This document shows positions 1-64,000 of a DNA stretch of 64,000 nucleotides, in pieces. The notes under the pieces were generated by a model. That model was not told the origin of the DNA. It worked only from the letters and a program-made list of their open reading frames with translations, and searched no databases. The position numbers and the translations under genes are program-made. Position 1 is the first letter of the stretch. Each line of letters opens with the position of its first letter. Source of the DNA: Halohasta salina (GTDB lineage Archaea; Halobacteriota; Halobacteria; Halobacteriales; Haloferacaceae); assembly GCF_024178165.1 (NCBI RefSeq), contig NZ_JAMZIE010000003.1:62001-126000 (forward strand). The letters run 5' to 3'.

Positions 1-662
1 ATCGGCCCCGGTGCGTTGGGGACACAGACCGCCGCGCCCGCCTCGCGGTCGACGGTGTCCCACACCTCGGGGTAGCCGTCTTCGGCGGCCGCGAAGACGG
101 CCTCGCGGTCGACCGCCCGCGGCGTCCCACAGCGGTCGAAGGCACGGTAGGCGATCGTCTCGTGGGTCCATGCCTCGAAGGCCGCCCACGCGCCGACAGC
201 CGCCAGCGCGCCGATCCGCCCCCGCCCTCGGACGTCACAGCCGGTTCCTGCCCAGCCGCGGTGGCGGTAGCCCGCCGCGTCGATAGTTGCGCGGGCCTCC
301 TCGAGTATGAGCCGGTGGCGGATCGCCCGCCGGGCGTGGTCGACGACCGCTTCGGGTACCGCCTCGGGGCTGCCCGGTGCGACCACGACCCCCGGACTGG
401 TGCGGCTGTCGGCGTTGATCGCCAGCGACTCCAGCCGGTCGCAGGCGAGTTCGAAGGCGCGGTCGGCCGCAAGGTCGGTGTGGAGTGCGAGGGCGGCGTT
501 CCCCCGCGTTTTGTGTTTCACTGCAGGATTCAGACGAATCAGCAGGCGGCGGTCGACGCGGCCGCCGGCGTCGGCGATGGCCTCGGCGAGCCGGGTTGCG
601 AGGTAGGTCGTACACATCCCCTCGCTGCGGGAGTCGGTGTCGTCGAGGCCGATGACGGTCAT
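1..662 (-). CDS. tiaS: tRNA(Ile2) 2-agmatinylcytidine synthetase TiaS, N-terminal part (cut by window edge)
   Basis: ATG is at 660-662 on the minus strand. The frame stays open for 220 codons and leaves the window, so the C-terminal part is missing. The protein begins MTVIGLDDTDS and has a NPAVKHKTRGNAAL stretch near residue 45, both hallmarks of the archaeal TiaS family. By family knowledge, TiaS uses ATP and agmatine to modify C34 of the tRNA-Ile that reads AUA, an essential archaeal decoding step. The kinase-like part and the first ferredoxin-like part are visible; the OB-fold and zinc ribbon would lie outside. It stands divergent to the HTH regulator gene. Confidence is high from the N-terminal signature and reading length. 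Confidence 0.9.
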   Translation of the reverse strand, partial: MTVIGLDDTDSRSEGMCTTYLATRLAEAIADAGGRVDRRLLIRLNPAVKHKTRGNAALALHTDLAADRAFELACDRLESLAINADSRTSPGVVVAPGSPEAVPEAVVDHARRAIRHRLILEEARATIDAAGYRHRGWAGTGCDVRGRGRIGALAAVGAWAAFEAWTHETIAYRAFDRCGTPRAVDREAVFAAAEDGYPEVWDTVDREAGAAVCVPNAPGP

Positions 663-784
663 CGACCGCGGTAGTCGGCGGCCGCGAAAACCGCTTTCGG
701 CTCCAACCGGGTACAAAAACCTGCCGACGGCATTGGCGACGAATCAGGAGACGGAGGCCGGATGGGAAACGCAGTCGACGCAAC

Positions 785-793
785 ACATATATG
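785..793 (+). promoter_or_regulatory. TATA element of the HTH regulator gene
   Basis: The sequence ACATATATG ends 24 nt before the ATG at 817. This places the expected transcription start at or next to the start codon and supports a leaderless mRNA with that start. Confidence 0.55.
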
Positions 794-816
794 GCTGAAA
801 TCGCCTAGAACCCGGT

Positions 817-1785
817 ATGTCACGGACAGCACTGGTCGGCAACATCACCGCGATGCTGGAGGATGCGGGGTTCCTCGTCAGCGACCGGTGTTCGGTCCGG
901 CCCAAGAGCTTCGACCTTGCGGCGCGGCGCGGCGAGGACCTCGTGCTCTTGAAGATCCTCGGCAATATCGACGCCTTCACCGGCGAAACGGCTGCCGAGT
1001 TGCGGCGACTGGGCGACTACCTGTCGGCGACGCCGCTGGTGATTGGCCTGCGGACGCGGAACGAGGACCTCGAACCGGGGGTCGTCTACTTCCGCCACGG
1101 GGTGCCCGTGTTCAACCCCGACACCGCCTACGACCTGTTCATCGAGGAGGTACCACCCCTCATCTACGCCGCGCCGGGCGGCCTCTATGTCAGTATCGAC
1201 GGCGACCTGTTGGCCGACGAACGCGAGGAACGCGGCTGGAGTCTCGGCCGGCTGGCCACCGAACTCGGCGTCTCCCGGCGCACGGTGTCGAAGTACGAAG
1301 ACGGGATGAACGCCTCTATCGAGGTGGCGATCAAGCTCGAAGAGCTGTTCGACCAGCCGTTTTCGAACCCCGTGTCGGTGTTCGAGGGGGCCGAGGACGT
1401 CCGGGACGCCGATCCCATCCCCGAGGGGCCGGACGTCGACCCCGACGACGAGGACGTGTTGACGCGGCTCACCAACGCCGGCTTCGACGTCCACCCCACC
1501 AACCGCTCGCCGTTCAAAGCCGTCAGCGAGGACAACGACGGCCGCGAGCGGACCGTCCTGACCGGCCACTCGCCGTTCACGCCGAGTGCGAAAAAGCGCG
1601 CCCGGCTGATGAGTTCGATCGGCCGCGTCACCGAAACCCGGTCGATCTACTTCACGACCGACCGGGTCAAACAGGAGTCGGTCGACGGCACCGCCATCGT
1701 CTCGACCGAGGAGTTGGCGGCGATCGACGACCCCGATCGTATCCGCGAACTGATCCGCGAGCGGGCCGCCGAGCCCGAGGCCTGA
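817..1785 (+). CDS. archaeal HTH-type transcriptional regulator (COG1395-like)
   Basis: 322 aa. Residues 1-120 form a conserved archaeal domain resembling a nuclease-like sensor fold. A Cro/C1-type helix-turn-helix lies at about 130-180 ([17 protein letters not shown], then [12 protein letters not shown]). The C-terminal 140 residues are acidic and variable with a final ordered segment. This arrangement matches the 'putative HTH-type transcriptional regulatory protein' family that is conserved across archaea as a single gene, usually without a known target. The start is set by the TATA element about 25 nt upstream. It is convergent with glutaredoxin with only one base between the two stop codons. 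Its target genes cannot be read from this sequence. Confidence 0.85.
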
Positions 1786-1786
1786 G

Positions 1787-2032
1787 TTAGGCGTAGTGGG
1801 TTTCGAGGTGGTCGACGATGTCGGTGCTCTCGGCCATCCCGTTGACGTCGTTGGCCTCGTCGATCAGCACCGGCACACCGGTCTGACCGCTTACTTCCTC
1901 GACTTCCGTGCGCTCGCTGTGGGCGCGTGGGACCTCTCGGGACTCGTAGTCGAGACCGAGTTCGTCGAGTTTGGTGATCACTTTCGCGCAGTACGGACAG
2001 CCGGGCAGTTCGTACAGAACGAGCTCTGACAT
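1787..2032 (-). CDS. glutaredoxin-like thiol-disulfide oxidoreductase
   Basis: 81 aa. It has the redox motif CPYC at residues 12-15, preceded by a beta strand (LVLYELPG), and the cis-proline segment TGVPVLID near 52-59. This is the minimal thioredoxin-fold glutaredoxin. It would reduce disulfides or mixed disulfides in the cytoplasm; haloarchaea lack glutathione and use gamma-glutamylcysteine, so the natural donor is uncertain. Longer in-frame readings upstream exist, but the ATG at 2030-2032 gives the normal family length. It stands alone between converging and tandem neighbours. Confidence 0.88.
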   Translation of the reverse strand: MSELVLYELPGCPYCAKVITKLDELGLDYESREVPRAHSERTEVEEVSGQTGVPVLIDEANDVNGMAESTDIVDHLETHYA

Positions 2033-2096
2033 ACGCCGTTGTAGAACTGCCGTATAGAAGAATCCCGTGATCCGGTGTGTCGGTCCCACATAACTG

Positions 2097-2810
2097 CTAC
2101 TCGAACGCCGATAGTGCCCCGACCGGCGCGTCGGTCAGCTCCCGGGCCCGCGACAGTCCCCGGTCGCCAACCGCGATGAGTGCGAAGACGCCGGCGACGC
2201 GGGCCTCGGCTCGGTGGGCAATATCCAACAGCAGCTCTTGGGTCTCCCCGGACCGAATGAGGTCGTCGACGATCAACACCGAGTCGCCCGCCGAGAGCGC
2301 CCCGGCAGGGAGGTAGTAGGTGAGTTCGATCCCCGAGGCGAGCCGTTGGCGGGACTCGATGAACTCCTCGACGGCGGTCTCTTTGGATTTCTTCGCATAC
2401 GCGAGCCGGGCGTCGAAGTAGGATGCCATCGCCGCGCCGGTCGTAATGCCGTCGGTCGCCGCCGTCAGCACTACGTCGGGGCGCTCGAAGCCGAAACTGT
2501 TGGCCGCGACCGGGGCGACGAGGTCGAGAAACGACTGATCGAAGACGACTGCCGAGTTGTCGACGTATCCTTCGTCGTCGAAACTAACTCGGGCGCGGAG
2601 TTCGTCGGCCAGCGCCTCCCGGCCGATCCCCTCGACGACCTCACGGGCCCGCTCGGCCCCCGGCAGCACGTGGCCGTTGACGTAGCGGTTGAGATCCCCC
2701 GCCGGCAGGCCGGTGACCTCGGAGAGTTCCTCGTAGGTCCGGGTCTCTTTGAGCATCCGGAGAACCGCCACGGCCTGTAGCTGGAGTGCGGCCTTCTCTG
2801 CTCTGTTCAT
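2097..2810 (-). CDS. HTH domain fused to type I phosphoribosyltransferase, probable purine/sugar-responsive regulator
   Basis: 237 aa from the ATG at 2808-2810, with a weak TATA-like CATACTT about 28 nt upstream. The N-terminal 60 residues hold a helix-turn-helix (YEELSEVTGLPAGDLNRYVNG). The rest is a phosphoribosyltransferase domain with the PRPP-binding loop SVLIVDDLIRSGET near residues 184-197. The HTH-PRTase layout is that of PurR/GfcR-type regulators, where the domain senses PRPP rather than catalysing. Haloarchaeal GfcR controls sugar metabolism genes, but this protein is only distantly like it, so I do not assign that name. A purely enzymatic role in base salvage is the alternative. 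Confidence 0.75.
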   Translation of the reverse strand: MNRAEKAALQLQAVAVLRMLKETRTYEELSEVTGLPAGDLNRYVNGHVLPGAERAREVVEGIGREALADELRARVSFDDEGYVDNSAVVFDQSFLDLVAPVAANSFGFERPDVVLTAATDGITTGAAMASYFDARLAYAKKSKETAVEEFIESRQRLASGIELTYYLPAGALSAGDSVLIVDDLIRSGETQELLLDIAHRAEARVAGVFALIAVGDRGLSRARELTDAPVGALSAFE

Positions 2811-2953
2811 AAACAGATAATCGCTGTTGTGCAAGTATGAGGATGTCGATCCATGGATCTCGCCGAGATACACAGCTCCGTGGATAGCTTCTGGGACCCC
2901 TCCTGGTCGTTGCAGCCACCGTCGTACCTATTGGTGGTCGACGATTACCGTCC

Positions 2954-2970
2954 AGTAGCCACCGTCTACT
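2954..2970. repeat. dispersed 3'-end palindrome, copy 1
   Basis: AGTAG-7 nt (CCACCGT)-CTACT. It lies 21 nt downstream of the idsA stop codon and belongs to the family GTAG-N7-CTAC described in the findings. Confidence 0.5.
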
Positions 2971-2990
2971 GTCGCTTCCCGTGGCCGCGA

Positions 2991-3833
2991 TCAGCGGTCC
3001 CGGACCACGACGAACTCCGCGAGATCCCGAAGATAGGCTTTGGCGTCGGTATCGTCGACGCCGGTTCGGTCCAGCGCCTCTAAAGCGAGCGTCGACTGCT
3101 CGCGGGCGCGGGCGTCGGCCTCCTCGGGGGTGAGGTCGGTGATCTGGACCAGCGAGGGGCGGTCCATCACCTCGTCTTGGCCTGCGGGTTTGCCGAGGTC
3201 GCCCGACTCGGCGGTCGCATCCAGCACGTCGTCGCGGATCTGGAAGGCGACCCCGACCCGTTCGGCGTACTCGCCGAAGGCCTCGACGGTCGCGGCGTCG
3301 GCCCCTCCGGCGACCGCGCCGAGTTCGGCGGCCGCCCGGAACAGCGCGCCCGTCTTTCGGCGGGCGAGGGTCATATACTCCTCTTCGGTGGTCGGGCGGT
3401 CGACCAGCTCGGTCGCTTCGCCCTCCCCAAGTTCGACCATTGATTCGGCGACGATCCGCATCGCGCGGTCGTTGCCCAAAAAGAGGCCGAAGGCCTCGCC
3501 GAGCAGGCCGTCGCTGGCGATGATCGCCGGGCCGTAGCCGTAGGCCGCCCACGCGCTGGGGGTGCCGCGGCGGACTTCCGAGCGGTCGATGATGTCGTCG
3601 ATCACCAGCGAGGCGTTGTGGACGAACTCGATCCCCGCCGCGAAGTCGACCGCGTCTTCGGGCTCGCCGCCGAGGGCCTCACAGGCCAGCAACGTCACTG
3701 CCGGTCGGACGCGTTTGCCGCCGGCCAGCACCACGCTTTCGAGCTGGGCGGCGAGCTCGTCGGGCTCAGTCGACTCGATCAGCGCCTCGAGCCGACTGTT
3801 TACCAGCCCGACCCGACGCTCCAGATACTCCAT
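2991..3833 (-). CDS. idsA: short-chain isoprenyl (farnesyl/geranylgeranyl) diphosphate synthase
   Basis: 280 aa polyprenyl synthetase. GGKRVRP (38-44) binds isopentenyl diphosphate. The two aspartate-rich motifs are intact: DDIID at 79-83 and DDVLD at 201-205. They coordinate Mg and the diphosphates. In haloarchaea such enzymes make C15-C20 prenyl diphosphates for archaeol lipids, menaquinone and, through phytoene, carotenoids and retinal. At 280 aa it is somewhat shorter than the usual 290-350 aa, so it may be a paralogue with narrower product range. It is followed downstream by the HTH-PRTase gene with about 180 nt between. Confidence 0.85.
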   Translation of the reverse strand: MEYLERRVGLVNSRLEALIESTEPDELAAQLESVVLAGGKRVRPAVTLLACEALGGEPEDAVDFAAGIEFVHNASLVIDDIIDRSEVRRGTPSAWAAYGYGPAIIASDGLLGEAFGLFLGNDRAMRIVAESMVELGEGEATELVDRPTTEEEYMTLARRKTGALFRAAAELGAVAGGADAATVEAFGEYAERVGVAFQIRDDVLDATAESGDLGKPAGQDEVMDRPSLVQITDLTPEEADARAREQSTLALEALDRTGVDDTDAKAYLRDLAEFVVVRDR

Positions 3834-3897
3834 CGATACTCCGTAAGAACTCTCGGCGCAAGTAGGTGACGGAACGGTGGTTGTACGTTGCCGGCGA

Positions 3898-5070
3898 CTA
3901 CTCCTCGTCGTCCCGGGAGCCGTCGAGGGCGTCGACGTCGGGCAGCGAGATCAGGTTCTCCCGGCCGATTCGGAGCTTGGTGATCGCGTCGTCGTCGGCC
4001 ATCGACGACAGCAGTTGGGAGACCTTGGCGTCCGACCAGCCGGTCGACTCGACGATGTCGGCCTGCCGCATCCGGCCGCCGTTGCGCTCCAACAGGCGGA
4101 GCACGCGCTCGTCGTCGGCCAAAAGCGAGAGGTCCTCCTCGGGGCGGTCGTCCTCGGCCGGCGCCTCCGACGGCTCGTCGGCGTCGGCTGGCTCGGGGTC
4201 GTCGACTTCGCTGTCGGCCGTATCGACGCCGCCGTTGGTGTCGACGGCGGGGGGTTGGGTGTCGGCCGTTTCCTCGCTCCGACGGAGGAGGAACGCCCCG
4301 CCGATGATGGCGACACCGACGACGATCGCCGCGGCCAACAGCTCCCACGAGGGACCGGTGATCGCCGACTCTTCGAGGGTGATCTGGATGTACTCGTCGT
4401 CCGCGAACGTGTGGGGACCGGTGACGACGACGGTGTTGTCGGAGAAATCGACGTTGGCGCTGGTGATGGCGTACCCCTGTGGGGTCGTGATCCGCACTTC
4501 CTGTCGCTCGGAGAGCGTGGTGAGCCACGCGTTTTCGTCGCCGGCGGCGATCGCGTCGTCGAAGATCAGCCGCTCGCCGTCGGCTTCGAGGAACCCCGTC
4601 CAGCGGAACGAGAGGACGAGCCGGCCGACATCGCCGTCACGACTACTCGACCGCTCGACGTCTTGGATCTCCATGTCCCGCCCGGTTTCGGCGCTCGTTC
4701 GGGCCGCGAGGTTCTCGTACAGTGAGACGTCCAGCCCGTCGGTCCCACCATCCGACTCGAAGTCCGCGGCGATCTCGTCGAACGCCGCCTGCTGGCTGTC
4801 GGTCGTGAGTTCGTACTCGGTGGTCACCGTCCACTCGGCGCTCCGGTCTGCCTGCAGGTCGATCCGGAACGTCGTCGACGGCGTCAACTCCCGGTCGGTT
4901 TGAAACAGTTGCCGGTCGCCGCCGAGCGACGCTTGGGGCGCTGGCTCTTCGAGTGCCGCCGACGTGTCGGCGGCGAGGCTCCCACTGCGGGGGCCATCGA
5001 CGGCTCCTGCGGGGGCGACGCCCGCCACGAGGAGCACTACGAGGACGACCGAGAGGACGACAGGCCGCAT
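3898..5070 (-). CDS. secreted/membrane-anchored protein with cytoplasmic C-terminal winged helix
   Basis: 390 aa from the ATG at 5068-5070; an upstream in-frame start adds 13 residues before the signal peptide. The layout is: signal peptide (MRPVVLSVVLVVLLVAGVAPA), an extracellular beta-rich domain of about 240 residues, one transmembrane helix (ELLAAAIVVGVAIIGGAFLL), an acidic linker, then a MarR-like winged helix (RMRQADIVESTGWSDAKVSQLL). This is a recurrent haloarchaeal one-component membrane regulator architecture: an outside sensor coupled to DNA binding inside. No ligand can be inferred. The stop codon sits at the edge of a variant of the dispersed 3' palindrome. Confidence 0.7.
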   Translation of the reverse strand: MRPVVLSVVLVVLLVAGVAPAGAVDGPRSGSLAADTSAALEEPAPQASLGGDRQLFQTDRELTPSTTFRIDLQADRSAEWTVTTEYELTTDSQQAAFDEIAADFESDGGTDGLDVSLYENLAARTSAETGRDMEIQDVERSSSRDGDVGRLVLSFRWTGFLEADGERLIFDDAIAAGDENAWLTTLSERQEVRITTPQGYAITSANVDFSDNTVVVTGPHTFADDEYIQITLEESAITGPSWELLAAAIVVGVAIIGGAFLLRRSEETADTQPPAVDTNGGVDTADSEVDDPEPADADEPSEAPAEDDRPEEDLSLLADDERVLRLLERNGGRMRQADIVESTGWSDAKVSQLLSSMADDDAITKLRIGRENLISLPDVDALDGSRDDEE

Positions 5071-5161
5071 ATCAGGCAACTCACAGTCGTCGGGGAAAAC
5101 GCTTTCCATCAGGCCAGCGCCGTGCCGTAGCGGGGTTTTTCGAACGTCCGCTGTCGGTCGA

Positions 5162-5473
5162 CTACTCGCCGAGGAGCCGCCGGATCGAGTCGAGGCCGCC
5201 GGGCGACCCCAGCAGCGACTGGTCGAGTTTGTCGAGGATCGCCCGCTGGTTGAGGTAGCTCGAAAACGCGAGGATCGTCGGCGGCCAGAGGCCGATAAAC
5301 AGCCCTCGGGTTTTGTTCCCCTTGAGGTAGAACTGGTGCCACGCCAGCAGGACCGAGGCCGCCGAGGCGATCAGCGCCAGATCCGCCCCGCGGGTCTCGG
5401 CTGTCCCCTCGCTTCCCTCACCGCTCGACGTCTCGGTCTCCACGGCTCCGGACTCCGATTGCAGTAGTGTCAT
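5162..5473 (-). CDS. small conserved haloarchaeal membrane protein, function unknown
   Basis: 103 aa. An acidic, low-complexity N-terminus of about 28 residues is followed by two hydrophobic segments (ADLALIASAASVLLAWHQFYL and GLFIGLWPPTILAFSSYL) and an amphipathic tail ending RRLLGE. No enzymatic motif is visible. It lies 91 nt upstream of the membrane winged-helix gene on the same strand, so the two may be co-transcribed. Confidence 0.6.
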   Translation of the reverse strand: MTLLQSESGAVETETSSGEGSEGTAETRGADLALIASAASVLLAWHQFYLKGNKTRGLFIGLWPPTILAFSSYLNQRAILDKLDQSLLGSPGGLDSIRRLLGE

Positions 5474-5547
5474 GCACCCGATGTTCGGGGACTCGCCCTA
5501 TCAAAACTCTTGGTGGTTGGCATGACTGTCGCTGGCGTTGATGAATC

Positions 5548-6174
5548 TCAGGTCGACTCCTCGGGGACGTGGCTGTGGCCACAGTTGGGACACTCGACCT
5601 CCTCGGCCCGGAGTTCGGCGCTTTCGGCCCGGACTTCTCGCATCACCGAGGAGATCCGCTCTTCGGCGTCGAGTTCCTCGCTGACCCCGAGGTCGACGCC
5701 CTCGACCTCCAAGAGGAACTTGGCGACCTCGGTGACTTCGTACATCAGGTCGTCGAGTTCTTCGGCCGTGAAGAAGCCCGACATTGCGCCGTAGAGGAAG
5801 GTCGCGCCCGCGGTCGTCACCTTGTCTTCGAACGACGACCGGGCCTGATTGACCGCCTGCGGCGTGTAGGTGTCGGTCATGAAAGGGACCAGCCGGGGGA
5901 GGTTCTCGCCGATCTTGGTCATCTCGACGCCGGTCTCGGTGCGGAAATCCGCACAGAGCCGGGCGATCGCCCACTCGCGGGCAGTGACGTACGTCCGATC
6001 CCGAAGGAACTCGTTGACCCGGTCGTACTGCGCGCCGTCCATCTTGGTGAACCGCTCGTATTTCCTGACGTCCTCGGGGACGGCCTCCTCGCCGCCCTCG
6101 GTGGTCGCAGCGCCTTCGTCGACCACGTCTTCGTCGACCGCGTCTTCGTCGACCGCGTTCGCGGCGTCGTCCAT
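5548..6174 (-). CDS. conserved haloarchaeal protein, DUF5806-like
   Basis: 208 aa. The first 30 residues are an imperfect DEDAV/DEDVV acidic repeat, encoded by tandem CGTCTTCGTCGACC-like units. The body (about 35-175) is highly ordered with YERFTKMDGAQYDRVNEFL and NLPRLVPFMTDTYTPQAVNQ, which I recognise as the DUF5806 haloarchaeal family. The C-terminus ends with one CPNCGHSH zinc-knuckle-like pair. Function is unknown. It lies upstream of the divergent stress-protein gene. Confidence 0.72.
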   Translation of the reverse strand: MDDAANAVDEDAVDEDVVDEGAATTEGGEEAVPEDVRKYERFTKMDGAQYDRVNEFLRDRTYVTAREWAIARLCADFRTETGVEMTKIGENLPRLVPFMTDTYTPQAVNQARSSFEDKVTTAGATFLYGAMSGFFTAEELDDLMYEVTEVAKFLLEVEGVDLGVSEELDAEERISSVMREVRAESAELRAEEVECPNCGHSHVPEEST

Positions 6175-6300
6175 ACGCACCCTCCGGACGGCCCTCCCAA
6201 AAGGGTTGTCGTGGGGCGGCTCGGGACCGCTGTGCCGGTGGCACCGAACCTGTGAGTCGACGGATAACGTTTTTGCGGGGTCGCTCCAAGGGGAGTGTAT

Positions 6301-6669
6301 ATGAAGGTTCTACTGGCGTTCGACGGCAGCGAGGCGTCGGTCGACGCGCTCGAACGCACCGTCGAGCGGGCAGCCGACGCCGGCGACGAGCTTACGGTCG
6401 CCATCACCGATCCCGACCCCGAGGCCGACAGCCGGGAGGCGCTCGCCGAGCGCGCCGAGTCGCTGGTGGCCGACACGGAGCTGTCGGTCACGGTCCGCCA
6501 CGTCGAGGGGCAGCCGGGAAGCGAGCTGGTTGCGATCGCCGAATCCGAGGCGTTCGACGAGATCGTCCTCGGCGGCAACACCACCAGCCCGATGGGGAAG
6601 ATCAGCATCGACCAAACCGCGGAGTTCGTCCTGTTGAACTCCCACATCACGGTGACGCTCGTCCGATGA
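6301..6669 (+). CDS. universal stress protein, UspA family (copy 1)
   Basis: 122 aa. It begins MKVLLAFDGSEAS, the UspA beta1/alpha1 signature, and ends with the nucleotide-binding segment VLGGNTTSPMGKISIDQTAE, where the ATP-type G-x2-G-x9-G(S/T) motif is degenerate. The last four bases ATGA overlap the start of the acetyltransferase gene, so the two are translationally coupled. The role is general stress tolerance by family inference. Confidence 0.85.
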   Translation: MKVLLAFDGSEASVDALERTVERAADAGDELTVAITDPDPEADSREALAERAESLVADTELSVTVRHVEGQPGSELVAIAESEAFDEIVLGGNTTSPMGKISIDQTAEFVLLNSHITVTLVR

Positions 6670-7211
6670 CTGGCGACCGTCGCTACCCGGAAGCCGCCTC
6701 GGGGCCCTTCGAGGAGCCGCCGCTTTCCTTCACCGACCGCGAGGACAGGAAAATAGAAATCCGCCCCTACGATGGGTCGACCGCGGCCTTCGAGGCGCTC
6801 GTCGAGATGTACACCGCCTTCGATCCCGCCGACCGCGCCCAAGGGATCCCACCGGGCAAGGAGTCCCGCGTCCGAACGTGGCTCGAAGGGATCCTCTCGG
6901 AGGACTGTCTGAACGTGATCGCGTGGGACGGCGAGACCGTCGCGGGCCACTCGACGCTGGTCCCCGACGGCGACGACGACTACGAGCTGGCGATCTTCGT
7001 CCTGCAAGCCTACCAGGAGGCCGGCATCGGCACCCACCTCATCGAGTCGCTGCTCGGCTACGGTGCAACCCACGGGATTCACAAGGTCTGGCTCACCGTC
7101 GAGCGCTGGAACCACCCCGCGGTCTCGCTCTACGAGAAGGTCGGCTTCGAAACCACCGGTGCCGAGAGCTTCGAACTCGAGATGGCGATCCGGCTCGGCG
7201 AGACCGATTGA
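6666..7211 (+). CDS. GNAT-family N-acetyltransferase
   Basis: 181 aa. The acetyl-CoA-binding motif A is visible as AIFVLQAYQEAGIGTHLIESLL around residues 107-128, followed by motif B VWLTVERWNHPAVSLYEKVGF. These define the GNAT fold and suggest a protein or small-molecule acetylase. The gene overlaps the stress protein stop codon by ATGA, which makes a two-gene operon. UspA-GNAT pairings resemble bacterial acetyltransferase systems coupled to stress signalling, but the substrate is unknown. Confidence 0.82.
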   Translation: MTGDRRYPEAASGPFEEPPLSFTDREDRKIEIRPYDGSTAAFEALVEMYTAFDPADRAQGIPPGKESRVRTWLEGILSEDCLNVIAWDGETVAGHSTLVPDGDDDYELAIFVLQAYQEAGIGTHLIESLLGYGATHGIHKVWLTVERWNHPAVSLYEKVGFETTGAESFELEMAIRLGETD

Positions 7212-7222
7212 CTACCCGTATA

Positions 7223-7239
7223 AGTAGTCGACGCCTACT
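7223..7239. repeat. dispersed 3'-end palindrome, copy 2
   Basis: AGTAG-7 nt (TCGACGC)-CTACT, placed between the converging stop codons of the GNAT (7211) and the stress protein (7247). Confidence 0.5.
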
Positions 7240-7246
7240 CCCGTCG

Positions 7247-7696
7247 TTACACCGACAGAACGGGCTGGCTCGCGTACAGCAACACGTATTCGGCCGCCGT
7301 TTCGAGGACGTCGCTTTGAGCGTCGGCTGCGGGTTCCCGCGGGACGACGATGAAGTCCGCCTCGACCGCCTCGGCCGTATCGAGAACGACCCCGCCCGGA
7401 TGGAGCGTCTTGACCGCCGTCGAAAAGCCCGCCGCGATCGAGGTGGTGAGTTCGACGCCGGCCTCGGCGGCGAGATCGGTGATCGCGTCGCTGACGGCTT
7501 CGGTGTCGTCGGCGACTTCGGCCTCGGCGACCGCGCCGTCGTCCAGTGCCCGGACGGTCGGCTCCCCGAGGACGTACAGCGCGTGGACCGACGCGTCGTA
7601 CCTGTCGGCGATCGTGATCGCGTACTCGACGGCCGTCCGTGACTCCTCGCTCCCGTCGATCGGCACGACCACCAGGTCGACTTCGAGTTCCGCCAT
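7247..7696 (-). CDS. universal stress protein, UspA family (copy 2)
   Basis: 149 aa. It begins with VDLVVVPIDGSEESRTAVEYA, the canonical UspA opening. The C-terminal segment (VEADFIVVPREPAADAQSDV then AEYVLLYASQPVLSV) keeps the last beta strand, but the glycine-rich ATP loop is lost, so it is probably a non-ATP-binding UspA. It is transcribed away from the third UspA gene, and the 88 nt between the two starts must hold both promoters. Confidence 0.83.
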   Translation of the reverse strand: MAELEVDLVVVPIDGSEESRTAVEYAITIADRYDASVHALYVLGEPTVRALDDGAVAEAEVADDTEAVSDAITDLAAEAGVELTTSIAAGFSTAVKTLHPGGVVLDTAEAVEADFIVVPREPAADAQSDVLETAAEYVLLYASQPVLSV

Positions 7697-7784
7697 ATCC
7701 TCCGATTACACCGAGGGCTTCAAAAACACTCCCCTCCGTCCCTCGATGTCGTCATTTATATCATCGGCGGTCGAACGCCCGTCC

Positions 7785-8219
7785 ATGTTCGAGACGATCG
7801 TGATTGCGACCGACGGCTCCGACAGCGTCAGCCGGGCCGTCGCGGTGGCACTAGATCTCGCCGAGCGGTTCGACGCGACGGTCCACGCACTGTCGGTGGT
7901 CGACGCCGACGAGGTCAGCTCCTCGCCGGAGACGGTCCGCGACCAGCTCCGGGAGGCCCTCTCCGAGCAGGCGTCCGAGGCGCTGTCGGCAGTCGCCGAG
8001 TCGACCGGCCAGCCGGTGACGACCGCCGTCCGGGAGGGTCGCCCCGCCACCGAGATCGGCAGCTACGCCCGCGAAGTCGACGCGGACGTCGTCGCCACCG
8101 GCACGCGGGGCCGCCACGGCGAAAACCGGTTTTTGATCGGGAGCGTCGCCGAACGCGTCGTCCGTACCTGTCCGGTCCCCGTGTTGACCGTTCGGCAGCT
8201 CGCGGGCGACGACGCGTAG
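7785..8219 (+). CDS. universal stress protein, UspA family (copy 3, ATP-type)
   Basis: 144 aa. It starts MFETIVIATDGSDSVSRAV and has the full nucleotide loop GTRGRHGENRFLIGSVAERV with the terminal VPVLTVR strand, which is the ATP-binding UspA type. ATTTATATC about 30 nt upstream is the probable TATA element, so the mRNA would be leaderless. The stop codon lies in a perfect copy of the dispersed palindrome. Confidence 0.88.
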   Translation: MFETIVIATDGSDSVSRAVAVALDLAERFDATVHALSVVDADEVSSSPETVRDQLREALSEQASEALSAVAESTGQPVTTAVREGRPATEIGSYAREVDADVVATGTRGRHGENRFLIGSVAERVVRTCPVPVLTVRQLAGDDA

Positions 8220-8230
8220 TCGTCGACTAC
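8216..8230. repeat. dispersed 3'-end palindrome, copy 3 (perfect)
   Basis: GTAGTCG-T-CGACTAC, a perfect 15-nt palindrome that contains the TAG stop of the third stress-protein gene. A near copy (GTAG-CCGTCGA-CTAA) follows at 8246-8260. Confidence 0.55.
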
Positions 8231-8296
8231 CGACACGATAGATCGGTAGCCGTCGACTAACGGAGGCTTTTCACGGTCGGCCCTCCGTCTACTGCC

Positions 8297-9538
8297 ATGG
8301 ACGACCAACTTATCGACAGCAGCGAGCTGCCACTCCGCCGCCGGTCGCTGCTGCCGGGAACCGGCTTCTTCTATCCCGACTCGCTCGACGAAGACCGCAC
8401 CGAGGAGCGCGCACGGGAGGCGATCGACGGCGCTGAGGCCGTCGTCGTCACCGATTCGGACGCCGACGGACTGGGTTGTATCGCCCTCGTTCGTGAGGTT
8501 TACGACGCCGCTCTCGATGTCGACCCCTTCCTCGAGGAGATCGAGGCCCGACTCGACGACGACGATGCGGCCGACGACGCCGACGAGGCCGACGAGGCCG
8601 ACGACGCCACCGACGAGCCGGAGCCGGAATCGCCGGTCGCACTGCTGGCGTCGGGGCCACACTCGCTTTCCGAATCCCTCGAATACGTCGCCGAGTACGC
8701 CGCCGCGGGCGTCGACGTCTTCGTCTGCGATATCGCGCCCGACGAGTACGACGCCATAGCCGAGCCGCTCGAAGCGATCGTCGACCGGAGCGGTCGCGTC
8801 TCGTGGTACGACCACCACCAGTGGCCCGACGCGGTCGCCGAGGCGGTCGGCGAGGCCGGCGTCGACCTCGTGGTCGGCGACTCCGACGAGGAGTGTAGTA
8901 CCGACGTCGCCCTGCGGTCGCTGGCGTACGATTTCGACGAGCGGTTTACCGAACTCGCCGAAGTGACACGGGACCACGACCTGTGGCTCAACGACGATCC
9001 CCGGAGCAAGGACCTCGCTGACTACGCCTACTGGACCTCAGCCGAGGAGTACGCCGCGGTAGTCGGTGCCTACGGCGCGGAACTCCCCGAGGTAGTCGAC
9101 GACTACATCGCCCACCGCCGCGTCGAAAAGGAGCAGTTGATCGAGCTGGCGGTCGACCGCGCTGCGTACAAATCGGTCGGCCCGTGGACCGTCGGCGTCA
9201 CCTACGGTCGCTGCTCGCAGAACGAGGTCGCCGACGGGCTCCGCGAGGCGGGGGCCGACGCTGCCGTGATCGTCAAACCGTCCGGTAGCGCGTCCATTCG
9301 CGGCAGCGAGGATTTCGAGGCGGCCCATCTGGTCGCCCGGCAGGTCAACGGCGGCGGCCACCCGAAGGCCGCGGGCTGTAAACCCGACATCTACGACGAC
9401 ATGATGGACTATGCCGCCCACTGGACGACCGAGGGCGAGACGGCCAAACGGGTCATTCTGGCTGCCTTCGAGCGCGTCGCCGAGGAAGCCGACTCGTCGG
9501 CCGACCGATCGGAAGCCGAAGACGCCGACAGCGAGTAG
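8297..9538 (+). CDS. DHH/DHHA1-family phosphoesterase (RecJ-like)
   Basis: 413 aa. The DHH domain shows VVVTDSDADGLGCIAL (about 50-65), the first metal-binding motif, and WYDHHQWPD (about 175-183), the DHH motif proper. The C-terminal DHHA1 part ends with RQVNGGGHPKAAGCK, the GGGH substrate-binding motif. An acidic insertion (DDDDAADDADEADEADD) is typical of haloarchaeal adaptation. The family includes RecJ/GAN nucleases and oligonucleotide or cyclic-dinucleotide phosphodiesterases; the exact substrate is not readable. The gene stands alone. Confidence 0.85.
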   Translation: MDDQLIDSSELPLRRRSLLPGTGFFYPDSLDEDRTEERAREAIDGAEAVVVTDSDADGLGCIALVREVYDAALDVDPFLEEIEARLDDDDAADDADEADEADDATDEPEPESPVALLASGPHSLSESLEYVAEYAAAGVDVFVCDIAPDEYDAIAEPLEAIVDRSGRVSWYDHHQWPDAVAEAVGEAGVDLVVGDSDEECSTDVALRSLAYDFDERFTELAEVTRDHDLWLNDDPRSKDLADYAYWTSAEEYAAVVGAYGAELPEVVDDYIAHRRVEKEQLIELAVDRAAYKSVGPWTVGVTYGRCSQNEVADGLREAGADAAVIVKPSGSASIRGSEDFEAAHLVARQVNGGGHPKAAGCKPDIYDDMMDYAAHWTTEGETAKRVILAAFERVAEEADSSADRSEAEDADSE

Positions 9539-9568
9539 TCGAGACGGTCGACGTTCGTGGTCGAGTCG

Positions 9569-10603
9569 TCAGGTAGCTTCTTCGCACGCGTGGTAAGTGA
9601 GCCGAACCCGGACGACAGTCCCGCCGCTGTCGGGGGTTTCGATGGCGAGTTCGCCGTCGTACATCTCGACGATCCACTTGACGAGCCACAGCCCGAGCCC
9701 GCTGCCGTGTTTGAGTTGGCTGATCGGCTCGGCGGTCGTGATGATCTCCGTTTCGGCCTCCGGGATCCCCGGCCCGTTGTCGGCCACGGCGAGTTCGATC
9801 GTCGATCGGTCGACCGGGGTGGCGTCGATCCGTACGTGTGCCGGCTGGCTGTTGTAGCGGACCGCGTTGTCCAGTAGGCTCTCGAAGACGGCTTCCAGTC
9901 GGCTGTCGGCACGGACGACCAGCGACGACGGGAGGTCGACGACGATCTCGGGGTCGTCGAACTGTCGTTTGCAGTCCGCGACGACTTCGTCGACGATGGG
10001 CACGACGTCGACTGCTTCGAGCTCTGGCGGGCTCCCAAGCACGTTCTCGACGGTTTTGGCCTCGTCGCTGAGGCGTGCGAGTTTCGTCGCGGCCTCCTTT
10101 GCGACCGCCGCGTCACGCTGGAGCTCCGGCTCATCGGTCTTGGCGATGATCGATTCGGCCTTTCCGAGGACGACGTTGACCTCGTTGCGGAGGTTGTGCC
10201 GGAGGATCCGGTGGAGCACGTCGATATGCCGCTTCCGGCGGAGTTCGTCGCTGACCTCGGTGTAGAACGCGAACCCGTGGTCCCCGGTCGTCGAGGCCCC
10301 TTGATAGATGAACGTCCGGCTCCCGTCGACGGTGAGCCCGCGGACGAAGCCGACCGTTGAGAGCCCGCCCGTGGCCCGCTGGTCGAACTCTTCGGCCTCG
10401 TGTCGTTCGGTTATCGGGACGATGAAGTCGTTCAACGGCCGCCCCTCGATCTCGTCGGCCTCGTAGCCGAACACCTCCGTGAACGTCCGGTTGACGTCGG
10501 CGATCACCGGCACGCCGTCGTCGACGAGGAACTCGACGACGGCGTCTTCGATCCGATCGAACAACCGCCGAAAGCGGTCTTCGGTTGTGATATCTGGATT
10601 CAT
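9569..10603 (-). CDS. PAS-domain sensor histidine kinase
   Basis: 344 aa, without transmembrane helices. A PAS domain occupies about residues 8-120 (NRTFTEVFGYEADEIEGRPL). The dimerisation/phosphoacceptor box is ILRHNLRNEVNVV with H136. The ATPase lobe has an N-box LLDNAVRYN, a G1 box DNGPGIPEAE and a G2 box GSGLGLWLVKWIVE. Cytoplasmic PAS-HK proteins of this HNLRNE type are very common in haloarchaea and often lack an adjacent response regulator, as here. The signal is unknown. It is divergent to bioB with 290 nt between them. Confidence 0.88.
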   Translation of the reverse strand: MNPDITTEDRFRRLFDRIEDAVVEFLVDDGVPVIADVNRTFTEVFGYEADEIEGRPLNDFIVPITERHEAEEFDQRATGGLSTVGFVRGLTVDGSRTFIYQGASTTGDHGFAFYTEVSDELRRKRHIDVLHRILRHNLRNEVNVVLGKAESIIAKTDEPELQRDAAVAKEAATKLARLSDEAKTVENVLGSPPELEAVDVVPIVDEVVADCKRQFDDPEIVVDLPSSLVVRADSRLEAVFESLLDNAVRYNSQPAHVRIDATPVDRSTIELAVADNGPGIPEAETEIITTAEPISQLKHGSGLGLWLVKWIVEMYDGELAIETPDSGGTVVRVRLTYHACEEAT

Positions 10604-10894
10604 GACTGGGTCGTCGGTCTATCGGCTCGGACTCGTCGGGGACCGCCTCCTCCGAGCGGCCCGATCGGTGCGCCGCCGGCCGCTATCTCGGACTGTATTG
10701 TATTTCGACACAAAAATCTGTATTATTATGACAACTCATGGTTCGATCGAACACAGGTATGCCATTAAATACCAATTAATGGATAACTCACCGACTGAGT
10801 TCCCGTCGACACGGTCGACGGCGGTCGGCTACTCCACGCCGATAGCGGTGTGCCCACCCCGACGTTTATAATTCTGTAAACTGCCATCCAAACT
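10604..10894. promoter_or_regulatory. AT-rich regulatory region between the histidine kinase and bioB
   Basis: The 100 nt at 10690-10790 are markedly AT-rich compared with the rest of the window. They hold a perfect 12-bp palindrome GTTCGATCGAAC (10741-10752) and the inverted repeat CCATTAA/TTAATGG (10762-10768, 10776-10782). No gene is seen here. These could be operators for either divergent gene; nothing in the sequence says which. Confidence 0.4.
10864..10871 (+). promoter_or_regulatory. TATA element of bioB
   Basis: GTTTATAA is centred about 27 nt before the GTG start at 10895, which implies a leaderless bioB mRNA and supports that unusual start codon. Confidence 0.6.
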
Positions 10895-10905
10895 GTGGTT
10901 TACGA
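10874..10905 (+). promoter_or_regulatory. BirA-like biotin operator over the bioB start
   Basis: CTGTAAACT (10874-10882) and GGTTTACGA (10897-10905) are separated by 14 nt. The published BirA box of bacteria and archaea is TTGTAAACC-N14/15-GGTTTACAA. Each half matches 8 or 7 of 9 positions and the spacing is exact. It lies between the TATA box and codon 4, so a bound repressor would block initiation. Confidence 0.6.
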
Positions 10906-11965
10906 AACTGATAACCGGACGATCGCCGCCGCCGTCGACCGCGTTCTCGATGGTGGCCGGCTCGACCGGACCGATGCGATCGCCCTGTTGGCCCAGCCGG
11001 TCGACGACCTCGCGGCGGCCGCCGACGCGGTCCGAGCGGCGTTGGGCGACGGTACCGTCGACGCCTGTAGCATCGTCAACGCGAAGGCGGGCAACTGCGC
11101 CGAGGACTGCGGCTTCTGTGCCCAGTCGGCCCACTTCGACACCGGGATCGACACCCATGGCCTGCTCGATCCCGAGGAGATCCTCGACGCCGCAAAACGC
11201 GCCGAACGGGACGGGGCCCAGCGGTTCGGGATCGTCGTCGCCGAAAAGGGCGTCAGCAGGGAGCAACGCCCCGAGGAGTGGGCTGACGTGGTTCGGGCCA
11301 TCCGGCTCGTCCGGGACGCAACCGACGTGGCGGTCGACGCCTCGCTGGGCCTGCTCACCGAAGAAGAGGCCGAGATTCTCGCCGAGGAGGGGCTGAACCA
11401 CTACAACCACAACATCGAGACCTCACCGCGCTACTTCTCGGAGATCGTCTCGACCCACAGTTTCGCGGATCGGCTCAAAACCCTGCGCCGGGCGAAAAAC
11501 GCCGGGCTGGACCTCTGTGCGGGCGTCATCGTGGGGATGGGCGAGAGCCCCGCCGATCGGGTCGACGCCGCGCTCGAACTCCGAAAGATCGGCGTCTCCT
11601 CGCTGCCGGTCAACATCCTGAATCCGGTCGCGGGCACCCCGCTGGGCGATCGGGAGACCGCCGCGATCTCGACGGTCGACCTCATCAAGACGATTGCCGT
11701 CTACCGATTGTTGCATCCCACGGCTCGCGTCCGGCTGACGGGGGGTCGGGAGGTCAACCTCGCCGAAGACGACCAACACTGGCCCTTCGAGGCGGGTGCC
11801 GACGGTCTGTTGACCGGCGACTACCTCACGACCGACGGCCAGTCGGCGGCCACCGACATCGAGGTGATCGAACGGGCCGGCCTGGAGCCGAACATGGCCG
11901 AACACGAGTTCGATCCCGAAGCCGTCACGGCCGATCGGTCGACGCCGCCTGCGGGTACCGACTGA
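10895..11965 (+). CDS. bioB: biotin synthase (radical SAM)
   Basis: 356 aa from a GTG codon. The radical-SAM cluster motif C-x3-C-x2-C is NCAEDCGFC (C68, C72, C75). YNHNIETSPRYF, VNILNPVAGTPL and RLTGGREVNL are diagnostic BioB segments, including the conserved Asn and Arg residues around SAM and dethiobiotin. The enzyme inserts sulfur into dethiobiotin, the last step of biotin synthesis. No other bio gene is adjacent; the gene is monocistronic between the kinase and the opsin region. TATA position and operator fix the start. Confidence 0.95.
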   Translation: MVYETDNRTIAAAVDRVLDGGRLDRTDAIALLAQPVDDLAAAADAVRAALGDGTVDACSIVNAKAGNCAEDCGFCAQSAHFDTGIDTHGLLDPEEILDAAKRAERDGAQRFGIVVAEKGVSREQRPEEWADVVRAIRLVRDATDVAVDASLGLLTEEEAEILAEEGLNHYNHNIETSPRYFSEIVSTHSFADRLKTLRRAKNAGLDLCAGVIVGMGESPADRVDAALELRKIGVSSLPVNILNPVAGTPLGDRETAAISTVDLIKTIAVYRLLHPTARVRLTGGREVNLAEDDQHWPFEAGADGLLTGDYLTTDGQSAATDIEVIERAGLEPNMAEHEFDPEAVTADRSTPPAGTD

Positions 11966-11971
11966 AACGGC

Positions 11972-11990
11972 TGCGGGGTCGGACCCCGCA
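11972..11990. terminator. GC-rich hairpin between converging bioB and bop
   Basis: TGCGGGGTC-G-GACCCCGCA is a perfect 9-bp stem followed on the plus strand by five A residues. It lies 7 nt after the bioB stop and 38 nt from the bop stop. It is a plausible bidirectional 3'-end structure, but lacks a downstream T tract for bioB. Confidence 0.35.
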
Positions 11991-12027
11991 AAAAGGAGTG
12001 TGGTGATCGTCCGGTAGTCGGTGCCGA

Positions 12028-12819
12028 TCAGTCGCCGGCTGCGGCGGCCGCGCCCTCGGCCGACGGTTCGGGTGCGCTCGTATCACCGAAGATGGCGCGG
12101 CTACGGAGCAACAGTAGCCCGAAGCCGACCTTCGCGCTCACGTCGAGGATCATGAACAGCAGGGTCTCGACGCTGAGCGGAATCGCGCCGACGCCTTCGG
12201 TCCCGAACAGCCAGACCACGGGGTAGGCCGACCAGAGAATGATCGTCAGATTCCGCAGGACGCGGAACGTTGAGCCGACGTCTTCCCGCATCGCCGCGGC
12301 TTTGCGAGTGAAGCCGAAGAACAGCACGTACAGGATGTACAGCATCGCTGCGGTGCTGATGGCCCACCAGACGAACCGGTACTCGTAGACCTCGGTCAGC
12401 GCGCCGATCAGGCCGGTGACGATCATGATGCCGTCAGCGCCAACGAGCCCGATGATCGTGCCGCGGTCGGCGTCGACCAACAGCGCCAGGTCGAGCAACA
12501 GCAGCGGCGTGGTGAACAGCCAGTCGGCGTACCGGGCCCAGTAGATGTCCAACATCTGCCCGGCGACCTCGACCTCGGTGAGGCCGAACCCGAGCAGCAT
12601 TGCGAGGTACATCGTGAACGCGATAGCCGGGATCAGCGTCGTGATCGCGTAGAACTTCTTGGCACTGGGATCTTCGACACCCATGGCGCGTGCCATGAAG
12701 TACAGCGTCCCGAGTCCCATCAGTGCCGTCCCAAGGGCGAGCCAGATCCACTCCGGCCGCGCCGTTATTTCTCCGAACTGGAGTACGACACTTGCCGCCG
12801 TTGGTGTGAGTCCCGACAT
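12028..12819 (-). CDS. bop: bacteriorhodopsin (light-driven proton pump)
   Basis: 263 aa with seven transmembrane helices. All pump residues of Halobacterium bacteriorhodopsin have counterparts: R96 (R82), D99 (D85), T103 (T89), D110 (D96), D129 (D115), E209 (E194), E219 (E204), D226 (D212) and the retinal lysine K230 (K216) in LDVSAKVGFG. The DTD triad marks an outward proton pump. The N-terminal extension is short and the C-terminal tail is Ala-rich and acidic. A Bat-type activating sequence lies 40 nt upstream of the ATG. It faces the brp-crtI-bat genes and will use the retinal they make. Confidence 0.97.
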   Translation of the reverse strand: MSGLTPTAASVVLQFGEITARPEWIWLALGTALMGLGTLYFMARAMGVEDPSAKKFYAITTLIPAIAFTMYLAMLLGFGLTEVEVAGQMLDIYWARYADWLFTTPLLLLDLALLVDADRGTIIGLVGADGIMIVTGLIGALTEVYEYRFVWWAISTAAMLYILYVLFFGFTRKAAAMREDVGSTFRVLRNLTIILWSAYPVVWLFGTEGVGAIPLSVETLLFMILDVSAKVGFGLLLLRSRAIFGDTSAPEPSAEGAAAAAGD

Positions 12820-12858
12820 ACAAGCTATGCTTGTTGCTTTCCGGGAGTAATTCTACAT

Positions 12859-12873
12859 CCCAAACAGTACGGT
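12859..12873 (-). promoter_or_regulatory. Bat-type upstream activating sequence of bop
   Basis: Read on the minus strand it is ACCGTACTGTTTGGG, which fits the described Halobacterium UAS ACCcnactagTTnGG at all strictly conserved positions. Its near end is 40 nt from the bop ATG. Confidence 0.72.
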
Positions 12874-13003
12874 ATTCCAACACACCCTCGACCCTCCCCG
12901 AACTGCCGCCGTCCGACGCGCTGCCGCGTCGACCCACGGCATACCGAAACAGTACACCGGGTTAATAGGTAACTACCACAGGTCCCACCCGTCGCGGCTA
13001 CCG

Positions 13004-13020
13004 GTAGTCAGCGCCTACTG
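13004..13020. repeat. dispersed 3'-end palindrome, copy 4
   Basis: GGTAG-7 nt (TCAGCGC)-CTACT, 25 nt downstream of the brz stop codon. Confidence 0.5.
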
Positions 13021-13044
13021 TCGACTCGCAGACAGTCTCTCCGA

Positions 13045-13227
13045 TCACCACTCGAAGAGGACGAAAAACTCGTGGTCGTTGTGACACGTGAGCTGACGGG
13101 CCTTCTGTCGCGGTCCACTCGTGTCGGGGCGGTCGGCTGCAGTCACCGACTTCACGACCGACTCCTTCGGAAGTCCCATCCGAACGTCCGCCCCACACTG
13201 CGGGCACTGGAGCTCCGTGATTCCCAC
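13045..13227 (-). CDS. brz: Brz-like small zinc-finger regulator of bop
   Basis: 60 aa from a GTG codon. It has CPQC at residues 8-11 and CHNDH near the C-terminus (residues 48-52), enough ligands for one zinc, and ends FFVLFEW. In Halobacterium salinarum a protein of this size and kind in the bop-brp intergenic region (Brz) regulates bop and crtB1. The identical position here, between bop and brp, is the main reason for the name; sequence identity was not checked by alignment. TATA-like AATATTTAA lies about 25 nt upstream. It is divergent to brp. Confidence 0.75.
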   Translation of the reverse strand: MGITELQCPQCGADVRMGLPKESVVKSVTAADRPDTSGPRQKARQLTCHNDHEFFVLFEW

Positions 13228-13282
13228 GGTTGATACAGGCCCGGCGCTGGGTTAAATATTACCTACCTGTACGTATCAGCAT

Positions 13283-13297
13283 ACCCCACTAATTTGG
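13283..13297 (+). promoter_or_regulatory. Bat-type upstream activating sequence of brp
   Basis: ACCCCACTAATTTGG is an almost ideal match to the Bat UAS consensus. Its near end is 38 nt before the ATG at 13335, and TTTTTAAT (13302-13309), the TATA element, lies between. Confidence 0.8.
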
Positions 13298-13334
13298 ACT
13301 GTTTTTAATTCTCCGTCCGCTCCCATTGACAACC

Positions 13335-14405
13335 ATGAACACCGAGCGTTATCGCGGACTCCGAGCGGTGGTTCGCCCGTCGACCGGTGGGATTTCGCTG
13401 ACCGTCTCGCGGGTGGTGATGATCGGGCTCACGGTCGGCTTCCTCATCGGCCGACTGGCCGGCCTGCGGGTTCCGCTGACCACGCAGGCGGGGATCTACC
13501 TGTTGGGGATGGTCGCGATGAACCTCCCCCACGGCGGCTACGAGCATTTCGCCAACCTCCGGCGGCGGGCGGCGGCGTTTCAGGGTCGGTACATCGTGAC
13601 CTACCTGCTCGGGATCGGGCTGTTCGTCGGGCTGTTCTTCCTCTCGCCGGTGGCGGGGCTGATCCTCGCGGTCGGCGTCGCCATGGCCAAAGGCGGGTTC
13701 GGCGACGTCCACGTCGTTGAGGCGCTGTACGGCACCGACCACATCCGCTCGCGGCCCCAGCGCTGGCTGGCGGCGGCGGTCCGTGGCGGCGCCGTGATGA
13801 TCGTGCCGATGGTGTTCTGGCCGGAGACGTTCTACGCGTTCAGCGACATCATGGTGAGCATCTTCGATCCCGCCGCGATGATCGGCTTCGCCGAGTTCCA
13901 ACAGCGCAGCCTGCTGGCCGGTGGCGGCTACGCCGCGCTGGTGGCCGCCCATCTCGGCGTCGGCTACTGGTATGTGACGGGGTCGGGCTCGTTTATCGCT
14001 GACGCCGCCGAGTCGCTGCTGTTGGTCGCCTACTTCGCGGCAGTGCCGGTCGTCATCGCCGTCGGGCTCTACTTCCCGCTGTGGTACTCCGCCCGGCAGG
14101 TCGCCCGCACGACCGCCGTCGACGACCGGCTCGACGCCGAGGCCGACGGCCTCCTTTCCGGGCTCGAATCCGACGATCCCGAGCGGGTCGCGCTGGTCTC
14201 GTGGGGCGTGTTGATCGCCGGCAGCATCGCCACCTTCGGGCTGGCGGCCGCGCTGTGGGTGTGGTCACCACAGCCCCTCGGCGGGGCCGACCTGTTGTCC
14301 GGACTGGTGGCGTTCTGGAGCGTCTTCATCAGCATCATCGCGCTGCCCCACGTCGTCGTCGGCGCGTGGCTCGACCGCGAGCGAGGGATCTGGTACGTGC
14401 CGTGA
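13335..14405 (+). CDS. brp: beta-carotene 15,15'-dioxygenase, Brp/Blh family
   Basis: 356 aa multi-helix membrane protein. The conserved iron-ligand histidines of the Brp/Blh family are visible in NLPHGGYEH (about residues 57-65), KGGFGDVHVVEALYGTDH, AAHLGVGYW and ALPHVVVGAW. The family cleaves beta-carotene into two retinals, the chromophore of the opsins here. ATG 13335 is chosen over an upstream in-frame TTG because it gives the same spacing to the UAS as in bop. It is the first gene of a brp-crtI-bat run. Confidence 0.93.
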   Translation: MNTERYRGLRAVVRPSTGGISLTVSRVVMIGLTVGFLIGRLAGLRVPLTTQAGIYLLGMVAMNLPHGGYEHFANLRRRAAAFQGRYIVTYLLGIGLFVGLFFLSPVAGLILAVGVAMAKGGFGDVHVVEALYGTDHIRSRPQRWLAAAVRGGAVMIVPMVFWPETFYAFSDIMVSIFDPAAMIGFAEFQQRSLLAGGGYAALVAAHLGVGYWYVTGSGSFIADAAESLLLVAYFAAVPVVIAVGLYFPLWYSARQVARTTAVDDRLDAEADGLLSGLESDDPERVALVSWGVLIAGSIATFGLAAALWVWSPQPLGGADLLSGLVAFWSVFISIIALPHVVVGAWLDRERGIWYVP

Positions 14406-14463
14406 GCCACCCCCGGCGGTCGCGGAGAACCGGGCGGACCGAACGACAGCGAACACGAGACCA

Positions 14464-15984
14464 ATGAGAGACGGCACCCCACACCACGACGAGACCGTGA
14501 CGGTCGTCGGCGGCGGGATCGCGGGCCTGTCGGCGGCCTGTTATCTCGCTGACGCGGGCGCGACCGTCACGGTCGTCGAACAGAACGACCAACTCGGCGG
14601 CGTCACCGGTCGACTCGAAGCCGAGGGGTTCAGCTTCGACACCGGCCCCTCGTGGTACATGATGCCCGAGACCTTCGAGCGGTTCTTCGGCCACTTCGGC
14701 CGGTCGCCGGGCGACTACTACGACCTCGAACGACTCGACCCCCAGTACCGGGTGTTCTTCAAGGACGGCGACCGCCTCGATATCACCCCCGACCTCGACC
14801 GCACCCGCCGGCTCTTCGAGTCCTACGAGGAGGGGGCTGCCGCCGCCCTCGACGAGTATCTGGCGAGCGCCCGGCGGACCTTCGAGATCGGGATGGACCG
14901 GTTCGTCTACACCGACCGCTCGCGGCTGCGGGACCTCGTGGATCCCGAGATAATTCAGGCAGCCCCGGCGCTGAAGCATCTCGGCTCGATGCAGTCGTTC
15001 GTCGAAGGCTACTTCGAGCATCCGAAACTCCAGCAACTGCTCCAGTACACGCTGGTGTTCCTCGGGGGGTCGCCTCACGACACCCCCTCGCTGTACCACC
15101 TCATGGCCCACGTCGACTTCGAGCACGGCGTCTACTACCCCGAGGGCGGCATGTACAGCCTCGTCGAGGCGCTGGTCTCCCTTGGCCGGGAGTTAGGCGT
15201 CGACTACCGTACTGGGGAAGCGGTGACCGCGCTCGAACCGGTCGCCGATGGGATTCGAGTCGACAGCGATGCGGGGAGCCACGTCGCCGACAGCGTCGTC
15301 GCCAACGCCAACCCGGCCCACGTCGAGCGGGAGTTGCTCCCGGCCGACCGGGGTCGGGACCCAGCCTACTGGGACGAGCAGACCTACGGCCCCTCGGCGT
15401 TCATGCTGTATCTCGGCGTCGAGGGCGACGTCGACCCGCTGGCCCACCACAGCCTCGTGTTCCCCGACGACTGGGACCCTCATTTCGACCGGATCTTCGA
15501 GGAGCCGGGGTGGCCCGAGGACCCGGCCTACTACCTCTCGGTGACCTCGAAGACCGACGACTCGGTCGCCCCCGATGGCCACCACGCGGTCGTCGTCCTC
15601 GTCCCGATCGCGCCGGGACTCGACGACGACCCCGATCGGCAGGCGTCGTTCCGTGATGCGGTGTTGGCCGACCTCGCCGCCCGGATCGGCGTCGACCTGC
15701 GCGGTCGGATCGTCGTCGAGCGGTCGGCGTCGGTCTCGACGTTTGCCGACCGGTTCAACACCCCCGGCGGCACCGCCCTCGGGCTGGCCCACACCCTCGA
15801 TCAGACCGGCCCGCTACGCCCCGCCCATCACGCGCCGGGCGTCGAGGACCTCTACTACGCGGGGGCGTTTACCTCACCGGGCGTCGGCCTGCCGATGGCG
15901 ATCATCAGCGGCGAACACGCCGCTGCGGCGGTTGCTCGCGGGGTCGACCCCTCGCCGTTCGCCGATTTCGCCCCAAATCTATAG
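14464..15984 (+). CDS. crtI: phytoene desaturase CrtI
   Basis: 506 aa FAD-dependent oxidoreductase. The dinucleotide fold VTVVGGGIAGLSAACYLA sits at about residues 12-29, followed by GPSWYMMPE and the C-terminal CrtI signature DLYYAGAFTSPGVGLPMAIISGE. It desaturates phytoene toward lycopene, the precursor for CrtY and then Brp. It starts 58 nt after brp and ends 23 nt before bat, so the three are probably one transcript from the brp promoter. Confidence 0.93.
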   Translation: MRDGTPHHDETVTVVGGGIAGLSAACYLADAGATVTVVEQNDQLGGVTGRLEAEGFSFDTGPSWYMMPETFERFFGHFGRSPGDYYDLERLDPQYRVFFKDGDRLDITPDLDRTRRLFESYEEGAAAALDEYLASARRTFEIGMDRFVYTDRSRLRDLVDPEIIQAAPALKHLGSMQSFVEGYFEHPKLQQLLQYTLVFLGGSPHDTPSLYHLMAHVDFEHGVYYPEGGMYSLVEALVSLGRELGVDYRTGEAVTALEPVADGIRVDSDAGSHVADSVVANANPAHVERELLPADRGRDPAYWDEQTYGPSAFMLYLGVEGDVDPLAHHSLVFPDDWDPHFDRIFEEPGWPEDPAYYLSVTSKTDDSVAPDGHHAVVVLVPIAPGLDDDPDRQASFRDAVLADLAARIGVDLRGRIVVERSASVSTFADRFNTPGGTALGLAHTLDQTGPLRPAHHAPGVEDLYYAGAFTSPGVGLPMAIISGEHAAAAVARGVDPSPFADFAPNL

Positions 15985-16007
15985 TGGTATCAGGCCGAAG
16001 ATCTATC

Positions 16008-17990
16008 ATGTCGAGTGATTCTCCGGCGATCAAGGTGCTCTTCGCGGGCGAAGCGCTCCCCGAGGGGCCGACTGCGGCGGATCTCGCGGCCGACGACCGG
16101 TTCGTAGTCAGCCGGTCGCGGGACTTCCTCGATGCCCGCGACCACGCCACCGACACGCCCGTCGACTGCGTCGTCGCTACCCACTGTGAGGCGGGGTTCG
16201 ACGGAGTGGCCTTTCTCGAAGCCGTCCGTTCGGTCGACGCCGACCTCCCGGTCGTGGTGCTGGCGTCGTCGGTCGACGCGGAGTTGACCCGCCGGCTGGT
16301 CGCCGCCGACGCCAGCGCTTTCGTCGTGGCCGCGGCGGCCGACGCCCACGAGGCGGTCGTCGAGGCCATCGAAGCACACGTCGACGCCGCCCGCAAGCGG
16401 AGCGATCGGCTGCCCATCTCGGACCTCTCGGTCGAGGCCGAGCGCCGACTGAAGGAGCGTGCTCTCGACGAGGCCCCGATCGGGATCACCATCGCCGACG
16501 CGACGGCCCCCGACATCCCGTCGATCTACATGAACGCCGCCTTCGAGGACGTGACGGGCTACCCGCCGGCCGAAGCCGTCGGCGTCAACCACCGCTTTCT
16601 GCAGGGTCCCGAAACCGACCACGAGCAGTCGGCCGAACTCGCCGCGGGGATCGACGCCGAACGCGACACCGAGGTCGTTTTGCGGAACTACCGGCGCGAC
16701 GGGACGCCCTTCTGGAACCAGGTCCGGGTCAGCCCCATCTACGACGACGACGGCGAGGTCTCTCACTACGTCGGTTTTCAGATGGACGTCACCGACCGCG
16801 AGCGCGCCCAGCGAGAACTCCGGGCCGAACGCGAGTCGCTGAACCGACTGCTCGATCGGGTCGAGGGGTTGTTGAACGACGTCACCGATCTGCTGGTCCG
16901 GGGGGAGTCCCGGACCGAGACCGAGCGGCTGTTGGTCGAGCGGGCCGCCGAGACCTACCTCGCGGCGTGGCTCGGCCGCTACGATGCGGCCGACGAGCGG
17001 CTCACCGTCTCCCAACAGGCCGGCGACCGGGTCGTCGACGCCGATCCGATCGCCCTCGACGCCGACGACCCGGCCCTCGAACCTCTCCAGGAAGCCGTCG
17101 CAGACACCGAACCCCAGGTCGTCACCGAGGACGACCGGCTCCACGATCTCGCCGCCGACGAGGTCTGTGTGCTCGTCCCGCTGGCCTACCGCTCGACGAC
17201 CTACGGGGTGTTGGGTATCGTCGCCCACGCGGACAGCTTCGACGACCGCGAGCGGGTGTTGCTCGGCTCGCTGGGCCGGAGCGTCGGCACCTCGATCAAC
17301 TACACGCTGACCAAACGGACGATCACGACCGACACCGTGCTCACCATCGGGGTCGAACTGTTCGACGACGACCTGTTTTTCGTCCAACTCGCGGCGGCTC
17401 TGGACCTCCAGTTCGACTACGAGACGATCGTCTCCAACGAGCGGGACCCCGGGGTGCTCGCGCTGGTCAGCACCCAGTGTGCGGACGCCGACGCCGTCGT
17501 CGACCGCGCCGTGGAGTACGACGGTGTCGCGGCCGCCGAGGTGATCGCCGACACCGACGACCGGGCGGTCCTCCAGTTCCGGCTGACCGACTCGCCGCTG
17601 GTCGACGTGCTCGCGGAGTTCGGGAGCCGGCTGACCGAACTCCACGCCGACAGCAACCGGCTGGCCGTGGAGTTCTGTGTCGGCACCGAGGAGGCCGCCC
17701 AGTCGGTGCTGGGGGCCCTCCGGGAGACCTACGACCGCGTCGACCTCGTGGCCTACCACGAGAGCGATCCCCAACAGACCTCCTCGGGGTTCCGCGAGGA
17801 GCTACGGAGCCAACTGACCGACCGCCAGCTCACCGCCCTGAAAAAGGCCTACGTCAGCGGCTACTTCGAGTGGCCCCGCCGCGTCGAGGGCAAACAGCTC
17901 GCCGCGTCGATGGACATCGTCCCCTCGACGTACCACCAGCACCTCCAGTCGGCCAAACGGAAGCTCGTTGCGGCCTTCTTCGACGAGTAG
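16008..17990 (+). CDS. bat: bacterio-opsin activator Bat
   Basis: 660 aa from the ATG at 16008. The layout is: pseudo-receiver (about 5-125, no phosphoacceptor Asp), PAS/LOV-like domain (about 148-265), GAF domain (about 290-440), bacterio-opsin-activator domain, and C-terminal HTH_10 (LTDRQLTALKKAYVSGYFEWPR and STYHQHLQSAKRKLVAAFF). This is the Bat architecture, the activator that binds the UAS of bop and carotenoid genes under low oxygen and light. In the LOV-like motif the photoactive cysteine of NCRFLQ is replaced: here it reads NHRFLQ with H195, while the flavin-contact segments NYRRDGTPFWN and YVGFQMDVT remain. It overlaps nothing and meets the SRPBCC gene tail to tail. Confidence 0.92.
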   Translation: MSSDSPAIKVLFAGEALPEGPTAADLAADDRFVVSRSRDFLDARDHATDTPVDCVVATHCEAGFDGVAFLEAVRSVDADLPVVVLASSVDAELTRRLVAADASAFVVAAAADAHEAVVEAIEAHVDAARKRSDRLPISDLSVEAERRLKERALDEAPIGITIADATAPDIPSIYMNAAFEDVTGYPPAEAVGVNHRFLQGPETDHEQSAELAAGIDAERDTEVVLRNYRRDGTPFWNQVRVSPIYDDDGEVSHYVGFQMDVTDRERAQRELRAERESLNRLLDRVEGLLNDVTDLLVRGESRTETERLLVERAAETYLAAWLGRYDAADERLTVSQQAGDRVVDADPIALDADDPALEPLQEAVADTEPQVVTEDDRLHDLAADEVCVLVPLAYRSTTYGVLGIVAHADSFDDRERVLLGSLGRSVGTSINYTLTKRTITTDTVLTIGVELFDDDLFFVQLAAALDLQFDYETIVSNERDPGVLALVSTQCADADAVVDRAVEYDGVAAAEVIADTDDRAVLQFRLTDSPLVDVLAEFGSRLTELHADSNRLAVEFCVGTEEAAQSVLGALRETYDRVDLVAYHESDPQQTSSGFREELRSQLTDRQLTALKKAYVSGYFEWPRRVEGKQLAASMDIVPSTYHQHLQSAKRKLVAAFFDE

Positions 17991-17993
17991 CGG

Positions 17994-18425
17994 TCAGTTC
18001 TCCATGAACGTCTTGAGGTTCTCGACGGTCGCCTCGGCCTCCCGACGGTTGTACGCCTCGGCGATCGGCGCGAGGACGGTCTCGATGACGGTATCCGGGA
18101 GGCTGTACTCCGCTTCGTAGTGGAGTTCGGTCGACCCGTCGTCGCCGTCGAGGTCGTAGCTGATCGTCCCGTCGATCGCCCCCGAGAGCCGCTGGACGAG
18201 CCGGGACCCCGGCGAGCGGTCGACGTCCTCGACCGAGCCGGCGAGGGTGACTCCCGCGAGCTTGTAGCGGTAGTCGGCGCGTTTCCCGCCCTCGGGCAGC
18301 GCCGTCACGTCGGTGACGTCGACCAATCCGGGCGTGATCTTCACGTGGTTCCGCGGGTCGTCGAGGAACGAAAACACCTCCGCTGGCGGTGCGTCGATGC
18401 TGGCGTGGTGGGTGACGGTGAACAT
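17994..18425 (-). CDS. SRPBCC (START-like) ligand-binding family protein
   Basis: 143 aa. It begins FTVTHHASIDAPPAEVFSFLDDP and contains the GGKRADYRYKLAGV strand and a long C-terminal helix, the polyketide-cyclase/SRPBCC helix-grip fold. Such proteins carry a hydrophobic cavity. Lying inside the opsin island, between bat and the AAA ATPase, it could bind a carotenoid, retinal or lipid, but that is inference from position. The ATG at 18423-18425 is next to the left arm of a 9-bp inverted repeat. Confidence 0.75.
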   Translation of the reverse strand: MFTVTHHASIDAPPAEVFSFLDDPRNHVKITPGLVDVTDVTALPEGGKRADYRYKLAGVTLAGSVEDVDRSPGSRLVQRLSGAIDGTISYDLDGDDGSTELHYEAEYSLPDTVIETVLAPIAEAYNRREAEATVENLKTFMEN

Positions 18426-18426
18426 A

Positions 18427-18506
18427 GGCCCAATCGGGTTGACGTTCGGTCCCCGCCCGGATAACTCCGGAGCCGAATCTGTGTGGCACGCCCCACTGAT
18501 TGGGCC
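18427..18506. repeat. inverted repeat GGCCCAATC/GATTGGGCC in the divergent SRPBCC-AAA promoter region
   Basis: The arms at 18427-18435 and 18498-18506 are perfect 9-bp inverted copies 62 nt apart. One arm abuts the SRPBCC start codon and the other overlaps the UAS-like element of the AAA gene. It may be a paired operator. Confidence 0.4.
18490..18504 (+). promoter_or_regulatory. Bat UAS-like element of the AAA ATPase gene
   Basis: GCCCCACTGATTGGG differs from the UAS consensus only at the first position (G for A). Its near end is 49 nt before the ATG, about 10 nt farther than in bop, which would fit a short leader. Confidence 0.5.
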
Positions 18507-18552
18507 CGCTGTTTTGGGTGCTCGGCCCGTTTGTCTCCCTACCAACGCCCCT

Positions 18553-20622
18553 ATGACGACTCGACTCACCCTCGCCGACCCCGACCGCAACGGCCTGTCG
18601 GTGAGCACCGACGCCGTCCGGCTCTCCCCCGGTGCCCGGCGCGCAGTTGGCGCCGACGTCGGCGATCCGGTCGCCGTCGAGGGCGGCGCGCGAACCGTCG
18701 CCGTCGTCGGCGACGACGCCCCCCAACTGCCGGACGGCGTGGTTCTCGCCGGCGATACCGTCCGCCGGAACGCCGAGTCGACCGTCGGCGCGTCGGTGAC
18801 CGTCGCGGCCGTCGAGCCGGTCGCCGCCCGATCGGTGACCGTCGCCCCGACCAATTCGGTCTCGCTTTCGGGCGACAGCGAGGCCCTCTCGCGGGCGCTG
18901 GCGGGCCGCCCCCTCTCGGTCGGCGACCGTATCGGCGTCGACCTCTTCGGCGGCAGCCTCGACGTCCGGCTGACGGTCGTCGACCTCGACCCCGACGGCC
19001 CGGCTGTCGTCACCGACGAGACGACCGTCTCGATCCGCCCGGCCGACCCCACGGGGGTCGACGGGGCGGTCCCGGCGGTCCCTCCCGACGGGGTTGGCGG
19101 TCTCGACGAGCCACGGGCGGCCCTCCAGCGGCTGGTCGCCCGGCCGCTGGCGGATCCCGAGGGGTACGCCGCCGTCGGTGCGCGACCGCCCGCGGGGGTA
19201 CTGCTCGCCGGCCCCTCCGGGGTGGGGAAGACGCGGCTCCTCGGCGCGGTCGCGGCCGACGCCGGGCTCCCGATTCACGAGGTCCCGCCGAACGACTGCG
19301 GGAGCCGGGAGTCGCTGGCGGCTGTCCTCCGGGCGGCCGACGACGACGCCCCAGCGATCCTCCTGATCGAGCGCCTCGAAACGGTCGCCCCTTCCTCCGA
19401 CGAGGGAGCCTCCTCGGCGGTCGCGTGGCTGCTCGATCGGGTCCGCGACCGCGATGACCTCGTGGTCGTCGGCGAGGCTTCCAGCGCCGACGCGGTCGAC
19501 CCCGCGTTGCGTCGCGGCGGCCGTTTCGACAGCGAGGTTCGGGTCGATGTCCCCGACCGGGCGGCCCGCCGCGAGGTGTTGGCGGTCCACGCTGCCGACC
19601 TTCCATTGGCTGACGACGCCGACCTCGACTGGCTGGCGGCCCGCACCCACGGCTACACCGGCGCGGACCTCGAAGCCGTGGTGGTCGAGGCCGCGACGCG
19701 GGCGGTCGACCGGGCCGGCGACGGGCCGGCGACGGTCGGCCGCGCGGAGTTCGATGCGGCCGTCGAGGCGGTCGGTCCGTCGGCGCTCCGCGAGACGGTG
19801 GTCGAACGCCCGTCGGTCTCCTACGAGGAGATCGGCGGCCTCGATGAGGCGATCGAGACGGTCGTCCGGACCGTCGAGTGGCCGCTCCGCTACCCCGAAC
19901 TCTTCGAGCGACTCTCCATTACGCCGCCGACCGGCGTCCTGCTGTCGGGGCCGCCGGGCACTGGCAAGACGCTGCTGGCGAAGGCGGTCGCCACCTCCAC
20001 GGCGGCGAACTTCCTGTCGGTCGACGGCCCCGAGTTGATGAACCGCTACGTCGGCGAGAGCGAACGCGGCGTCCGGGAGCTGTTCGACCGGGCCCGACGC
20101 AGCGCTCCCGCGGTCGTCTTCCTCGACGAGCTGGACGCGCTGGCCCCCGCCCGTGGCTCGACCGACACGGGTGCCGCCGAGCGGGTCGTCTCCCAGCTGT
20201 TGACCGAACTCGACGGTCTGTCGGCCCGCGGCGAGGTGGCGGTGCTCGCGGCGACCAACCGACCCGACGCGATCGATCCGGCGTTGTTGCGCCCCGGCCG
20301 CATCGAGAGACAGGTCGCCGTGCCGCTGCCCGACCGGGCGGCCCGCCGGGAGATCCTCGCCATCCACCTCGCCGACGTCCCGACCGCCGGCGTCGACCTC
20401 GATGCGCTGGCCGCCGCGACCGCCGGCTACACCGGCAGTGATCTCGCGGGCGTCGTCCGCGAGGCCGGCCTGCTGGCGATGGGCGAGGCCCTCGGCACCG
20501 ACCGCCCGACGGCTGCCACCGACGAGCCGGTCGTCGAACACCGCCACCTCCGGGCGGCAGTGGAGGCGAGCCGGCCGTCGGTCGACGACCGCGCCGACGA
20601 CTTCGAGTGGCAGGATCCCTGA
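18553..20622 (+). CDS. CDC48/VAT-like double AAA ATPase with a degenerate first ATPase domain
   Basis: 689 aa. The N-terminal double-psi barrel-like region (about 1-165) is that of CDC48. D1 (about 180-400) keeps Walker A (GPSGVGKT, 220-227), but Walker B reads ILLIERLE instead of the usual IDE, so both acidic residues are altered at E273-R274, and sensor 1 reads VVVGEASS, not GATN. D2 (about 425-620) is intact: [35 protein letters not shown]. So D1 probably binds but does not hydrolyse ATP. CDC48 proteins unfold proteins for the proteasome. Its place in the opsin island and the UAS-like element suggest an opsin-linked quality-control role, which is inference. Confidence 0.87.
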
Positions 20623-20709
20623 GAGACGGGTACGGTTGACGAGGTCCTATCGGCCGATGACCAGTTGGTTCGGTATCGGGTTGATATCCCCCCGGCTCCG
20701 AGACGCACC

Positions 20710-20877
20710 ATGGATCGAGACACCCTCGTTTTCGCCGTTCACCTCGTCGTCGCCCTCGGGTTGGCGACGTTCGGTGCCTACCGGATCTCCCTCGGTGCAC
20801 CCGTCGCTGGCGGGCTCAACATCGTGATGGCGGCCGCGATCGTCGCCGTCGGTCGCTACGTCAGTCGGCTCGCCTGA
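20710..20877 (+). CDS. two-helix mini membrane protein, unknown
   Basis: 55 aa, with two hydrophobic helices (LVFAVHLVVALGLATFGAYR and GGLNIVMAAAIVAVGRYVS) joined by a short loop. The start ATG is at 20710. It follows the AAA gene by 87 nt, and its last 22 nt overlap the 3' end of the opsin gene on the other strand. No family is recognised. Candidate roles are opsin-associated small subunit or unrelated; neither is shown by sequence. Confidence 0.6.
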   Translation: MDRDTLVFAVHLVVALGLATFGAYRISLGAPVAGGLNIVMAAAIVAVGRYVSRLA

Positions 20878-21629
20878 TCGCCCGCTCCCGGTGCCGGCGC
20901 CGCCCCCCGGTCGGAAACCGCCGGGCTCCGGAGCAACACGAGCGCGAAGCCGATCGTCGCCAGCAGATCGAGGGCGACGAACCCCGCCGTCGCGGCCGTC
21001 GGCGACACCACGCCCGCGCCACCGGGACCGGCAATCCACCACAGCGGATAGCCAACCCAGCAGACGCCGAGCAGCGTCGCCAGCCTGTCGACGGTCGCGG
21101 TCGTCTCGGTAGCGAGGCCGCGCGTATCGGCGCGTAGCCCCACGCCGAGGAAGTAGCCGACGCCGCCCACAGCCAGCGTGGCGATCCCCACCCAGACGTA
21201 CCGGTAGCCCCCCAGCACCGGTCCCGTCGACACGATCCCCGTGACGACCACGAAGACGGTGGTGGCGACCGCACTCGCCAGCGTTTCCCGGTCGACCCCC
21301 GCGACCGAGCCGAGGGCAGCTACTAGCAGCGGCATCGTCACCAGCCAGTCGACGTACCGCGCCCAGTAGAGGGTCACCGCCTCCCCATCGGGTACGGCCA
21401 CGTCGACGGTTCCGACGCCGGACAGCAACAGGGCGTATGCCCCGACGCTGGTCGCCGAGACGACGGCCACGAGCGCGTGGCTCCGCCTGGTTCGGCGGTC
21501 CTCGCTGCCCGCCGCGCGCGCTGCCACGAGCAGCGACGCGAGGCCGAACACCACCGCGCCGCCGACGAGCCAGCCCGCTGCCGGTCGACCGCCGAGCGTC
21601 GCCCCGACTGCTGCCAGTAGTGCCCCCAT
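20856..21629 (-). CDS. microbial opsin homologue lacking the retinal-binding lysine
   Basis: 257 aa, seven helices, clearly related to bop. Conserved with bacteriorhodopsin are R91 (R82), D94 (D85), W95 (W86), T98 (T89), W191 (W182), Y194-P195 (Y185-P186), W198 (W189) and D221 (D212) in YWARYVDWLVTMP, WVGYP and ALDLLATIGFAL. The helix G lysine (K216) is T225, codon ACG, one base from AAG. D96 is A105, and the E194/E204 release group is absent. It cannot form the normal Schiff base, so it is not a standard pump. The frame is open and codon use matches its neighbours, and a good Bat UAS sits 39 nt upstream, so it looks functional rather than decaying. Possible roles: non-covalent chromophore carrier, partner of Bop, or chaperone. 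Confidence 0.9.
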   Translation of the reverse strand: MGALLAAVGATLGGRPAAGWLVGGAVVFGLASLLVAARAAGSEDRRTRRSHALVAVVSATSVGAYALLLSGVGTVDVAVPDGEAVTLYWARYVDWLVTMPLLVAALGSVAGVDRETLASAVATTVFVVVTGIVSTGPVLGGYRYVWVGIATLAVGGVGYFLGVGLRADTRGLATETTATVDRLATLLGVCWVGYPLWWIAGPGGAGVVSPTAATAGFVALDLLATIGFALVLLRSPAVSDRGAAPAPGAGDQASRLT

Positions 21630-21667
21630 ACGTGCATTCTACGGGTTGTGACGTGTTATCACCGCCA

Positions 21668-21682
21668 CCAAACTCATGGGGT
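21668..21682 (-). promoter_or_regulatory. Bat-type upstream activating sequence of the lysine-less opsin
   Basis: Read on the minus strand it is ACCCCATGAGTTTGG, fitting ACC-N7-TT-N-GG exactly. Its near end is 39 nt from the start codon, the same geometry as bop (40) and brp (38). Confidence 0.72.
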
Positions 21683-21836
21683 TGGTTTTAGTCGTCGACC
21701 GCTCTGTGCCGTCCCGTTCACGCCGGCCCGACGCCTGCCACGGGGGCGGCGAACCGCTGGTCATCAGTCACGGGCCCTGTGAGGGCGAACTAGCTGGGGT
21801 CGGCATTGATACCCCCGAAGAAACGTATCACTGGCT

Positions 21837-22169
21837 ATGACTGACGAGGACACGTCGACCGACGCCGACACTAAAACCGACACCGACGCCGACACCGATG
21901 CCGAGACGGCCGAGGACGTCGTCGTCGACCTCGACTCGGCGGCGGCCTACGACCAACGCGTCGACGAACTTCAGGAGACCGTCGAACAGCAGGCCGAGCG
22001 GATCGACGAACTGGAGGACCTCCTGTTGGACCTCTCGGTCCGGGCGGCCGACGACCGCGGGATGGGGGTCTGTCCGGAGTGTCACGGCCCCGTCGAGAAA
22101 GTTCGCCGATGGTTCGGCCCGACGACCATCGAGTGTCGTCGCTGCGGGGAGACCTTCCACGAGTACTAA
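21837..22169 (+). CDS. coiled-coil zinc-ribbon protein, unknown
   Basis: 110 aa. The first 30 residues are a DTDAD-type acidic repeat. About 40-65 is a predicted coiled coil (VDELQETVEQQAERIDELED). The C-terminus is a zinc ribbon with CPECH and CRRCG. This pattern suggests a small oligomeric nucleic-acid or protein-binding factor. It sits between the lysine-less opsin (divergent) and crtY (same strand, 134 nt downstream). A ten-codon-range spacing to crtY is not seen, so crtY may have its own promoter. Confidence 0.65.
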   Translation: MTDEDTSTDADTKTDTDADTDAETAEDVVVDLDSAAAYDQRVDELQETVEQQAERIDELEDLLLDLSVRAADDRGMGVCPECHGPVEKVRRWFGPTTIECRRCGETFHEY

Positions 22170-22183
22170 CCGAACTGTGTTGG
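22169..22183 (+). promoter_or_regulatory. weak Bat UAS-like sequence upstream of crtY
   Basis: ACCGAACTGTGTTGG matches ACC, ACT and the GG of the UAS, with one mismatch in the TT pair. It starts in the stop codon of the zinc-ribbon gene. It is 121 nt from the crtY start, unlike the 38-40 nt of the clear cases, so it would need a leader of about 80 nt. Confidence 0.3.
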
Positions 22184-22303
22184 TATCGGTTTGAGACCGC
22201 TGGCGACCGTCGATACACCCGTCGTGAACCGAATCCACGCCGGGTCGTCGAGGGCTATCGAGCCGTCGGGAGCCACCGGACTACCGGCGGCTCTCGGGGG
22301 TGA

Positions 22304-23131
22304 GTGTCCGTGATCGACCTCTCCCAGCTGGTCGCGGCCGTCTCCGGGACGTATCTCGCCTACCTCGCGGCCACCGTCGGCGTCCCGCTGGTCGTCCTTG
22401 GCGCGGCCGCGTGGGGCCGTGGCAGCCTCGGGACTTGGGTCGACGCGCTGGGGGTCGTCGCACTCATGGCGATCGCCTTTTCGTACACCTACGTCTGGGA
22501 TGGCACCCTCATCGAGCAGGGTGTCTGGTGGTATGGCGAGGGGGTCGTAACCGGGCGCGTCTGGGTTATCCCGTTCGGCGAACTCGCCTTCTTCCTCGTC
22601 CAGACCGCCCTTGCCGGCGTCTGGCTCCTGTTCCTCGACCCCTCGGTCGACCCCGACCGACCCACGACCGTCCGGTCCCGACCGGCCGGCCTCCTCGCCG
22701 TCGCCGCCCTCGAACTCGCGGGGTTCGGGCTGTACGTTACCACTGCCGGCCACTATCTCGGGGCGGTCCTCGTGTGGGGCGCGCCGATCCTCGGCTTCCT
22801 GTGGTTTCTCGGCGGCCCCGTCATCTGGCGGGTACGCCGTACCGTCGCGGCCGCCATCGTAGTCCCCACGGTCTATCTCTGGGTCGTCGACCGCCTCGCT
22901 ATCGGGCTCGGTCTCTGGTCGATCTCGTCGACCCACACCACCGGTCTCGCGGTCGCCGGCCTCCCGATCGAGGAGATGGTATTTTTCCTCGTGACGAACA
23001 CGCTCGTCGTCTTCGGGCTGACACTCTACCTGTGGGTCGTCGCCCGCACCGAGCGGCGGTCACTGGCCGCGAGCCTGCGTGGGCTACTGCCCCGCGGCGG
23101 TGTCGGCACACCGCCTGCCGGCCGGGAGTAG
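22304..23131 (+). CDS. crtY: lycopene beta-cyclase, CrtYcd-fusion type
   Basis: 275 aa membrane protein with seven hydrophobic helices. It shows the two homologous halves of heterodimeric-type cyclases, each with its signature: PFGELAFFLVQT (about residues 89-100) and PIEEMVFFLVTNTLV (about 225-239). It cyclises lycopene to beta-carotene, the substrate of Brp. Start is GTG at 22304 directly after an in-frame TGA; a second GTG at 22310 is possible. It closes the retinal pathway of the island; phytoene synthase (crtB) is not in the window. Confidence 0.92.
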   Translation: MSVIDLSQLVAAVSGTYLAYLAATVGVPLVVLGAAAWGRGSLGTWVDALGVVALMAIAFSYTYVWDGTLIEQGVWWYGEGVVTGRVWVIPFGELAFFLVQTALAGVWLLFLDPSVDPDRPTTVRSRPAGLLAVAALELAGFGLYVTTAGHYLGAVLVWGAPILGFLWFLGGPVIWRVRRTVAAAIVVPTVYLWVVDRLAIGLGLWSISSTHTTGLAVAGLPIEEMVFFLVTNTLVVFGLTLYLWVVARTERRSLAASLRGLLPRGGVGTPPAGRE

Positions 23132-23143
23132 CCACCGACTACT
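23127..23143. repeat. dispersed 3'-end palindrome, copy 5
   Basis: AGTAG-7 nt (CCACCGA)-CTACT. It contains the crtY stop codon and lies 3 nt from the converging stop of the next gene. Confidence 0.5.
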
Positions 23144-23145
23144 TA

Positions 23146-23598
23146 TTAGTCGTCAGTGTGCGTGGGCCGCTCGCGGCTGCCAGCGAGCCACTTCTGGCTG
23201 AAGTTGACGCCGCACGAACAGTGGGCGTAGGCGTGGATCACGTCGCCTTCCTCGTAGAGGCCACCGACCTCCTCGTTTTGGGCCTCGGCAAACGAGAGGA
23301 CGAACTCGATGGTGTGCTCGGCGCCGTCGCCGTCGGCCGGACAGACGCCGCCGTCGAGTGCTGCCTCGATCTCGCCGTCCCGGTCCATCGCCTCCTTGGC
23401 GAACTCCATCGCGCCGATGCCGGTCGCCTGTTGGAACGCGTTGCGTCCCGCCTCGCCGGGCACGACCAGCACGATGCCGGTGTCGACTGCCGTGCCCGCG
23501 TCCCCGAGGCTGTGGTCGTCGCCGAGCAGTCCGTCGTCGATGTAGATCGCCACGTCGTCGAGTCGCTCGCCAGCAAGAAATGCCTGTAGCTTCTCCAT
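23146..23598 (-). CDS. conserved haloarchaeal protein, DUF5807-like
   Basis: 150 aa, acidic. Conserved-looking segments are LAGERLDDVAIYIDDGLLGD, a glycine-rich VVPGEAGRNAFQQATG and a C-terminal HAYAHCSCGVNFSQKWLAGS, where CSC may bind a metal. I recognise it as the haloarchaeal DUF5807 type with moderate certainty. Function unknown. Upstream is the AT-rich archaellin promoter region, from which it is divergent. Confidence 0.68.
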   Translation of the reverse strand: MEKLQAFLAGERLDDVAIYIDDGLLGDDHSLGDAGTAVDTGIVLVVPGEAGRNAFQQATGIGAMEFAKEAMDRDGEIEAALDGGVCPADGDGAEHTIEFVLSFAEAQNEEVGGLYEEGDVIHAYAHCSCGVNFSQKWLAGSRERPTHTDD

Positions 23599-23869
23599 GC
23601 GTCGGCTCCGACCGCCGTCCGTATCAGTCGTTTGGAATCGGCCGCGACTGCTCGGCTGTCGTGTGAGTGAGCTCCTCCGGATCGGTGTGTCGACGGTCCC
23701 TATACTGAACCCGACCGACTACTATTCGAAAGATAGAAAATTTCACATCATCAAATGACTAACTCCTGCTGTTATCAGAATCAATAAAGAGGCTGTAACA
23801 CTTATATGACCATTCCGTCACGTAATATTTACTGTCTGTAAATCAGTCATACAGACTATACCCACACAC
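23599..23869. promoter_or_regulatory. AT-rich divergent region upstream of the archaellin gene
   Basis: No gene is seen. CACTTATATGA (23797-23807) and AATATTTAC (23824-23832) are TATA-like. The second is followed by a perfect inverted repeat ATTTAC-5 nt-GTAAAT (23827-23832 and 23838-23843), a possible operator over the archaellin promoter. The local base composition is far more AT-rich than the surroundings. Confidence 0.45.
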
Positions 23870-24436
23870 ATGTTCGAAACTAGTAATCGAGGTCAAGTTG
23901 GTATCGGGACACTCATCGTGTTCATTGCCATGGTCCTCGTGGCGGCGATTGCGGCGGGCGTACTGATCAACACGGCCGGGCTGCTCCAGACACAGGCCGA
24001 AGCGACTGGTGAGGAGACACAGGAACAGGTCAGCGACCGAATCGAGATCCAGAGCGCAACCGGGAACGTTACTGGTGATGAGACCATCGACCGGTTCAAT
24101 CTCACGCTCACGAAAGGAGCAGGTGCGGGCGATATCAAGCTCAACGATACGAGCTACGAGATCGTCACGTCCGACACGGTTTCGAGTGGTGTGCTCAACA
24201 GAAGCGGCGTTACGATCGGTATCATCGACTCCGCTACGACCGATAACGTCATCACCGAGAGAGGCGACCGATACGAAGTCCAATTCAACCTCACTGGGAC
24301 TGGCGGCGTTCTTGACAGTAATCTCGAAGGCGGCGACAGTGTGACGATCACCCTCACTACTGCCGCTGGCGCGTCGACCGTCAAGGAACTCCGCGTTCCC
24401 GACTCGCTCGTCGATCGGTCGGCAGTGAAACTCTAA
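23870..24436 (+). CDS. archaellin (archaeal flagellin), single copy
   Basis: 188 aa. It has a class III prepilin-like leader MFETSNRG cut before [18 protein letters not shown], the hydrophobic helix used for filament assembly. The rest is beta-rich with several N-x-S/T sequons (NVT, NLT, NDT, NRS) that fit N-glycosylated archaellins. Its gene is visibly more AT-rich than its neighbours, as is usual for surface proteins. No arl/fla accessory genes are adjacent; the matching peptidase gene is at 36267 and cheF at 34708. It could be the main or an alternative filament subunit. Confidence 0.9.
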
Positions 24437-24602
24437 GTCCGGCTCTCGGACTCGTCGACTGTCGGTTCTATCAGTCGGCATCCCACCTATTTTCGGTCCC
24501 GGATCGACACCGACAGCGGCCAGCTTCGCGTGTGACTGTTGTTCGCCGGCCGTGTCGCCGACTCGTCGGGGCTGTCAGTGTCGTCGACTCGACTACCGAG
24601 TT

Positions 24603-25037
24603 CTACCCGTCGAGGTCCTCGGCGATGCCGGCCAGCGAATCGCGGGGCCCCTGTCTGACCGTGTAGATGGCCCGTTCGCCCGGCGTGCGGAGGCCGTACT
24701 GCTCGCCGTCGACCACCGTGTCGAAGGCGACGCTGTTGCCCGATTCGCGGCCGAGATCACGGAGCCACGCGGCCAGTCGGTTGTCGCCTTCGCCGGTCGA
24801 CCGGGCCAGCCGTCGGTTGTCGTAGGCTCCGTGGAGCACCAGCCCGCGGCTGTCCTCGGCGACGACAGCGTGGTGTTCGGTGTCGTCGAACACGAGCCTG
24901 ATCACGTCGTCGGCATCGAGCTCATCGCTTGCGGCCTCCGGGAGCCTGATCCCCTGCCGGCGGGCGCTGCCGAGTCGGACGAGTTCGGCGCGGGCGGTCT
25001 CGACGGTCTCGCTGTCGCTGGGGAGTCTAGTGGGCAT
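24603..25037 (-). CDS. conserved haloarchaeal protein downstream of rps6e, unknown
   Basis: 144 aa from the ATG at 25035-25037. It starts MPTRLPSDSETVETARAELV and has a beta-rich middle (VVAEDSRGLVLHGAYDNRRLAR). No catalytic motif is recognisable. The start is 16 nt after the rps6e stop, so it is very likely co-transcribed with S6e, which points to a housekeeping role near translation, though that is only by association. Confidence 0.7.
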   Translation of the reverse strand: MPTRLPSDSETVETARAELVRLGSARRQGIRLPEAASDELDADDVIRLVFDDTEHHAVVAEDSRGLVLHGAYDNRRLARSTGEGDNRLAAWLRDLGRESGNSVAFDTVVDGEQYGLRTPGERAIYTVRQGPRDSLAGIAEDLDG

Positions 25038-25053
25038 AAAATACGAAGGAGGG

Positions 25054-25443
25054 TTACTCGTCGTCGCTCTCGCCGAAGGCCTCGGCGACACCGTCGTCAC
25101 TGTCGGTCACCGTGGCGTTGATCTGTGCGGTGGCATCCGAGACCGTGCGGCCGCGGACGGTGACCCGTTTTCGCTCGCCGTCACGGCTGGGCTCGAAGCC
25201 GACCCCACCGTCGAGGAGGCGTTCGGCGATCCCCGTCCCCGGCACGTCCTCCCGCATCGGTCGACCGGTCTCGTCGGATCCGCCGGTGAGTTCGAGGGTG
25301 TAGCCGTCGAGTCCGACCGCGCTGCCGTCTACTTCCTCGCCGATCTCTCGGCTGATAAATCGGTTGGCGTCCTGTCCGTCCACGTCCCGCTGGTAGGTCG
25401 ACCCGTCTGCAGGGTCGGCGACGACGACTGTGAAATCTGCCAT
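25054..25443 (-). CDS. rps6e: 30S ribosomal protein S6e
   Basis: 129 aa. [40 protein letters not shown] and [15 protein letters not shown] are archaeal S6e signatures, including the basic loop that contacts 16S rRNA. AATAAAAAG about 22 nt upstream on the coding strand side is AT-rich and may hold the TATA element. A tail of about 10 acidic residues ([15 protein letters not shown]) is a haloarchaeal extension. Confidence 0.95.
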
Positions 25444-25582
25444 ACGTGATCTCTCTGGATGAGCAATAAAAAGCACGTCGAAAGCAGGTCCGACTCCGGC
25501 GGGGAGGCCACGCCTGCCGGTATCCGACGACTTCTGGCTGCCGCCCCCCGGGCGACTCCTCCCGTTCCCGCCGCTGACCGAC

Positions 25583-26113
25583 TCACGACGACTCGCAGTC
25601 GCCGCCGAGTCGACCCTTGAGATAGAACGTCTCGACGTCACAGTAGTCGTTCCACCGGCATTCGAGCCCCTTGGTCATATACAGCGAGTAGAACGCCTCG
25701 CCGGCCGCCTGGACCTCGGCTGCGGTGTACGGGACCAACTGTTTGTCGACCACGTCGTCCTCGCTGGGATAACACTGGGTGGACAACGAAAACCGGTGGT
25801 GGCAGGACGGACAGGTCAGCGGCCGGTGGAACGCCAGTTCCTCGGCGTACTGGTTGCGTGGGACGGCCGTCGCCGTCCCCTGCACCCACGTCGTTCCACA
25901 CCGATCGCAGCTCCCGGTCGCCGTCTCGAAGCCGGGCCACGCCTCGTACTCGGCCTGCAGTTCCGCACACGCCTCCTCGTCGTCGCTCTGACACCGTGCG
26001 TCGTCGCCGAGGATCACGTACTGCTCGGCCCGCATCGGGATCGTGACCGTCCCGCCACAGTCACACTCGTGGTGAAACAGCTTTGCGGCGGCCTCGACAC
26101 TCGTCTCGCTCAT
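25583..26113 (-). CDS. cysteine-rich zinc-binding protein, unknown
   Basis: 176 aa. Three Cys pairs are visible: [17 protein letters not shown] and [10 protein letters not shown], then a fourth region [10 protein letters not shown]. Spacing suggests two zinc ribbons in the first 110 residues and a separate helical C-terminal part ([21 protein letters not shown]). No family is recognised. It lies between rps6e and a Tat-exported cupredoxin-like protein, all on the minus strand but with separate spacing over 50 nt. Confidence 0.65.
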
Positions 26114-26169
26114 CGTCCGGTTGTTCGCGCCGCAGACGAATATAGCTGGCTGGGACCGTCGACCGGTCG

Positions 26170-26847
26170 CTACTCGCCGTCGACCAGCAGTCGGCCGACC
26201 AGCGGCTCGATCGGCCGGGTCAGCGTTTCGACCGTGTAGCCGTAGGCTCCCCCTCCGAGTTCGTCGACGACGACCGTCTCGACGTCGCCACCGTAGACGG
26301 TCACGCCGCGGCCGTCGGCCCGCAAGCGGTCGCCGTCGCCGTCGTCGCTCCGGAGCGTGAAGCTGTAGGGTACCGGCGTCGGGTTCCGGAGCGTCACCGT
26401 CACGGTCTCGCCCTCGCGTGCCCGAAACGTGACGCCGCTCCGGGCGGCCCGGCGGCCGCCGACCCGCCACGCCGAGTTGCCGACCGAGTTGCCGTCGTCT
26501 CGGTTGAGGTCCGCGACCACCCGTTCGTAGGCTCCCAGTCGGACCGTCACCCGGCCGTCACGCTCCGAGAGGTCGACCCGGCTGACGACCTCCTTGGTCC
26601 GCCCCCCGCCGTCGCCCCCATCACCGCCGGAGCCGTCGCCGTCTCGGGGATCTTCGCTCACGTCGGCCGACCGGATCGCCGGCTCCTCGTCGTCGTTGTG
26701 CTCGTCGGTGACGAGGCTTGCGACCTCCTCTCCACCCGTCCGTGCGGTCGTCACACCCACTAGTCCGGCAGCCCCGAGGAGGGCCCCCCTGATCAGTGCC
26801 CGCCTGGAGCGTTCGGTCTGCCCGGTGAGAGAATCCAATCGATCCAT
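26170..26847 (-). CDS. Tat-exported cupredoxin-like protein
   Basis: 225 aa from the ATG at 26845-26847. A longer frame adds 18 residues, but a TATA-like CTATAG lies about 25 nt upstream of this ATG and places the twin-arginine motif at residues 15-16 (RSRRALIRGALLGAAG). After an acidic Gly-rich linker comes a beta-sandwich domain with GETVTVTLRNPTPVPYSFTL and a final RLLVDGE, resembling the first cupredoxin domain of copper oxidases. A type 1 copper set (His-Cys-His) is not visible, so it may not bind copper. Confidence 0.62.
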   Translation of the reverse strand: MDRLDSLTGQTERSRRALIRGALLGAAGLVGVTTARTGGEEVASLVTDEHNDDEEPAIRSADVSEDPRDGDGSGGDGGDGGGRTKEVVSRVDLSERDGRVTVRLGAYERVVADLNRDDGNSVGNSAWRVGGRRAARSGVTFRAREGETVTVTLRNPTPVPYSFTLRSDDGDGDRLRADGRGVTVYGGDVETVVVDELGGGAYGYTVETLTRPIEPLVGRLLVDGE

Positions 26848-26870
26848 CTGCCGCCCAGTTAGTGACCCCT

Positions 26871-26878
26871 CTATAGCC
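26871..26878 (-). promoter_or_regulatory. TATA-like element setting the Tat-protein start
   Basis: GCTATAGA on the minus strand lies 24-31 nt before the chosen ATG at 26847, consistent with a leaderless mRNA. Confidence 0.4.
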
Positions 26879-27004
26879 GCCGTCGACAGTTCCCATTTCA
26901 TGAGAATCGTCTTAGTGAATATATACTATCCCGTAGCCGGCGGCGAGGCGGGCGTTCCGTGACCAATCACAACCCATAGGTCGCCCCGCCGTGTCGGATC
27001 GCCC

Positions 27005-27913
27005 ATGGAACTCGGTGTTATCGGTCTCGGACGCATGGGACGGATCGTCGTCGACCGAACGCTCGCGGCGGGCCACGACGTGGTCGCCTTCGATCTCGAC
27101 GACAACGCGGTCGCCTCGGCCGCCGACGCGGGGGCAACCCCCGCGGACTCGGTGGCGGATCTCGCCGACAGGCTCGGCGCCGACAAGCGGATCTGGCTGA
27201 TGGTCCCCGCGGGGAAGGCGGTCGACGCCACCCTCGACGATCTCGATCCCCACCTCGACGAGGACGATGTCGTGGTCGACGGCGGCAACTCCCACTTCGA
27301 GCGGTCGGTCGAGCGGGCCGAAGCCTGTTCGGGGACCTACCTCGACTGCGGGACCAGTGGCGGCCCCGCCAGCGCCGAGGAAGGATTTTCGCTGATGGTC
27401 GGCGGCCCCGAGTGGGCCTACGAGGAACTCGTCCCCGTTTTCGACGCCGTGGCGACCGGCCCGGATGGCCACGGACGGATGGGACCGTCGGGGGCGGGCC
27501 ACTACGTGAAGATGGTCCACAACGGCGTGGAGTACGCCTTGATGCAGGCCTACGGCGAGGGGTTCGAACTACTGGCCGACGGCCGCTACGAGCTGGATCT
27601 CGAAACGGTCGCCCGGACGTGGAACAACGGCGCGGTCATTCGGTCGTGGCTCTTGGAACTCTGTGAGGAGGCCTTCATGAAGGAGGCCACCGCGGACGAC
27701 GCACTCGGAGACGTCGACGATTACGTCGCCGGTGGGTCGACCGGGACGTGGACCGTCAAGGAGGCCCTCGAACAGGAAGTGCCGGTTCCGCTGATCTATC
27801 AGGCGCTCGCCGAGCGGTTCGACAGCCGCAACGAGGGCCGGTTTTCCCGGCGGCTGGCCAATCGGCTCCGCTACGGCTTCGGTCGACACGAGGTCGCCCG
27901 GCGCGAGGACTGA
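27005..27913 (+). CDS. gnd: 6-phosphogluconate dehydrogenase (decarboxylating), short GntZ type
   Basis: 302 aa. It starts MELGVIGLGRMG with the NAD(P) fingerprint. Catalytic and substrate motifs VVDGGNSHFERS, TSGGPASAEEGFSLMVGG and the Lys/Asn segment GAGHYVKMVHNGVEYALM are intact. The length fits the short NAD-preferring class found in haloarchaea. Together with Azf (61449-62231) it completes the oxidative pentose phosphate pathway that supplies ribulose 5-phosphate in Haloferax. A TATA-like GAATATATAC lies about 80 nt upstream. Confidence 0.93.
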   Translation: MELGVIGLGRMGRIVVDRTLAAGHDVVAFDLDDNAVASAADAGATPADSVADLADRLGADKRIWLMVPAGKAVDATLDDLDPHLDEDDVVVDGGNSHFERSVERAEACSGTYLDCGTSGGPASAEEGFSLMVGGPEWAYEELVPVFDAVATGPDGHGRMGPSGAGHYVKMVHNGVEYALMQAYGEGFELLADGRYELDLETVARTWNNGAVIRSWLLELCEEAFMKEATADDALGDVDDYVAGGSTGTWTVKEALEQEVPVPLIYQALAERFDSRNEGRFSRRLANRLRYGFGRHEVARRED

Positions 27914-27984
27914 CCGGCCGATAGGCGGGATCGCAGTCCCGCGGTCTCGTAACCTAATTAAACCCCGATTTCGTAGGACCACAT

Positions 27985-28566
27985 ATGGTTGACATCGTGG
28001 CGTTCAGCATCGCAGCGGGTTTGGTGTCCGTGCTTGCCATTCTCCATTTCACCAAGGGGACCGGCTGGGAGTCGACCCCCGATATCTCTCAAGAGATCCT
28101 CGATCGCCGGGCCGCGACCGTCCCCGAGACGAGCTTCCCCGAACCGATGAACCGCGCCATCGGCGGCGGTGGCGGCGCGGTTCCCGCGGTCGGTGAGGCC
28201 GGCGGCGAGGAGGGTGCCGAACTCGAAGAGGCCGAAGAGGAATCACAGAGCCCGGCCGATATGCCGGAAGACGAGGTCGAATATCACGAGATCGAACTCA
28301 CAAAGCAAGGCGAGACCATCGAGGTCGCCAGCAACGAAACGATCCTCGACAAGGCCGAGGACGAAGGCTTCGACCTCCCCTACGCGTGTAGACAGGGTCA
28401 GTGTGTCTCCTGTGCGGCGTACACTCCCGACGGTCCGTCCGAGGACCACGTGATCCACTACGAGCAGGAAACGTTCACCGACGACGAACTGGAAGAGGGC
28501 TATATGCTGACCTGTGTCGCCTACCCGATCGACGACTTCACGCTCGAAACCGGCGAAGCGCCCTAA
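27985..28566 (+). CDS. membrane-anchored [2Fe-2S] ferredoxin
   Basis: 193 aa. An N-terminal transmembrane helix ([18 protein letters not shown]) is followed by a Gly- and Glu-rich linker to about residue 95, then a plant-type ferredoxin domain. The cluster ligands are C135, C140, C143 and C177 in CRQGQCVSC and LTC. The halophile-specific acidic insertion of the soluble ferredoxin is absent. It probably passes electrons at the membrane, for example to a respiratory or desaturase partner; the partner cannot be inferred. Confidence 0.88.
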
Positions 28567-28679
28567 CGCCGTCCGCTGATCGTCACCCGTCTCGTTCTTG
28601 GACCCGGCCGACGTCCGTATATTCGCCGCTCTCGTCGACCCGGCTGTCTGTCGGCGCTACTGCACAACCGCGCAAGGAC

Positions 28680-28687
28680 TTATATAT
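28680..28687 (+). promoter_or_regulatory. TATA element of the small winged-helix gene
   Basis: TTATATAT starts 28 nt before the ATG at 28708, typical of haloarchaeal leaderless transcripts. Confidence 0.6.
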
Positions 28688-28707
28688 CCCGCGGCGAACG
28701 GGCGGCC

Positions 28708-28980
28708 ATGAACGACGCGCTACGCTCGCGGCTCGAATCGCTGCCGCCGAGTGCGAAACTGGTGTACAAGACCCTCGAATACGAGGGTCCCTTGACACAG
28801 GGCCAGCTCGCCGACCGGTCGTTGCTGCCGGCCCGGACCGTTCGGTACGCCCTCTCGACGCTCGAAGACGAGGCGGTCGTCAGCGAGGAGCTCTACATTC
28901 AGGACGCCCGCAAACGGCTCTACTCGCTGTCGACCGACGACGCACGGTCCGACCGCTCCGAGCCAGCCTTTTCGATCTGA
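28708..28980 (+). CDS. small winged-helix (MarR/TrmB-like) regulator
   Basis: 90 aa: a single wHTH domain, with the turn [21 protein letters not shown] and wing [13 protein letters not shown]. No ligand domain is present. Next to it, 47 nt downstream on the same strand, is dihydrofolate reductase, so the pair may be one operon and the regulator may control it or itself. Confidence 0.8.
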
Positions 28981-29027
28981 GCGCCCCCGTAGCAAACGGT
29001 TTGTACGACCGTCCCGAAACCGTGGCA

Positions 29028-29510
29028 ATGGAACTCGTTTCCGTGGCCGCCCTCGCCGACAACCGGGTGATCGGCGACGACGGCGAACTCCCGTGGCCGT
29101 CGATTCCGGCCGACAAACGGCAGTACCGCGAGCGGATCGCCAACGATCCCGTGATCCTCGGCCGACGCACCTTCGAGTCGATGCTCGACGATCTGCCGGG
29201 CAGCCACCAGATCGTTCTCAGCCGGAGCCGTGATTCCTTCGAGGTTCCCTCGGCCGTCCACGCTGGGAGCGTCGAGGAGGCGGTCGACCGCGCGACCGAA
29301 CTCGGTGCCGATCGGGCCTACGTGATCGGCGGCGGCGACATCTATCGGCTCTTCCAGCCTCACGTCGACCGGATGGTGTTGAGCCGGGTCGACGGGAGCT
29401 ACGCTGGCGACAGCTACTATCCCGAGTGGGACCCTGCCGACTGGCGGCTCGACTCGGAGACGGCCTACGACCGGTTCGTACTCCAAGAGTGGGTGCGCGT
29501 CGACGGGTAG
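29028..29510 (+). CDS. dihydrofolate reductase
   Basis: 160 aa from the ATG at 29028. It opens with [25 protein letters not shown], where the active-site loop and the acidic residue follow the DHFR pattern, continues with [12 protein letters not shown] and the NADPH motif [12 protein letters not shown]. It reduces dihydrofolate to tetrahydrofolate for thymidylate and purine synthesis. Many haloarchaea carry hdrA/hdrB paralogues; which one this is cannot be read. The TAG stop is part of a copy of the dispersed palindrome. Confidence 0.92.
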
Positions 29511-29522
29511 CCGGCGACTACC
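29506..29522. repeat. dispersed 3'-end palindrome, copy 6
   Basis: GGTAG-7 nt (CCGGCGA)-CTACC. It contains the dihydrofolate reductase stop and lies between converging genes. Confidence 0.5.
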
Positions 29523-29538
29523 GTACGGTAGGCACTGG

Positions 29539-30816
29539 CTACGCGAACAGGTCGCGCGCGCCGTCGACCGCTTCGACCAGTGCGTCGACCTCCTCGCGCG
29601 TATTGTAGATGTAGAACGAGGCCCGCGCCGAGGCAGCCGCGCCGAGGGTGTCGTGGAGCGGCTGGGTACAGTGGTCGCCCGCCCGGATCGCCACCGCGTA
29701 GTCGTTGAGAATACTCGAGAGGTCGTGGGCGTGGACGCCGTCGATGTTGAACGCCACCAGCCCGCCGCGGTCGTCGCCTGGTGGGCCGTAGATCTCGACG
29801 TCGTCGTGTTCGCTCAGCTTGTCGTAGGCGTACTCCGCGAGCAGTTCCTCGTGGGCTTGGACGTTGTCCATCCCGATCTCCTCGAGGTAGTCGATCGCGG
29901 CATGCAGGGCGATCCCTTGGGCGATCAGCGGCGTGCCGGCCTCGAACTTCCACGGCAGGTCCTCCCACGTCGACTCCTCGTAGGTCACCTTCCGGATCAT
30001 GTCGCCGCCGTAGAGATACGGCTGCATCGATTCGAGGATTTCCTGTTTGCCGTACAGCACGCCGATCCCCGTCGGCCCGAGCATCTTGTGGCCGGAGAAC
30101 GCATAGAAGTCGGCGTCGATGGCTTGGACGTCGACCGGGCGGGTGGGCACCGCCTGTGCGCCGTCGATAAAGGAGTAGGCCCCGACCTCGTGAGCCATGT
30201 CGGTGATCTCGGCGACCGGGTTGATCGTGCCGAGGGTGTTGGAGACGTGGACCAGCGAGACCATCCGTGTCGAGTCGTCGATCAACTCGGCGGCGTGATC
30301 CATGTCGAGCCGACCGTCTTCGTCGACTTCGATAAAGCGGAGCTCCGCGCCGGTGCGCTTGCAGATCTGCTGCCACGTCACCAGCGAGGCGTGGTGTTCC
30401 ATCTGGGTGGTGACGACCGTGTCACCGGGTTCGAGCTCTTCGAGCCCCCACGCGTAGGCGACGAGGTTCATCGACTCGGTGGTGTTCTTCGTGAAGACGA
30501 TCTCTTCGCGGCCCGCGGCGTTGATAAACGCCGCCACGCGGTCGTGGGCCTCTTCGTAGGCGACCGAGGCCTCCTGACTCAGCTGGTGGATCCCACGGTG
30601 GACGTTGGCGTTGTAGCCGTAGTAGTAGTCGACGATCGCGTCGACGACCTGCTTCGGAGTCTGGCTCGTCGCGGCGTTGTCGAGATACACCAACGGCTCG
30701 GTGTCGTCGTCCCCCTCGCCGGGGGTCGTGACGTCGCCGCCGACCTTGCGGTCCAGCACCGGGAAATCCTCCCGGATCGCCTCGACGTCGATGGGGTAGC
30801 TCTCCTGTGTACTCAT
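29539..30816 (-). CDS. sufS: cysteine desulfurase, SufS type
   Basis: 425 aa. The fold-type I PLP enzyme shows the internal aldimine lysine in FYAFSGHKMLGPTGIGVLYG and the catalytic cysteine in AIRAGDHCTQPLH, the group II SufS signature. It mobilises sulfur from cysteine for Fe-S cluster assembly. The ATG is at 30814-30816, giving a normal N-terminus (YPIDVEAIREDFPVLDRKV). An acidic loop near residues 30-40 (GEGDDDTE) is a haloarchaeal insertion. No other suf genes are adjacent. Confidence 0.93.
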   Translation of the reverse strand: MSTQESYPIDVEAIREDFPVLDRKVGGDVTTPGEGDDDTEPLVYLDNAATSQTPKQVVDAIVDYYYGYNANVHRGIHQLSQEASVAYEEAHDRVAAFINAAGREEIVFTKNTTESMNLVAYAWGLEELEPGDTVVTTQMEHHASLVTWQQICKRTGAELRFIEVDEDGRLDMDHAAELIDDSTRMVSLVHVSNTLGTINPVAEITDMAHEVGAYSFIDGAQAVPTRPVDVQAIDADFYAFSGHKMLGPTGIGVLYGKQEILESMQPYLYGGDMIRKVTYEESTWEDLPWKFEAGTPLIAQGIALHAAIDYLEEIGMDNVQAHEELLAEYAYDKLSEHDDVEIYGPPGDDRGGLVAFNIDGVHAHDLSSILNDYAVAIRAGDHCTQPLHDTLGAAASARASFYIYNTREEVDALVEAVDGARDLFA

Positions 30817-30974
30817 TGCGTCTGTGTAGGGGAGCCGGGGGTAACACGTCTTCGGTCTCCCGAAGCCGATGTAACGAGTTCTCGTTTCAATCGAAGGAGA
30901 ATGACGACGAATTCGGGTGTTAGCCACCGCCTACTGTGGTCTCGACCGCCCTTCGCGTCGCTCACGCCCGACGG

Positions 30975-31274
30975 CTACATCCAGAGCAGTTGGGCGTGGC
31001 GCGTCCCGTCGACGTCGAGGACGCGGTCCTCGTCGATGATGCCGGCCTCGATAGCGACCCCGACCGCCTCGCGGCCGACGATGTTGGCGACGTCGGCTCG
31101 CGTGAGCCCGTCGACCACGGCATCGTCGTCGGCTTCGACCGCTTCCTCGCCGCCGTAGAACGCCTCGGTGACTTCGAGTCGTACCGGATCGTCGACGTAG
31201 GTCTCGCCGAGGCACTCCTCGTCACAGACCGAGACGAGCAGGCCTTCGGGGGTCTGGCGCTCGCGCAGCAGCAT
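30975..31274 (-). CDS. DUF424 family protein
   Basis: 99 aa. It begins MLLRERQTPEGLLVSVCDEECLGETY and contains DVANIVGREAVGVAIEAGIID, matching the archaeal DUF424 family of unknown function, which tends to lie near translation genes. Its start codon shares one base with the stop codon of the TPR gene (TAATG), so the two are translationally coupled. Confidence 0.82.
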   Translation of the reverse strand: MLLRERQTPEGLLVSVCDEECLGETYVDDPVRLEVTEAFYGGEEAVEADDDAVVDGLTRADVANIVGREAVGVAIEAGIIDEDRVLDVDGTRHAQLLWM

Positions 31275-32017
31275 TAGAACTCCTCGCGGAGCTCGTCTTC
31301 CGCGGCTGCCCGGATCTCGTCGGCCTGTTCGATCGCCTCCTGGGCGGCCTCCTGCTCGCCGAGTTCTTCGAGCGCCAGTGCCTTTTCTTCGAGGATGTCG
31401 GCGTTCCGCATTCCCAGTCGGAGAGCGTTGTCGAAGGCGTCGACGGCGTCCTCGTAGAGCCCCCGCTCGGAGAGGAAAAAGCCCCGGTTGTACCACGCTT
31501 GTGGGAACCGGGGATCGATCTCGACGGCGCGTTCGGCGTGTTCGAGTGCCTCCTCGGTGCGACCGTACTCCCACAGCGCGTAGGCGAGATTGGTCTCGGC
31601 GCTGGCGGCGTGTTCCGAATCGTCGTCGATCCGCAGCGCTTCCTGATAGGCCCCGATCGCCTGATCGTACTCTTCGAGTTGGGCGTGGGCCGCGCCCTTG
31701 TTGACCCACGCCTCCTGGGCGTCGAGACTCTCGTCGTCGGCGAACCGCGCGGCGCGCTCGAAGGCTTCGGTGGCCTCCTCGAAGCGCTTGATCCCCATGT
31801 AGGAGAGGCCGACCTCGATGAGTTGTTCGACGTCGACCTCGTCGGCCGAGATGTTGTGTTCGTCCAGCAGGTCGGTCAGGGCGTGTGAATCGACCGGGTC
31901 GACCTGCGAGGGATCGCCGGCCAACTCCTCGGGATCGAGGCTGAACTCCGCGTAGTCCTCGTCGATCCCCTGTCCACGGGAGAACTCGTGGGCGTCCCGC
32001 TCGGAATCGTCTGTCAT
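31274..32017 (-). CDS. tetratricopeptide-repeat protein
   Basis: 247 aa, strongly acidic. At least four TPR units run from about residue 65 to 235, recognisable by the pattern AWVNKGAAHAQLEEYDQAIGAYQEALRI-like repeats spaced 34 residues. TPR arrays are protein-binding scaffolds. Partner unknown. First gene of a two-gene unit with DUF424. Confidence 0.85.
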   Translation of the reverse strand: MTDDSERDAHEFSRGQGIDEDYAEFSLDPEELAGDPSQVDPVDSHALTDLLDEHNISADEVDVEQLIEVGLSYMGIKRFEEATEAFERAARFADDESLDAQEAWVNKGAAHAQLEEYDQAIGAYQEALRIDDDSEHAASAETNLAYALWEYGRTEEALEHAERAVEIDPRFPQAWYNRGFFLSERGLYEDAVDAFDNALRLGMRNADILEEKALALEELGEQEAAQEAIEQADEIRAAAEDELREEF

Positions 32018-32088
32018 AGGAGAGTTTGGGAGTCATCTCGGGTAAGGGTTACGTCGACGGGGCGACTCCCGTGGTCACCGACACGTCG

Positions 32089-32517
32089 TCACCTGACCGT
32101 CGTGACTGCCACCGGTGAACGCCGGAACACCTTCCGTGCGACGTTGCCGATCAGGAAGCCGCGGGTGACGTCTTCGCTGTGCTTGCCGTGGCTCCCCATC
32201 ACGACCGTGTCGTACTCGCCGGCCCGGTTCACGATCGCCCGGGACGGATCGCCGACAGCGACGACCGTCCGGATCTCCGTATCGTGGTCGGCCGCGAGAC
32301 GCCGGGCCCGCTCGAAGACCGGTTCGGCGCGCTTTCGGGCCGCCGCGTCGACGTCGTCTTCGAGGGCGAGACTGACCGCATCTCCCATCATCATCGTCGC
32401 GCTCCCGACGACGTGGAGGACCGTGATTTCGGGGTCGACACAGGTTTCGATGGCGTATTCGAGCGCTCGCTCCGCCATCGCCGAGTCGTCCATCGGGACG
32501 AGAATCCGAGTGGCCAT
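32089..32517 (-). CDS. universal stress protein, UspA family (copy 4)
   Basis: 142 aa. It opens ATRILVPMDDSAMAERALEYA and keeps the ATP-type loop GSHGKHSEDVTRGFLIGNVARKVFR and the final PVAVTTVR strand. It is one of four UspA proteins in 64 kb. It stands alone upstream of the TPR unit. Confidence 0.88.
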   Translation of the reverse strand: MATRILVPMDDSAMAERALEYAIETCVDPEITVLHVVGSATMMMGDAVSLALEDDVDAAARKRAEPVFERARRLAADHDTEIRTVVAVGDPSRAIVNRAGEYDTVVMGSHGKHSEDVTRGFLIGNVARKVFRRSPVAVTTVR

Positions 32518-32593
32518 ACACCTCCAAGGAGTCGAGTGCTCATAATCCCGGGTGTCGCGGGCCTCGTCTCTCAGTCGATTGGCGGCTCACCGA

Positions 32594-33625
32594 CTACGCG
32601 CCCCGCTGCTGCTGGCGGTACTGCAGGACGGCCCGCTCTTTCATCTTCGCCTCGATCATCACGTCGACCTCGCGGCCGTAGGTGTCGATCGGCCCTGCCA
32701 CGTAATCCGAGTGGTTCCGCGGCGAGATCGACGAGTCGGCCTCGTGGAGCCGCCTCGGTTCGCTGTAGTGGACGATCGGCCGCACGTCGCCGGGCCACGT
32801 GTCGACGGCCGCTTCGAGGGCTTCCCGGCCGGTGAGTCCCCGGTCGGTGAACTGGTGGTGCAGTGCGTCGTAGACGACGGGCATCCCGATCTCGTCGTGG
32901 ACCGACTCGACCAGTTCGGGGACGCTCCACAGCGACTCCTTGTCGTCGTTCTCGACCGTGAGGCGGTCACTAACTGCGGGTGGGAGCCGGTCGACGGCTT
33001 CGCAGAAGCGGCGGGCGGTCGCCGCCTTGTCGCTGTAGTAGGCCCCGATATGGACGTTGATCGAGTTGTACGGCGACCGCGACAACCCCATCGCGTCCAT
33101 CAGATCGCCGTGACATTCGAGGTCGACGACCGCGTTGTCGACGACCGATTCGGTCGGGCTGGCGAGTTTGACGAAGTGACTGGGGTGGAACGTGAGCCGG
33201 AGGTCGTGTTCGGCGGCGAACTCGCCGATGTCGGCGAGGATATCGAGGACCGTATCGCTGTTGGGGAGTCCTTCGAGGTCGTACTGGCTGTACCACGGGA
33301 TGAGATCCGAGGTGATGCGGTAGAAACGAATGTCGTGGTCGACGTTCCACTCGATGATCCGGCGCAGCCCACGACAGTTCTGTTCGGCGAGTTCTCCGGC
33401 GTAATCAAGACCGCGCTCCTCGAAGGTCGCCTGTTGCATACCTCGATTAGTCCGCACCTCGTCTTCGCGGAGCGTCCGATTGAGTGCCGCGTAGCCGAAC
33501 TGTGGCGTCGCGTTCGGACGCTCGCCCGAATGTGTAGAATCAGTCGACACGATTGCGTTCCATAGGGGTTCGCCGAACCTATGGGTTCCGTTCTCCGCGA
33601 TCGCTGCCCGGCGTTTCACCTTCAC
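32594..33625 (-). CDS. uvsE: UV damage endonuclease UvsE
   Basis: 343 aa in the longest form. The TIM-barrel signature starts at QFGYAALNRTLREDEVRTNR and continues with RRIIEWNVDHDIRFYRITSD, RLTFHPSHFVKL, NVHIGAYYSDK and TVENDDKESLW, which supply the metal-binding His and Glu ligands of UvdE. It nicks DNA 5' of UV photoproducts and abasic sites. The start is uncertain: GTG 33625 is used here because a shared TATA lies about 22 nt upstream, but GTG 33550 would give a family-typical N-terminus and leave a palindrome in the leader. It is divergent to radA. Confidence 0.87.
   Translation of the reverse strand: MKVKRRAAIAENGTHRFGEPLWNAIVSTDSTHSGERPNATPQFGYAALNRTLREDEVRTNRGMQQATFEERGLDYAGELAEQNCRGLRRIIEWNVDHDIRFYRITSDLIPWYSQYDLEGLPNSDTVLDILADIGEFAAEHDLRLTFHPSHFVKLASPTESVVDNAVVDLECHGDLMDAMGLSRSPYNSINVHIGAYYSDKAATARRFCEAVDRLPPAVSDRLTVENDDKESLWSVPELVESVHDEIGMPVVYDALHHQFTDRGLTGREALEAAVDTWPGDVRPIVHYSEPRRLHEADSSISPRNHSDYVAGPIDTYGREVDVMIEAKMKERAVLQYRQQQRGA
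33561..33583. repeat. imperfect palindrome at the 5' end of uvsE
   Basis: CATAGGGGTTCG-C-CGAACCTATG: ten pairing positions with a two-base bulge. It lies inside the long uvsE frame and upstream of the alternative GTG start at 33550, so it may be an operator or a leader hairpin. Confidence 0.4.
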
Positions 33626-33641
33626 TCCGCAGTTAACGCTC

Positions 33642-33650
33642 TTTTATATC
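33642..33650. promoter_or_regulatory. shared TATA region of divergent uvsE and radA
   Basis: TTTTATATC is centred about 27 nt before the radA ATG. Its complement GATATAAAA lies about 22 nt before the first uvsE start. One AT-rich core may serve both DNA repair genes. Confidence 0.5.
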
Positions 33651-33672
33651 CCCACGGAGCGTAGCCGACGTA

Positions 33673-34707
33673 ATGGCCACACAGTCAGATATCGAAGGGC
33701 TTCCGGGTGTCGGTCCGGCGACCGCAGACAAACTCAGCGACGCGGGGTTCGACACCTACGACGGACTGGCGGTCTCGAGTCCCCGCGAGTTGGCCGACGC
33801 CGCGGATGTCGGACAGGGCACCGCCTCGGACATCATCAACGCCGCCCGCGAAGCCGCGGATGTCGGCGGCTTCGAGAGCGGCTCTGCGGTTCTCGAACGC
33901 CGCAACGAGATCGGCAAGCTCTCGACGGGCGTCCCCGCGGTCGACGAACTGCTGGGCGGCGGCGTCGAGTCCCAGTCGATGACCGAGGTCTACGGCGAGT
34001 TCGGTGTCGGCAAATCCCAGATCAGCCACCAACTGGCGGTCAACGTCCAACTCGGCCGTGAGCACGGCGGCCTCGATGGGCGGGCCGTCCTCGTCGACAC
34101 CGAGGACGCCTTCCGCCCCGAGCGGATCGACGACATGGTCCGGGGACTCGACGACGAGATCCTGCAGGCCGAACTCGACCGCCGGGAGATCAAGGGGACG
34201 CCGGACGACGACGAAGCGATGGACGCGCTGGTCGACGATTTCCTCCAGTATATCCACGTCGCCCGTGCGTTCAACTCCGACCACCAGATGCTGCTGGCGA
34301 AGACCGCGGCGGATCTCGCCAGCGAGTACGCCGACTCCGACCGACCGGTCCGACTCGTGGTCTACGACTCGCTGACCGCCCACTTCCGCGCGGAGTACGT
34401 CGGCCGGGGCGAACTCGCCGCCCGCCAGCAGAAACTCAACCGCCACATCCACGACCTGCTACGGATCGCCAGCCTCCACAACGCCGCCGTCCTCGTGATG
34501 AATCAGGTCCAGAGCAACCCCGACTCCTATTTCGGCGACCCGACCAAGCCGGTCGGCGGCAACATCCTTGGCCACGCCTCGACGGTCCGGGTGTATCTCA
34601 AGAACTCGAAAGGTACCAAGCGTGTCTTTCGGCTGGTCGACGCGCCCAACCTCGCCGACGGCGAGGCGATCATGCGGGTCGAAGGCGGCGGCCTCCGTCC
34701 CGAATAG
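33673..34707 (+). CDS. radA: DNA repair and recombination protein RadA
   Basis: 344 aa, intein-free. The N-terminal helix-hairpin-helix (LPGVGPATADKLSDAGF, 10-26) is followed by the RecA core: Walker A GEFGVGKS at 108-115, LVDTEDAFRPERI, Walker B LVVYDSL and the loop LVMNQVQSNPDSYFGDP. This is the archaeal RecA/Rad51 strand-exchange protein. The acidic surface and the TPDDDEAMDALVDDF insertion are haloarchaeal. It is tail to tail with cheF: the two stop codons are directly adjacent. Confidence 0.97.
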   Translation: MATQSDIEGLPGVGPATADKLSDAGFDTYDGLAVSSPRELADAADVGQGTASDIINAAREAADVGGFESGSAVLERRNEIGKLSTGVPAVDELLGGGVESQSMTEVYGEFGVGKSQISHQLAVNVQLGREHGGLDGRAVLVDTEDAFRPERIDDMVRGLDDEILQAELDRREIKGTPDDDEAMDALVDDFLQYIHVARAFNSDHQMLLAKTAADLASEYADSDRPVRLVVYDSLTAHFRAEYVGRGELAARQQKLNRHIHDLLRIASLHNAAVLVMNQVQSNPDSYFGDPTKPVGGNILGHASTVRVYLKNSKGTKRVFRLVDAPNLADGEAIMRVEGGGLRPE

Positions 34708-35577
34708 CTACATGTTGACGTCTTCGATGTGATCGGAGACGACCGCCTGCCCTTTGGCGGTGAGCTCCATGGCGTCGTCGACGTCCCGGATCAGTTCCTT
34801 GTCGCGGAGCTGATCGAGGATGACCTGGGTTTGGTTGACATCCCCCGTCAGCAGCTGGCTGAGGTCGGCCCGGCCGCCGGCGCTGTACAGCGTGACGAGT
34901 GCCTCGATCTGTTCTTCGGTGAACTCGAGATCTTCGAGCTCCTCCATCAGTTCGCTGTACTCGATCTTGAGGAACCGTCCCAGCAGGTTGAGCTTGCGGT
35001 TGTTGGGGAGGGTGATCACCGAGGTCAGGGTCGTCCCGTCGGAGGCGTGGTCGACCGACAGGGCGGGCCGAACCTTGCCGCCGAGGTCGCGCTTCTCGCG
35101 GCTGAAACTGGTCACCGAGCCGAGATCGATTTCGAAGTCGCCCCCGCCGCCCTCGAGTCGGAGGGTGCCCTCCCGCAGTTTGAGCTTCATCTTGCGGTCG
35201 CTGGCGTCGGTGACGCGACCACCGCGTTTGGCGGGGTGTTTGACGATCACCGTCTGGCCGCTGAGTAGGACCTTGAAGAAGACCGTCTTGAACCGCTCGA
35301 CGTTCTCGCCTTTCCCCTCGATGATCACCGTCCGCTTGCTGTCGCCGTCGTTGTAAGCGATGGTAACGGTGTCGTTGAAGAACTCCGCGAGGGCTGGCGG
35401 GACCGTCCCGAGGTTCGTGTCGATGACCCTCGACAGCGGGACCGTCGTCTTGAAATCGTCGGTGGCGAGCACGAGCTGTTTGTGGCTCAACAGAATCCGC
35501 CCCGTCACGGGTTCGGCCGCCCCCACGTCAGCCGTGTGGAAGCGACCGACGAAGTCCGCCACCACTGTCTCGCTCAT
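34708..35577 (-). CDS. cheF: taxis protein CheF
   Basis: 289 aa from the ATG at 35575-35577. It opens [20 protein letters not shown] with two PH-like beta domains ([42 protein letters not shown]) and ends in a winged-helix-like domain ([23 protein letters not shown]). This is the CheF pattern, the archaeal adaptor that links phosphorylated CheY to the archaellum motor. No other che or arl gene is adjacent here, which is unusual because cheF normally lies in the che cluster, so this may be a second CheF. Confidence 0.85.
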
Positions 35578-35750
35578 TGTTTCCCTTTGTTTGTTGTGTC
35601 CTCTTGACTGTTTCGTGCCGCTCAGATCGTTCATATTTAAACCTTCGGGACCGCCCCATCGTGAGCCGGCTGTTCCGGCCGTCCCCGCGTTCGGTCGGCG
35701 GGATGACCGAACAGCAAACTCTAATGGGATGGGTGTCCAACCGTGAACTG

Positions 35751-36140
35751 ATGCCCACGGTAACCTACCTAAACTACGAAGTACTCGACGACGAAGGATG
35801 GGAACTCGACGACGACGATCTCTTCGAGAAAGCCGATGACGCCGGCCTCGACGCCGAAGACTTCGGCTCACTCGACGTCAACGAAGGCGAGTACATCCTC
35901 GAATCCGCCGAGGCACAGGGCTACGACTGGCCCTTCTCGTGCCGCGCCGGTGCCTGTGCGAACTGTGCGGCGATCGTCAAAGAAGGCGAGATCGACATGG
36001 ACATGCAGCAGATCCTCTCCGACGAGGAAGTCGACGAGAAGAACGTCCGCCTCACCTGTATCGGCAGTCCTGCTGCCGACGAGGTCAAGATCGTCTACAA
36101 CGCCAAGCACCTCGATTACCTGCAGAACCGCGTTATCTAA
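35751..36140 (+). CDS. fdx: halophilic [2Fe-2S] ferredoxin
   Basis: 129 aa. It has the N-terminal acidic domain unique to halophile ferredoxins ([21 protein letters not shown]) and the cluster ligands C64, C69, C72 and C103 in [10 protein letters not shown] and RLTC. The last 50 residues are near identical to what is known for Halobacterium ferredoxin ([19 protein letters not shown]). It is the electron acceptor of pyruvate and 2-oxoglutarate ferredoxin oxidoreductases. Chosen ATG 35751 gives [10 protein letters not shown], the family start. Confidence 0.96.
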
Positions 36141-36266
36141 CGCCGGCTGCACACCGACCTCCCATTTTTCACCGTCCCTGAGCGGCAGCACTCGGTGTCG
36201 ACCTAGTCTCCGAGCGAGACGGTCACACCTAAACACCTATCAGCCCTGACGTTCCGAACAGACATA

Positions 36267-37256
36267 ATGATCGCTTCGGGACCGGATCTGCTGCGGCTCG
36301 TCGTGCTGCCCGTCTTCGCGTGGGCCGCGTGGCGGGACATCAACACGCGTCGACTCCCCAATCGGCTGTGGCCGCCGCTGGTCGCGGTGGGTGTCGTCGC
36401 CCTCGCGTGGGAGGCCATCCAACTCCCCGGCTTCGGGACGGTCGAAGGCCGGCTGTTCCTCGTGCAGGTCGGCGTGAGCCTGCTGTTTATCGCCCCGTTA
36501 GGCTACGCCTTCTGGTGGCTCGGCGGCTTCGGCGGCGCCGACGCCAAGGCGCTGATCACCCTTGCAATCCTGCTGCCGACGTTCCCGACCTACAGCCTCG
36601 GAGGCCTCTCGCTGCCGCTGGTCGACACCCCGCTCGGCGTCTTTTCGCTCACCGTGCTCACCGATACAGTCCTGATCGCGACGGTCGCGCCGATCCTCCT
36701 CGGCGTCGGCAATCTCGTTCGGGGCTATATCGAACCGAAGGCGATGTTCTTCGCCCGGCCGGTCACCGTCGACTCGATCCCCGACCGCCACGGCAAACTG
36801 TTCGAGACGCCCGACGGCGTCGCCCGCGGACTCGATCTCGACGCCCTGCGGATGTACTTGCGGTGGCGTGGGTCGACGCTGGCCGATCTCCGGGCCGATC
36901 CCGCGGCCCACCGCGATCCCACCACCGTCGACGAAACCCACGAGCCGACCGACGGCGGCACCCACGTCGGTCCACGGACCGACGGCGGCCTCGCGCAGTC
37001 GGTGGCCGACTCCGCGGCCGAGTTCGACGACCCGTGGGCCGCCGAGCGGTTCTTCGAGGAGATCGACGGCAGCGCCTACGGCTCGACGCCCGATGGACTT
37101 CGGGACGCCCTCGAACTGCTGGCGTCGACCGACCGCGAGACGCTGTGGGTCTCTCCCGGCCTCCCCTTTGTCGTCCCGATGTTCGTCGGCCTCGTGGTCG
37201 CCTTTACCTACGGCGACCTGTTGTTCGGCCTCTTCGGCTGGCTCGGGGTCTTTTAA
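36267..37256 (+). CDS. pibD: prepilin/preflagellin peptidase, A24 family (PibD/FlaK)
   Basis: 329 aa. Six to seven transmembrane segments and the two catalytic aspartates are visible: D in [12 protein letters not shown] (about residue 23) and D in [12 protein letters not shown] (about 91), the GxGD-type motif of archaeal A24 peptidases. A soluble acidic loop of about 110 residues (about 170-285) lies before the last helix. It removes the leader of archaellins and pilins, such as the archaellin at 23870. It stands alone between ferredoxin and hisI. Confidence 0.9.
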
Positions 37257-37312
37257 GTAGCCGCCGACTAACGAAGCAAACCCTATTGGCCCGCCGTGCC
37301 TCGTCGGATCTA

Positions 37313-37681
37313 ATGCCCAACCAGATCGACGTCGACTTCGGCGAGAACGGCCTCGTCCCGGCGGTCGCACAGGACGCCGACTCGAAGGACGTACTCATGC
37401 TGGCCTACGTCTCGCCCGAGGCGCTGGAAGCCACGTTAGAGACCGGCTACGCCCACTACTACTCCCGGAGCCGCGAGGAACTCTGGAAGAAAGGCGGCTC
37501 CAGCGGCCACCTCCAAGAGGTTCAGGAGGTTCGGGTCGACTGCGACGCCGACACCCTGCTGTATCTCGTCGACCAGGAGGGCGGGGCCTGCCACACCGGT
37601 CACCGGAGCTGTTTCTACCGGACCGTCGACGGCGAGAACGTCGGCGAAACGGTCTTCGACCCCGACGACGTCTACGAGTAA
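37313..37681 (+). CDS. hisI: phosphoribosyl-AMP cyclohydrolase
   Basis: 122 aa. [33 protein letters not shown]-type active-site region, [14 protein letters not shown] with the metal-binding Asp residues, and [12 protein letters not shown] with the zinc cysteines give a complete HisI. It opens the purine ring of PR-AMP in histidine synthesis; the HisE pyrophosphohydrolase is not fused. Start ATG 37313. The next gene begins one base after its stop. Confidence 0.94.
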
Positions 37682-37682
37682 C

Positions 37683-38870
37683 ATGGCCGACCCCGCCACC
37701 GCGGCCGAGTCGACGCCTGCGGCCGACGTCGTCGACGAGTTAGAGACCGCCTACCGCCGGGTTCGGGATATCGAATCCGAGATCGATGAGATCGGCGAGG
37801 CCAACGTCGAGGCCGCCGCGGACGCCTACCGGAACGCCACGCGCCTGCTGGACAACTACGAGGACAGCGCGACCGGCACCGGCGACTTCACGGCCTACCT
37901 CCAGTTCCAAAACGAGTTCATCGCGCTCGCCGAGGGGTTGCCCGAGGATGCCCTCGCCGCCGATGCCTTCCAGCGGGCCAGCGACCGGATGGACAAGCGA
38001 CGGCTCAACGAGTCGGATTTCGAGTTCGCTCGCGAGGAAATCGAGGCCGCCGCCGAGGCGGTCGACCTGCTGGAGCGCCGCGAGGCGGCCCACAGCGAGT
38101 ACCGGCAGGCCCGCCACGACGCCAAAGCCCGAGCGGACGAACTCGATTCGGAGGCCGACCGGCTCCGCCGCGTCCGCGACCTCGGCGGCGTCGACCTCGA
38201 TACCTCCCTCGATCCGCTCCGGGAGCCAGTTGAGGCCTACAACACCGCGGTTCGGGAGGCGTTCGACGAGTTCCGGCGGACCGAGAGCGCCCGCGGCCTG
38301 TTCGAGTTGCTGGCGGCCGCCGCCGAGCGGCCGCTGGTCGGTGCCGACCGGCCGCCGCGGGACCTCATCGAGTACATCCGGTCCGCGCCCGCGGGCGAGG
38401 AGCCGCTGGCGACGCTTCGGGAGTACGCCGACTACTCGCCGTCGAAACTCGACCACTACGTCGACGATCCGGGCGCGCTCCGGACCCACGTCGCGGTCCA
38501 CCAGACCTACCTGAACCGGCTGGGTCCCGAACCGCTGCTCGTCGACTGGCCGCCCGCCGAAGCCGGGGTGTTGCGGGCCCGCTTGCGGGAACTCGCACCG
38601 TTCGTCCGGCGGTTCGATGCGGCACTCGACAACGAGGGGGCGGCGTCGGACGCCGACGGCGAGTCGATCGAGTACCACCGCCGTCGGCTCGCGCGACTGA
38701 CCCGAACCGACGACTACGACCGGCTCCGACAGGTGGCGGTCGCCGACAGCGAACTCTCCGCCGAGGAGTTCGACATGCTCGCCGCCGGGCGGGTCGACGA
38801 GGAGTTGGCGGCCATCGAGGACGGCATCGAGGCGATCGACACCGCACTCGACAGCTACGCCGTCGAGTAA
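37683..38870 (+). CDS. conserved haloarchaeal coiled-coil protein
   Basis: 395 aa. About residues 15-180 are heptad-rich (VVDELETAYRRVRDIESEID; AAEAVDLLERREAAHSEYRQ) and the C-terminal 200 residues are helical with an HVDPGALRTH-like ordered core. No catalytic motif. It follows hisI by one base and so is translated from the same mRNA; this pairing is common in haloarchaea but a role in histidine synthesis is not implied by the sequence. Confidence 0.75.
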   Translation: MADPATAAESTPAADVVDELETAYRRVRDIESEIDEIGEANVEAAADAYRNATRLLDNYEDSATGTGDFTAYLQFQNEFIALAEGLPEDALAADAFQRASDRMDKRRLNESDFEFAREEIEAAAEAVDLLERREAAHSEYRQARHDAKARADELDSEADRLRRVRDLGGVDLDTSLDPLREPVEAYNTAVREAFDEFRRTESARGLFELLAAAAERPLVGADRPPRDLIEYIRSAPAGEEPLATLREYADYSPSKLDHYVDDPGALRTHVAVHQTYLNRLGPEPLLVDWPPAEAGVLRARLRELAPFVRRFDAALDNEGAASDADGESIEYHRRRLARLTRTDDYDRLRQVAVADSELSAEEFDMLAAGRVDEELAAIEDGIEAIDTALDSYAVE

Positions 38871-38906
38871 AGCAATCTATTTGCCGCTCACCGACCGACA
38901 TCCGGT

Positions 38907-39059
38907 ATGCCAACCTGTCCTGAATGCGAACACAGCGAGTCGACGGTCAAACAGTGGCTCATGTCGGGCGAGGATGCCACACTCGAAATGGGATCGGTAC
39001 TCGTCGTCTGTCCCGCCTGCGACGCCGTACTCGGCGGCGGTCGCTACGTCAGCGACTAA
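38907..39059 (+). CDS. small CPxC zinc-finger protein
   Basis: 50 aa from the ATG at 38907 to a TAA at 39057. It has two cysteine pairs, CPECEH (4-9) and CPACDA (35-40), that make one zinc site. Haloarchaea encode many such CPxCG mini proteins, several of which are regulators. It is 36 nt after the coiled-coil gene, in the same direction. Confidence 0.7.
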   Translation: MPTCPECEHSESTVKQWLMSGEDATLEMGSVLVVCPACDAVLGGGRYVSD

Positions 39060-39070
39060 TTTTGTAGCCT

Positions 39071-40438
39071 TCACCGGGCGGCTTCGAGGGCCGCTTCGAC
39101 CGATTCGGCGAGTTCGGTCGCCCGGTCGGGGGTGGTGGCCTCCGCGGCGATTCGGACCTTGGGTTCGGTGCCGCTGGGCCGGACGAGCACCCACGCGTCG
39201 CCGTAGTCGAGCCGGTAGCCGTCGATCGTGGTCACCTCGGCCTCGCCGGCCGCGCCGACGCTTTCGGCGTACTCGGTGGCTGCCTCGAGTAGTGCCTGTC
39301 GCTCGCCTTCGGCGTCGTAGGTGAGGTTGATCCGCTCGTTGTGGTAGGCCTGATACGGCTCGACGACCTCGCTGGCCGATCGATCGGCGAGCAACTCGAG
39401 GAACTTCGCGCCGATGTAGGGGCCGTCCCGGACCAAGCGGTGGTTCGGGAAGAAGATCCCGCCGTTGCCCTCGCCGGCGATCGGCACCGACCGGCCGCCG
39501 GCCCACAGCTCCTTGATCCGGGTGATGATATGGGTCGCGCCGATCGGTGTCAGCTCCAACTCCGCGCCGGCCCGCTCGCAGACGTCGACCAGTCGCTGGG
39601 AGACGTTGACCGCCGCGACGGTCGTGTCGCCCGCCGAGAGTTCGGCTTCGGCCAGCGCGGCCAGCGAGGCGTCGCCGTTGATGTAGCGGCCGGTCTCGTC
39701 GACGAACACCGACCGGTCGGCGTCGCCGTCGTGGGCGATGCCGACGTCGGCGTCGGTCGACCGGACCAGCCGGCCGAGATCGTCGAGGTTCTCGGGGACC
39801 GGCTCGGGGAGCCGGCCGGGGAACCGGCCGTCGGGCTGGGCATTGACCGTCACGACCCGACAGCCCAGTCGGCGATAGAACTCGGGGCTGGCGAACGCCC
39901 CTGCGCCGTGGGCCGGATCCAGCGCGACGGTCAGCTCGGCGTCGGCGATCGCCTCCCGGTCGACCGCCGCCAAAAGCGAGTCGACGTAGTCGTCGGTAGC
40001 GGTGTCGACGCGGGTCGTCTCGCCGACCGACAGCCAGTCGGCGGTCGAAAACTCCTCGGCGAGGACGTGCTGTTCGATCCGTTCGAGTACCTCGACGGAG
40101 AGTTCGACCCCGTCGCTGCCGATGAGTTTGACGCCGTTGTACTCCGGGGGGTTGTGCGAGGCCGTCAGCAGGACCCCCGGAATCGACTCCCGCTCGCAGT
40201 AGTGGCTGACCGCCGGCGTCGGGGCCTCGCCCAGCCGGTCGACGTCGAGGCCGGTGCTCGCGAGTCCAGCGGCCGAGGCGTCGGCGAACAACTGTCCTGT
40301 CGTCCGGGTGTCGGTGGCGACCGCGGCCCGGTCGGCCTCCCAGACCGTGCCCGCGGCCGACGCCACCCGCAGGACGAACTCGGGGGTGAGGTCCGTCCCC
40401 GCGACCCCCCGAGCGCCACTGGAGCCGAATACCTTCAT
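39071..40438 (-). CDS. glmM: phosphohexomutase (phosphoglucosamine/phosphomannomutase family)
   Basis: 455 aa. It shows the active phosphoserine loop LLTASHNPPEYNG (near residue 93), the Mg loop IAHDGDADRS (near 233), the sugar-binding loop GEGNGGIFFP and the phosphate-binding loop RPSGTEPKVRI. This set is complete. The GEGNGG variant is found in archaeal GlmM/PMM enzymes that supply glucosamine-1-P or mannose-1-P for glycans of the S-layer and archaellins. Exact sugar preference is not certain, so the symbol is tentative. Confidence 0.82.
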   Translation of the reverse strand: MKVFGSSGARGVAGTDLTPEFVLRVASAAGTVWEADRAAVATDTRTTGQLFADASAAGLASTGLDVDRLGEAPTPAVSHYCERESIPGVLLTASHNPPEYNGVKLIGSDGVELSVEVLERIEQHVLAEEFSTADWLSVGETTRVDTATDDYVDSLLAAVDREAIADAELTVALDPAHGAGAFASPEFYRRLGCRVVTVNAQPDGRFPGRLPEPVPENLDDLGRLVRSTDADVGIAHDGDADRSVFVDETGRYINGDASLAALAEAELSAGDTTVAAVNVSQRLVDVCERAGAELELTPIGATHIITRIKELWAGGRSVPIAGEGNGGIFFPNHRLVRDGPYIGAKFLELLADRSASEVVEPYQAYHNERINLTYDAEGERQALLEAATEYAESVGAAGEAEVTTIDGYRLDYGDAWVLVRPSGTEPKVRIAAEATTPDRATELAESVEAALEAAR

Positions 40439-40563
40439 ACGTTCCCGTTAGTCGGCGGCTTCAAATCGGTTCCGAACCGGACGCTTCCCGGTTCGGCCCC
40501 GTGTGTCTCGGTCGACGCCGGCTCGAACCGGGATCTCCATCCGAAACGGAGGGGTCGAGCGCT

Positions 40564-41973
40564 CTACGAGTTCATCGTGTGGATCGCCTGCCCCGCGGCG
40601 TTCTCGGCGGCCTCCATCACCGCTTCGGCCAGCGTCGGGTGGGTGTGGACCGTCGACGCCACGTCTTCGAGCGTCGCCCCGAGTTCGATAGCGAGCGTCA
40701 CCTCGGCGACCAACTCGGAGGCTTCGGGGCCGACGATCTGCCCGCCCAGTACGAAGCCACTCTCTTCGTCGGCGACGATCTTGACGAAGCCGTCGGTGTG
40801 GCCCGTCGTCAGCGCCCGACCGGAGGCCCGGAACGGCATCTCGCCGACGACCGGCTCGAAGCCGGCCTCCTCGGCCTCCGAGACGCTCATCCCGACGGTA
40901 CCGATTTCGGGGTCGGTGAAGACGGCTGCGGGGATCGCCTGGACGTCCATCGCGGCCGGTTCGCCAGCGGCGACCTCGGCGGCGACGATCCCCTCCTTCG
41001 AGGCGGCGTGGGCCAACATCGGATCACCCGCCACGTCGCCGATGGCGAAGATGTGGTCGACGTCCGTCCGCATCCGGTCGTCGGTCGGGATGGTTCCGCT
41101 GTCGGTGGTTTCGATCCCCGCCTCACCGAGGTCCAGCGTGTCGGTGACGGGGGCACGGCCGACCGCGACGAGGACGTTGTCGGCCTCGTAGGTCGACGAC
41201 TCGCCGGCCTCGGTCTCGCTTTCGACGACGATCCCGTCGTCCGTCTCCGTCCACTCGCTGGCTCCCTCGCCGAAGTTGAACTCGATGCCGAGGTCTTCGG
41301 CTCGCGACCGAATGATCCGGGTGATGTCGGGGCCGTACTGCGGGAGGATGTCGTCGAGCATCTCGACGACCATCACCTCGGTGCCGAGTTTGGCGTAGAC
41401 CGTCGACAGTTCCATCCCGATGTAGCCGCCACCGACGACGACCAGCCGGTCGGGGATCTCGGTCGCGGCCAGCGCGTCGGTCGAACTCCAGACCGGTTCG
41501 TCGGCGTAGCTGAAGCCCGGAATCTCGATCGGCCGGGAGCCGGTAGCGATGATCGCGTTGTCGAAGGCGATCGACTCCACGTCAGCGCCGTCGACGCGCA
41601 GGGTGTGGTCGTCGACGAACCGCGCGGTCCCCTCGACCAGATTCACGCCGTTGGCCTGACAGAGCTTCTCGACGCCGCCGGTGAGCTGGTCGACCACGCC
41701 GTCTTTCCACTCGGTCATCGTCTCGAGGTCGACCTCGGGGTTCGCCGAGACGCCCATCAGCTCGGCGTTCGAGGCCTCGTGGGCGATATCGGTGGCGGTG
41801 ATGTAAGCCTTCGAGGGGATACAGCCCGTGTTCAGGCAGGTCCCGCCGAAAGCGTCCCGCTCGACGAGCGTGACATCGAGGTCGTACTGTGCGGCCCGGA
41901 TGGCGGCCACGTAGCCGCCCGGTCCCGCGCCGATAATCGCCAGTTCGGTGTCGGTTGTCTCTCCGTCGGCCAT
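40564..41973 (-). CDS. lpdA: dihydrolipoyl dehydrogenase (E3)
   Basis: 469 aa from the ATG at 41971-41973. FAD fold LAIIGAGPGGYVAAI, redox disulfide GGTCLNTGCIPSK, NAD fold LVVVGGGYIGMEL, the second FAD motif HIFAIGDVAGDPMLAHAA, and the catalytic His-Glu pair HTHPTLAEAVMEA are all intact. It reoxidises the dihydrolipoyl group of E2. It follows the E2-like gene by 37 nt. Confidence 0.95.
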   Translation of the reverse strand: MADGETTDTELAIIGAGPGGYVAAIRAAQYDLDVTLVERDAFGGTCLNTGCIPSKAYITATDIAHEASNAELMGVSANPEVDLETMTEWKDGVVDQLTGGVEKLCQANGVNLVEGTARFVDDHTLRVDGADVESIAFDNAIIATGSRPIEIPGFSYADEPVWSSTDALAATEIPDRLVVVGGGYIGMELSTVYAKLGTEVMVVEMLDDILPQYGPDITRIIRSRAEDLGIEFNFGEGASEWTETDDGIVVESETEAGESSTYEADNVLVAVGRAPVTDTLDLGEAGIETTDSGTIPTDDRMRTDVDHIFAIGDVAGDPMLAHAASKEGIVAAEVAAGEPAAMDVQAIPAAVFTDPEIGTVGMSVSEAEEAGFEPVVGEMPFRASGRALTTGHTDGFVKIVADEESGFVLGGQIVGPEASELVAEVTLAIELGATLEDVASTVHTHPTLAEAVMEAAENAAGQAIHTMNS

Positions 41974-42010
41974 ACCGCCTCTTCGCACGGCGGGAGTAAA
42001 ACACCGACCC

Positions 42011-43258
42011 TTAGACCGAACCCAACAGCAGCCGGTTCGGCGACTCCAGATAGCCGACGACCCCCTCGACGAACGCCGCCGCCTCGGTGGGGTCGACCAC
42101 ACGGGAGTCGACCGCCAGCGACAGCGGCAGCGTCTCGCTGGCGACGACCTCGCCGTCGGCGACGACCGGCCGGTGGTCGATCGCCCCCAATGTGAGACTC
42201 GCTGTCCGGTCGCCCTCGATCGGCAGCGTCGCGTACTCGTCGCCGATCGCGCCGGGGGTCGTCACCGTGAACGTCGCGCCATCGGCCTCCGCGGCGGTCA
42301 GATCGCCCGCCTCGGCCCGGTCGACGAGATCGCCGATCTCGGCGGCCAGATCGACGAGCGCCGTCTCGTCGGCGTCTTCGACGACCGGCACGGCGAGGCC
42401 GTCGTCGGTCGCCACCGCGATGCCGACGTGAGTGGCCTCCCGCTGGTCGACCGTCCCATCGGCGTCGACCGTCGCGTTGAGCGCCGGCACGTCGGCCAGC
42501 GTTCGGATGACGGCCTTGATCACGAGCGGGAGTAGCGTCAGTTCCACGCCCTGCTCGGCGGCGTGGGGGTCGAGTTCCGCCCGGAGCGCCTCGAGGTCGT
42601 TGACGACCGCAGTGTCGTACTGGCTGGTGTAAGCGACCGCCGCCGGTTCCGCGTCGTCGCTTCCGGCCGGCGACACCGCCGCCTCGCCGCTCGGGGTGAC
42701 CGGTTTCGGCCCGTCGACGCCGGTGTCGCTGTCGGCCTCGCGCTTCGACACCGCGGACTTACCGCTCGGAGTGAACGGCTTCGGGCCGCTGTCCTCGGGT
42801 TCGGCCTCGCGTTCGGCCGCCGCGCGAACGTCGGCTTCGCCGATGCGGCCGCCGGCCTCCGATCCTTCGACGCCGGCGATGTCGACGCCGAGTTCGCGGG
42901 CCAGTCGCCGGACCCGCGGTGGCGCGAACACCCGCTCGTCGGGGACGCCGACCTCGTCGGCCGGCGCGTCGTCCTGCTCGGCCGGAGTGTCGACCGCGTC
43001 GTCGGTCGGTGTCGACTCCCCGGGCTCGATCCGGCCGATCTCGGCGCCGACTTCGACGGTCGACCCCGCCTCGACGAGCCGTTCGGTTACCGTCCCTGCG
43101 GCCGGGGCGGGAACCTCGACGACCGACTTTTCGGTCTCGACTTCGGCGATCGGTTGGTCGTCTTCGACGGTCTCGCCGGGCTCGACGAGCCACGCCACCA
43201 GTTCGCCCTCGGTCGCGCCCCCGCCGAGCTCCGGGAGCGTGATCGGATTGCCTGCCAT
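42011..43258 (-). CDS. E2-like lipoyl acyltransferase with altered catalytic motif
   Basis: 415 aa. The layout is: lipoyl domain (1-77) with the modified lysine K44 in VETEKSVVEVP, an acidic linker with a peripheral-subunit binding domain (about 110-145, FAPPRVRRLARELGVDI), a second acidic repeat PKPxTPSG, and an acyltransferase domain (about 205-415). The catalytic motif, normally DHRVxDG, is DSRVVDP with S385 in place of His and P390 in place of Gly. The domain otherwise looks well conserved (PLVIKAVIRTLADVPALNAT). E1 genes are missing. It may be a structural E2, a lipoate carrier for other complexes, or have changed chemistry. Confidence 0.85.
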   Translation of the reverse strand: MAGNPITLPELGGGATEGELVAWLVEPGETVEDDQPIAEVETEKSVVEVPAPAAGTVTERLVEAGSTVEVGAEIGRIEPGESTPTDDAVDTPAEQDDAPADEVGVPDERVFAPPRVRRLARELGVDIAGVEGSEAGGRIGEADVRAAAEREAEPEDSGPKPFTPSGKSAVSKREADSDTGVDGPKPVTPSGEAAVSPAGSDDAEPAAVAYTSQYDTAVVNDLEALRAELDPHAAEQGVELTLLPLVIKAVIRTLADVPALNATVDADGTVDQREATHVGIAVATDDGLAVPVVEDADETALVDLAAEIGDLVDRAEAGDLTAAEADGATFTVTTPGAIGDEYATLPIEGDRTASLTLGAIDHRPVVADGEVVASETLPLSLAVDSRVVDPTEAAAFVEGVVGYLESPNRLLLGSV

Positions 43259-43348
43259 ACGTGGAGTAACGTCGACCGACGGGATACTTGCACCGGTTCC
43301 GGCCGTCCCGTCGGCGCTGCTTCCGTTCGGGGGCCTCCCGTCGCGCCG

Positions 43349-43588
43349 CTATCGCTCGAAGACCTTCTCGCGGCTGCGCGCGGTGGACGTCGAATCCGAG
43401 ACGAACGTGGTGTAGCCCCAGTAGAGCCCATACACCAGCAGTCCGACGAACAGCAGCGTCAGCGCTAACTGGACGAGTCCGAAGACGATGCCGACGACGA
43501 CGCCGAGGAGCCAGATGACGAGGCGGGCCACGATCAGCCCGGCCACGGCGAGTCCGGCCCATCTGAGGAGGGTTTTCGTGTCAACCAT
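43349..43588 (-). CDS. small membrane protein, unknown
   Basis: 79 aa from the ATG at 43586-43588. Two or three transmembrane segments run through residues 7-60 (AGLAVAGLIVARLVIWLLGVV, then GLVQLALTLLFVGLLVYGLY) with a short basic tail. It precedes the E2 gene by 90 nt on the same strand, but no family is recognised. Confidence 0.6.
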   Translation of the reverse strand: MVDTKTLLRWAGLAVAGLIVARLVIWLLGVVVGIVFGLVQLALTLLFVGLLVYGLYWGYTTFVSDSTSTARSREKVFER

Positions 43589-43638
43589 ACGTTTCCTGGG
43601 GGGCTCGCGGCCCAAAGCCGTTGTGGAGCGGGCTGCGG

Positions 43639-45174
43639 TCACCTGACGTTGTGGAACTCGAAGCGTACGCCGCCGTCGAAGCTCTCGGTGAGGCTCACCG
43701 TCCAGCCGTGGGCCTCGGCGATCCGGCGGACGATCGAAAGCCCGAAGCCGGTCCCTTGGGGATTGGTCGACTCGCCGGGCTCGAAGACCTCCTCCCGCTG
43801 GTCGGCGGGGATCCCCGGCCCGTCGTCTTCGACGTAGAAGCCGAAGGTGCCGTCGGGCTCGACGCGGGTGGTGGTGAACATCACGTCGAGGCGGCCGATC
43901 CGAACCGTCACCGGGCTATCGCTGTGTTCGACCGCGTTCCGAACGAGGTTCTCGAACAGCTGGTAGAGCCGGTGGCGGTCGGCCTGCATTGTGAACTCGT
44001 CGACCAGCCGGAGCTCGGAGTCGCCGCTGACGACGATCTCCCGGCAGTGGTCGACGACCGACTCGATGCCCACTGGCTCGATCTCTTCGGGGTCGACGGT
44101 CTGGCCCTGTCGGGCCAGCGTGAGGGTGTCCTCGATGATCGCCTCCATCCGGTCGAGCGCGCGGTCGACTGTCGCCACGTGTTCGGAGTCGTGTGCCTCC
44201 CGAACGATATCCAGCCGCCCTTGGGCGATGTTCAGCGGGCTGCGCAGGTCGTGGGAGACGACACCGGTGAACTCTTCGAGCCGGTCGATCTGCCGTTGGA
44301 GCTCGCGTTCGTACTGGTGGCGGTCGATCTCGTAGCCGACCCACTGGGCCAGCGTCTCGACGATCACCAAGTCGTCGTCGACGACCGACGGCGGTCGCGG
44401 GTCGTCGCTGCCGAAACAGAGCGTCCCGTAGACGTCGCCGTCGACGATGATCGGCGCGCCGACATAACACCGGAGTCCGACCGTCCGGAACGCCGCCGAA
44501 TCGGTCCACTGCTTGTCGGTAGCCGCATCCCCGACCGACAGCGGCTCGCCGGTGTCGATCGTCGTTCCGCAGTAGGTCGAGCCCGCCGGCAGCGTCTCGT
44601 TTTCCTGGATCACCTCGTGGTCGCCGCTGACCGAGACGATCTCGACTGACGACCCTTCGCGGTGGGTGATGTACGCCAGCGGGTAGTCGAGTTCGGACAC
44701 TCCCAGTTCGAGCCCGCGGGCGAGCTTCTCCTCGAGGCTCAGATCGCCCTCGTCGAGCATCCCGTAGAGCCCCGAGATGATCGCCGCCGACTCGGTCAAC
44801 CGCCCCCGCAGCTGTTGCCACTCCCCGGCGATCGTCTCGGCGATCCGGTGGGCCAACACTGCATCCTCATCGCCGGACCGGGCGACGTAGTCGGTCGCCC
44901 CCGCCTCGATCGCCGTGGAGATCGCGTCAGCCGACCCGGCATCGTCGGCAACGACGACCGGAACCTCCGGATGATCCGACCGGATCTCACGGACGAACGC
45001 CGGCCGCAACCCACAGACCAGACAGTCGACGGCGGTCTCGGCGAGCGCGGTCCGGGCCGCCTCGTCGCCCTCGACCGTCCGAACCGAGGCCGCCCCCTCG
45101 AGGAACGATTCGAGCTGGGTTTCGAGGGAGCCGTCGGCCTCGTCGCCGACGTGGAGGACTCGAAATGCTGTCAT
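43639..45174 (-). CDS. histidine kinase with pseudo-receiver and GAF domain
   Basis: 511 aa. Residues 1-115 look like a receiver domain, but the phosphoacceptor position reads VDCLVCGL, glycine instead of aspartate. A GAF domain follows (about 150-290, with ETLPAGSTYCGTTIDTG and YVGAPIIVDGDVYGTLCF). The kinase core has FTGVVSHDLRSPLNIAQ (phosphoacceptor His), LVRNAVEHS, EDDGPGIPAD and GTGFGLSIVRRIAE. The first stage is therefore ligand or light sensing in GAF. A palindrome sits over its promoter. Confidence 0.87.
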   Translation of the reverse strand: MTAFRVLHVGDEADGSLETQLESFLEGAASVRTVEGDEAARTALAETAVDCLVCGLRPAFVREIRSDHPEVPVVVADDAGSADAISTAIEAGATDYVARSGDEDAVLAHRIAETIAGEWQQLRGRLTESAAIISGLYGMLDEGDLSLEEKLARGLELGVSELDYPLAYITHREGSSVEIVSVSGDHEVIQENETLPAGSTYCGTTIDTGEPLSVGDAATDKQWTDSAAFRTVGLRCYVGAPIIVDGDVYGTLCFGSDDPRPPSVVDDDLVIVETLAQWVGYEIDRHQYERELQRQIDRLEEFTGVVSHDLRSPLNIAQGRLDIVREAHDSEHVATVDRALDRMEAIIEDTLTLARQGQTVDPEEIEPVGIESVVDHCREIVVSGDSELRLVDEFTMQADRHRLYQLFENLVRNAVEHSDSPVTVRIGRLDVMFTTTRVEPDGTFGFYVEDDGPGIPADQREEVFEPGESTNPQGTGFGLSIVRRIAEAHGWTVSLTESFDGGVRFEFHNVR

Positions 45175-45181
45175 TACCTGC

Positions 45182-45206
45182 TGTTACAGATACAGTAACA
45201 TAAATA
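45182..45206 (-). promoter_or_regulatory. palindromic operator and TATA of the GAF kinase gene
   Basis: TGTTAC-7 nt-GTAACA (45182-45200) overlaps a TATA-like ATTTATG on the minus strand (45200-45206) about 28 nt from the ATG. A repressor there would block the promoter; a related GTTAC half site follows at 45209. Confidence 0.5.
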
Positions 45207-45312
45207 TGCGTTACATATTCGATGGTATACACTTCGGCGGCGGTGTACTCCTGGCGGCCGTATCGCCCCCGACACACGAGGTGTTTTGACCGCCGGGTGT
45301 CTACGCCGGCCG

Positions 45313-45840
45313 ATGACTGTCGTGAAACGGATCGACCGGCCCGCGGCGTACGCGGGGGACGTCCGTCGACTGCTCGCGGCGACCGACGAGGAGTTCGTCC
45401 CGCCGCTGACCGCTGCCGCCCGTCGGGAAGTCTCCCGGACCGGCGGGACCGCGGGGCCGACCAGCATCGAGGGCTATCTCGCCGACTGTCTCGACGGCCC
45501 GCTGCTGGGTGCGGTCGACGACGACCGGCTGGTCGGCTTCGCTGCCCTCAGGGAGGTCACCGACAGCGACGTGCTGGGCGCGTACGCGCCGTCGACCCAC
45601 GTGAGCGTACTCGTCGTCGACCCGTCCCACCGGGGGGATGGGATCGCCACCCGGCTCTACGAGCACCTGCTGGATTCACCACCCGCGGCGCTCCCCGCGT
45701 CGGCGCTCTCGACGAAGACGTGGCACACCAACCGCGCCCACATCGCCATCCTCAAGTCGCTAGGTTTCGACTGCGTCGAACGGATCCTCGACGACCGCGA
45801 GCCGGGCGTCGACACCGTTTACTACGCCCGCGAACGGTAG
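45313..45840 (+). CDS. GNAT-family N-acetyltransferase
   Basis: 175 aa from the ATG at 45313. The acetyl-CoA motif is VSVLVVDPSHRGDGIATRLYEHLL (about residues 97-120), then a C-terminal strand-turn (IAILKSLGFDCVERI). Substrate unknown. It converges with lysA and diverges from the GAF kinase. Confidence 0.82.
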   Translation: MTVVKRIDRPAAYAGDVRRLLAATDEEFVPPLTAAARREVSRTGGTAGPTSIEGYLADCLDGPLLGAVDDDRLVGFAALREVTDSDVLGAYAPSTHVSVLVVDPSHRGDGIATRLYEHLLDSPPAALPASALSTKTWHTNRAHIAILKSLGFDCVERILDDREPGVDTVYYARER

Positions 45841-45891
45841 GCGACCGCACCTCCGTGGTTCAGCCGGTGAGTAAGAGTCGACTAACGGAGC

Positions 45892-45907
45892 GGTAGCCGC
45901 GCCTACT
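45892..45907. repeat. variant of the dispersed 3'-end palindrome
   Basis: GGTAG-6 nt-CTACT; a second near copy, GTAA-7 nt (GAGTCGA)-CTAA, is at 45871-45885. Both lie in the convergent gap between the GNAT and lysA. Confidence 0.35.
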
Positions 45908-45915
45908 CGTGGCGA

Positions 45916-47151
45916 TTACTGCTCGACACGGGTCACGTCGTCGAGCGTCTCCCGTCGACGGACGACACGAGCGTCGCCGTCTTCGAGGGCGACCTCGGCG
46001 GGCCGCGGCTGGGAGTGGAACTGCGAGGCGAGTTCGTAGCCGTAGGAGCCCGCGTTCCCGATCGCGAGAGTATCGGTCCGTTCGGGTCGGGCGATCGGCC
46101 GGTCGGTCGCAAACACGTCGGCGCTGGTACAGACCGGGCCGCCGACGGTGACCGGTTCGGGTTCGCGGTCGGGCGCGCTGACGTTCCGCATGGGGTGGTA
46201 GGAGCCGAACATCGCCGGCCGGATCAGGGTCGCGAGGCTGGCGTCGACGCCGACGACCGTCGCAGTCGGCGTCTCCTTGATCGTGTTGACCTCGGTGAGG
46301 ATCAGCCCCGCGTCGGCGACGATGTAGCGCCCCGGTTCCAGTTTGAGCTGGGCGTCGATCTCGCCGACCGCCTCCCGAACCATCGCGGCCGTTTTCTCGA
46401 GATCGAGCGGTGGCTCGTCCTCGTGGTACGGCACGCCGAAGCCGCCGCCGATGTCGACGAACTCCAAGCCGCCGACACGACGGGCCATCTCGCCGACTCG
46501 CTCGATCGCTTCACAGTGGTCTTCGAGATCGTCAGTGAGGACGCCGCTGCCGGCATGCGAGTGGATCCCGACGAGCTCGAACTCCTCGCGGACCCGATCG
46601 GCGACGTCCGGGACCTGCTCGTACGGGATGCCGAACTTGGCGTCGTTGCCCGTCGCCACTTTCTCGTGGTGGCCGGTGCCGATTCCCGGGTTGATACGGA
46701 TGGCGACCCGGCCGTCGTACCCTCGTTCTGCGAGGCGGTCGAGGGTGTCGGTCGCGCCGATGGTGATCGTCAGTCCTGGCGCGTCGGCCGCGAGGTCGAC
46801 GGCGTAGTCGAGGTCGTGATCCGGCGGGTTAACCGCCGTATACTGAAGTGTGTTCGGGTCAGCGCCCGCCTCAATCGAGCGCTGGAGTTCGCCCCACGCC
46901 GCACACTCGATGTCCGCGCCGACCGAGAGCAGGGCCTCCAGCACCGATCGACCGGTGTGGGCTTTGGCGGCGTACATCACGTGGGCGTCGGGGAACGCCG
47001 CCGCAAACCGGCGGTAGTTCGCTTTGATGCGGTCGAGATCAGTGACGTAGAGCGGGGTGCCGTACTCGTCGGCGAGTGATTCGAGCGTGTCGTCGTCCCA
47101 GTCGGCGAGTCGACGAACGAGCGGCGAGTCGGCGAGGTCCGTATCAGCCAT
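45916..47151 (-). CDS. lysA: diaminopimelate decarboxylase
   Basis: 411 aa, fold-type III PLP enzyme. The PLP lysine is in HVMYAAKAHTGRSV (about residue 62), the glycine-rich phosphate loop is VDIGGGFGVPYHED, and the C-terminal part has GNAGSYGYELASQFHSQPRP. The Cys-Glu pair that acts in catalysis appears as PVCTSADVFA. It makes lysine from meso-DAP and is the last gene of the dap operon here. Confidence 0.95.
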   Translation of the reverse strand: MADTDLADSPLVRRLADWDDDTLESLADEYGTPLYVTDLDRIKANYRRFAAAFPDAHVMYAAKAHTGRSVLEALLSVGADIECAAWGELQRSIEAGADPNTLQYTAVNPPDHDLDYAVDLAADAPGLTITIGATDTLDRLAERGYDGRVAIRINPGIGTGHHEKVATGNDAKFGIPYEQVPDVADRVREEFELVGIHSHAGSGVLTDDLEDHCEAIERVGEMARRVGGLEFVDIGGGFGVPYHEDEPPLDLEKTAAMVREAVGEIDAQLKLEPGRYIVADAGLILTEVNTIKETPTATVVGVDASLATLIRPAMFGSYHPMRNVSAPDREPEPVTVGGPVCTSADVFATDRPIARPERTDTLAIGNAGSYGYELASQFHSQPRPAEVALEDGDARVVRRRETLDDVTRVEQ

Positions 47152-47220
47152 TACTCCGTCTGGGGTCGCTCAGGCGTTCAATGCTTTGGTTTGTAAGCCG
47201 CACCCGCCGCCACAGGCGAG

Positions 47221-47235
47221 TTAGTCGTCGACTAC
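47221..47235. repeat. dispersed 3'-end palindrome, near copy at the dapF stop
   Basis: TTAG-7 nt (TCGTCGA)-CTAC; it includes the dapF stop codon and contains a perfect 13-nt palindrome TAGTCG-T-CGACTA. Confidence 0.45.
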
Positions 47236-48120
47236 CGCCGCGGCGTCGCCGTCGAACTCGTGGGCCACTGCCCCGGTCAGTTCGAGTCCCCCGCGGTCCG
47301 TCCGCGTGACCTGTAGCTCACCACCGGGCACCGCGACGTCGACCGCGTCGGTTGGTTCGATCAGGCCGAGCCGGGTGGCAGCGGCGACGACCGCCACCGA
47401 GCCGGTGGCACAGGCCTCGGTCTCGCCCTCGATGCCGCGTTCGTAGCTCCGCTGGCGGAACCGCGGCACGCCATCGCGCTCGGCGTCGACTCGTTCGGCG
47501 AAGGTGACGTTCGCCCCGGCGGGGAAGACGCCGGCGTGTCGGACCTGTGGGGCGACCGATTCGACGTCGATCGCGTCGATATCCTCGACGCCGTCGATAT
47601 CGTCGACGAACGCGACCGCATGCGGAACGCCGGTGTTGACCGCGGTGACGGTCAGCCCCTCGACGGATTCCTCGACGAGCGGCTGGTCGACCGCCAGCGG
47701 GACCCGGTCGGGGTCAAACGTCGGCTCGCCCATCTCGACGGTGATCCCGCCGTCGGCACGTGTCGCCTGTCGCGTCCCCGCTTGGGTGTCGATCATGACC
47801 GCCTCGGCGTCGGTCCGGTCCATCGCCCAGACGGCCGCACACCGCGCGCCGTTGCCGCAGATCGGCGCGACCGAGCCGTCGGGCTGGACGAGTGTCATGA
47901 TGATCCGTGGCGGGGAAAACCGGTCTTCGAGATCCAAAAACAGGACGCCGTCCGCGCCGGTCGGACCGTCGCTCTCGCTGCCGACGCCGGTCTGTCGGTC
48001 GCAGTGGGCGGTTGCGAAGGCGCTCCGATCGGGAACCGGATCGGTCGCGTCTACGATAATGAAGTCGTTGCCGGTGCCGTGGTACTTCTCGAACTCGACT
48101 GCGTGGCTGAGCGTGCTCAT
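47221..48120 (-). CDS. dapF: diaminopimelate epimerase
   Basis: 299 aa. The two catalytic cysteines are in ICGNGARCAAV (about residue 88) and ETEACATGSVAVV (about 238). FEKYHGTGNDFIIVDA at the start and the NVTFAERVDAERDGVPRFRQRSYERGI region complete the family. It interconverts LL- and meso-DAP. An insertion DRQTGVGSESDGPTGADGV is usual for haloarchaea. Confidence 0.95.
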   Translation of the reverse strand: MSTLSHAVEFEKYHGTGNDFIIVDATDPVPDRSAFATAHCDRQTGVGSESDGPTGADGVLFLDLEDRFSPPRIIMTLVQPDGSVAPICGNGARCAAVWAMDRTDAEAVMIDTQAGTRQATRADGGITVEMGEPTFDPDRVPLAVDQPLVEESVEGLTVTAVNTGVPHAVAFVDDIDGVEDIDAIDVESVAPQVRHAGVFPAGANVTFAERVDAERDGVPRFRQRSYERGIEGETEACATGSVAVVAAATRLGLIEPTDAVDVAVPGGELQVTRTDRGGLELTGAVAHEFDGDAAAVVDD

Positions 48121-48292
48121 GGTGGGTGTGAACGGGTCCCATCGAGTACCACGGCGCGGCCGTGACTGTCGACGGGGTGCTAGTCGTTACCTACCTAAGC
48201 ACAGCCCTATACATATGTCCACCGGATGGAACAGCAGTTGCCAAGAATCGGACGTTCGTACACTAACAACCGTTACCGTTCGATGGACAGTC

Positions 48293-48307
48293 GTAGGCAG
48301 CGACTAC
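48293..48307. repeat. dispersed 3'-end palindrome, copy 7
   Basis: GTAG-7 nt (GCAGCGA)-CTAC; the CTA is the reverse of the dapD stop codon. Confidence 0.5.
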
Positions 48308-49146
48308 TCCCGGAGCGCGTCCTCGCGCTGGGTCGCTTCGAGGGTCTCTTCTTCGACACTCGTGGCGACGACGGCCGGTTTGTAGGCCCCGCCGTCGAAC
48401 ATCTCGTGATCGCTCACAGAGGACTCGACGTACCGGGTGAAGGCGCGTCGCTCGGAGGGGAGGTGGCCGTAGATGACTTCTTCGTCGACCAGATCGTACA
48501 CCGGAATTCGCGGGGTCAGCAGGGTGTTCTCGCCGACGATCGAGTTCGCGCCGATCTTGAAGCCGGAGGTGACACGACAGCCAGCGCCCAGCGAGACACC
48601 GTCCTCGATGATGACCGGTGCGCCTTCGACGGGTTCGAGGACGCCGCCGATGAGGGTGTTCGCGCCGAGTTTGACATTGCCCCCTAGTTGGGCACAGGAG
48701 CCGACCGTATCACAGGAGTCGACCAGCGTGCCGTCGCCGACGTAGGCGCCGATGTTGACGAACGAGGGGCTCATCATGATGCAGTCTTCACCGAGGTAGG
48801 CTCCTCGACGGATCGTCGTGCCGTCGGGTGTGTTCCGGGTGCCGCGGTCGTTGAGGTCGGCGGTTTGGCGCAGGGGGAGGACGTCGTGATAGTCGACGCC
48901 GCCGTAGGATCGGGCTTCGGTGTGTCGGAGGCCGAAATTCAGGAGAATCCCCTGTTTGACCCACGCGTTGGCTTCCCACGAGGTCACGTCGTCGCCAGTT
49001 TTCTCGGCCGCCCGGACCTCGCCGGCTTCGAGGGCTTCGAGGAAGACATCGAGGGTGGCCAGATCCTCGTCGGTGGCATCGTCGGCGGTGAGGCCGTCGT
49101 CGTAGCGGTTCCAGAGGTCTTGGATTTCGGATTGAAGTGTCGACAT
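48304..49146 (-). CDS. dapD: tetrahydrodipicolinate N-succinyltransferase
   Basis: 280 aa. A helical N-terminus precedes the left-handed beta-helix of hexapeptide repeats (about 110-235: GAYLGEDCIMMSPSFVNIGAYVGDG; GSCAQLGGNVKLGANTLIGGVLEP). The KQGILLNFGLR and TWEDxVxx-type regions fit DapD. It transfers succinyl from succinyl-CoA to tetrahydrodipicolinate, so this haloarchaeon uses the succinylase branch for lysine. DapC and DapE are not in the operon. Confidence 0.93.
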   Translation of the reverse strand: MSTLQSEIQDLWNRYDDGLTADDATDEDLATLDVFLEALEAGEVRAAEKTGDDVTSWEANAWVKQGILLNFGLRHTEARSYGGVDYHDVLPLRQTADLNDRGTRNTPDGTTIRRGAYLGEDCIMMSPSFVNIGAYVGDGTLVDSCDTVGSCAQLGGNVKLGANTLIGGVLEPVEGAPVIIEDGVSLGAGCRVTSGFKIGANSIVGENTLLTPRIPVYDLVDEEVIYGHLPSERRAFTRYVESSVSDHEMFDGGAYKPAVVATSVEEETLEATQREDALRE

Positions 49147-49220
49147 TCGATCGTGGTCCCCCTTCTCGGGCCAACAAATAAGTCCCGGCGATTGTGGGCG
49201 GCGGCCGACTGTGGCGGGGG

Positions 49221-49418
49221 TCAGTCCCGCCGTCGCTGTTCGATCTCGTCGGCCTGTTGTTGGATCCGCGTCAGTTCGCGGTCGACCGCTGCCTCGTTGC
49301 TACCGTGACTCTCCCGGACCGACATATCCAGCGGCGAGGGCGAAAACCCCCGATCGTCGTCGCTCTCTTCGTCGTCCGTGAACCGGCGGAGGAACCGTTG
49401 CAGCAGTGTTGCGGGCAT
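49221..49418 (-). CDS. small acidic protein in the dap operon, unknown
   Basis: 65 aa. MPATLLQRFLRRFTDDEESDDDRG, a conserved-looking SPLDMSVRESHGS core, and a C-terminal coiled-coil (ELTRIQQQADEIEQRRRD). No homology is recognised. It sits between dapB and dapD in the same direction with gaps of 101 and 74 nt. Confidence 0.5.
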   Translation of the reverse strand: MPATLLQRFLRRFTDDEESDDDRGFSPSPLDMSVRESHGSNEAAVDRELTRIQQQADEIEQRRRD

Positions 49419-49519
49419 ACCGCTTCCTTCGACGCTCGGACAAATAAAACGACAGTCCCACGCGTCTCCGGGGCAAGAGGAGCACTCACTCCCGTCGACG
49501 GTTCGAACGCGCGAGCCGG

Positions 49520-50284
49520 CTACCCCTCGATAACCTCGAAGAAGTCGTACCAGCCGGCCTCCCGGTCGGCCAGCCAGACAGCCGCGTCGAGCGCGCCGTC
49601 GGCGAAGATGCTCCGGTCGCCGGCCCGGTGGGTCAGCGACAGCACCTCATTACTGCCGCCGAGCAGCACCTCGTGTTCGCCCGCGATGTCGCCGGCCCGG
49701 CGAGCGTGGACCCCGATCTCGTCGGCCGACCGTGGGGCCTCGCCCTCACGACCGTGAACGCGCTCGGAGATGTCCTCGCGCACGTCCTCGATATCATCGA
49801 GCAGTGTTTTCGCGGTCCCACTCGGCGCATCCCGCTTGGCGTTGTGGTGGGTCTCGGTGAGTTCGATGTCGGCGTCGGGGAGGGCGGCCGTCGCCTCTTG
49901 GACGGCCAACCGAAGGGCGGCCACGCCACGCGAGAAGTTCGAGGCTTTCAGGATCGCTGTCGACTCGCTTGTGGCTTTCAAATCCGCGAGGCCAGCCTCG
50001 TCGAAGCCGGTGGTACCGGTGACCAGCGCGACGCCGGCCTCGGCGCAGGCCGCCGCGTAGTCGACTGCCGACTCGGGGCCGGTGAAGTCGACGACGACAG
50101 CCGGCTCGTGGTCGGCCAGCAGCGCCTCGAAGTCGTCGCTCGATTCGACGTCGACGCCCGCGATCGGCTCGTCGACCGGGCTGCGGTTGACCGCGAAGGC
50201 GACCTCGATCTCGCGGTCGGCGGCCGCGGCCAGCACTTCCCGGCCCATCCGCCCGGCTGCGCCGGTGACGGCGACCTCAACCAT
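49520..50284 (-). CDS. dapB: 4-hydroxy-tetrahydrodipicolinate reductase
   Basis: 254 aa. NAD(P) motif VTGAAGRMGREVLAA, catalytic segment ELTETHHNAKRDAPSGTAKTL with the His-His-Lys set, and the family end. The start codon shares one base with the dapA stop (TGATG), giving translational coupling. Confidence 0.95.
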   Translation of the reverse strand: MVEVAVTGAAGRMGREVLAAAADREIEVAFAVNRSPVDEPIAGVDVESSDDFEALLADHEPAVVVDFTGPESAVDYAAACAEAGVALVTGTTGFDEAGLADLKATSESTAILKASNFSRGVAALRLAVQEATAALPDADIELTETHHNAKRDAPSGTAKTLLDDIEDVREDISERVHGREGEAPRSADEIGVHARRAGDIAGEHEVLLGGSNEVLSLTHRAGDRSIFADGALDAAVWLADREAGWYDFFEVIEG

Positions 50285-51204
50285 CAGTTCGGGACCTCCG
50301 CCTCGTCGGGCGTCGCCGGCTCGCCGTCGAGTTCGGCCAGTCGGGCAGCCAGTTCCTCGCGGTGTTCCTCGGTGAGTTCGGTGAGCGGCGATCGGATCCG
50401 ACCGGGTGCGTAGCCGCGGATCTCCATGGCGGCTTTGACCGGGATCGGGTTGGTCTCGACGAACAGCTGGCGGACGAGCGGGGCGAGTTCGTGGTGGAGC
50501 GCGCGGGCGAATTCGTAGTCGCCCTCCAGTGCTGCGCCGACCATCGCACAGGTGCGCTCGGGTTCGACGTTGGCGACGACGCTGATCGCGCCGTGACCGC
50601 CAACGGAGAGGGTCGGCAGCGTCAGCCCGTCGTCGCCCGAGAGGACCGCAAAGTCCTCCCCGCGGGTGCGTTCGACGACCTCGCTGATCCGGTTGAGGTC
50701 GCCCGAGGCGGCCTTGTAGCCGCGAATGTTGTCGTGTTCGGCGAGTCGGACGGCGGTGTCGACCTCGATATTACGACCCGTCCGGCTCGGGACGTTGTAG
50801 ACGATCTGGGGGACGTCGACCGCGTCGGCCACCTGGCGGTAGTGGTCGTACATCCCCTCGGGTTCGGGTTTGTTGTAATAGGGAGAAATGAGCAGCAGGG
50901 CGTCAGCGCCGGCGTCGGCGGCCTGCTGGGAGAGGTCGAGTGCCTCGGCAGTGTTGTTCGAGCCGGTGCCCGCGATCACGGGGACGTCCTCGACGGCGTC
51001 GACGACGGCCTCGATGACCTCGACGTGTTCGGCGTGGGAAAGCGTCGCGCTCTCGCCGGTCGAGCCGACCGGGACGAGCCCGTCGACGCCGGCTGTTTCG
51101 AGCCGCTGGGCGTCTCTGCGGAGTGTTTCGGTGTCGATCTCGTTGTCGTCGGTAAAGGGGGTCACCATCGCCGGGAAGACCCCGCTGAAGTCGATCGTCG
51201 TCAT
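50284..51204 (-). CDS. dapA: 4-hydroxy-tetrahydrodipicolinate synthase
   Basis: 306 aa from the ATG at 51202-51204. TIM barrel with the Schiff-base lysine in IRGYKAASGDLNR (about residue 163), the catalytic tyrosine in PQIVYNVPSRTGRN, and GSTGESATLSH near residue 45. It condenses pyruvate with aspartate semialdehyde, opening the DAP pathway. First gene of the operon. Confidence 0.95.
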   Translation of the reverse strand: MTTIDFSGVFPAMVTPFTDDNEIDTETLRRDAQRLETAGVDGLVPVGSTGESATLSHAEHVEVIEAVVDAVEDVPVIAGTGSNNTAEALDLSQQAADAGADALLLISPYYNKPEPEGMYDHYRQVADAVDVPQIVYNVPSRTGRNIEVDTAVRLAEHDNIRGYKAASGDLNRISEVVERTRGEDFAVLSGDDGLTLPTLSVGGHGAISVVANVEPERTCAMVGAALEGDYEFARALHHELAPLVRQLFVETNPIPVKAAMEIRGYAPGRIRSPLTELTEEHREELAARLAELDGEPATPDEAEVPN

Positions 51205-51528
51205 GAGTGGTAGGTTGGTGGAGTGTTGTCGTGGGGTGGTGTATAGTCGTCGGACGCTTCGAACCGGGTACGAACACCCGAGACGGGACGCCACGCCCGC
51301 AACGAGCAGTTAAAAGGGACGCTTCTTCGGCTTCGGACCCACCGCTGCCGACGGACTGGCGACGGCCGTGACACGAGTGGGAATCACATCAATTACTGTG
51401 AGACACTGGGATTTATAGATTCTGCATTCCGCGCCCGTCGCCGAGGCTACAGCCGCGGTCTGAGCCTTCCCAAATTATATAGCTATTGTTCGAGGAATGA
51501 CAGTACACGGTCGACTTCTGACGAATCA
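51205..51528. promoter_or_regulatory. divergent intergenic region between dapA and the HTTM gene
   Basis: 324 nt with no gene seen. For dapA, an ACTATACA element on the minus strand is about 38 nt from the ATG and a TTTTAA is about 105 nt away. For the HTTM operon two TATA boxes occur in tandem: TTTATAG (51413-51419) and AATTATATA (51473-51481). The second fits a leader of about 25 nt. A short AT-rich stretch around 51385-51420 is otherwise featureless. Confidence 0.45.
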
Positions 51529-53103
51529 ATGTCCGAACTCGACGACGGCACCGGCGAACGCGTCGCTGGCGACCGACTGGTCCGGGCGTTGCTCGCCGTC
51601 TGGGCCCGGATCCGCGCCCGGTTCGCGGTCGACACCCGATCGCTGGCAGCGTTCCGGATCGGCCTCGGCGTGACGCTGCTGGTCGACCTGCTGGGTCGGG
51701 GCCGGCACATCCGGACTTTTTACACCGACAGTGGCGTGTACCCGCTGGCGGCCTACGAGTCGACCTATCCCCAGTACACCGGGCTGTCGATCCACGCGCT
51801 GTCGGGGGAGGTGTGGCTCCAGCAGTTGCTGTTTTCCATCGCTGGCATCGTGGCCGTGGCCTTCGCCGTCGGCTACCGCTCGCGGCTCACCGGCGCGGCC
51901 TCGCTGGGGCTGTTGCTCTCGCTGCACGCTCGGACGCCGACGGTGCTCAACGGCGGCGACCGGCTGCTGGCGGTGCTGCTGTTGGTCGCGCTGCTGGCCC
52001 CCATCGGCGAGCGCTGGTCGGTCGACGCCCTCCGGCGCGGGTCGGCCCGCCGTCGGATCGCCAGTTTCGGCACGGCCGCCGTGTTGTGCCAGCCGCTCGT
52101 CGTCTTCGCCACCAACGCGGCGCTCAAGCATCGGGGGGACCGCTGGTACGCCGGCGAGGCCCTCGGGATCGCCCTCGAAAACGACCTGATGACCGTCGGC
52201 CTCGGCAACCACCTCGCCGACTACCCGACGCTGGTGACGGGGCTCACTTACGCGTGGGTGACGCTGCTGGCCGGCTCGGTGCTGTTCCTGCTGGTCCCGG
52301 TCGGCCGGCTCCGGACGGCGGCGGCGCTCGGTTACATGGGGGCGTTCGTCGGCATGGCCCTGACGATGACCGTCGGCCTCTTTCCGCTGGTGTTGACCGT
52401 CGCGCTGCTGCCGTTTCTGGCCGCGCCGTTCTGGGACCGGGTGGCCCGCTACGTACCGCGTTCCTGGCTCGACCGGCTGCCGATCGCGCTCCCCCGGCGG
52501 CTGGGTCGACCGCCGCTAGAGCGCCGGCTGTTGGCGGCCGCCGAGACCCGCGGCTACGGGGAGTTCGCCGCGTCGACGCGTGCCGCTGCCCGGTCGCTGC
52601 TGGCGGTTGCCGGGGCGCTGGCGGTCGTCTGGATGGTCGCCTACGGCGCGGCCGACGCCACGGCCTTCGAGCTGCCCGAGCCGGTCGATGACGACCGACT
52701 CGATCAGCAGCGCTGGGGGCTGTACGCCCCCGATCCGTCGACCGGCTACAGCTGGTACGTCGTCGAAGCCGACCTCGGCGGCGAGGCGGTCGTCGCCGAC
52801 CTCCCGGGGACCGCCGACAGCTTCGACCGCCCGCCGGACGTCGCCGCGACCCATCCGACGTTCCGGTACCGCAAACACATGGCACAGGTCCGTAGCGCCG
52901 GCGAGGACGCCGACACCCCCGAGACCGTCGCGGTCGCTTACGCCGCGTGGGCCTGCCGGCAGGTCGCGGCCGCCCGCGGCGAGACGCCGACGGAGCTGAC
53001 CGTCTATCAACACTACCAACAGATTCCGGTCGACAGTTCGGCCGGCGACGCGGCCGGCGCACAGCACCGGGATCTGGTGATCGAGCGGGGCTGTGGGGGC
53101 TAA
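51529..53103 (+). CDS. HTTM-domain (vitamin K-dependent carboxylase-like) membrane protein
   Basis: 524 aa. The N-terminal three quarters hold at least nine transmembrane helices of the HTTM type, starting LAAFRIGLGVTLLVDLLGRGRH and with a HARTPTVLNGGDRLLA motif and NAALKHRGDRWYAGEAL, recognised features of the HTTM/VKGC superfamily. The last 130 residues form a soluble C-terminal domain (GLYAPDPSTGYSWYVVEADL). Enzymatic activity is not proven for archaeal members. It is the first gene of a membrane operon with DUF2062 and PAP2. Confidence 0.82.
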   Translation: MSELDDGTGERVAGDRLVRALLAVWARIRARFAVDTRSLAAFRIGLGVTLLVDLLGRGRHIRTFYTDSGVYPLAAYESTYPQYTGLSIHALSGEVWLQQLLFSIAGIVAVAFAVGYRSRLTGAASLGLLLSLHARTPTVLNGGDRLLAVLLLVALLAPIGERWSVDALRRGSARRRIASFGTAAVLCQPLVVFATNAALKHRGDRWYAGEALGIALENDLMTVGLGNHLADYPTLVTGLTYAWVTLLAGSVLFLLVPVGRLRTAAALGYMGAFVGMALTMTVGLFPLVLTVALLPFLAAPFWDRVARYVPRSWLDRLPIALPRRLGRPPLERRLLAAAETRGYGEFAASTRAAARSLLAVAGALAVVWMVAYGAADATAFELPEPVDDDRLDQQRWGLYAPDPSTGYSWYVVEADLGGEAVVADLPGTADSFDRPPDVAATHPTFRYRKHMAQVRSAGEDADTPETVAVAYAAWACRQVAAARGETPTELTVYQHYQQIPVDSSAGDAAGAQHRDLVIERGCGG

Positions 53104-53146
53104 CAGAGACCAGCGGCTTCATGTCTCTGGCTCCCGACCAGTCAGT

Positions 53147-53632
53147 GTGGCCAGACAGCGGCTCTCGACGTATCGGGCAGCCATTACCGACCGGCTCGAA
53201 GCGGCCTTCAGTGACGACCATCCCCCCAAAGACGTCGCACTGACCTTCGCGTTCGGGACCTTTCTCGCCGCACTCCCGAACTTCGGGCTGACGCTCGTGA
53301 TCTTCGCCCTGCTGGGCCGGTACGCCGAGCGGGTCAGCAATCTGGCTCTGGTGGCGGTGCTCGTCGTCGTGAACCCACCAGTGAAGTGGACGATCTACGC
53401 CGCGGGCTTCTGGCTCGGCTCGCGGCTCCTCGGGCCGGTACCGGGCGGTCTCGCCGCCGCGCTCTCGCCGTCGACCGGTCCCGAGGTGTTCCTCCGACTG
53501 GTCGTCGGGACGGTGCTCGTCGCCGCCGGCTGTGCGGTCGTGGGTTATCTCGCCGCCCGACGGTTCATCCGCGAACTCGACCGCCGGGAGCTAACGCTGG
53601 GCGAGACGGTGATCGAGCTACCCACCGAGTAG
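53147..53632 (+). CDS. DUF2062 membrane protein
   Basis: 161 aa from the GTG at 53147; an upstream GTG at 53093 overlapping the HTTM stop would add 18 residues. The DUF2062 signature PPKDVALTFAFGTFLAALPNFGL is at about residues 26-48, with three transmembrane helices. In bacteria the family neighbours glycosyl transfer and lipid genes. It is 44 nt after the HTTM gene and 11 nt before the PAP2 gene. Confidence 0.75.
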   Translation: MARQRLSTYRAAITDRLEAAFSDDHPPKDVALTFAFGTFLAALPNFGLTLVIFALLGRYAERVSNLALVAVLVVVNPPVKWTIYAAGFWLGSRLLGPVPGGLAAALSPSTGPEVFLRLVVGTVLVAAGCAVVGYLAARRFIRELDRRELTLGETVIELPTE

Positions 53633-53642
53633 CCCGCGGGGA

Positions 53643-54500
53643 ATGGCAGCCGTTAGGTGGCTGGCCGGCGAGTCGGCGACCGTGTTCTCTCCGGCAGCAC
53701 TCGCGGTCGTCTCGGGACTGCTCGTGTCGACGCTGGTCGGCGTCGCCGGCGTCTGTCGGCTCTCGGTCGGCCCCGAGTGGCTGCGGGTGCTCCGAACCCG
53801 GCCGCCGTGGTTCCGCCGCCGGCTCCGCGAGGTCGCTCCCTATATCGCCGCTCTCGGGGTCGTCGTCGTGCTCAACAAAGGCCTACAGGGACCGATCCGG
53901 CGCGTTTCGTCGACCTACGGGATCGAGGCGACGCCGATCCTCTACGGTATCGAGGGCGATCTCGTGCATACCGTTCAGGCGCTGACGCCCGACCCGGCGT
54001 TGATCTACTTCGCGGCGGTCTACACCGTCGGCTACGCCGTGGTGTTGTTCGCGCCGTTGGTGATCTACCTGTTCGCCGAGCGGGCCTGCCCGCTCAAATG
54101 GCTCGTCACGTCCTACACGATCACCTACGCCGTCGCCGTCGGCTGGTATGCCGCGGTCGTGGCCTACGGCCCGCGGAACGTCGACCGGTCGACTGAGGCC
54201 GCCGCGGCGGGGTCGCCGCTGCTGGAACTCGTCCCCGAGATCACCGTCGTCACCTCGCTGGTGAACTCGAATACGAACGTCTTCCCCTCGCTGCACGCCG
54301 CGCTGTCGGTTACCGTCGGCCTGATCGCGGCGTCGACGCGGGCGGCCTTCCGCCGGTGGTTCTATCTTGCGGCGTGGCTCGCGGCCTCGATCCTCGCGGC
54401 GACGCTAGCGCTCGGCATCCATTGGGTCTCGGACGTGGTTGCCGGTGGGGTGCTCGCGGTCTTCGCTGTAGGAGGTGGGCGGTGGGTTGTCGACCGATGA
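53643..54500 (+). CDS. PAP2-family membrane phosphatase or phosphotransferase
   Basis: 285 aa, six or more transmembrane helices. The PAP2 catalytic set is visible: NVFPSLHAALSVTVGLIA (motif 2, with His) and ALGIHWVSDVVAGG (motif 3, with His and Asp). Motif 1 is less clear (about residues 76-84, NKGLQGPIRR). It could dephosphorylate polyprenyl diphosphate or act like inositolphosphotransferases of archaeal lipid synthesis. Last gene of the HTTM operon. Confidence 0.82.
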   Translation: MAAVRWLAGESATVFSPAALAVVSGLLVSTLVGVAGVCRLSVGPEWLRVLRTRPPWFRRRLREVAPYIAALGVVVVLNKGLQGPIRRVSSTYGIEATPILYGIEGDLVHTVQALTPDPALIYFAAVYTVGYAVVLFAPLVIYLFAERACPLKWLVTSYTITYAVAVGWYAAVVAYGPRNVDRSTEAAAAGSPLLELVPEITVVTSLVNSNTNVFPSLHAALSVTVGLIAASTRAAFRRWFYLAAWLAASILAATLALGIHWVSDVVAGGVLAVFAVGGGRWVVDR

Positions 54501-54560
54501 TCTCGTTGTCGGCTGGGGGTGCCGACTCTCGCAAAGTCGATGGTATTTCGAGAGCGTCCG

Positions 54561-54587
54561 GTCGACTGAGCGTAGCGAGCAGTCGAC
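54561..54587. repeat. 8-bp inverted repeat downstream of the PAP2 gene
   Basis: GTCGACTG-11 nt-CAGTCGAC at 54561-54568 and 54580-54587. It begins 60 nt after the operon end and may be its terminator hairpin; it also lies at the border of an AT-richer segment. Confidence 0.4.
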
Positions 54588-54654
54588 TGGAAACTGCTGG
54601 TAGCGACAAGCTAGTATACCGTAGTGAGCGAGGACACGTGGCGAAACAAAAAGC

Positions 54655-54680
54655 GGAATACCGTCTCCCGGATTTGAGCC
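54655..54680. repeat. diverged copy of the tRNA-Phe 3' end
   Basis: This 26-nt stretch matches 20 of 26 bases of the tRNA-Phe 3' end (55362-55387), in the same direction, about 700 nt away on the side where an element would have integrated. It may be an old attachment site. Confidence 0.45.
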
Positions 54681-54771
54681 AAGATGGTGCTCTGACCGGT
54701 CTCTGTTGCAGTTTTTCGAGTTGGATGTCTAATTCGCGTCTATTGCAGTGTTCGGTACGTGACGGAGAGTG

Positions 54772-55209
54772 TTACTCGGTCGTGTGGTCGGCGTCTTCCG
54801 GTGGTGATTCGAACGATTTCCATTCTGTTTCGGTTCCGAGAATATCCATCAGCGACTCGACGACAGCATGCAACTCCTGGATCTGCCGCTGCTGGTGGGC
54901 AACAGTCCGTTCGAGTTCGGTGACTTGTGAGTCGGCTTCCTGTCGCTGTTTTTTCGACTGCTGGAGCTTTTGCGATAGCTCTCCCACGGCTTCAGAAAGA
55001 TGCGAGATATCTTCATCGGCCGCAAGCCCGTTTTCACTCGGGTTGTGTAGCATCTCCCGATGGGCGTGGATTGCCTCAGCGATGCTTGCACTCCCGTCGG
55101 GGAGGTCTATCGTCAACGGGCTGGACGCAGTGTCTGCCTCGACTTCGGTGTCGGGTCGCTCGCTGTGCTCTCGGGCTTTGTCTTCCGGCTCGGCTGTATC
55201 ACTACTCAT
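54772..55209 (-). CDS. acidic coiled-coil protein of an AT-richer segment, unknown
   Basis: 145 aa. A disordered acidic N-terminus (about 1-45) precedes a long coiled coil (about 60-125: ISHLSEAVGELSQKLQQSKK, QVTELERTVAHQQRQIQEL). Codon use is visibly less GC-rich than in the flanking genes. It lies between the tRNA-Phe gene and the diverged 3'-end copy, so it may be cargo left by an integrated element. A TATA-like TTATTATAG is about 25 nt upstream. Confidence 0.6.
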   Translation of the reverse strand: MSSDTAEPEDKAREHSERPDTEVEADTASSPLTIDLPDGSASIAEAIHAHREMLHNPSENGLAADEDISHLSEAVGELSQKLQQSKKQRQEADSQVTELERTVAHQQRQIQELHAVVESLMDILGTETEWKSFESPPEDADHTTE

Positions 55210-55222
55210 ACTAACAATTCGT

Positions 55223-55264
55223 ATAGTGTCTATAATAAATCATCGTCAGACACTATCTATAATA
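55223..55264. promoter_or_regulatory. operator-like inverted and direct repeats upstream of the coiled-coil gene
   Basis: Inverted repeat ATAGTGTCT/AGACACTAT (55223-55231, 55248-55256) and direct repeat TCTATAATA (55229-55237, 55256-55264). They overlap the probable TATA element of the gene. Confidence 0.5.
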
Positions 55265-55365
55265 TTTACATTTCTACGTGAGCCAAGTCGACTCTCTGTA
55301 CTGGCCTTGACCCGAATAACAAAAGGCGATGCCTGCTTGCGAATGAGAATCGAGTAGAATCGGGA

Positions 55366-55439
55366 TGCCGCCTCCCCGATTTGAACGGGGGACAGCTCGA
55401 TCTTCAGTCGAGTGCTCTCCCAGTCTGAGCTAAGGCGGC
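55366..55439 (-). tRNA. tRNA-Phe (GAA)
   Basis: 74 nt on the minus strand. Acceptor GCCGCCT pairs with AGGCGGC plus discriminator A. The anticodon loop is CTGAAGA, anticodon GAA, between stems CTCGA and TCGAG. The T loop is TTCAAAT. No intron. CCA is not encoded. It may serve as an integration target. Confidence 0.95.
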
Positions 55440-55515
55440 GCAGTCGAACCGAGGGCAATAGCAGTAAAAAGGATTTCGAAGACAGCGCGGCGAGGGGACG
55501 CTTCCCACGGCCACC

Positions 55516-56361
55516 TCACCCCGACCCGTCGACCGCCGGATTCACCAGTTGGAAGGTAACGTCGCCGTCGCGCCGCGTGATCGCCACCGCCGCGATCGGC
55601 GTCGACCCACCCACCGTAAACATCGTCGGCGCGGTGAACTCGCGGGCCTCCTCGGGTTCGACGGTCCGCTCGCTCCCGTCGGCGAACACCAGCCGCGCCG
55701 ACTCGAAGGTCGGCGTCGACCCGAACTCGCCGGAGCCGACGGTCACCGCGCCGTCTTCGAAGACGGTGGCGGGCGGGCCGGGTTCGCAGTCCGGCTCGGG
55801 ATTCTGCACGCTGATGTCGCTGGTCGCCTCGGTAACCCGGTCGACAACGCGGCCGGGCGAGCCGAACCGGGTCCGTGTCGGGTCGTCGGGAGGGTCCCAC
55901 TGTTTGACCGAGCCGTCGGTGAACCGGAGTCGGAGGTCCGCCGGCGGTTCACAGACGACCGTCTCGCAGTCGAACCGCAGCGATTCGAACGTGCAGTCGC
56001 CGGCGCGGTCGACCGTCTCGCTGCGGTCCCACGCCCGGACGGTGACCCGCTCGATCGGGCCGTGGAAGGCCTCGATTGCCCCCGGATCGTCGGGGTCGAT
56101 CCGGCCATCGCCGACGAAGCCGAACCGCTGCCGGCCGCTGTATTCGCCATCGAAGCCGACGGTCGACCCGTCGGCGAACCTGAGCACGACGCCGTGGTAG
56201 ACCTCGGCGTCGACGGTCGCCACATAACAGTCGAGGCTGATTTCGGGATCGAACATCGGTAGTTGAGGGGTCGACCGCCGCGGATTCGCCGGCCGCACGG
56301 CCGCGAGCAGCCCGCCGAGGCCGCCCACCAGCCGCCGGCGCGACAGTGCGGCGCGAGCCAT
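55516..56361 (-). CDS. Tat-like secreted beta-rich protein, unknown
   Basis: 281 aa from the ATG at 56359-56361. It starts MARAALSRRRLVGGLGGLLAA, a short twin-arginine-type leader, then repeats of about 60 residues that share F-x-DGS segments (FADGSTVGFDGEYSG; FTDGSVKQWDPPDD; FADGSERTVEP). Each unit looks like a beta hairpin. There are no catalytic motifs. The gene lies between two tRNA genes. Confidence 0.6.
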   Translation of the reverse strand: MARAALSRRRLVGGLGGLLAAVRPANPRRSTPQLPMFDPEISLDCYVATVDAEVYHGVVLRFADGSTVGFDGEYSGRQRFGFVGDGRIDPDDPGAIEAFHGPIERVTVRAWDRSETVDRAGDCTFESLRFDCETVVCEPPADLRLRFTDGSVKQWDPPDDPTRTRFGSPGRVVDRVTEATSDISVQNPEPDCEPGPPATVFEDGAVTVGSGEFGSTPTFESARLVFADGSERTVEPEEAREFTAPTMFTVGGSTPIAAVAITRRDGDVTFQLVNPAVDGSG

Positions 56362-56475
56362 CCTACCGCCCCCGTCGACCGGCAGGCTCCTATCGGTTCT
56401 GTTCAGTTTGTTGCCGGTTGGGGTCAGTATACTGTCGAGGACGGTGTCGACTGTTCGGTTGCTGGGGTCGTTCGG

Positions 56476-56497
56476 TGGGCTCGGGCGGAGTCGAACC
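56476..56497. repeat. duplicate of the tRNA-Val 3' end
   Basis: TGGGCTCGGGCGGAGTCGAACC occurs here and, 150 nt away, as the 3' end of tRNA-Val at 56626-56647, 22 identical bases in the same direction. The copy stops where the T stem should complete, so it is not a tRNA. Confidence 0.7.
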
Positions 56498-56576
56498 GGA
56501 GAAAGACGGTCCGGGCTGCCTGCAGTAGCGGGCTGCCGGGCTGCGACTTTCAGGGTTCGACTCCGTATCGCCACTC

Positions 56577-56622
56577 CTGACGACACGGATGACTCGCTAC
56601 GCTCGTCGTATTGTGTCGTCAG
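56577..56622. repeat. 10-bp inverted repeat next to tRNA-Val
   Basis: CTGACGACAC (56577-56586) and GTGTCGTCAG (56613-56622) form a perfect 10-bp stem with a 26-nt loop. It ends 3 nt before the tRNA 3' end, between the two copies of the tRNA 3' end. Confidence 0.65.
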
Positions 56623-56625
56623 AAG

Positions 56626-56698
56626 TGGGCTCGGGCGGAGTCGAACCACCGATCTCAGCCTTGTAAAGGCCGCGTCATAACCACTAGACCACGAGCCC
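56626..56698 (-). tRNA. tRNA-Val (TAC)
   Basis: 73 nt on the minus strand. Acceptor GGGCTCG pairs with CGAGCCC plus discriminator A. Anticodon stem CGGCC/GGCTG encloses loop TTTACAA, anticodon TAC. T stem GGTGG/CCGCC with loop TTCGACT. No intron and no encoded CCA. Confidence 0.95.
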
Positions 56699-56782
56699 GC
56701 ATCCGACTTCACTTCCTACGCGTGAATAACGCTTTCCTTCCGGGTCGGAACCGATATGTCGGTCGACTCCCACCCTCCGACA

Positions 56783-57259
56783 ATGATCTCCCGCACGCAG
56801 TGGGCACTCCTCGCAGCCTGCTGTCTTCTCGCCGTCAGCGGCTGTGCTGCGCTCTCGGGGCCGCCGGCCGACAGCGCCTACAACTGGACGACCGTCACCG
56901 CCGTCGACGGCGATACCGGCGACGAACTCGCCACCGTCGACGTCCGGATCGCAGACACCCAGTCGCTCCGCTACACCGGCCTCAGCAACACCTCCTCGCT
57001 CGGCGAGAACGAGGGCATGCTGTTTATCCACGACTCCGAAGGCCGGCACGGCTACGTCATGCGAAACATGGCCTTCCCGATCGATATCGTCCACATCGAC
57101 GCCGACGGCGAGATCACGACGATCAGCCACGCCCGGCCCGACGACGACGAGACGTTCCGCGGCACCGCCAAATACGTCCTCGAAGTCCCCTACGAGTACA
57201 CCACCGACAACGGGATCGAGGTCGGCGACCGGGTCGACATTCCGGACGAGTACCGCTGA
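56783..57259 (+). CDS. DUF192 lipoprotein
   Basis: 158 aa from the ATG at 56783; an ATG at 56756 adds nine residues. A lipobox LLAVSGC places a lipid-modified cysteine near residue 21, so the mature protein is surface-anchored. The domain shows LRYTGLSNTSSLGENEGMLFI, YVMRNMAFPIDIVHIDADG and YVLEVPYEYT, the DUF192 signatures (LxxRxxGLM, MxN). Function is unknown; the fold is a small beta barrel. It is followed by the ABC exporter 48 nt later. Confidence 0.85.
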   Translation: MISRTQWALLAACCLLAVSGCAALSGPPADSAYNWTTVTAVDGDTGDELATVDVRIADTQSLRYTGLSNTSSLGENEGMLFIHDSEGRHGYVMRNMAFPIDIVHIDADGEITTISHARPDDDETFRGTAKYVLEVPYEYTTDNGIEVGDRVDIPDEYR

Positions 57260-57307
57260 TCGGTCCCGAAGCCAACCCTCTTTGGCGCTGCCGCGCTACC
57301 ACAGTCA

Positions 57308-59248
<1,941 letters not shown>

Positions 59249-59602
59249 TCAAAACGAGTCGGTGTCGTCTCCGGAGTCGACCCCACGGTCGCTGTAGCCC
59301 GCTTCCCCGACCGCGCCCTCGCCGACCATGTTGAGCACGGCCTGCCGGACCTCGCCGGCGTCGGTGAACTGCTGGTCGGGCTCGTCGGTGTAGGGGCCGA
59401 GAACCTCCTCGAACGACTCTTCGCCGCTCGGCAGTTCGAGTTCGTGATCGCCGTAGGCCTCGACCAGTGTGTCGACGCTGGTCGGATACTCGTGGGTCTC
59501 CAGTTCCTCGCCGAGGTCGCCGAAATCGACGCCGAGTTCCCGGCTGTCTTGGTCGGCGTCTTCGACTTCGATGTTGTCCGTATCGGTATCCGAATCAGTC
59601 AT
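59249..59602 (-). CDS. conserved haloarchaeal protein, DUF5789-like
   Basis: 117 aa from the ATG at 59600-59602. The N-terminus is DTDTD-type acidic. The body ELGVDFGDLGEELETHEYPT, a VEAYGDHELELPSGEESFEEVL segment and VRQAVLNMVGEGAVGEAGYSDRG recall haloarchaeal DUF5789, with moderate certainty. Function unknown. Confidence 0.68.
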   Translation of the reverse strand: MTDSDTDTDNIEVEDADQDSRELGVDFGDLGEELETHEYPTSVDTLVEAYGDHELELPSGEESFEEVLGPYTDEPDQQFTDAGEVRQAVLNMVGEGAVGEAGYSDRGVDSGDDTDSF

Positions 59603-59711
59603 GGGCTTTTGCGATGACGCCAGCCAGTCACAAACAGGTTTGGAGCCGTCGAACCGCCGACCAGTCGACGAATCGGGAGCGTTCAAGACCCCGGCGGTTC
59701 TCAGGGCCAGT

Positions 59712-60440
59712 ATGCATCTCTCGGAGGTAGCGTGGCCCGATGTCCGGGATCTCGACACCGATCTCGCCGTCCTCCCCGTCGGCAGCACCGAACAGCATGG
59801 CCCCCACGCCCCGCTCGGCACCGACCGGCTCACCGCCGAGGCCGTCGCCGCGGCGGGCGTTGCGGCCTACCGCGAGGCGACCGGCGTCGACGTGCCGGTC
59901 GCCCCCGCAATCCCGGTCGGGATCGCCGCCGAACACCGTGCCTTCGACGGGACGCTGTGGGTCTCCCCCGACACCTTCCGAAGCTACGTCCGCGAGACGG
60001 TCGCGAGCCTCGCCCACCACGGCTTCGACCGCGTCGTGCTCGTCAACGGCCACGGCGGCAACACCGACGCCCTCCGCGAACTCACCGGGGAAATCTCCCG
60101 GTTCGACGCATCCTATGCGGTCGCGTTCACGTGGTTCGACGCGGTCGACAGCGACCTCCCGATGGGCCACGGCGGAGCCCGCGAAACGGCGGTCCTCCGC
60201 CACATTCGGCCGGACCTCGTCGACGAGGACCGAGCCGAGACGGCCAGCGAGGGCGCAAGCGACAACTGGGGCGAGTGGGTCGCGGGCGTCAATCTGGCGC
60301 ACGACTCGGACGCGTTCACCGACAACGGCGTCGTCGGCGATCCCACCGAGGGAACGGCCGCCGACGGCGAACGGCTGGTCGACGACGCGGCCGCGGCGCT
60401 CTGTGAGTTGCTGGCGGCCGTCGCCGGACGGGATCGCTGA
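59712..60440 (+). CDS. arfB: creatininase-family deformylase, ArfB-like
   Basis: 242 aa from the ATG at 59712. The metal site of the creatininase fold is visible: LPVGSTEQHGPHAPLGTDRL (Glu, His, Asp) and LVNGHGGNTDAL, then GHGGARETAVLR. In archaea this family includes ArfB, the Fe/Zn deformylase of the riboflavin and deazaflavin route, so that is the best guess; other creatininase-type hydrolases remain possible. Confidence 0.75.
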   Translation: MHLSEVAWPDVRDLDTDLAVLPVGSTEQHGPHAPLGTDRLTAEAVAAAGVAAYREATGVDVPVAPAIPVGIAAEHRAFDGTLWVSPDTFRSYVRETVASLAHHGFDRVVLVNGHGGNTDALRELTGEISRFDASYAVAFTWFDAVDSDLPMGHGGARETAVLRHIRPDLVDEDRAETASEGASDNWGEWVAGVNLAHDSDAFTDNGVVGDPTEGTAADGERLVDDAAAALCELLAAVAGRDR

Positions 60441-60452
60441 TTCCTGCTTGGC

Positions 60453-60905
60453 CTACTCGGCCTCTTCGGCTTCGGCAGCCTCGCCGTCGTCCGCCGTGCT
60501 GGCGGTGTCTTCGGCGGTCTCGTGGGCGTCTTGGAGATCCCCACGCAGCGCCGGGATCGTCGCGGTCAGCTCGCCGACCTGCTCGCTGGCGTCCTCGACG
60601 GTCGACAGCAGTTCCTCGACGGCCTCGATGTCGTCCTGCAACGCCTCGGGGTCGTCGAAGGCGTCGGCACGCTCGCCGAGAGTGAACCACTTTTTGGCCT
60701 GCCGGAGGTGGTCGGCAGCCTCGCCGACGTCGAGGGCGGATTTCAGGCCGTTGAGCACGCCCAACACGTTTTCGGCGTCGGTCTCCCAGACCGCCTCGGC
60801 GGTCGGCAGCTCCGCGCGGGCCGCGGTGAGGTGGTGCTCGACGTCCTCGGCCATCTCTGCGGCGGCCTCGCCGAACAGGTCGTCGTCGAAGCTCGTCTGG
60901 CTCAT
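60453..60905 (-). CDS. conserved haloarchaeal coiled-coil protein, DUF5790-like
   Basis: 150 aa. MSQTSFDDDLFGEAAAEMAEDVEHHL begins a helical protein with ADHLRQAKKWFTLGERADAFDD as its core and an acidic Ala-rich tail. I recognise it as the DUF5790 type with moderate certainty. It ends 13 nt from the converging ArfB-like gene. Confidence 0.68.
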   Translation of the reverse strand: MSQTSFDDDLFGEAAAEMAEDVEHHLTAARAELPTAEAVWETDAENVLGVLNGLKSALDVGEAADHLRQAKKWFTLGERADAFDDPEALQDDIEAVEELLSTVEDASEQVGELTATIPALRGDLQDAHETAEDTASTADDGEAAEAEEAE

Positions 60906-60986
60906 AAATAGTGATGGATTCCCGCCGATATAAAAACGAGCCCGAAAGTGAAAGTGAAAACCGGGGCTGTGACGGGCAGAACAGGG

Positions 60987-61328
60987 TTACTCGTCGACGT
61001 CACGGAGCTCCATCAGGGGGTAGCCGTCTTCCATCGCCATCCGCGTGCGTGCGGTAACGCCCTCGTAGCTGATCCGCATCTCGACGGTCATCAGGCTCCC
61101 GGTGAGTTCCGTGTAGCCGTTGTCGTGGTCGATGGCCTCTGCGACGCGGTTGTCGTGGATCGTGACGTCGACCGACTCGCAGAACGGCTGGTTCTCGATG
61201 GCCTCGGCCATCGCCGCCTCCAGACTCCGGGTGCTGTCGGGGCTGACCGGCGTGCCGGCGAACTGGTGATACAGCGACCCGAACTTGATGCCGGCCTCGA
61301 AACAGGCTTGCTGGGCGTCAGTGACCAT
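60987..61328 (-). CDS. mptD: archaeal dihydroneopterin aldolase family protein (MptD-like)
   Basis: 113 aa. It opens MVTDAQQACFEAGIKFGSLYHQFAGTPVS and has NRVAEAIDHDNGYTELTG, matching the archaeal MptD family. MptD converts dihydroneopterin to hydroxymethyl-dihydropterin in the methanopterin/folate route. It would supply pterin here. It is divergent to azf. Confidence 0.82.
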   Translation of the reverse strand: MVTDAQQACFEAGIKFGSLYHQFAGTPVSPDSTRSLEAAMAEAIENQPFCESVDVTIHDNRVAEAIDHDNGYTELTGSLMTVEMRISYEGVTARTRMAMEDGYPLMELRDVDE

Positions 61329-61413
61329 GGCGTCGGTCGGGGCGCGGAGTATAAGCCGGTTTCGCGCGATTACTCGGTGCTATCGCCGGGTCGAGTGGCG
61401 GGACGGAACCGCG

Positions 61414-61429
61414 CGATACTTAGGTATCG
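61414..61429. promoter_or_regulatory. palindrome in the azf promoter region
   Basis: CGATAC-TTAG-GTATCG is a perfect 6-bp inverted repeat ending 20 nt before the azf ATG, at the place where a TATA box of a leaderless gene would be. It may be an operator overlapping the promoter. Confidence 0.5.
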
Positions 61430-61448
61430 TACACGCTTTGCCGAACGA

Positions 61449-62231
61449 ATGGCGAGATCAGTCCTTCTGACCGGGGCGAGTGGTCGGGTCGGGCAGGCCA
61501 TCCTCCGGGATCTCGGTGACGCCCACGACTGGCGACTGCTGGATCGTGAGCCGCTTCCGCAGGGCAAACTGCCGACTGGCATCGACAAAAGCGACGTCTA
61601 CGTCGCCGACGTGACGAACAAACAGGCGGTCGCGGAGGCCGCTCGTGGCTGTGAGGCCATCATCCACCTCGCGGGCGATCCCCGGCCGAACGCCCCGTGG
61701 GAGAGCGTCCTCCGGAACAACATCGACGGCACCAAGACGGTCCTCGAGGCTGCCGTCGACGTCGGCGTCGAGAAGGTCGCCTTTGCCTCCTCGAACCACG
61801 CCGTCGGCTTCTACGAGGACGAACGCAAACCCGATATCTACCGGGACCACGACGACTATCGCCTCGATGGCACCGAACTCCCTCGTCCCACGAACCTCTA
61901 CGGCGTCTCGAAGGCCACCGGCGAGACGCTGGCCCGCTACTACCACGACGAACACGATCTATCGGTCGTCTGTGTCCGGATCGGCAACCTCACCGAGTCC
62001 CATCCGCCGCGGAACTACGAGCGCGGCCAGGCGATGTGGCTCTCCTACACCGACTGCTCCCACCTGTTCGACTGCTGTGTCACTGCCGACTACGACTTCG
62101 AGATCGTCTACGGCATCTCCGACAACGACCGGAAATACTACTCCATCGAGCGGGCCCGCGAGGTCTTGGGCTACGAGCCGCGGGACAACTCCGCGGAGTA
62201 CCACCTCGACGGCACGCCGAAAGAAGAGTGA
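61449..62231 (+). CDS. azf: NAD-dependent glucose-6-phosphate dehydrogenase Azf
   Basis: 260 aa extended short-chain dehydrogenase. The NAD motif is TGASGRVGQAIL (8-19), the catalytic Tyr-Lys pair is in NLYGVSKATGE, and FASSNHAVGFYEDE and TESHPPRNYERGQAMWLSY are typical of Azf. In Haloferax volcanii Azf is the haloarchaeal glucose-6-phosphate dehydrogenase that replaces the classical enzyme. Together with gnd it forms the oxidative pentose phosphate pathway. ATG 61449. Confidence 0.9.
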   Translation: MARSVLLTGASGRVGQAILRDLGDAHDWRLLDREPLPQGKLPTGIDKSDVYVADVTNKQAVAEAARGCEAIIHLAGDPRPNAPWESVLRNNIDGTKTVLEAAVDVGVEKVAFASSNHAVGFYEDERKPDIYRDHDDYRLDGTELPRPTNLYGVSKATGETLARYYHDEHDLSVVCVRIGNLTESHPPRNYERGQAMWLSYTDCSHLFDCCVTADYDFEIVYGISDNDRKYYSIERAREVLGYEPRDNSAEYHLDGTPKEE

Positions 62232-62269
62232 CCGTAACCGGTTTGACCGCCGCGTTCTCAGCCTCTATG

Positions 62270-64000
62270 TGAACGATATCGTCGACTGGCTCCGGGCCCG
62301 TCCGTACTACGACGGCCAGATCGCCGCCCACCGCACCCTCCCCGCACGCGAGTCGACGACTGCCGACATCCCGCTGGAATCCCGGCTCGAATCCGCCCTC
62401 GCCGACCGCGGCATCTCGTCGCTCTACGACCACCAAGCCGACGCCATCGCGGCGGTCCGCGAGGGCGACAACGTCGTCGTCGCCACCGAGACCGCCAGCG
62501 GCAAGTCGCTGGCCTACACCGTCCCGGCCTTCGAGCGGGCGATGGACCACGGCGGCCGCACCCTCTATATCGGCCCGCAGAACGCGCTGATCGCCGACCA
62601 GCAGGACTCCCTCACGGATCTCGCTCGCGACCTCGGGTTCGGCAGTCGGGTATCGGTCGACCAGTACACCGGCCGGCTCTCGAAAACGGAAAAACGAGAG
62701 GTTCGGGACCGCAGGCCAACCGTGGTGCTCTCGAACCCGGATATGCTCCACTACGCGCTGCTGCCGTATGCCAACCGGCTCTGGGAGTGGTTTTTCAAAT
62801 CGCTCGAACTGGTCGTGATCGACGAGGTCCACAGCTACCGCGGCGTCTTCGGTACCCAAGTGGCGCTCGTCCTCCGGCGGCTCAACCGGATCTGCGAGCA
62901 GTTCGACAGCCAGCCACAGTTCGTCTGCTGTTCGGCGACTATCGGCAACCCCATCGAGCACGCTAGCCGGATCACTGGCCGCGACGAAGACACGTTTCGG
63001 CTGGTCGACGACGACACCAGCGCCCGCGGGCCGCGCCACTGGCTGCTGTGGAACCCCCCGGAGTACGGCGACGGCTGGCAGGATCGCGGCTCCGGGCGGC
63101 GGCGGTCGAGCCACACCGAAGCCAAACAGTTGTTCGTCGACCTCGTCTCGCGGGGCTACCAGACGCTCGCGTTTACCCGCGCTCGGCAGGCCGCCGAACA
63201 GTACGCTACCGAGAGCGCCCAAGAACTCCGCGAGCGGGGCGAGCGGGATCTCGCAGGCAAGATCCGGGCCTATCAGGCCGCCCTGAAACACGACACCCGG
63301 CGGGCAATTGAGGCCGACCTCCAGTCCGGCGACTTGCGGGGCATCTGGAGCACCAATGCCCTCGAACTCGGCGTCGACGTCGGCGGGCTCGATGCGGTGA
63401 TCCTGGATGGCTACCCCGGCACCCGGATGTCGGCCAGCCAGCAGGCCGGCCGGGCGGGCCGGGGGACCGATCCCGCGCTGGTGGCCTTCGTCGGCGGCGA
63501 GGATCAGTTGGATCAGTACCTGATGAAACACCCCGAGGAGTTCTTCGAAGCCGACCCCGAGCGAGCGGTCTCGGACCCCGAGAACCGCGAACTCCTGCCG
63601 GACCACGTCGCCAGCGCGGCCGCCGAAAACTGGCTCTCGGTCGACGACGAACGCCACTTCGGCGGCGCCTTCTCCGAGATCGTCAGCCAGTTGGAGCGCG
63701 AGGGGCGGCTGGAACGCCGCCAGACCAGTGGCGGCATCCGGTGGACCTACTCAGGCGACGGCAGTCCCCAGCATGCCATGGGCTTGCGGACCATCGGCGA
63801 CCGCGAGGTCGACCTGCTGGATGGCCGCTCGAACGATGTGATCGCCACGCTGGGCTTCGACGACGCCCTGCGGGACGCCCATCGCGGGGCCGTCTACCAC
63901 CAGCAGGGCCAGACCTACGAGGTGAGCGAACTCGATTTGAGCCGCGACGTGGCCGGACTCCAGCCGACGTGGGCCGACTACTACACGCAGGTGCTGTCGG
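62270..64000 (+). CDS. Hrq1/MrfA-type DEAD/DEAH helicase, N-terminal part (cut by window edge)
   Basis: 577 codons from the GTG at 62270; the C-terminus is outside. Walker A is VVATETASGKSLAYTVPAF, followed by YIGPQNALIADQQDSL, VIDEVHSYRGVFG (motif II DEVH), CCSATIGNP (motif III) and STNALELGVDVGGLDAVI, then QQAGRAGRG (motif VI). The long helicase with such a pattern belongs to the YprA/Hrq1 family, 3'-5' DNA helicases of repair; the C-terminal DUF1998 zinc-binding domain would be outside. The ATG at 62268 hits a stop at once, so GTG is used. Confidence 0.88.

Follow-up and report, generated by a model that had tools for sequence, protein, structure and literature searches.

The retinal-synthesis and bacteriorhodopsin cluster of Halohasta salina contains, in addition to canonical bop, a second bacteriorhodopsin-like opsin gene (here op2), whose product carries threonine in place of the retinal-binding lysine of helix G. 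Its syntenic orthologues, all of them in Haloplanus, still have the lysine and share a conserved Bat-type promoter box with it, and the Halohasta copy has changed faster than they have. On balance, we lean towards reading it as a Bat-controlled second opsin that has lost covalent retinal binding and is degenerating under weakened constraint, covered by the six lysine-bearing opsins of the same genome. Here a haloarchaeal opsin has independently lost the retinal lysine while its orthologues in a related genus, at the corresponding locus, retain it; the two states form a natural before-and-after comparison and allow losses to be read directly against retentions (counterion set, tryptophan pocket and Bat box).

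The cluster and its second opsin

The window, that is, the whole stretch of 64,000 nt that was analysed, holds the genes and sites listed in Table 1, and the locus is a cluster for retinal synthesis and bacteriorhodopsin. The initial annotation had assigned op2 to this retinal island, with an intact frame over 257 codons and a Bat-type box of its own, all of which is borne out, the box being conserved in five of five op2 orthologues. It had also placed the gene next to bop, which is right as regards the cluster, although bop lies 8 kb away. The DUF7533 gene is kept in all eight clusters examined, whether op2 is present or absent, and the CDC48-like AAA ATPase is constant in the bop clusters of relatives (63–66% identity). 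We know of no role for this ATPase in retinal or bacteriorhodopsin biology.

Table 1. Genes and sites of the cluster, in window positions
Feature	Position	Strand	Remarks
bop (bacterioopsin), canonical, with Lys	12028..12819	-	groups with Halobacterium bop in the tree
bop box ACCGTACTGTTTGG	12860..12873	-	starts 54 nt upstream of the bop start codon
brz, zinc-ribbon regulator of bop	13045..13227	-	NCBIfam equivalog NF041795, E 5.6e-31
Bat-type box ACCCCACTAATTTG	13283..13296	+	upstream of brp; one mismatch to the consensus used
brp/blh, beta-carotene 15,15'-dioxygenase (retinal synthesis)	13326..14405	+	
CrtI-like FAD amine oxidase/desaturase	14464..15984	+	family name by context
bat, PAS-GAF-BAT-HTH_10 activator of bop	15984..17990	+	
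CDC48-like AAA ATPase	18541..20622	+	start uncertain; conserved cluster member
DUF7533 membrane protein	20710..20877	+	55 aa; tail-to-tail with op2, 22 bp overlap at the op2 3' end
op2, lysine-less opsin	20856..21629	-	257 aa; seven-helix bacteriorhodopsin fold
ACG codon, Thr225 at the Lys216 position of bacteriorhodopsin	20955..20957	-	sequence and alignments
Bat-type box ACCCCATGAGTTTG of op2	21669..21682	-	starts 53 nt upstream of the start codon
Zinc-ribbon-like protein	21837..22169	+	divergent from op2; conserved neighbour
Lycopene cyclase (CarR/CrtY type)	22304..23131	+	

The op2 product belongs to the type 1 (microbial) rhodopsins by its match to Pfam Bac_rhodopsin (PF01036, E=1.4e-36, residues 20–235), by an AlphaFold2 model with seven helices (pTM 0.74), and by Foldseek, which returns archaerhodopsin-2 as the top match (E 3e-13). 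Its nearest solved relatives are archaerhodopsin-2 and bacteriorhodopsin, at about 34% identity. Read on the minus strand from 21629 to 20856, the frame runs through to its stop codon with no internal stop, and GC per codon position is gene-like (0.75/0.59/0.87). For a gene this rich in GC, the probability of remaining stop-free after 60 neutral amino-acid changes is about 0.2; the open frame is therefore weak evidence, and we rejected it as proof of selection.

Alignment confirms the residues that had been read from the sequence at the outset. The ACG codon, in the context GCG-ACG-ATC, puts threonine at K216, where a retinal-binding rhodopsin has its Schiff-base lysine, and R82, D85, W86, T89, W182, Y185, P186, W189 and D212 of bacteriorhodopsin are kept, as are Y57 and G122. 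Further departures from bacteriorhodopsin are T90M, D115T, M118V, W138V, S141A, E204A and D96A, together with the absence of E194. The protein thus has in common with bacteriorhodopsin and archaerhodopsin the fold, about one third of its residues, R82/D85/D212, W86, W182, Y185, W189 and a Bat-type box, whereas it differs from them in lacking Lys216, D96 and E194/E204 and in its altered ring-side pocket. The genome encodes seven opsins, and the six others, bop included, have lysine at 216. An apparent eighth (L008), with two stops, was discarded as a chance match.

Lysine-bearing orthologues and a shared promoter box

Across 170 genomes of the family and 392 of the order, four syntenic op2 orthologues were found, all in Haloplanus and all with lysine (L009 in genome G075, L010 in G072, L011 in G076, and L012 in G071, which matches to both of its plasmids at 100% identify as Haloplanus sp. 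HW8-1); a second lysine-less orthologue was not found in these genomes. Scores drop from 354 bits for the orthologues to 267 bits for the next-best matches, gene order is identical at all five op2 loci, and the clade of the Halohasta copy and the four Haloplanus genes is supported by 100/100 and 99/100 in two trees, so that the lysine-less opsin is a member of op2 by monophyly and synteny alike. Because the four orthologues in this fully supported clade all have lysine, the loss is best placed on the Halohasta lineage, and the simplest history would be that Lys216 was lost once, there; one genome of the lineage is sampled, and the long branch leaves its exact position within the clade uncertain. 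The suggestion in the initial annotation that threonine at this site might define a clade was therefore not supported.

The Halohasta and Haloplanus genes belong to one clade, lie in identical gene order at one locus and have the promoter box in common; aligned over their length, the proteins are 39–43% identical, and both are without D96 and E194. The Haloplanus proteins differ in having Lys216, E204, D115, T90 and W138, in evolving more slowly, and in that their changes avoid conserved sites. No op2-like match exists in the three other genomes of the genus of Halohasta salina. In three relatives (G070, G017 and G007) the AAA, DUF7533 and zinc-ribbon genes are present and op2 is absent, and a search of these op2-free clusters for remnants found none. 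A scan of GTDB contigs with the lysine-less protein returned only three distant bacterial opsins, while plasmid searches gave one bacteriorhodopsin match of 34% and, at the DNA level, nothing that matched the cluster.

The core of the op2 box, CCCATSAGTTTGG, is common to five of five op2 promoters and stands out from diverged flanks. The op2 boxes begin 51–54 nt upstream of the start codon, as the bop box does. We take the op2 box to be a counterpart of the Bat-dependent upstream activating sequence of bop, from the literature on that element and from its likeness to the boxes of bop and brp. Sites with up to 3 mismatches number 46 across the 64,000-nt window, where 31 are expected, so the weight of the op2 box lies in its conservation and position and not in matching the motif as such. 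Within the cluster, the brp box comes closest to the consensus. A second box-like site at 21786–21799 on the minus strand, with an AGCTAGT core, has a counterpart in three of four Haloplanus orthologues, 147–173 nt upstream of op2, and may serve the divergent zinc-ribbon gene.

Rate and pattern of change

The terminal branch of the lysine-less op2 is 3.51, as against 0.08–1.25 for the Haloplanus orthologues and 0.13 for Halohasta bop, although its length varies with the model and the rows included (1.95 in a 40-row tree). Identity between Halohasta and Haloplanus is 0.40 for op2, compared with 0.53 within Haloplanus; for eight neighbouring genes the corresponding values are 0.59–0.81 and 0.68–0.90, and most of them differ little between the two comparisons (e.g., 0.65 and 0.68 for the AAA ATPase). 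Under a codon model (GY94, F3x4, fixed topology) in which synonymous sites are near saturation, so that omega values are rough, omega on the lysine-less branch is 0.28 vs 0.135 in the background, a borderline rise (2dlnL 3.8, p ~0.05), and omega=1 is rejected on that branch (2dlnL 15.3). The eight neighbours have omega of 0.03–0.11 on the Halohasta branch. Among them only bop shows a rise (from 0.036 to 0.073, 2dlnL 4.1), and for this reason a doubling of omega is not in itself unique to op2.

The lysine-less op2 has lost 13 of the 39 positions that do not vary among 26 relatives (A53S, M60L, T90M, L94V, D115T, M118V, I119V, W138V, S141A, L149G, E204A, K216T and G220A), whereas every other sequence has lost between 0 and 5. 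W138V, D115T and L149G need at least two base changes each, so that the divergence did not come from one recent event. When change is set against conservation, the AUC is 0.53–0.60 for the lysine-less op2, with an interval touching 0.5, and 0.72 and 0.78 for lysine-bearing orthologues; such near-random placement of changes looks like weakened constraint. Losses are not enriched in the retinal pocket relative to elsewhere among the 39 invariant sites (14/21 kept vs 12/18, p=1). On the other hand, the Halohasta copy keeps 13 of the 15 universal opsin sites, defined by at least 97% conservation in 59 lysine-bearing BR, HR, SRI, SRII and op2 sequences, having lost only T90 and K216, and it keeps these more often than the other op2-invariant sites (Fisher p=0.04).

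The initial annotation had regarded its proposal of a functional lysine-less opsin as untenable if close relatives had lysine at this site while the Halohasta copy showed relaxed selection. Relatives do have the lysine, and relaxation is largely evident in the longer branch, the roughly twofold omega, the 13 lost sites and the near-random changes. It is not complete, however, as the retinal core and the promoter box are kept and the dN/dS comparison that had been called for, borderline in its rise, nevertheless excludes omega=1.

Proposed degeneration and its alternatives

In the reading that we favour, op2 is a second, Bat-controlled opsin of the bacteriorhodopsin type that some Haloferacaceae carry in their bop cluster, flanked by the DUF7533 and zinc-ribbon genes. 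The Halohasta orthologue has lost Lys216 along with several ring-side and proton-release residues. Because loss of the lysine abolishes the Schiff base, no Schiff-base pigment would form, and neither light-driven pumping nor canonical photoreception is to be expected of the protein. The product is most likely still made, presumably as an apo-opsin with seven helices whose expression Bat controls, with constraint that appears clearly weakened and still present, and its job would be covered by the six lysine-bearing opsins. That op2 is probably dispensable is suggested by the three relatives that have the cluster without it; this dispensability, the single occurrence of the lysine-less state and the six intact opsins that remain are what favour degeneration. 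Against plain decay stand the rejection of omega=1, the 13 of 15 universal sites, the conserved box and the three lost sites that took two or more base changes each.

Taken together, the relaxed placement of changes, an omega under 1 and the intact core fit a degenerating paralogue or a retained retinal-free partner alike. Such a partner would be an apo-opsin co-expressed with Bop, joining or regulating Bop oligomers or aiding folding, a role speculated for bacterial Rh-noK in tandem with proteorhodopsin (PMC10308929; PMC7714340). We consider this possible, yet doubtful. Its box type and start spacing match those of bop, omega is below 1 on its branch, fold and hydropathy are retained, and the bacterial Rh-noK offer a precedent in arrangement. 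However, the lysine-bearing Haloplanus op2 genes have the box as well, so it does not mark a lysine-less role in particular, the changes look relaxed by site pattern, no second lysine-less orthologue occurs in the genomes searched, and three relatives live without op2. The composite proposal, in which Bat co-induces a lysine-less apo-opsin that either acts together with Bop or, its pocket core being intact, keeps retinal or a carotenoid bound without a covalent link, strikes us as rather unlikely. Taken alone, non-covalent binding of retinal or a carotenoid in the kept core, as a carrier or a light-modulated protein, is improbable: the counterion set R82/D85/D212 is intact, as are W86, W182, Y185, P186, W189, Y57 and G122, and the gene lies among retinal-synthesis genes, but ring-side residues are lost (T90M, M118V, W138V and S141A), and haloarchaeal opsin-related proteins (ORPs), when expressed, yielded no visible pigment in the presence of retinal (Becker et al., 2016, PMC4915679), although erosion of the pocket has gone further in them.

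The ORPs themselves bear on another claim. The initial annotation had limited lysine-less rhodopsins to a few bacteria and fungi, whereas 48 of 170 haloarchaeal opsins, nearly 30%, are ORPs without the lysine; they form a clade near the sensory rhodopsins, have arginine or a hydrophobic residue at 216 and an eroded pocket, lose the Y185/W189 equivalents, and often, though not universally, adjoin transducers (PMC4915679). Lysine loss and a haloarchaeal host are shared with the Halohasta protein, which would allow it to be an ORP that senses without retinal and signals through a taxis transducer; we judge this very improbable. The tree places it with op2 and the bacteriorhodopsins, and a single clade with ORP-like sequences is rejected (AU p=0.0004) for a set of three, fetched with PF01036 and with arginine at 216 by eye, two of them near-identical and one distant. 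It keeps both Y185 and W189, and no HAMP/MCP transducer is among the identified genes from bop to lycopene cyclase. Used as a query, the Halohasta protein retrieved no ORPs, and every opsin that it did retrieve has lysine. A sequencing or assembly error at the ACG codon is hardly credible: no result points to one, the protein is genuinely divergent, with changes at twelve further invariant sites of which several took two base changes, and a chance error at precisely this codon would be unlikely.

Lysine-less opsins are also known outside the haloarchaea. In bacteria, Rh-noK genes stand next to those for a functional rhodopsin and for retinal synthesis, and returning the lysine to one of them restored pigment and pumping (Yamauchi, 2019, as cited in PMC10308929 and PMC7714340). 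The Halohasta protein resembles them both in lacking the lysine and in this gene neighbourhood, and the descriptive label of a rhodopsin-like protein without the retinal lysine fits it; they differ in being bacterial, related to xanthorhodopsin and the outcome of a separate loss. In freshwater FArhodopsins, too, a pump paralogue has lost the lysine, with threonine among the replacements, but these are bacterial and flotillin-linked, and lysine is absent in most of the freshwater group (PMC10308929). With ORPs, Rh-noK and FArhodopsins already on record, the lysine-less op2 is a further independent lysine-less opsin and not a new kind.

If the Halohasta protein were functional with Bop, it would provide a testable role for lysine-less opsins in genetically accessible organisms. 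The lysine-bearing op2 subclade would be a better study target than the lysine-less copy, and our literature search for a second Haloplanus opsin or this subclade found no description. From what is established for bacteriorhodopsin, the op2 group, being without D96 and E194, would be expected to pump protons slowly or not at all even where the lysine is present. In the four Haloplanus proteins D96 is replaced by G, A or V and E194 is missing, while D85, R82 and E204 are kept. The copy in G076 carries A215T in addition, which is found in a phototaxis-signalling mutant of bacteriorhodopsin (3t45).
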